This document shows positions 1-22,611 of a stretch of DNA of 22,611 nucleotides, piece by piece (positions within the stretch are counted from its first letter, which is position 1; each line of letters starts with the position of its first letter). The stretch is taken from the IMG/VR virus record IMGVR_UViG_3300032294_002594, positions 1 through 22,611 of that record. One strand, written 5' to 3'. The translations under genes and the position numbers were made by a program. The notes beneath the pieces were generated by a model. That model worked only from the letters and a program-made list of their open reading frames with translations. It searched no databases and was not told the DNA's origin. The stretch comes from a virus.

Positions 1-1017
1 CAATTCATGACACATTGCTTCAAATTGTCTCATAACGGAACCTTCACTTTTCCATTCGTCCTTATTTGGGTTTTCAGGTAGAACACAATCTATATAATCT
101 ATCAACACCAAATCTACTTTAATTCCATCCGCAATCATCTTCCTTACTTGGTTCTTAATCTGTAACATAGTAAGAGAATCAGATGGTAATTTTTTTAGTA
201 TGAGCCTATTGGACATTGTTTCTTTGATATTTTTTATCTTATCCATCACAATATCTTTACTCAAAACCAAATTATCGGGTTCAATTCCTGTCCACAACGT
301 GAAGTGTTTTCTTTGGACAATTTTTGGATTGTCCTCAAAAAATATCTGTAGTACATTGTAACCCATATTGAATGCAGTATTTGAAATCTTGGTAAGAACA
401 GTTGTCTTTCCTACACCTGTCGGTGCTAAGATGACACCAATTTCTCCTTTTGCCAAACCACCTTTAAGAAGTCTATCAATACCAGATATTCCCATTGGGA
501 TAGGATGACGGAAATCTTCATCTAACACAGTCTCCAAATCTGAAAAAACATCTGACGTACCGTCTTGAGTTTGCCCAACTTGTAAAGCATCTCTAATCAA
601 ACCTTCAACTTTATCATAAGACTCAAAATCACCCTCGTTGATAATTTTTTGAGCTTTCTCCATAGCCTTTTGAAGTTCCTGTTGTTTACAAAACTTCAGA
701 CCTTTTTCTTGAACGAAGGTGCACCCTTCAAGTGGAGCCGACTGAATTTGTTTGATTGTATCAAGAACAATTTTTGCAACAAGTTCTTGTTGTATTTCAG
801 ATTTAACTATCTGTTCTAATGTTTCAAATGATGGTGAGGACTCATACTTTTTATGATACTCTTTAACCATTTGAGTTATTATCTTGAAATACTTGTTGTC
901 AAAATATGAACTCTCAAGGACATCAATAATTGTGGTAGAGAAGGTCTTGTCTAGTATAATTTGGTTCAGTAGTTGCAGTTGGAATGTATTTCCAAGGTAA
1001 TCGAAATTTTTGTTCAT
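1..1017 (-). CDS. 41: Replicative DNA helicase, T4 gp41/DnaB type (C-terminal part cut by window edge)
   Basis: The frame is open for 339 codons from an ATG at 1017 and has no stop before the window ends. It should be the 5'-3' hexameric replication helicase that unwinds the phage fork. About residues 1-150 form a helical N-terminal region like the DnaB N-domain. The RecA-like motor follows, with Walker A APTGVGKTT near residues 198-206 and a Walker B-like stretch VDLVLIDYID near 301-310. The last visible residues are QFEAMCHEL, so the later motor motifs and C-terminus lie outside the window. T4 gp41 is 475 residues, so roughly 70% is visible. The leader contains AGAAGG about ten bases before the ATG, one of the few Shine-Dalgarno-like sequences here. 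It is last in a run with uvsX, rnh and a 150-residue unknown. A RecA/KaiC-like ATPase of another role is less likely given the N-domain and neighbours. Confidence 0.88.
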   Translation of the reverse strand, partial: MNKNFDYLGNTFQLQLLNQIILDKTFSTTIIDVLESSYFDNKYFKIITQMVKEYHKKYESSPSFETLEQIVKSEIQQELVAKIVLDTIKQIQSAPLEGCTFVQEKGLKFCKQQELQKAMEKAQKIINEGDFESYDKVEGLIRDALQVGQTQDGTSDVFSDLETVLDEDFRHPIPMGISGIDRLLKGGLAKGEIGVILAPTGVGKTTVLTKISNTAFNMGYNVLQIFFEDNPKIVQRKHFTLWTGIEPDNLVLSKDIVMDKIKNIKETMSNRLILKKLPSDSLTMLQIKNQVRKMIADGIKVDLVLIDYIDCVLPENPNKDEWKSEGSVMRQFEAMCHEL

Positions 1018-1045
1018 AATTGAATGACCTTCTTTTATTAAATAG

Positions 1046-1498
1046 TTACTTAGACAACTCGTATTCCAAAAATTCGAAACTTAATTCTGTATCTGAAAAG
1101 ATGTCAGTTAGACCTTTAAGAATATCTTTAAGATATGGTCTTACATCAACAGTATACCTAACTTTTGGTGGGAATTTTTTTCCATCGAAAATTCTATGAC
1201 AAATTGTCTGGTCTCCCAATTTAATAAAAAGGTTAAAATATTCGGGTCCATCAGTGAATGATGTCTCCATAACAGTTGGGTCGTGCATGATGGTTTCTTT
1301 ATTATCCAACATGTAAACAACTGTTTTCATTTTCAAATCATACTGCAATGTTTCCGCGGTATTTTTGAAGAATTCATAAAGGTCAACAGAGTTTCTTGCT
1401 CTTGGGTTGAATCCTTTAACGTTGAAAAATCTTTGTACTACAATGTTTTCATTGAGTGTTAAAAGGAATTCCAACTTCGTTACGTCTTGTTCTTTCAT
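1046..1498 (-). CDS. Unknown 150-residue protein with an internal duplication, in the replication cluster
   Basis: I do not recognise the family. The protein is soluble-looking, with no signal peptide or membrane segment. It contains two similar segments: residues 23-51 (RFFNVKGF...) and 102-130 (RIFDGKKF...). They align without gaps at an offset of 79 residues and share R, F, K, F, P, R, V, D, K and L at matching positions, 10 of 29. This suggests two copies of one small fold, each centred on RxF-x4-F-x-P-x2-R-x2-VD. It lies 18 bases after the RNase H gene and 28 bases before the helicase, so it is probably co-transcribed with both. A helicase-loading or fork-accessory role would fit the position, but nothing in the sequence proves it. 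The start is an ATG after a very A-rich leader without a Shine-Dalgarno. Confidence 0.8.
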   Translation of the reverse strand: MKEQDVTKLEFLLTLNENIVVQRFFNVKGFNPRARNSVDLYEFFKNTAETLQYDLKMKTVVYMLDNKETIMHDPTVMETSFTDGPEYFNLFIKLGDQTICHRIFDGKKFPPKVRYTVDVRPYLKDILKGLTDIFSDTELSFEFLEYELSK

Positions 1499-1516
1499 TT
1501 TTTATTTTTTTGGTTA

Positions 1517-2509
1517 TTAAATTTTTCTTTTTTCTTTTCTAATTAACTTCATAAAGGGTCTCAGGAAATTAACCCAAGCTTCATCATTCTTTGGTAAGAA
1601 CTTAAACATTCCATCTTCTATCATCATCTTCATAAGATTTTTGTATCCTCTATCTGTAGGGTCAAAAACATCTGAATATATACTCGTCACAAGTTCTTTA
1701 CCATCATCAGTAATCAGGGGATTTACCAAATCAACGATTTTTTTGTTGAGTTCAAATAACTGTTCACCAAGTATACCATTTTTAGATTTACCAGTCAAAA
1801 TATTAGTAAGGACTTTTGACTTTTTTTCTTGCATGATATTTCGAGCGTAGTCGAAGAATTCTTCAATTGTGCATGACTTTTCAGTCATTTCAGGAAATAT
1901 CTTGGTAATTGTTTTTTCACCCAATCCTTCTACACCATCTATGTTGTCTGATTTGTCACCCGTCAATATCTTGAAAAGGAGGACATTTTGGTGGGGTATT
2001 TCAATATCCCCCATTTTTATCTTATCACCGTTTTTATAATACTTTTTTTGAACTGGTGAAAAAATTGTAACCCTTTCTGAAATTAATTGTGTTAAATCTT
2101 TATCCGCAGAAAATACTATAATTTTCTCGTCTACAGCAATTTTACAATAGTAGGCAATTAAGTCATCGGCTTCATTATCTCTAATTTCAACCTGTCTGAC
2201 AAAAACCTCCTCTAAGTATTGTTTGACTCTAACCTTTTGTTGCAAGTAAGCTTCGTACTTGTACTCAGCCATGGATTGCCTTCGATTAGCCTTGTATTGG
2301 GGATACAATGACTTTCTTGCCGATGAATTAGCGTCGCCATCCCAAAATACAACCACCTTATCGTGATTATGTTCTTCTAAAAATTTTTTGAGAGTGTTGA
2401 TAAAATGGAATACTCCTCCAACATGTTGATTCTCGTTGAAGTAATCCTTAGCTCCGTGAAATCCAATCTTAAATAAATTATCTCCGTCTACTAATAGTGT
2501 TTTTGTCAC
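1517..2509 (-). CDS. rnh: RNase H / 5'-3' flap exonuclease (T4 Rnh, FEN-1 family)
   Basis: This nuclease removes RNA primers and adjacent DNA from lagging-strand fragments. At 330 residues it is close to T4 Rnh (305). The acidic metal-binding residues of the FEN/PIN nuclease fold are visible: D8 and D10 in LLVDGD, D57/D59 in FWDGD, E113/D115/D116 in NEADD, D136/D138 in SADKD, and D185/D188 in TGDKSDN. The helix-3turn-helix DNA-binding segment GVEGLGEKT follows at about 192-200. The basic arch region has RKSLYPQYKANRR at 65-77. The start is a GTG at 2509, preceded by AAAGG five bases upstream. An ATG one base out of phase (2511) reads straight into TGA and cannot be the start. The gene begins 20 bases after the uvsX stop and belongs to the same run. 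Confidence 0.93.
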   Translation of the reverse strand: MTKTLLVDGDNLFKIGFHGAKDYFNENQHVGGVFHFINTLKKFLEEHNHDKVVVFWDGDANSSARKSLYPQYKANRRQSMAEYKYEAYLQQKVRVKQYLEEVFVRQVEIRDNEADDLIAYYCKIAVDEKIIVFSADKDLTQLISERVTIFSPVQKKYYKNGDKIKMGDIEIPHQNVLLFKILTGDKSDNIDGVEGLGEKTITKIFPEMTEKSCTIEEFFDYARNIMQEKKSKVLTNILTGKSKNGILGEQLFELNKKIVDLVNPLITDDGKELVTSIYSDVFDPTDRGYKNLMKMMIEDGMFKFLPKNDEAWVNFLRPFMKLIRKEKRKI

Positions 2510-2529
2510 ATACCTTTTTTAGAGGGTTC

Positions 2530-3531
2530 TCAATCTTCTTTTTCTTCTGTTAAAGTGAAATCACCATCAGAACCAATAATATCTTTCCAATAATCGGCAT
2601 ATTCTTTTTTGTATTCTTCAATAGAGGTTTTTTCTTCTGCCGAATCTTTACCCGCTAAGAACCCGTGAGGAGTTACAATTATTTTTCCATCATCATACCC
2701 TAAACCATTGATATGATTTTTCAAAACAGATATTTTACTTCTTATTGCGAACTTGACTGAACGTTTGTCTTTAGTTGCAGTAATCTTGGTAGTTCCTGCA
2801 CCTTTTTGATTTCCAAATAAGAAAACTAAAGAAGAGTTTAACCAAACAGATTCACCACCCTTTGCCTTAATTTTTGGTTGACCAAATGGATTATCCGGAA
2901 GTTCAACCCAAGGTTGATTAATAATAATTAAAGTATTTTCATATTCAGTATCAGCCTTTCTTGAACCTGAAATTCTTTGATTGATTCCCATACCAATTTT
3001 ATCTGAGAGTACAGATGCATTATGTTGTTTACCACCTTTACCTTCATAAGTCATTTTACATGGTACAGAACCAACTGAATCCCAAATAAAACACAAACTA
3101 TAGGTTAGTTCTCCTTTTTCTTGAGCGTCAAGTAATTGATTAATGTATTCAGTTATTTGTTCTATATAACTGAAGTTATTATTGAAAAGGAAAAATCCAT
3201 CCCAATCCATCTCACCTGTTTCTTTATCAGGAACTTCCTCACATTCAAAACCCATAAGTCTGGCATGGTCAAAACTCCATTTCTGTTCTGTAATAATGAA
3301 TACAGGTAAAATACCTTTTTTCTGTGCGTCAACCGCCGCTTTAATTGCTGCAGTGGTTTTACCTGTATCTGAGTGACCTAAGAACATATTAATGTGTCCA
3401 ATTGCCGGACCAGGTATTCCAACCGCATCCAAGAAATCTTGACCCAAATCAAAAAATCTTTGTGGTTTATATTTTGCCGAAGTAGAAAATTTTTTCTTTA
3501 AACTACTAAATTCATTTTTCTTTATTGCCAT
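2530..3531 (-). CDS. uvsX: UvsX-like RecA-family recombinase
   Basis: The protein is a strand-exchange ATPase that forms filaments on ssDNA for recombination-dependent replication and repair. Walker A is GHSDTGKTT at residues 52-60, and Walker B is the hydrophobic run ending in IWDS at 149-152. The L1-like segment carries NQPW at 205-208, and an L2-like stretch KAKGGESVW lies at 222-230. The C-terminus is acidic (LTEEKED), as in RecA/UvsX tails. At 333 residues it is shorter than T4 UvsX (391). The start ATG at 3531 lies six bases after the stop of the 95-residue gene, with an A/T-rich leader and no Shine-Dalgarno. It is followed by rnh. The phage-type GHSDTGKTT and adjacent gene 32 favour UvsX over a bacterial RecA. 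Confidence 0.92.
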   Translation of the reverse strand: MAIKKNEFSSLKKKFSTSAKYKPQRFFDLGQDFLDAVGIPGPAIGHINMFLGHSDTGKTTAAIKAAVDAQKKGILPVFIITEQKWSFDHARLMGFECEEVPDKETGEMDWDGFFLFNNNFSYIEQITEYINQLLDAQEKGELTYSLCFIWDSVGSVPCKMTYEGKGGKQHNASVLSDKIGMGINQRISGSRKADTEYENTLIIINQPWVELPDNPFGQPKIKAKGGESVWLNSSLVFLFGNQKGAGTTKITATKDKRSVKFAIRSKISVLKNHINGLGYDDGKIIVTPHGFLAGKDSAEEKTSIEEYKKEYADYWKDIIGSDGDFTLTEEKED

Positions 3532-3537
3532 TATAAA

Positions 3538-3825
3538 TTATTTTAATTTCTTCAATACTGGTAAATCCATTCCTATTTTCTCTTTTGTCATTTGTTCATC
3601 TTGCGCATATACTGTACCAATTTCATCTTCGTGAAAGGATATTATTGTAACAGGTAATTTACTTACAGGGTCAGATTCCATTATAAAACCAACTAATACT
3701 TTATCACCAATTTCTATTTTTCTTCCTGAAGAGTATCTTTGATTTGGATTTTTCATAGCTTCTTCCTCAGTCAAAACTATTTTAGTGTTGTTAATCTGAA
3801 ATTGTAAAAATTCTTCTAGTTTCAT
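3538..3825 (-). CDS. Unknown 95-residue protein between gene 32 and uvsX
   Basis: I do not recognise this protein. It is a small mixed-charge protein without cysteine, signal peptide or membrane segment. The N-terminus MKLEEFLQFQ looks helical. Residues 36-72 (KIEIGDKVLVGFI ... VTIISFHEDEIGTVYA) alternate like short beta strands, as in small SH3/OB-like barrels, which is only a pattern impression. The ATG lies 11 bases after the T-run of the gene 32 terminator. Its transcription therefore depends on read-through or on a promoter I could not identify. The uvsX start is six bases beyond its stop, suggesting coupled expression. In T4 the gene 32 neighbourhood encodes the loader gp59 and coactivator gp33, but I see no specific similarity to either. 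Confidence 0.8.
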   Translation of the reverse strand: MKLEEFLQFQINNTKIVLTEEEAMKNPNQRYSSGRKIEIGDKVLVGFIMESDPVSKLPVTIISFHEDEIGTVYAQDEQMTKEKIGMDLPVLKKLK

Positions 3826-3836
3826 GTTTCTAAATT

Positions 3837-3867
3837 AAAAAAATTGTGGGTGGTATTTACCACCCAC
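3837..3867 (-). terminator. Rho-independent terminator of gene 32
   Basis: On the minus strand a near-perfect inverted repeat (GTGGGTGGTA / TACCACCCAC, two bases between the arms, 3846-3867) is followed within two bases by seven T (3843-3837). It begins 11 bases after the gene 32 stop. It should end most gene 32 transcripts and lower read-through into the uvsX run. Confidence 0.9.
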
Positions 3868-3877
3868 TTATTAAGAA

Positions 3878-4720
3878 TTAAAACGGTAGGTCTTCGTCTG
3901 GTTCAGATTCAGCCTGTGGGTCGTTATATTTTTTACTACCACCAATTGAAGTTTCACCTTCAGTACTATCTCCGTAAACGTATTTACCTAATTCAGAGTC
4001 CCATCTTGGAGTTTCTCCTCTTGCAATTGCCTCCAAATAATCAACAGGTTTTTTAGAGTATACGTCATTCCAACCAAGTTCATCATTAACCCACTCATCA
4101 CCTTGTTTTTTATCTTGATGTACAGGAGTTGGGTCATCATACATAATAGTTGATACAGTTGTATATTCTTTACCTTTTGGTGTTTTAGACTTTGTAAGCT
4201 CAATTATTAAGTCTCTTCCCTTTTCAGCATCAGTAATATCTCCTTTAGCTCTCCAAATTGGGATAATCTTATCAAGAATACCTTCGTTTTTATAATTGTG
4301 TTTGAATCTCCAAAACTTTGGTCCATCCTGTTCATTGTCTCTATCAATTACCTTAACGATATAAAATTTACGAGACTTGTATTGCTTTGCCAATTCTTTG
4401 TCTGATTCTTTACCTGTTGACATAAGTTCTTCATAAACCTCATTCAAAGGAGAACGTTCGTTGTCATTTTTTCCTGGGTCGTAGAATTTTTGCCATTTAC
4501 CACCTACTTGTATTTCGTGGTACCAAGCTTCTTTAAATGGTGATGAACCATCCTGTGTTGGTAGGATTCTAATTTTTCTTTGTCCTGAGTTTTCTTTGTC
4601 TCCCAAGATAAGAGCAAAATACTTTTTCATTCTTTCGTCTTGAGACATTTTTCCTTGGGCCCCGCCCCCTGAGATTTTTGATTTTTCGTACTGTGCCAAT
4701 ACGGCGTCTAATGTATTCAT
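3878..4720 (-). CDS. 32: Single-stranded DNA-binding protein, T4 gp32-like
   Basis: This protein coats ssDNA at the fork and organises replication and recombination proteins. Its 280 residues are near T4 gp32 (301). The N-terminal region holds basic residues in a flexible segment (QDERMKKYF at 27-35), followed by an OB-fold-like core with WYHEIQVGGKW at 66-76 and FWRFKHNYKN near residue 135. The C-terminus is acidic and ends DEDLPF, the shape of a partner-recruiting tail. Oddly, the whole protein has no cysteine. Where T4 gp32 has zinc ligands C77, C87 and C90, this protein seems to have F79/Y80, S90 and N93, while H68 could match H64. It has its own promoter just upstream and a strong terminator downstream, fitting high-level expression as a separate unit. 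Identity rests on the core pattern, tail and position beside uvsX. Confidence 0.88.
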   Translation of the reverse strand: MNTLDAVLAQYEKSKISGGGAQGKMSQDERMKKYFALILGDKENSGQRKIRILPTQDGSSPFKEAWYHEIQVGGKWQKFYDPGKNDNERSPLNEVYEELMSTGKESDKELAKQYKSRKFYIVKVIDRDNEQDGPKFWRFKHNYKNEGILDKIIPIWRAKGDITDAEKGRDLIIELTKSKTPKGKEYTTVSTIMYDDPTPVHQDKKQGDEWVNDELGWNDVYSKKPVDYLEAIARGETPRWDSELGKYVYGDSTEGETSIGGSKKYNDPQAESEPDEDLPF

Positions 4721-4737
4721 AATATAAATTTATACAG

Positions 4738-4769
4738 CAAATATAATCTACTTTTATTAATTTGTCAAA
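4738..4769 (-). promoter_or_regulatory. Bacteroidota-type promoter of gene 32
   Basis: On the minus strand TTTG (4769-4766) is followed after 20 bases by TATATTTG (4745-4738). This matches the Bacteroidota primary-sigma consensus TTTG-N17..23-TAnnTTTG. The predicted start lies about 10-15 bases before the gene 32 ATG at 4720. The same stretch can also be read as TTGACA-N17-TATATT, close to the sigma-70 consensus, so it is a good promoter under either model. It sits directly after the terminator of the virion operon. Confidence 0.75.
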
Positions 4770-4771
4770 TT

Positions 4772-4795
4772 AAAAAAGGTCCCGTTGGGGACCTT
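4772..4795 (-). terminator. Rho-independent terminator at the end of the virion operon
   Basis: On the minus strand AAGGTCCC pairs with GGGACCTT around a four-base loop (4795-4776). It is followed by a run of T (4777-4772). It begins four bases after the stop of the 208-residue gene and separates the late virion genes from the gene 32 promoter. Confidence 0.9.
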
Positions 4796-4799
4796 ATGT

Positions 4800-5426
4800 T
4801 TAATATTCAGGATTGTAATGTGGTTGGAAACTATCTTTCATTTCTTTGTCATTCGCATCTGTGACTTGGTCTGATGTGAGGACATAATCATGTTTCCCTG
4901 TTTTTTCCATTTCTTCTTTTTTGTCTTCGAAGAAATCAGAAAGTTTTTGGTTGAACGGATAAGAATCGTATGTTCTTAGTTCTAATTTTTCTTCAGGAGT
5001 CTTTTCTCTGTATTTTTCTATTTTGCTTTCCAAAGAATTTAGTCTATCTAATACAGCATCCATCTGAGATAATTTTTGCTCCAAGCTAGATACTTGAGAA
5101 AATAAAGAATCAAAATATTCTTCTTGTTTCTTTTCAATGTTCTCTTGAGACTTTATAATGTCTGTAACATCTATTTCTTCGGTATTATTCCCTTCTTGAG
5201 ATTCTCCCTCGTCACCGATTTTTTCAACTTCAGTGTCTACATTAACATCAACCTTTTCAGGTGTACCATCAATAGTAGTATTACCCATATCAGAAGGTTG
5301 GTCTCCCATAGCAGGTGCTGGAGGGGCAGGTGCTGTAGGTTCTACTGGTTCTGCTTGTTCATTAATGTAATTATTAATAAAATGATACCTCTCGATTTCA
5401 CTTAATATTTTTCTATCTATTCCCAT
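4800..5426 (-). CDS. Unknown acidic coiled-coil protein (208 residues) at the end of the virion operon
   Basis: I do not recognise the family. The N-terminus has a short amphipathic helix with EIERYHFINNYINEQ at about 10-24. A Pro/Ala-rich linker (about 25-40) and a long acidic low-complexity stretch to about residue 85 follow. Residues 88-145 form a clear coiled coil with heptad-like leucines (FSQVSSLEQKLSQMDAVLDRL), and the tail is charged. It has no cysteine or membrane segment. The start is four bases after the preceding 74-residue gene. Its place in the virion module and its makeup suggest a structural, scaffold-like or head-internal protein, but this is inference. The stop is followed at once by a terminator. 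Confidence 0.82.
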   Translation of the reverse strand: MGIDRKILSEIERYHFINNYINEQAEPVEPTAPAPPAPAMGDQPSDMGNTTIDGTPEKVDVNVDTEVEKIGDEGESQEGNNTEEIDVTDIIKSQENIEKKQEEYFDSLFSQVSSLEQKLSQMDAVLDRLNSLESKIEKYREKTPEEKLELRTYDSYPFNQKLSDFFEDKKEEMEKTGKHDYVLTSDQVTDANDKEMKDSFQPHYNPEY

Positions 5427-5429
5427 TGT

Positions 5430-5654
5430 TTAACCGTTTAATAATTGTTTTATTCCGCCAACTGTTTCTACTTTAACTCTTCTGTTTGCATAAACTTGGT
5501 GTCCAGCTCTTTCGATTAATCCATCTCTTTCTCTAACAACATAACATTCTCCAGTATCTAAATCACAAACTTCTTTAGAACCATCACCATTATCAGATTC
5601 ACTGAATCTAACTTTTTTTCCTAAGTAGTTATTTAAGATATTATCTAATTTCAT
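5430..5654 (-). CDS. Unknown 74-residue protein
   Basis: I do not recognise this protein. It starts MKLDNILNNYLGKKVRFS and carries two cysteines in CDLDTGEC (30-37), which could form a small hairpin or metal site. A basic segment YANRRVKVE (55-63) and a short C-terminal helix follow. It has no signal peptide or membrane segment. It starts 57 bases after the stop of the 2280-residue gene, in a gap that holds a TATTTATA motif, and ends four bases before the 208-residue gene, with which it is probably co-expressed. Its reality is supported by tight fit between neighbours and lack of an alternative ORF. Confidence 0.72.
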   Translation of the reverse strand: MKLDNILNNYLGKKVRFSESDNGDGSKEVCDLDTGECYVVRERDGLIERAGHQVYANRRVKVETVGGIKQLLNG

Positions 5655-5666
5655 AAAATCTTTTCT

Positions 5667-5674
5667 TATAAATA
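5667..5674 (-). promoter_or_regulatory. TATTTATA motif upstream of the 74-residue gene
   Basis: Read on the coding strand this is TATTTATA, 12 bases before the ATG at 5654, continuing AAGAAAAGA. The same motif at the same 12-base spacing precedes the 1665-residue gene (17877-17884). It is a candidate phage promoter or leader element; its function is not shown. Confidence 0.4.
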
Positions 5675-5711
5675 TATGATAAAGAACAAATCGTTATTAA
5701 ATAATATTCAT

Positions 5712-8700
5712 TTATGTGAAAGTAAAATTATCCGTTGATTCAACTTCACCACCTGTTGTAATTATTTTTATCTTACCACTTACTTTATTTTGTGGGACAA
5801 ATTTAATTTTTGTCTGAGTATTTAAGGTTATTTCTGTTCCTAATCCATTCAAAAGAACAATTGTTTTACCTACCAAGTTTGTACCCGTTAGTGAAATTTC
5901 AGGATTAGTAGAACCATTAATTGTTGCAGTAACAGGGTCAAACTTTGTTATTGTAGGGGGTAAACAAGTTTCTCGAGTGTCATCTTGTGTGCCCAAATTG
6001 TTTTCAGGTTTCGCACCTGCGCTTGTATCTGCCGTTGTTATTATACCACCAACGATTTTATTAATATCTTCTGTTGTCATTTGTTGTATATTCAAACTCG
6101 ACACAGTCGCCAACTTATTCATATCATTTAACGCTTCTTTCATCTTGTCTGCACCATCGTTTACAATTGAACCAGGACTGGATAAGAATATATTATAGGA
6201 CTCTTCAGTCATTCCACTTGAATTGAAAAAACAATAAAAATATTTATTTAGTCCAATTTGTGAAATTCTTTTTTTGTTTTGCTCCATTCTTGAATACAAA
6301 AATTCAAAGTATCTGTAGGTTGAATCAAAGTTTGCAAAAGGTAGAATTTCATTTCCGTCTTGAACACAACAATAAGTTTTATCGAAGAACGACTTGTAGG
6401 TTGGTACATATTCGTATTTCAAATTAATTTTGTTACAGTAATTGTTATTATATCCTATTAACTGTCCATTATCAATTTTAGATGAAATGTACGAATAAAC
6501 ATAAAAAGCTCTTTGTAATACAGGTTCAGCTGAGCCAGTTTTTGCTATCAAAAGAGAATTGATTACTTCAATCATGTTTTGTTTAGTAATCTTTGTAATT
6601 ACACTTGGAATATTGACAAATCCATTCTGTAAATAAATTGGACTTACTAAAGAGTCACAAGCGCCTAAAGTAGAAGATGTATTGTTATTGCTTGGTGAAT
6701 TGTTTACCGCTTTCTGATTATTGGTTGTGGCAATTGATTTTGTTTCTTGTATCTTATTTCTTATTTCACTCTCAATTCTAGTTAGAAGATTTTGATTAAT
6801 ACTTTGAAGGTACTTATCAATTTGAGGTAAATCGAATATACCCTGTCTAACTCCCGTAAATTGTGTTTGGAAAACACCAGGACTTATAGTGTGTTCAACA
6901 TCTGTGATTAAGTATGGTCCATAAAACATTGGAACATTTCTTAAATTGAAATACATCGCTGGTTGAATCATGGCATTTCCCAAAGATTCTACAGTACATG
7001 GATATGTTCTTTGTAAATACAAATTATATAAACTTGTATTCTGAGTTGCAGTTTGAGTACCTGAATTGATATTGATAGTATTCAAGGTTTGTTGAACACT
7101 TTCCGCAGTAGCTTTACCATTATCTTGTGATACTTGAAAAGAATAAAAAACGTTTTGATTTCTAATACCAATATCAACATTAAACCCTACACATCTATTA
7201 GATTTAGCAAAATCAGTCTTATTTTGTAAACTTTCTCGCAATGGCACTTGAGAAGATTTCCCGATGTCGAATCCATCATTCCTGTATCTGAAGTATTTGT
7301 TTTCTGGTAATGCCAAATAATTTGAAGGTTTTCCAACATAGAATCCCACTAATTTTGGTGAACTTTTCCTATAATCAACATTAAGATATGTTCCCCAAAG
7401 ACTGTTAGCAAAGTCTGAACTTCCCTCAGGCGCTCTTGTTGTTACACCGTCAACATCTTGTACGTTATAAAAATTCACGTAAGCAGGTAAGTTCATTACC
7501 GTAAATTTATTTTTCAACATTAAACTCGTGATTAAATCTTGAACCGTTTTAGTATTGTTCTCTTTAGAACTGTCCAACATTGTTTTCAAGTCAAAAATAT
7601 CAACAAGTAAAATGTCACCAATGTTTCTTGAAGCCCTGTCTAAAAATAATATGTCTTCAAAAAGAGTTTTGGACTCAAAGTCATACCCTGCAATCCATTT
7701 ATCATTGAAAGCCTTAAACATTTCATAAATGTTTACTTTTGTTTGTTGACCATCAACTACACTTGATTTAATTGTTTCTGGTACTTGACTTTGATTAAGT
7801 AATTTTTTTCTAACTAAATTCAACACCCCGTTTATAAAAAGGTCTTGAATATCTTTACACGATGCAAAATATTCTTCGAGTTGTCTCTTAACACCCAACA
7901 CAGTACTAGACTTTTGTAGTTTTTGTGTTGCATAAATTTTAATTAACGGTGAAAGTATCTGAATATTTTCAACTGTAAATTTGATATTGTTGTCTATGAA
8001 AAAATCAGTTATATATGAACCGTTGTTTTTATAAACTAATTGTGGTATGGTAGAAAAACCTACTTGTAGTTCCAACTCGAGCCACTCATTTGGATAATTT
8101 GTTTTAGATTGTTGTAAGGTTGTTGTTCCTCCTTCTGAGGGTAAGCTTCCTGTAACGTATGCATCAAATTTAATTGGGTCAACAAAAACTTGTCCAATTC
8201 CTTCAGGATACAAGTAAGAATCAAATATTCTTTTATTATAGTTTGTAGGATTACCATATCTAAAAATGACATCGTATTCCAAAAATGATATTAATTTATT
8301 TTGTATATTATTATATTGAATATTAATTGTATTTTGAAAATACAAATCATTTGGTGTGTTCGAAGAATTGAATGGTACTTTCATCATATCACTGAAGAAA
8401 GCTTGGAAATTTTTGTAAATTGAATTTTCGTCAACTCCATTCGAGTCTATTCCGTTGGTTTGAAATCCTGTTACCAAATCAGTTGCCGGTTTTGAAAAAT
8501 TCAGAAATTCAGTTTCAAATGAATCCAAAATCTTTTTTTCAAAAACAGAAAACAAATCATCAATTTTCATGTAATTGTCTAATTCTGAAAACCTGAAAGG
8601 TGTAAGTTCTTCAGGCTTCATTTTGAATACATTCAGGTATTCATCATAATTTGGTTTTTTAATTTTTTCGGAATCGAAATATCCAAAATTAGGCGCCGCC

Positions 8701-11700
8701 CAAAATAGTCTGACTGAACCGTTGAATACTGAAGGATTACCAGCGAAGGCATATCCCTGTGTCAAAGTCCCCCCATTTACCAAAGCTTGTTCTGCTTCGT
8801 TTAAATATGTACCAAAAGATGGCATCACATACATTTCTTGTATTGAAGTTGTCTCTGTTTTGCAATCCAAAGTTGTTGATGAAAATTCTATGTTTGCAGG
8901 TAAAAGAACTGACCAAGTTTTAACGTTGAACGTATTATTCCCGTTTTGTACATTTGAAATATTCGAAGAAGTAAAATTAAAAATATTTAATCCTCTGTCT
9001 ACAGCCTTTTGTATTTCATTGTCCGTATAATCTTTGAATAAATCATAACCATTATAAAAGACGTTAAAGTCATTAATTGTCTTAGGATAAAATCCTACCT
9101 CAACATTGTTGATTTGGTCAAATCCTGATTGTAATTGTATTTTTTGTTCTTGTCCATTTTTTACGTAACTGTAAGTTTTCGTAACATTTCTTGTTAAAGG
9201 GTCATATCCATCAACAAAATTATAACTACTCCAAACATCCGATAAAATATCTCCCCCTGTCTGTTTGTAGATTTTGTATCTGTGCCAAATAGAACCCATT
9301 TTCAAAATCCAAGCATAAGGTAGTTTGTGTATTGCACCATATTTTTTAAGTGTTGCAAACATGTAATTCAAATCGTCAATTGGATTTTGTAAACCCACTT
9401 CTATGTCAGCGGTGGTTGTCACTGTTGATGTTGATTTGAGTTTTTCTCTGAGACTTATTAGTGGTAATGAATTCAAGAAAAGGTAAGCAGCAGCTTTGAA
9501 TGGGTTTTGATTTGACCTTCTCCAATTATCAACTCCTTTTAATATTGAATTAACAAAGAAGGGTGTATTCAACATAGATGTTGTTGTCACAATTGGTAAT
9601 TGTCTTTGTCCTGCCACGGTCCTTGCTGGCGAGTCTGTAAAAGTATATCCTACTGTAGGAAGGAAGTCTGAGGGGAAAGTCGAGGTATAAAACTCATTAA
9701 TAAGTAATGAACTTGTAACTATTCTGTTTGGATTATTTGAATATAAATAACTAAAATTTGTAACAGGTCTTTTTACTTCGTAGTTGTCCAAATCGTTGAA
9801 ATTTGATATTACATTCCTTTGTTCAAATACTTCTAACACCTCCTTGGTGTCATATCTTTTGTTTGCTTTGTTTTGGTCATACCCCACCAAATTTGTTTCA
9901 CACCATAGGTCATTAACAAATGGATATGTATCCATAATATTCGGTTCCGTATCAGTGTTAATCACAGAAAGTAATTCATCTGTTGTGTTTGGTAAGTTCT
10001 TTTGTGGTTCCGGTCCTAACTCATTAAGTTGTAATAATGAAAAAGAATTATCCGTTAATGTTCTAAGATAAGGTGTGACAAAAAAATCTCTAATGAAATC
10101 TTGCCATGACCTACCTGTCCCTTGGTTAGAAAACCCCCTTAAGGTGTTGAGATAGTTATTGGCGGTAATATCATAATTTTTTAACTTATATGTTAGATAA
10201 GGACTACTAAGACCTATACTTAACTCTATATTTTGACTTTCTAAATCTTGTAAGAGAGTCACCAATGATGTTTTTTTATTTTGAGGTGTTCTACCTAATC
10301 CAGTAAAATATGCCGTAACGAACTGTCTTTCCCAAATCTCATAGAAAAATTTCAGTTCATCTTTGTTTCTATATGCAATATCCAATTGTGGATATTCTAT
10401 TGCATTTATATTGATTAAGTTTGTTTCATTTGAAGTGTTCAAAGGTGGTTGTGATATTGGGGGGTCAAATTTTTGAGTCAATCCTTTTAAGTATTCTTCA
10501 ACAAATTCAACCTCGGGCCATTTGTCATACCTATCTCCCTTTGTTATATCTACCACTGAAGGGTCTCCCAAATATTTCAACTGAAATCTTCCTTCTATAT
10601 CTCTATTACTTTCAACAAAGAACTGCGGCCATGGATAAACAACGTCTCTTGTATTATCTAAAGGGGAACTTGAAATGTTACTTATTCCAACATTCTCTTT
10701 CAAATCTGAACTTTGAACGGAATATTGATTTCCATACACCGTTTTTCTCACAGGGTCATCTCTTAACTGCCAAGCCTTTGAATGGACTTCATCCATTAAC
10801 CTCAAAAACCCTTCCGTAGTTGCCATGATGATTCCAACAATGTTTCTTATTGAAGGTCTAAATCCTATACCTTGTTTTGGGTCTTCAATCTTTTTTGATA
10901 GTTCTGTTGTTATAAATGATTCGTACTCAGCTTGTTTACGGTTCGCGCTAGTTTCCATAACCTGTAGTTTCTGTATGAAACCATCAAAATCAAAAACAGG
11001 TCCAAACACTATAGTTTCTTTCCCACTAGAGTCTACTTCCTTATATCCGGTAAAAAGATTTTTTCTTTGTTGTTTATAATTTTGTATCTCAGGTGAATCA
11101 ACTGATTTTGCAAATATACCCTTTTGTTCCGCACTCTTCAATAAGTCAACATTTGCCGTATCGAAATTTGTTGACACTATCGTATCATATCTGACAGGAT
11201 TTACAATCGGAAACTTTCCTCTTTTTCCCAAAGTTCCAACGTTTGCCAAACTTGCGGTATTATCATTTATAATTTGTTTTAATTCTTCAAGAGCTGTGTT
11301 TTTTTCTGTTACGTTGAAACTATTCTCTTTGAACGTATAAATTTTACTTCCGTTTTTGAGTATTATTGGTGCTGGGTCAACCCATTGTGAAAACCAAGAA
11401 TCTTCCGAAGTTAAAACTTGGTCCACATATTTTTTCAATTCCTCTTTATAATTCCTACAATCTGTTAAAGGTTGTACATCAGCCTCTGTGAAAAGTTTCA
11501 TAATCCTTGTCTCAAAAGTTTGTACAATGTCTATCAATTGGTAGAATGTTATTTCAGGAAAGTCTTTCGGTAATAATCCTTTTGCTTTGTATTCGCTATA
11601 TACCTCAACAATTTTTTCATAACCTTTCTCTGTCACCAAAGAACTAACAATTTGATTATTTGTTGTGGTCGTTGGTTGAGGTTGGTTATTTCCTGTTGCC

Positions 11701-12554
11701 CTTGCATCTCTTTGGAGGTTTTCGGTGGGATTAGAATTGGTGGTTGTATTAAATCTAGTAGAGTACATGTGTGGCGCCGCCAACAAATGTTGCATTTGCA
11801 CTTCATTTAGAATGCCAAATTTGAATCCCTGCAATTCTAAATTTACTTGGTAGTTTCCGCTGAAAGTATTAAATCTTGCATTGAAACTTTTTAAGTTAAG
11901 TTGGTACCTGATGGCCTGTCCGAAATAACCTTTTAGAGTTAAATAAAACGGTGGGTAGGGAAGATTGAAAAATGCTGCATACGGGGATTGGTCACCTAAA
12001 GAAAATAGTGCTCTTCCTTGAACATCCTCCATTGTAATTGAAACAGTTGGTATAAAAGAACTTGTTAGTTTTACTAATATACTTGTTATACCTAGCATCC
12101 CATTATCAACACTTCCATCAATACCATTTGTTTTAATTCCACTTTTATTATAGGATTCTTTACGATTTGGAGATTGAATTGTTGTTTCTGTCTTTTGATT
12201 AGCTCCCATTCCATATTTACCATTCGGGTCAGTGGCTGTAGTATTTCTCCCTGTAAGTTCGTCGTAATAAGTTGTTCCGAAATAGTCTTTCTTGTTAGGT
12301 CCTAAAAAGTTAATTTTGGCAATGGAAACTGTTCTACTAGTGTCTTGTGGACTTCCTCCTACCGCTAGCTTTGTTCTTGGTAAAACTTCAGCTTCGAGAT
12401 TAGCAAACATAACCAAGTTCTCATGGTCGACCAATCTTTCTTTAATATTTCCTTGATAATCGGTGGTCTTGTTTGGGTCGACAATGATTATGTTATCGTA
12501 ATCATACTCAACCAAAATGTTTCCAGAATTATCTGGTTGTAAATTACCTACCAT
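5712..12554 (-). CDS. Giant baseplate hub-like protein (2280 residues) with C-terminal IPT/TIG domain
   Basis: This is probably the central baseplate hub that joins tube and spike, fused to extra modules. Residues about 150-265 (PYAAFFNLPYPPFYLTLKGY, then ARFNTFSGNYQVNLE) resemble hub beta-barrel domains of the gp27/gpD type. Residues about 1840-1905 (FYGPYLITDVEHTISPGVF, then TQFTGVRQG) resemble the segment that closes the hub fold in late-control-D proteins. A Q/P/T/N-rich linker lies near 280-302. Residues about 1965-2090 form a separate, cysteine-containing domain with GYNNNYCNK. The last 84 residues (PPTITKFDPVTATINGS...) look like an IPT/TIG immunoglobulin-like domain. It is far longer than T4 gp27 (391) or gp5 (575). 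The start overlaps the LysM-like gene by 11 bases, indicating coupling. I can support hub-like function only moderately; a mixed hub/wedge role is possible. Confidence 0.72.
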   Translation of the reverse strand: MVGNLQPDNSGNILVEYDYDNIIIVDPNKTTDYQGNIKERLVDHENLVMFANLEAEVLPRTKLAVGGSPQDTSRTVSIAKINFLGPNKKDYFGTTYYDELTGRNTTATDPNGKYGMGANQKTETTIQSPNRKESYNKSGIKTNGIDGSVDNGMLGITSILVKLTSSFIPTVSITMEDVQGRALFSLGDQSPYAAFFNLPYPPFYLTLKGYFGQAIRYQLNLKSFNARFNTFSGNYQVNLELQGFKFGILNEVQMQHLLAAPHMYSTRFNTTTNSNPTENLQRDARATGNNQPQPTTTTNNQIVSSLVTEKGYEKIVEVYSEYKAKGLLPKDFPEITFYQLIDIVQTFETRIMKLFTEADVQPLTDCRNYKEELKKYVDQVLTSEDSWFSQWVDPAPIILKNGSKIYTFKENSFNVTEKNTALEELKQIINDNTASLANVGTLGKRGKFPIVNPVRYDTIVSTNFDTANVDLLKSAEQKGIFAKSVDSPEIQNYKQQRKNLFTGYKEVDSSGKETIVFGPVFDFDGFIQKLQVMETSANRKQAEYESFITTELSKKIEDPKQGIGFRPSIRNIVGIIMATTEGFLRLMDEVHSKAWQLRDDPVRKTVYGNQYSVQSSDLKENVGISNISSSPLDNTRDVVYPWPQFFVESNRDIEGRFQLKYLGDPSVVDITKGDRYDKWPEVEFVEEYLKGLTQKFDPPISQPPLNTSNETNLININAIEYPQLDIAYRNKDELKFFYEIWERQFVTAYFTGLGRTPQNKKTSLVTLLQDLESQNIELSIGLSSPYLTYKLKNYDITANNYLNTLRGFSNQGTGRSWQDFIRDFFVTPYLRTLTDNSFSLLQLNELGPEPQKNLPNTTDELLSVINTDTEPNIMDTYPFVNDLWCETNLVGYDQNKANKRYDTKEVLEVFEQRNVISNFNDLDNYEVKRPVTNFSYLYSNNPNRIVTSSLLINEFYTSTFPSDFLPTVGYTFTDSPARTVAGQRQLPIVTTTSMLNTPFFVNSILKGVDNWRRSNQNPFKAAAYLFLNSLPLISLREKLKSTSTVTTTADIEVGLQNPIDDLNYMFATLKKYGAIHKLPYAWILKMGSIWHRYKIYKQTGGDILSDVWSSYNFVDGYDPLTRNVTKTYSYVKNGQEQKIQLQSGFDQINNVEVGFYPKTINDFNVFYNGYDLFKDYTDNEIQKAVDRGLNIFNFTSSNISNVQNGNNTFNVKTWSVLLPANIEFSSTTLDCKTETTSIQEMYVMPSFGTYLNEAEQALVNGGTLTQGYAFAGNPSVFNGSVRLFWAAPNFGYFDSEKIKKPNYDEYLNVFKMKPEELTPFRFSELDNYMKIDDLFSVFEKKILDSFETEFLNFSKPATDLVTGFQTNGIDSNGVDENSIYKNFQAFFSDMMKVPFNSSNTPNDLYFQNTINIQYNNIQNKLISFLEYDVIFRYGNPTNYNKRIFDSYLYPEGIGQVFVDPIKFDAYVTGSLPSEGGTTTLQQSKTNYPNEWLELELQVGFSTIPQLVYKNNGSYITDFFIDNNIKFTVENIQILSPLIKIYATQKLQKSSTVLGVKRQLEEYFASCKDIQDLFINGVLNLVRKKLLNQSQVPETIKSSVVDGQQTKVNIYEMFKAFNDKWIAGYDFESKTLFEDILFLDRASRNIGDILLVDIFDLKTMLDSSKENNTKTVQDLITSLMLKNKFTVMNLPAYVNFYNVQDVDGVTTRAPEGSSDFANSLWGTYLNVDYRKSSPKLVGFYVGKPSNYLALPENKYFRYRNDGFDIGKSSQVPLRESLQNKTDFAKSNRCVGFNVDIGIRNQNVFYSFQVSQDNGKATAESVQQTLNTININSGTQTATQNTSLYNLYLQRTYPCTVESLGNAMIQPAMYFNLRNVPMFYGPYLITDVEHTISPGVFQTQFTGVRQGIFDLPQIDKYLQSINQNLLTRIESEIRNKIQETKSIATTNNQKAVNNSPSNNNTSSTLGACDSLVSPIYLQNGFVNIPSVITKITKQNMIEVINSLLIAKTGSAEPVLQRAFYVYSYISSKIDNGQLIGYNNNYCNKINLKYEYVPTYKSFFDKTYCCVQDGNEILPFANFDSTYRYFEFLYSRMEQNKKRISQIGLNKYFYCFFNSSGMTEESYNIFLSSPGSIVNDGADKMKEALNDMNKLATVSSLNIQQMTTEDINKIVGGIITTADTSAGAKPENNLGTQDDTRETCLPPTITKFDPVTATINGSTNPEISLTGTNLVGKTIVLLNGLGTEITLNTQTKIKFVPQNKVSGKIKIITTGGEVESTDNFTFT

Positions 12555-12867
12555 AATAATAAAAATAATTTTCTAAAGCACCTTTATAGTCTTGTAATGA
12601 TGTTACTAATGGATATGGAATTGTCAATATCGCACCATCATATATATTTGTTTCCAATCCTCCAAACTCTGGGTTTGCCTGTAATATTAACCAACCAAAA
12701 TAGGGTGTACCATAAAACTCTTGTGAAACTTTATCCAATCTACTTCTTGCAACTTTATAGACATAATTTTTATCAGAAGTTTTTCTTGGAAGGAATACAA
12801 AAGGTACTACGGTCTGCTGACCGTTTATTAAAAAATCATTATATCTGTTATAATATGCAAATGCCAT
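12544..12867 (-). CDS. LysM-like baseplate protein (gp53-like)
   Basis: This 107-residue protein has a LysM-like core at about 35-87: VYKVARSRLDKVSQEFYG, then GWLILQANPE, then YDGAILTIPYP. This is the usual order of a start-up strand, YG, an N-P turn and a final IP strand. LysM folds occur in baseplate parts of contractile tails, such as T4 gp53 and the small LysM protein next to the hub gene in Mu-like phages, where they join proteins rather than bind cell wall. T4 gp53 is longer (196). The ATG overlaps the stop of the 1665-residue gene by one base (TAATG), and its own end overlaps the hub-like gene, so all three are probably translationally coupled. The C-terminal YFYYYGR is aromatic-rich. 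Confidence 0.75.
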   Translation of the reverse strand: MAFAYYNRYNDFLINGQQTVVPFVFLPRKTSDKNYVYKVARSRLDKVSQEFYGTPYFGWLILQANPEFGGLETNIYDGAILTIPYPLVTSLQDYKGALENYFYYYGR

Positions 12868-15800
12868 TAGTTAAGTTTTGATTTACTTATATATATCGAA
12901 CCACTAGGTCCTGATGATGCGTCATTAAATGTTTCAGTATTAGTATTATTATTTGTAGTATTTGCAAGTGAAACAATATAGTTTTGTCGAGCTTCTTTGT
13001 ATGTATCCTCCGAAGTGTTCGGTAAATTTGAATAGGTTAATTTCCTTTCTGTTGTTTTATTGATTGCAGTATAGTTTAGGAAGTTTCTTAATTGTCCTCG
13101 TTCTATACTATCAAGAAAATCTGTTGCAAGTTTGTTTTCTTCCTCAAATCCGGGTTTACAAGTTTTAATCCAATAATCATCGAAAATCTGAGAAAGATTG
13201 GGATTACTGTTTTCCATCAGAGTTGAATTTGATAATACGTTTCCAATTAAAGAATCTTTGAATGATTGATACTTTTTATCGTCAACAATTTCTTGATTGA
13301 ATATCATATATTGATACTTGACAGATGCATCGTTAAAAATTGGATTATTAGAAATGGAAATAAATCCTTCTTGTGCCGAATATTTTTTGTTTACAGGTTG
13401 AACCAACCTATTAACCGTGCTCTTTCCTGTGGATGTTGAAGTAAAATTAGTTTCTTTAGTAGTTTCAATATAATAATTTCTCAAGAATTCTTCGGTTGTA
13501 TTTTTGTCTTGAACCAATACATTAAGACTATTTCCTGTTGTATAATATGCGAATGGTTCCCCTTTTTTATTTTGTAGTCCATCAGTACCTGAAATTAATT
13601 CCGCCAAATCAAATCTTCCAAATGTTATAATTAAAAGTCTTTGTAAATCTTTATAGTACTTTTGTTGCGTAAGGACAACATCCTGAATAATTTTTGATAA
13701 TGAATTTTCAAACCCGTTTTGTTTTGTTGTAACAAGATTGCTGTAGTTTTGTTTTATTTGTCTTAAAACTTTATCTGATAGATTTTTGTTAGTCATCATA
13801 AAACTCAAGTAGGCGTCTGTGTCACTTGATATTTCTATATTATATTGTGTGAAAACACCGACTATATTTTGTTGGTAATCCAAGGGTTTTCCAAAAAAAT
13901 ATTCATTTTCAGAGTTTATTTCAGGAATTCTACCTTTGGTATATCCTCTTCCATAAGACCAAAGTTGTCTGATACCTTCATTGTATTGTGAAAGTACTTC
14001 TCTATTTTTATTAAAAATTGTATTAAAATAAGTTTGAGTTTCATCAACAAATGATGAGATGAAATTTGTATATGACACGTCTCCTGTTGTACCACTTTCT
14101 GAATTCACTGATGTTAAAACTTCACCAATAAAAGAGTCATTATTTTGTCCGTTATTATTTTGTGTTGGATTTGTTGAAGGTTGTTGAGGTATTGCATATA
14201 ATGCTTGAAATTCTTTATCAAGTTGGTCAAGACTAAAATCAGTAACATCCGCTCTGTCATCATACACTTCTGTATTTGCATAGAAGTTAAATGACAAAGC
14301 GTTTTGTATTCTGTCGATAGCCTCTTTAATACCACTTCCTCCAATAAACTTGAACGATAAAGTTACATTTGCAATCATCGGTTGTATACCAATTCCTTCG
14401 GGATTCAAATCCAAATTTTCGTACTGTAATTGTAAACTATCTGGAATTATTTTCGTGTTGAAAAAATCACCAATTCTGAGTACTAAGACTGGAGGTGCCC
14501 CAAACGCAGTATTAACCGCATTATCGTATTGTAAAGTTTCTTTCCCATTTATCGATTTTACAACAGGTATTGTTTCTCCCGGTCTCATACATTGTTGTAA
14601 AAATGTAAGTCTCGAGTTAAGTCCCTCAGGTGTTGTTGAGTGAAATGCTGGATTGAAAAATTTCAATTTATCTTTCAAGTTGTCATAAACCATTGGTGTG
14701 TCTTCCTTAATTGACTCAAAATAATCACACTCTGTCATCAAAAGTCTTAAAACTCTTTTTGAAATATTGTCTCTAAACCCTTTTCTTTCCACAAAAGCGG
14801 TTACTGGTACGGTAGTTTTTGTTATATTTTGAACAAAAGGTTGTTCTTGTTCTGGTGGAACAGAGTTTGCAGATGCTTTAGGTTTTAACTCAATTGATTT
14901 TATTGCAACTCTTCTACAAGCCATTGCATTAACCGTATTAATTCCGTTGTTTACCGCTAGAGAATCTTGTTCTCCACAGTTGTATTTTTCTCCCCACCCA
15001 GTACCCTTCTTAACAGTTACACTACTCTCTCCTTGTGCGTTTTGAGTAAACGAGACGTTAAAATTTGGTATTTTACTTAATACTGATTTAGCACTTAAGT
15101 TAGGAAAATAATTTTTTATATATTCTTGTACAGACCTAACTCTATTATCAGAAAGTTCAATATTATAATTTTGTGAACTTGGTGAAGAAGTTGTACCAAC
15201 CAAATTAAATTCAACAGAAGATATTGTTCCATTAACCGCCAATTCATAAATCTTACTTAATTTTTCATTAATGGAAGAAAAATTTGGTTCAATAACAGTA
15301 TCGAAGAATTGAGACACCGCATCCCCATCACTTACAGGATTTGTCGTAGTAGGTGCATAATTAATAATTTGTTGTTTAGATGCGATATAGGAATTATAAT
15401 AAAAACTATATGGTGAAACTGTAATCCCTAAATTACCACCTGGAACATCATTTTCAAAATAGAAACCGAGACCTTGTATTTCATCTTTCAACCCATCTAA
15501 GTTTAAGTTTGGTGACTGTGCAATGGGCATTGTTGAGTTGTTAGTTGTATTATATCCTGTTTGTAAATTTTTTTTAACCCAATCGACTTGTTCTATTGAC
15601 AATTGACCTTGGTTCAATTCTTGTTGAATTATATATAAATCATTAGGGTTTGCTAATGGATATTTTTTTGCCAACTCGTAAAGGTCATATTTCAAACAAC
15701 CAGCAAAAAATGAATCAATTTTTGAATTTATTTTTTCTCTGTCGTTCTCACTATTCAATACTTTATTAACAATAAGATTCAAAATTGAAGGGTGGTCAAC

Positions 15801-17864
15801 AACAATCTTCCAAGAAAGAGAGCCTGTTCTATTTGTGTTACTGTATGTATAAATTGGTTCGGGTCTACCGATGAAATTAGAGTCTTTCCATGAGGCACTT
15901 GTTGTCTCACTAAATGTTAAACCATACGGTGGAAACCACATCACTCTTCCTTTATTTGGACCCCTTTCACAAATTGGTAAATCCGCCCAAGTAAATCCTG
16001 GTTTACTAGATGTTCTCCAAGCCAAATTTTCTATTGAAAACATATACTTCTTAGCATACCCATCTGTATCTGGATTACCCACAAGATTTGTTGAATCTGC
16101 TGTACTATCTTTCTTGTTAGGATATATGTTCAGATTGTATGTACTATCCAATACGGAAGAATTTATCCTTCTGTTTTGTGTTGTAATTCCATCCGCCTTT
16201 TGTAAATCATTGTATTGTAAATAAGGAAGGTCTTTGGAAAAAACTCTACAGTATTCTGCACCCACTTCAGCGCCTATTGCACCAGTATACTTTAATACTT
16301 TTGAACCTTTAGTGAGTTCTTTATATCCGTCATTAAATACTTTTGATACTTGGTCGATTGCATTACCAACATGTTGTAATCTTCTTCCACCTGATTTTGG
16401 CGCACTATCGATTAATCTTTGTGTATTATCTAAAATCGAATTATCTTTGAACGCAATACCTGTCGAGACTGTTGTATCAAAAGAAGATTGTGATTGGTCG
16501 GTTTCCGAAGCAAACGTTTTTCCACCTGGACCAACTTTCTTACCTGCATTTGCAATTGTACCAGGAGAAATCCAAGTAAGCCCTCCTTCAATTCCACCTC
16601 CATTAATATATGATGCTCCATTTGCCCCTAACCTTACTTCCCTACTCGGTCCTTCATAAAGTTGTGCAAGTTCAGAAGGTCCGTATACGGGACTTTGTTG
16701 TTCTTGTCCAAAACTGTTATTTGGTAAATCACCCGACGGTGAAAAAACTCTTGACGGTTCAGATGTTGTAGAGCCAATATAAAAGTTACTATTGTTTTCG
16801 TCTGTTCCAACTAAAGCACCTAACAATCTATCAAACACACCACGAGAATATCCTGGCTTGTATCTGTTATAATCTAAATTACCGAATAATCTAGATTTTT
16901 GACCTCCACCAGTATTATCTAAAAATAATTGCGAACCTGACCTGTTTGTTCCCAAAAGAGAATTTACAAACTTACCGACCGTACTTCTCCTGAAGGCATT
17001 GTTAAGTTGTTGAATTGTTACAGGTTGTCCTGAATTAATTGATGGGTCAAAATATGAACCTGGTATTGTAGATACTGGAATAATTGTTCCTGCCAGTCTT
17101 AATGCAAAATCAGTTGCTGCAAGTATCGGATTTGCAGGAGTTGTAATCCTATAATTCGGTTCTATGATTGGAACTCTACCTGTCGCTAAACTTAATATAT
17201 CAGTACCACCTCTAACATTAAACGCGTTGATTCTACCAATCGTATTAAGCCTTATTTCCGTAGCAATCCTTTCTTCAAAACCTTTTCTCAATAAGTCAGC
17301 ACCTAATCTAGCAATATATGAGTCTTGACTCAATAATCCATCACTACCTACAGGGTCTCTCGAGAGTAAAATACCTACGTTTCTATAGAACGAAGGAACA
17401 AATTGTAACGGATAGTAAGGTTGACCATTTGGTAGTCTATTTCCGTCTCTAATAACCGTCTCTAAAGAAGAAACCGCTTCCGCACCATCAAAAATGTTTA
17501 TACCATCAGCATAAGCATTTAATGGTCTATATTTTCTAGCTTCTTGTATTCCTTCATCAATTATGTTTGCATCTTGATACCCATACTCACCTTCATTTGA
17601 TTTTGTGTTGAGCAATGCGTTTGGGTCAGGTACTTGTTTGTATCCTCCATCCGCACCATATTGATTAACTTTATATAAATCTTTGGAAAATAATGGTTCG
17701 TCTATTAAAACGTCTGGTGAATCTGTGACCGCATAGTCTGAAATAGGGGCATCATAGTTTATAGGAGGGGTAGTCTTACTCGGTGATTTTGGGTAAGGTA
17801 CTAAGTTCCTAACTATAACTTTCTTCCTAAAACTCTCTGACGTTACTAGTAGTGGACTAGCCAT
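12867..17864 (-). CDS. Large baseplate/tail-tube-cap protein (1665 residues) with embedded OmpA-like domain
   Basis: This is a virion protein, probably linking tube end and hub. Residues about 640-695 (WFPPYGLTFSETTSASW, GRPEPIYTYSNTNRTGSLSW) and about 1130-1205 (IGDFF, LNPEGIGIQPMIANVTLSF, QNALSFNFYANTEVYDDRA) look like tube-like beta domains such as those in T4 gp48/gp54. Between them, residues about 850-993 resemble an OmpA C-terminal domain: VEFNLVGTTSS, YNIELSDNRVRSVQEYI, and CRRVAIKSIEL. The N-terminal 600 residues are Gly/Asn/Ser-rich without a recognised fold. No signal peptide or membrane helix is seen. It follows the tape measure by 36 bases and is coupled to the LysM-like gene by TAATG. 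Its slot matches the adaptor between tape measure and hub in other myoviruses. Exact T4 equivalence is uncertain. Confidence 0.72.
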   Translation of the reverse strand: MASPLLVTSESFRKKVIVRNLVPYPKSPSKTTPPINYDAPISDYAVTDSPDVLIDEPLFSKDLYKVNQYGADGGYKQVPDPNALLNTKSNEGEYGYQDANIIDEGIQEARKYRPLNAYADGINIFDGAEAVSSLETVIRDGNRLPNGQPYYPLQFVPSFYRNVGILLSRDPVGSDGLLSQDSYIARLGADLLRKGFEERIATEIRLNTIGRINAFNVRGGTDILSLATGRVPIIEPNYRITTPANPILAATDFALRLAGTIIPVSTIPGSYFDPSINSGQPVTIQQLNNAFRRSTVGKFVNSLLGTNRSGSQLFLDNTGGGQKSRLFGNLDYNRYKPGYSRGVFDRLLGALVGTDENNSNFYIGSTTSEPSRVFSPSGDLPNNSFGQEQQSPVYGPSELAQLYEGPSREVRLGANGASYINGGGIEGGLTWISPGTIANAGKKVGPGGKTFASETDQSQSSFDTTVSTGIAFKDNSILDNTQRLIDSAPKSGGRRLQHVGNAIDQVSKVFNDGYKELTKGSKVLKYTGAIGAEVGAEYCRVFSKDLPYLQYNDLQKADGITTQNRRINSSVLDSTYNLNIYPNKKDSTADSTNLVGNPDTDGYAKKYMFSIENLAWRTSSKPGFTWADLPICERGPNKGRVMWFPPYGLTFSETTSASWKDSNFIGRPEPIYTYSNTNRTGSLSWKIVVDHPSILNLIVNKVLNSENDREKINSKIDSFFAGCLKYDLYELAKKYPLANPNDLYIIQQELNQGQLSIEQVDWVKKNLQTGYNTTNNSTMPIAQSPNLNLDGLKDEIQGLGFYFENDVPGGNLGITVSPYSFYYNSYIASKQQIINYAPTTTNPVSDGDAVSQFFDTVIEPNFSSINEKLSKIYELAVNGTISSVEFNLVGTTSSPSSQNYNIELSDNRVRSVQEYIKNYFPNLSAKSVLSKIPNFNVSFTQNAQGESSVTVKKGTGWGEKYNCGEQDSLAVNNGINTVNAMACRRVAIKSIELKPKASANSVPPEQEQPFVQNITKTTVPVTAFVERKGFRDNISKRVLRLLMTECDYFESIKEDTPMVYDNLKDKLKFFNPAFHSTTPEGLNSRLTFLQQCMRPGETIPVVKSINGKETLQYDNAVNTAFGAPPVLVLRIGDFFNTKIIPDSLQLQYENLDLNPEGIGIQPMIANVTLSFKFIGGSGIKEAIDRIQNALSFNFYANTEVYDDRADVTDFSLDQLDKEFQALYAIPQQPSTNPTQNNNGQNNDSFIGEVLTSVNSESGTTGDVSYTNFISSFVDETQTYFNTIFNKNREVLSQYNEGIRQLWSYGRGYTKGRIPEINSENEYFFGKPLDYQQNIVGVFTQYNIEISSDTDAYLSFMMTNKNLSDKVLRQIKQNYSNLVTTKQNGFENSLSKIIQDVVLTQQKYYKDLQRLLIITFGRFDLAELISGTDGLQNKKGEPFAYYTTGNSLNVLVQDKNTTEEFLRNYYIETTKETNFTSTSTGKSTVNRLVQPVNKKYSAQEGFISISNNPIFNDASVKYQYMIFNQEIVDDKKYQSFKDSLIGNVLSNSTLMENSNPNLSQIFDDYWIKTCKPGFEEENKLATDFLDSIERGQLRNFLNYTAINKTTERKLTYSNLPNTSEDTYKEARQNYIVSLANTTNNNTNTETFNDASSGPSGSIYISKSKLN

Positions 17865-17876
17865 TTATACTTTTAT

Positions 17877-17884
17877 TATAAATA
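17877..17884 (-). promoter_or_regulatory. TATTTATA motif upstream of the 1665-residue gene
   Basis: TATTTATAATAAAAG on the coding strand lies 12 bases before the ATG at 17864, nearly the same sequence and spacing as before the 74-residue gene (TATTTATAAGAAAAG). It is a candidate internal promoter or leader element. Confidence 0.4.
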
Positions 17885-17900
17885 GAGTATTGTATTTTTT

Positions 17901-19805
17901 TTATTTCTTTGGCATGTAGTCGCCGTCTACCTTATTAACCCCTTGTTTTATAATTTTGAACAACTCTTCGTCAAATTGAGCAACAAATTTCTTCCTATCC
18001 ACTTCCGGCATATTAGACAACAATTTGACTAATTCTGGACTACCTGTAAGTTCTATTTTTGTTATTTGACCACCAGTTACATTAACATCAATTTTTCTTG
18101 GGGTGAAATCTTGTGATGAAAATTGTCTTCCTTGTATATTATTGGTGTAATATTGTGTAAGCGATTGATTTGATATTTGAGAAATTTGTGATTGGATTCT
18201 ATCAAACTCTCTCGCAGCTCTCCTCATATCTTGTTGTTTCCTCATCAACTCTGGTGTCATTTCTTTTCCGGAAATTCTTGGTTGTGTATCCATAGCCTTT
18301 CCTATCTCACCAGCATATTCTTTAAGTTTTTCTCCGAGCTTAGTCAATTCAGGTAATGCAGCAACACCACTGTCACCACCCATCCCTTTAACTTTATCTA
18401 TTAATTGATTGAACTGGGTTGTTAATTTACCCAATTCCTCCACATTTCCAGTCATAGCACCTTTAGCAAAATCTGAAATACCTTTAACAGCATTTTGAGT
18501 TTCATCTCTAACTTTTTGAGTGTCTGGTGATTTATCTACAAGCGTTTGAGTTACTCCAACACCACCTCTTCTTATTTCTTCCATTAATTTGATTACATCT
18601 GGAGCAGAAGCTGTCCCCAAATACATTCTATCTTTGATTGCTCTCACATCCCCCTTCATTAAATTTTCAGTCTCTAATTGAGCTCTTTGAATATCCTCGA
18701 GGGTTTTGGGTCCACTTTTTTGTAACTCAATTAGAGTTTCCATTTGCTCATTGGATAATTTTTGGAGGTCTACCTCTTCTTTCTTCCCTGTTTCCTTATT
18801 CATAATATCAATCACATACCTTCCATCTGTTTTCATTCTAGCCATATTAGCTAACAACATTTTATCTTCTTCACTTTCAAATTGGAAGTCTGGTTTTATC
18901 ATCCCCATTCTTCGTTGTAAATCAGCGGTATTCAAAGATAATTTCATTAGTTCATCACCAGCTATTCCAGCTTCTCTACCAATTTCTCTGAGCATTAATT
19001 TTCCATATGGAGTTATTTCGAATCTTTTCGTTTTTTCATTGAACTCGGAATATTGTGCTGTCATCTCAACTAAAGCATCTTGGAGACCTTCTGGGTCCAT
19101 AAGTGATTTGTACATCAAGTCAAATGGGTCTGTCAGTGTACCAACAGAAACTCCTAATCTTTGAAATGCACTTGCTAACTCAACGGCCCTCTCTGGTTTC
19201 AAGGCGTCTTCCGCCAAATTGAAAACTTGTTGCATATCAAATTTTAATATCGTTGCCTTTGTTGCCATTCTTGTAAAACCTTCAACACCATTTTGAAAAT
19301 TGAATTTGTTCATGTTACCCATGTACTGAAACACCGTATCCATAACTTGAACTAAATTCGCACCCACGTTTTTAACATATCCTATAGCAGATTCAAGTTC
19401 TGGTCCAATCATCGAAAATTGCACACCTATACCTTGAAAGTCTTCGACCATGGAATCCACTGACCTTCCCAATATTCCGTTTGCCGCTATAAGTTTACTA
19501 ATATCGTCAGTAGAAGCAATTACATTCCTTCTTGTAGCTGTCGCAACCGCCTCAAGCCCTTGAATGGCTTGCTCCATGTTCCCACCAAGTCTATCTACAA
19601 ATGGAGTTGTATCTGCAATTGCAATTTTAACTTCTTCAACTCTTTGTCTAGTAAGTCCGAATAAATAATTAATTCTTCTTGTACCACCTTCAAGCTCTTT
19701 AATTGCTTTATTTACATTACCTAAAATACCCTTCCCTTCTTCGTTGGCAGACGGTGGTTCAGATAATATTTTCCTCAGACTCTCGATAGGATTTAGAATG
19801 TCCAT
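17901..19805 (-). CDS. 29: Tail tape measure protein (gp29-like)
   Basis: This protein would set tail length and occupy the tube lumen before ejection. At 634 residues it is similar to T4 gp29 (590). It is largely helical with long heptad-like stretches: residues about 20-130 (VNKAIKELEG, INYLFGLTRQRVEEVK), 330-420, and 470-560 (MRRAAREFDRIQSQISQISN). A hydrophobic central segment lies at about 127-165 (IGVQFSMIGPELESAIGYV). The C-terminal 70 residues change to beta-like character (KIDVNVTGGQITKIELTGS), perhaps the part that contacts the baseplate. There is no enzymatic domain. It starts 18 bases after the small overlapping ORF, with an A/T leader and no Shine-Dalgarno. Assignment rests on composition, length and its place between tube/chaperone genes and baseplate genes, not on a diagnostic motif. 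Confidence 0.8.
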   Translation of the reverse strand: MDILNPIESLRKILSEPPSANEEGKGILGNVNKAIKELEGGTRRINYLFGLTRQRVEEVKIAIADTTPFVDRLGGNMEQAIQGLEAVATATRRNVIASTDDISKLIAANGILGRSVDSMVEDFQGIGVQFSMIGPELESAIGYVKNVGANLVQVMDTVFQYMGNMNKFNFQNGVEGFTRMATKATILKFDMQQVFNLAEDALKPERAVELASAFQRLGVSVGTLTDPFDLMYKSLMDPEGLQDALVEMTAQYSEFNEKTKRFEITPYGKLMLREIGREAGIAGDELMKLSLNTADLQRRMGMIKPDFQFESEEDKMLLANMARMKTDGRYVIDIMNKETGKKEEVDLQKLSNEQMETLIELQKSGPKTLEDIQRAQLETENLMKGDVRAIKDRMYLGTASAPDVIKLMEEIRRGGVGVTQTLVDKSPDTQKVRDETQNAVKGISDFAKGAMTGNVEELGKLTTQFNQLIDKVKGMGGDSGVAALPELTKLGEKLKEYAGEIGKAMDTQPRISGKEMTPELMRKQQDMRRAAREFDRIQSQISQISNQSLTQYYTNNIQGRQFSSQDFTPRKIDVNVTGGQITKIELTGSPELVKLLSNMPEVDRKKFVAQFDEELFKIIKQGVNKVDGDYMPKK

Positions 19806-19823
19806 AAAAATAAATAGAACATA

Positions 19824-20003
19824 TTATGTTTTGTTATGTTCCTCAATCCATTTATCTAAGAGATATTTTCTAACAAAAATAGGCATAGTTTGAAAGTCTT
19901 GCCATGAAATTTTCAAGAGTGTAGAAAGATAATAAAACTCGTCAAGTTGTCCTACTCTATAATCAGAAGAAAGGGCGAAAGAAATCAACCCCAAAACCCA
20001 CAT
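19824..20003 (-). CDS. Small overlapping ORF (59 residues) in the tail-chaperone slot; possible frameshift extension
   Basis: This frame is +1 relative to the gp26-like gene and overlaps its last 41 bases. It runs from ATG 20003 to TAA 19824 and encodes MWVLGLISFALSSDYRVGQL, then DEFYYLSTLLKISWQDFQTM, then PIFVRKYLLDKWIEEHNKT. It fills the otherwise empty gap before the tape measure and stops 18 bases short of it. The pattern of aromatic helix, W-x2-(I/F)-x-x-MPI, R and K-W-I-E near the end is what I associate with the second, short tail-assembly chaperone of many tailed phages. It may start at its own ATG or be made by frameshifting from the upstream gene. GGGG at 19989-19992 lies in phase as GGG GTT, where glycyl-tRNA could slip +1 without mismatch. 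The +1 frame is open back to a stop near 20047. Confidence 0.7.
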   Translation of the reverse strand: MWVLGLISFALSSDYRVGQLDEFYYLSTLLKISWQDFQTMPIFVRKYLLDKWIEEHNKT

Positions 20004-20706
20004 TGATTGTAAGTTTTTCTCCTGATGGGGCTGTGATTGTTTTTCTTAAATCGATTCTGGGAACATTTTCATCCAAGAAACTTTTTATTAATTTAGAGTC
20101 AGAGATTGGTAGTTGTTCAATAAATTTTGCAATGTAACCTTTGTCGGTATTTCCTCCAACGTCTACTATTTGTTTTTGGAGTCTTGTTGTAACTGTAGGT
20201 GCAACTCTACCTTGTGGATAACTGTCAACAATTCTGTTAATTTCACTACTATCGCCCAAGGTTAAAGGTTTAACTTTAATATTTACCTTACTCTTTGGTA
20301 ATTCCAAAGAAAAAGTACCGTCATGATTTGGCTCTTGACCTTTTATGATTGGTAATTCATCTAATCGAACAGTTGCTTTGAATTGTTTGCTCGTTTTAGG
20401 GTCGGTTGCATTTAAGGTAATTTCAGGACCGAATGAACTATTTCTTAAGAAAATCAATATCGCTTCAACATCACCCTCCAAAAGTTCTTCAACTTTCATG
20501 TCAGGTTCATATAACTTATTTCTGATAAGATTCAATGTTAAATTTTCAGAACCACCCATGATTATATTCTCATCAACAGCAGTCAAATATCCTACTTTTA
20601 CAGACTTTTTTTTGTTTTTATAAAAAGAACCCTCTGAAGGTAGAGGTACTACATCATGTGGTAATGTAAGATTTTCTTGTCCGTATTGTCTTGATTGTTC
20701 ATCCAT
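19963..20706 (-). CDS. 26: gp26-like baseplate hub / tail assembly protein
   Basis: The protein has 247 residues (T4 gp26 has 208). The N-terminal VVPLPSEGSFYKNKKKSV (19-36) is the LPSxGxFY pattern of the T4 gp26 baseplate family. The segment after it (YLTAVDENIIM, NLTLNLIRNKL, EGDVEAILIFLR) resembles the helical part common to gp26 and tail-assembly chaperones. Residues about 95-155 form a beta-rich insert (ITLNATDPKTSKQFKATVRL). The end VGFGVDFFRPFF matches the FFWP-type ending I associate with the family. Its place between tube and tape measure is the chaperone position of other myoviruses. The ATG at 20706 lies directly after the T-run of the tube-gene terminator. The end is overlapped by the 59-residue ORF in another frame. 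Confidence 0.75.
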   Translation of the reverse strand: MDEQSRQYGQENLTLPHDVVPLPSEGSFYKNKKKSVKVGYLTAVDENIIMGGSENLTLNLIRNKLYEPDMKVEELLEGDVEAILIFLRNSSFGPEITLNATDPKTSKQFKATVRLDELPIIKGQEPNHDGTFSLELPKSKVNIKVKPLTLGDSSEINRIVDSYPQGRVAPTVTTRLQKQIVDVGGNTDKGYIAKFIEQLPISDSKLIKSFLDENVPRIDLRKTITAPSGEKLTINVGFGVDFFRPFF

Positions 20707-20708
20707 AT

Positions 20709-20746
20709 AAAAAAATTAACCCTAAAGTTTATGTCTTTAGGGTTAA
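20709..20746 (-). terminator. Rho-independent terminator after the tail tube gene
   Basis: On the minus strand a 12-bp stem (TTAACCCTAAAG / CTTTAGGGTTAA, seven-base loop, 20746-20716) is followed by seven T (20715-20709). The T-run ends two bases before the ATG of the gp26-like gene. It should make most tube transcripts short and let a minority continue into the tail-assembly genes. Confidence 0.88.
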
Positions 20747-20778
20747 ATATATTAAGAATTTAATTTTAATAAATAATA

Positions 20779-21267
20779 TTAGTAAACTAATACACAACGG
20801 TCCATTCTCATCGTAGCCGTAATAGTTGCCAAAGCATCTTGGTTATATGCTAGAGAATTGAAGTTTACGTCTGTTAGGAATGTTCCGTACAGAATCCACT
20901 TTTCTACAACAACTCCTGTTGGGTCTAACATTTCCAAGTCCACATCTTTTTTGTAACCCGCAGCATAACCCATACGACCTGTTACAGATTCTGCATGTAA
21001 ACGAACCCACTCCATCAACGCTTGTGATGCTGAAGGACCAATTGGGTCTCTGAAAGTTACGTTAAGTGTTTGCCAGTTAAATCTTCCAGCAACCCATACT
21101 GATGTATTAAGAAACGGAATTTCAGTAGCACCGATTTGTATATGTGGTCTAGCAGTACTTTCTACAAACCATTCATTAATACCCAAACTTGAAGGAAACC
21201 TCAAGATGAAACGGTTTTGACGTTTCGGTTCGTAGGGTATTGGCATTTTCATTAGTAAGTCAGCCAT
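20779..21267 (-). CDS. 19: Tail tube protein (gp19)
   Basis: This is the major inner-tube subunit of the contractile tail. Its 162 residues match T4 gp19 (163). The recognisable pattern includes FILRFPSSLGINEWFVESTA at 21-40, LNVTFRDPIGPSASQALMEW at 68-87, RLHAESVTGRMGYAAGYKKD at 89-108, and LEMLDPTGVVVEKW at 110-123. It has a single cysteine near the C-terminus (MRMDRCVLVY). The gene has its own leader of 93 bases with a host-like -7 box (21319-21326) and is followed by a strong terminator. Expression as a separate abundant transcript is therefore likely, as expected for a protein needed in many copies per tail. There is no Shine-Dalgarno; the leader is AAAAAAATTTTATC. Confidence 0.94.
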   Translation of the reverse strand: MADLLMKMPIPYEPKRQNRFILRFPSSLGINEWFVESTARPHIQIGATEIPFLNTSVWVAGRFNWQTLNVTFRDPIGPSASQALMEWVRLHAESVTGRMGYAAGYKKDVDLEMLDPTGVVVEKWILYGTFLTDVNFNSLAYNQDALATITATMRMDRCVLVY

Positions 21268-21301
21268 GATAAAATTTTTTTACTTTTTTTTGTTTATATG
21301 A

Positions 21302-21309
21302 TATAAATA
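21302..21309 (-). promoter_or_regulatory. TATTTATA motif in the tail tube leader
   Basis: Exact TATTTATA on the coding strand, 34 bases before the gp19 ATG and about ten bases after a TATTTTTG box. If the box is the promoter, this motif would fall in the 5' leader. Confidence 0.35.
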
Positions 21310-21318
21310 TATGGTGTT

Positions 21319-21326
21319 CAAAAATA
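21319..21326 (-). promoter_or_regulatory. Candidate promoter -7 box for the tail tube gene
   Basis: TATTTTTG on the minus strand fits the Bacteroidota TAnnTTTG box. At 20 bases upstream only a T-rich stretch (TTTTTTAAT) is seen instead of TTTG, so the match is partial. It lies 51 bases before the ATG at 21267. A T4-like late box TATAAATA also lies farther upstream, overlapping the stop of the HAD gene (21362-21369). Confidence 0.4.
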
Positions 21327-21360
21327 TTTCTATTTACTTTGTAATAATTAAAAAATACAT

Positions 21361-22191
21361 TTATTTATATTCTTCTTTATTACCAGTTCCAGTATAAAAT
21401 GTTTTAACTAGTTTTTCTGGTTTATCTTCATAATGTTTTTTCATTGCTTTAACATTTCTTACATCATCATCTGAAAATCCAATCATAGGTTTACTAGGTA
21501 CAAATTCATTACCTAAGTCTTTTTTTAGATATGCTTTCTTATTAAGAAGTGCTGCCATTCCCTTTATATAATCCACAAAATCATCCATCGCAATTATTTT
21601 AAGTTCTTCAGGAGATGCAGGACTTGACTCAGAACCAAAAGAAACGGGGAAATATTTGTTTAACGACAAATATGTTTTAATCAATTCTTGGTCGGACATT
21701 TCTTCTTCACCAACAAAAGACCTATATTTACGAAGGTTTTTTATTAATTGGTTTTTATCTATCCCACCAAACCCTGAAATAATATAATTGTAAACCGCTT
21801 GTTTTAGTGTCTCGGGATTATGACCTCTAGCCGTTATTATTGAAAATATTGAACCATTATTGATTGATTCTTTGAAATCTTCGAATGCTGGTCCTGGTTT
21901 TGCTTTAAGAGCATCAATAATAAATTGTTTGTCTCCACCTGTTCTGAAAAATCTGAAAGGGTCTTCAGAGTAACCTGTAATACTTACACCATTATAATCA
22001 AAAGGTTCTACACCTATCATTCCACGGTACTTAGCAAAATCTTCAGTACTCATTCCAATTTCCTCACCATCTGAACTCAAAACCATAATTTTTGTAGGCA
22101 TGTGAACAATGTTGTCATCCCAATCAAAAGCATAATACTTCATATTTGGGGTTGTGTCGTCTTTGAAACCTTCTCTAATTATCCTAATCAT
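21361..22191 (-). CDS. HAD-like phosphatase/hydrolase inserted between sheath and tube genes
   Basis: Residues 19-29 (YYAFDWDDNIV) give HAD motif I as D23-W-D25-D-N27, with D23 the expected nucleophile and D25 the general acid. IITARG at 118-123 fits motif II with T120. A motif III lysine may be one of K218/K219, and GFSDDDVRNV at 238-247 gives the motif IV acids. AMDDFVDYI at 201-209 may be part of the cap or another acidic site. At 276 residues, with a cap-sized insert between motifs I and II, it should hydrolyse a phosphomonoester. The substrate is unknown; nucleotide, polynucleotide 3'-phosphate or protein are possible. No T4 counterpart sits here. It has its own leader after the sheath terminator and ends 93 bases before the tube gene. 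The N-terminal MIRIIREGFKDD is basic and precedes the enzyme fold. Confidence 0.82.
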   Translation of the reverse strand: MIRIIREGFKDDTTPNMKYYAFDWDDNIVHMPTKIMVLSSDGEEIGMSTEDFAKYRGMIGVEPFDYNGVSITGYSEDPFRFFRTGGDKQFIIDALKAKPGPAFEDFKESINNGSIFSIITARGHNPETLKQAVYNYIISGFGGIDKNQLIKNLRKYRSFVGEEEMSDQELIKTYLSLNKYFPVSFGSESSPASPEELKIIAMDDFVDYIKGMAALLNKKAYLKKDLGNEFVPSKPMIGFSDDDVRNVKAMKKHYEDKPEKLVKTFYTGTGNKEEYK

Positions 22192-22195
22192 GTAA

Positions 22196-22203
22196 TATAA
22201 ATA
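22196..22203 (-). promoter_or_regulatory. TATTTATA motif adjacent to the HAD gene start
   Basis: TATTTATA on the coding strand, only four bases before the ATG at 22191. That is too near to be a -10 box for a leadered transcript, so it may act in translation initiation or be A/T-rich chance. Confidence 0.25.
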
Positions 22204-22246
22204 TTAAAATTTTTAATTATTTCAGACTCGAAGTTAATGAATTTCA

Positions 22247-22254
22247 TATAAATA
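22247..22254 (-). promoter_or_regulatory. TATTTATA motif after the sheath terminator
   Basis: Exact TATTTATA on the coding strand, four bases after the terminator T-run and 55 bases before the HAD gene ATG. The location suits a promoter for the HAD gene. Confidence 0.35.
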
Positions 22255-22257
22255 AAC

Positions 22258-22285
22258 AAAAAACCCCTCAATTAAGAGGGGTTTT
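22258..22285 (-). terminator. Rho-independent terminator after the tail sheath gene
   Basis: A 10-bp stem (AAAACCCCTC / GAGGGGTTTT, six-base loop) ends in six T on the minus strand (22263-22258). It lies 18 bases after the sheath stop. It should insulate the abundant sheath transcript from the HAD gene. Confidence 0.92.
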
Positions 22286-22303
22286 GATTTTGTTTGATTG
22301 AAC

Positions 22304-22611
22304 TTATATGTTTTCAAACGAAGCTCCTGTTGGAGTGATAAAGAATTCTATTTCGATGAATTCGAGTGCCTTCGTAGGTTTCAGATAAATTCTACCTGTA
22401 AGGGTGTTTCTATCCAAATCCTCAGGTGATGAAGATACTGTTACACGGAAATCATATAAACCTCTGTCTCTTCTGATTGAATCCAATATTGGATTTACAC
22501 TATCTAAGAATTGTTGTCTTACAATTTGGTCGTTTTGTTCGAACAAAAGTCTAACTGCAACTGCTGAAATCAACTTACGAGCCTGAAGTAAAAGTCTTCT
22601 TACATTCAATC
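22304..22611 (-). CDS. 18: Tail sheath protein, C-terminal end (gp18; start lies outside the window)
   Basis: About 102 codons of the C-terminus are visible; the frame is open to the window edge. The leading TTG (22609) is an internal leucine codon, not a start. The pattern LNVRRLLLQARKLISAVAVR, then LFEQNDQIVRQQFLDSVNP, then RDRGLYDFRV, and finally LDRNTLTGRIYLKPTKALEF is the conserved C-terminal sheath domain of contractile tails. In T4 this domain forms the inner layer contacting the tube, and its end inserts into neighbouring subunits to make the contractile mesh. The ending FFITPTGASFENI fits. The stop is followed by a strong terminator. Confidence 0.93.
   Translation of the reverse strand, partial: LNVRRLLLQARKLISAVAVRLLFEQNDQIVRQQFLDSVNPILDSIRRDRGLYDFRVTVSSSPEDLDRNTLTGRIYLKPTKALEFIEIEFFITPTGASFENI

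Follow-up and report, generated by a model that had tools for sequence, protein, structure and literature searches.

The question raised by this locus is whether an open frame that overlaps the end of a gp26-like phage gene is translated and, if so, how ribosomes enter it. The window, by which we mean the whole 22,611-base stretch analysed, is an IMG/VR contig fragment in which a gp19-like tube gene is followed by the gp26-like gene, the second frame, a tape-measure-like gene and baseplate genes (Table 1). The initial annotation had called the first overlapping gene gp26-like, and we confirmed this: the ORF matches PF12322 (E 4e-10; 40.1 bits, above the curated cut-off of 24.5) and phrog_150 'baseplate hub' (E 6.5e-14). 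It had also described a hidden chaperone-type frame of 59 codons filling the slot before the tape measure. This frame lies exactly where it was placed, on the minus strand from ATG 20003 to TAA 19824, +1 relative to the gp26-like ORF, and a search with the window as query found relatives of it in 377 IMG/VR viral stretches, with further ones found through other queries. As for the neighbors, PF06841 matches the tube gene (20779-21267) at E 4.8e-5, under the family cut-off, and phrog_58 'tail length tape measure protein' matches the downstream ORF (17901-19805) at an E of only 0.022; the identification of the latter as a tape measure is weak and rests mainly on its position. The gp26-like gene therefore sits between a tail tube gene and a weakly assigned tape measure gene, the placement expected of TAC-N/TAC-NC, the short and the fused, long tail-assembly chaperones.

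Table 1. Positions in the window of the genes, candidate slip codons and RNA elements discussed in the text.
Feature	Position	Strand	Basis
gp19-like tail tube gene, directly upstream	20779..21267	-	phrog_4542 'tail tube protein' 1e-22
gp26-like gene, predicted short tail-assembly chaperone (TAC-N), 247 aa, C-terminal end VGFGVDFFRPFF, then stop	19963..20706	-	PF12322, phrog_150, predicted fold
Conserved RNA hairpin 5' of the slip site	19986..20033	-	Folding, consensus fold, compensatory changes
Hairpin, outer arms	20033-20026 / 19993-19986
Hairpin, 9-nt bulge with AGGAG	20025-20017
Hairpin, inner stem	20016-20008 / 20002-19994
ATG once proposed as internal start, at the hairpin loop	20001..20003	-	Kept in 96/150 distinct sequences
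GGGG, slip site in the initial annotation, here the hairpin 3' arm	19989..19992	-	Folding; TAG directly after it in six relatives
Preferred candidate +1 slip site TTC_TTT_C; P-site UUU (19980-19978) would re-pair as UUC (19979-19977)	19977..19983	-	UUU 150/150; UUU-C depletion
Alternative candidate +1 slip codon CCT (CCU to CUU)	19972..19974	-	CCT 150/150; CCU also in Mel-JY01, LR756508 and immuto
+1-frame extension, T-like domain ALSSDYRVGQLDEFYYLSTLLKISWQDFQTMPIFVRKYLLDKWIEEHNKT, predicted to be translated only as a gp26 fusion (TAC-NC)	19824..19976	-	pN/pS, absence of stops, profile match
TGA stop of gp26, beyond which the shift cannot lie	19963..19965	-	Stop here in 140/150 distinct sequences
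Tape-measure-like gene, directly downstream	17901..19805	-	phrog_788 'tail protein' 1.5e-5; position

We compared 341 loci, which reduce to 150 distinct sequences and to 58 representatives under 90% identity. Alignment positions are counted from the C of CCT at 19974, taken as position 0, such that the window coordinate equals 19974 minus the position. Downstream of the gp26 end, pooled pN/pS was 0.28-0.36 in the +1 frame versus 1.2 in the gp26 frame. Stops that would break the second frame in related phages had been named as the thing to look for, and the downstream +1 frame contains none in any of the 150 distinct sequences. Within gp26, the gp26 frame had a pooled pN/pS of 0.35 in its body and 0.23 in its last ten codons; across those same ten codons the +1 frame stood at 2.33 and is therefore unselected there, and upstream of the gp26 end it only mirrors the silent changes of gp26. 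The switch of selection from one frame to the other sits at CCT TTC TTC, and the conserved part of the second frame begins at ~19973 (LSSDYR...), not at the ATG. Upstream, the +1 frame is closed off by a stop at ~20048-20046 and is thus open from ~20045; the figure given before was ~20047. To judge from these substitution patterns, the 59-codon frame is a genuine coding sequence, under purifying selection only past the gp26 end; the selection anticipated for it is present in that downstream part and absent upstream, including the codons that follow the ATG.

Two routes into this frame had been put forward: a +1 slip from gp26 at GGG GTT, on the GGGG at 19989-19992, or initiation at the internal ATG. 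Nine of the distinct sequences bear on both. In six of these relatives the +1 frame has a TAG directly after GGGG and the domain is retained; three more have a +1-frame TAG further up; and in none of the nine does the open +1 frame offer an ATG, GTG or TTG ahead of its conserved part. Because these TAG-bearing relatives lack a start and yet keep the domain, the ATG and the GGGG slip are both unworkable in them, and the frame has to change between ~19986 and the gp26 stop. Read from the alignment, the +1 frame change must fall in gp26's last codons, TTC TTT CGC CCT TTC TTC TGA (19983-19963). The idea that gp26 is joined to the second frame by +1 frameshifting thus stands, direction included; the proposed site falls, as does the internal ATG. 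A stop next to the site appears dispensable for the shift, since ten of the 150 distinct sequences have GGA in place of the gp26 stop and terminate two codons further on.

A separate overlapping gene, with ATG 20003 or an in-frame TTG as its start codon, is highly improbable and, through the TAG-bearing relatives, already close to refuted. The window and 96 of the 150 distinct sequences do have the ATG, with an AGGAG 15 nt upstream of it. However, the other 54 have AGA, ACG, ATA, AAG or CGA instead, others carry a TAG between the ATG and the domain, nine offer no start codon at all, the +1 frame is unselected before the gp26 end, and the ATG is unconserved and buried in a stable hairpin (-17.9 kcal/mol). 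The AGGAG is also an unlikely start signal given that a Shine-Dalgarno motif is lacking in each of 14 other genes of the window; their leaders are AT-rich, and the host may not rely on such motifs. We give next to no credence to a frameshift at GGG_G (19992-19989). The GGGG is invariant (150/150) and +1 re-pairing on it is allowed, but it pairs with an equally invariant CCCC, and the TAG directly after it refutes the slip for the six relatives that carry it.

Which of gp26's last codons slips is a narrower choice. At positions -9, -6, -3 and 0 the window reads TTC TTT CGC CCT, and the block TTT CGN CCT TTC TTY is close to invariant across relatives. We favor the UUU at -6, which is fixed in 150/150 despite the synonymous codon UUC; the Phe codon before it (-9) varies. 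At UUU-C, re-pairing of tRNA-Phe after a +1 step would be perfect. Elsewhere in gp26, UUU-C occurs in frame less often than expected (45 versus 164), a depletion that is only partly specific, being in part an amino-acid effect, because UUC-C is depleted too.

The same +1 shift could instead occur at CCU (19974-19972), with tRNA-Pro moving from CCU to CUU and the fusion reading FFRP-SSDYR rather than FF-ALSSDYR. We consider this unlikely, though a serious contender. CCT is likewise invariant (150/150), CCU is found at the same spot in phages Mel-JY01, LR756508 and immuto and CCC in the Streptococcus phage, and a +1 shift at a proline codon is known in Listeria phage PSA (PMC5009743). The invariance of CCT is nevertheless explained by dual coding, since its third base also serves, in the +1 frame, as the middle base of the Leu codon. 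In addition, CCU to CUU needs G-U and U-U contacts whereas UUU to UUC is perfect, the GCC of SP-15 and the ACC of LIS04 at this spot would mispair, and in-frame CCU-U is not avoided elsewhere in gp26 (190 versus 151 expected). With CCU-U as invariant as UUU-C, we favor UUU_C over CCU_U only moderately. It is very improbable that the same frame is entered through a -2 shift or because RNA polymerase slips on the T run. Many relatives do have TTTTTT at the site, but the run is interrupted by TTC TTT in 13 of the 150 distinct sequences and in the window, with no homopolymer of more than four left there; in all of these a -2 shift would mispair because the codon before UUU is TTC.

Upstream of the favored UUU_C, the RNA between 20033 and 19986 folds into a hairpin of -17.9 kcal/mol (z -3.1). 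Its outer stem is formed by CCCC (-56 to -53) and GGGG (-18 to -15), both invariant in 150/150 including third codon positions. Aligning homologous loci, as had been suggested, therefore did find the GGGG kept throughout, but as a hairpin arm. The consensus fold of 58 sequences scored -8.2, versus -0.6 for synonymous redraws and 0 for gp26 control windows. In the inner stem, one pair with six compensatory double changes on the tree exceeds all 1629 background pairs; the covariation support comes mostly from this pair, as the other pairs show few independent changes, and the outer stem varies too little to covary. The bulge contains a near-invariant UCAGGAGA. The consensus fold of the region after the slip site was empty of any downstream stimulatory structure, an Rfam search gave no meaningful match, and the upstream hairpin is not evident in the seven more distant +1 relatives named below. 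In a 161-nt fold, the near-invariant bulge UCAGGAGAA (20025-20017) pairs over 9 nt with UUCUUCUGA (19971-19963, the gp26 end), and the hairpin may have a second fold. As a functional element we rejected this pairing, because the slip region is inside the ribosome during the shift and both arms hardly vary.

In every non-T4 gp26-family gene examined, the family FF motif at the gene's end is immediately followed by a second open frame. The frame is +1 in Microcystis phage Mel-JY01, uncultured LR756508, Streptococcus phage GXN1, Flavobacterium phage immuto, Rhodothermus phage RM378, Bacillus phage SP-15 and Listeria phage LIS04. It is -1 in XacN1, Atu_ph07, PA5oct, 121Q, GAP32, RaK2, RAS14, Phosso, Vibrio phage 2.275.O, XaC1, Serratia phage BF, a cyanophage (C48C1) and uncultured LR756511; these jumbo phage and cyanophage gp26 genes end at or near U_UUU_UUY, with the -1 frame open. 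In RM378, the gp26-like pair is followed directly by a tail tube gene on the other strand (2352-2858 of its stretch). For the ORFs annotated after gp26, a late ATG is often chosen as start, so that the first part of the domain is lost; one such ORF, in C48C1, is the 34-aa 'baseplate hub assembly catalyst'.

A profile of the +1 group extensions matched the -1 extensions plus the T4 gp51 C-terminus at E ~1e-7. Against T4 gp51 alone the match was weak (E 0.31), the gp26 profile of the window's clade gave no alignment with T4 gp51 alone, and no phrog matched the +1 extension directly. T4 gp26 and gp51 (3803-5229 of the T4 stretch) are paralogues that both belong to PF12322, gp51 having an extra C-terminal domain, and phrog_634 matches both the C-terminal part of T4 gp51 and the cyanophage -1 extension. 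T4 thus has one gene for the short form and another for the long.

We predicted the structure of gp26 in its own frame only, using AlphaFold2 (pLDDT 83). The predicted fold matches the SP-15 'baseplate hub' and models of the gp26 family from other phages in BFVD. The best solved structure was the HK97 tail assembly chaperone (PDB 2ob9), with Z 5.0 over 87/104 residues at 9% identity (next row Z 2.6), a Z value within reach of unrelated folds; Foldseek gave E 1.1 and a probability of 0.66 for the HK97-type comparison. This modelled likeness agrees with a chaperone role and is no proof of it. A sequence search of the PDB returned a single weak match, to an unrelated protein.

The purifying selection on the second frame, the stretch to which the frame change is confined, the start-less relatives, the profile-level matches of both parts to gp26/gp51 families, the gene order and the conservation of the hairpin together point to frameshifting. 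From them we infer a shift in translation, its exact codon, a part for the hairpin and a chaperone function. Very probably, the locus encodes one chaperone in two lengths, a short TAC-N and a fused TAC-NC made through a +1 shift, most likely at UUU_C. Most ribosomes would stop at the TGA (19965-19963) and release the 247-aa gp26-like short form. A minority would shift +1 in the last codons, most likely by tRNA-Phe sliding from UUU (19980-19978) to UUC, and would read on to TAA 19824, yielding a fusion with a 50-residue C-terminal domain. Because the hairpin lies just upstream of the slip site, it is expected to refold in part behind the ribosome at the moment of the shift, which could draw the mRNA back through the exit channel and so favor a forward shift. 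Were the roles those of lambda gpG/gpGT, the short form would cover the tape measure protein, and bringing in tail tube subunits would fall to the fusion.

Systems of this kind are already known: a 2022 paper, according to those that cite it, reported frameshifting in the chaperone genes of T4-like phages. PRFect (PMC10885494) cites Vladimirov, Gautam and Davidson (2022, Virology 566:9-15) for T4-like phages that have short and fused long chaperone genes instead of frameshifting, and PMC12846349 cites the same work for poly-T slippery signals in T4-like TAC-N genes. Our locus shares with these a PF12322 short form, a putatively gp51-like C-terminal extension, a place next to the tape measure gene and, with some groups, a predicted frameshift at the gene end. 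It differs in that T4 has two separate genes and other T4-like groups, as so cited, a poly-T motif and a -1 shift, whereas here the extension is +1 and a hairpin lies upstream. To judge by the literature searched, this clade stands apart in its predicted +1 shift, its slip site and the hairpin that precedes it. Lambda gpG/gpGT likewise makes a short and a long chaperone by low-level frameshifting in the order tube, G, T, tape measure; it uses a -1 shift and another slip site, and the likeness is one of arrangement. Among phage structural or tail-chaperone genes, +1 frameshifting occurs in Listeria phage PSA, where the slip codon is for proline, has a stop or a pseudoknot after it and lies in different genes, and HSTV-2 G-T is mentioned only as very likely +1 (both PMC5009743).

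For T4 gene 60 bypassing, it has been proposed that a 5' stem loop folding behind the ribosome draws the mRNA forward (PMC5009743). A stem loop proposed to drive forward movement is also what the hairpin here resembles, in position only; gene 60 involves a 50-nt bypass between matched GGA codons, and our locus a single-base shift. We suggest, only tentatively, that a +1 shift on UUU_C, driven by a refolding 5' hairpin as a one-base relative of the gene 60 'motor', replaced a -1 poly-U shift in one gp26 branch, and that the same protein pair is thus made via +1, -1 or two genes. The gp26 family would then be a natural experiment in making one protein pair by +1 shift, -1 shift or gene duplication, and a conserved hairpin 5' of a forward shift would be a simpler, testable counterpart of the gene 60 bypass. 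A large uncultured phage group would gain its missing long tail chaperone, which would also account for the truncated 'hypothetical' or 'baseplate hub assembly catalyst' ORFs that gene finders place at this spot.

Two long reading frames lie further along the tail region of the window. Between the tape measure and a gp25-like gene, a 1665-aa protein (12867-17864) had no PHROG match, and a 2280-aa ORF occupies 5712-12554.
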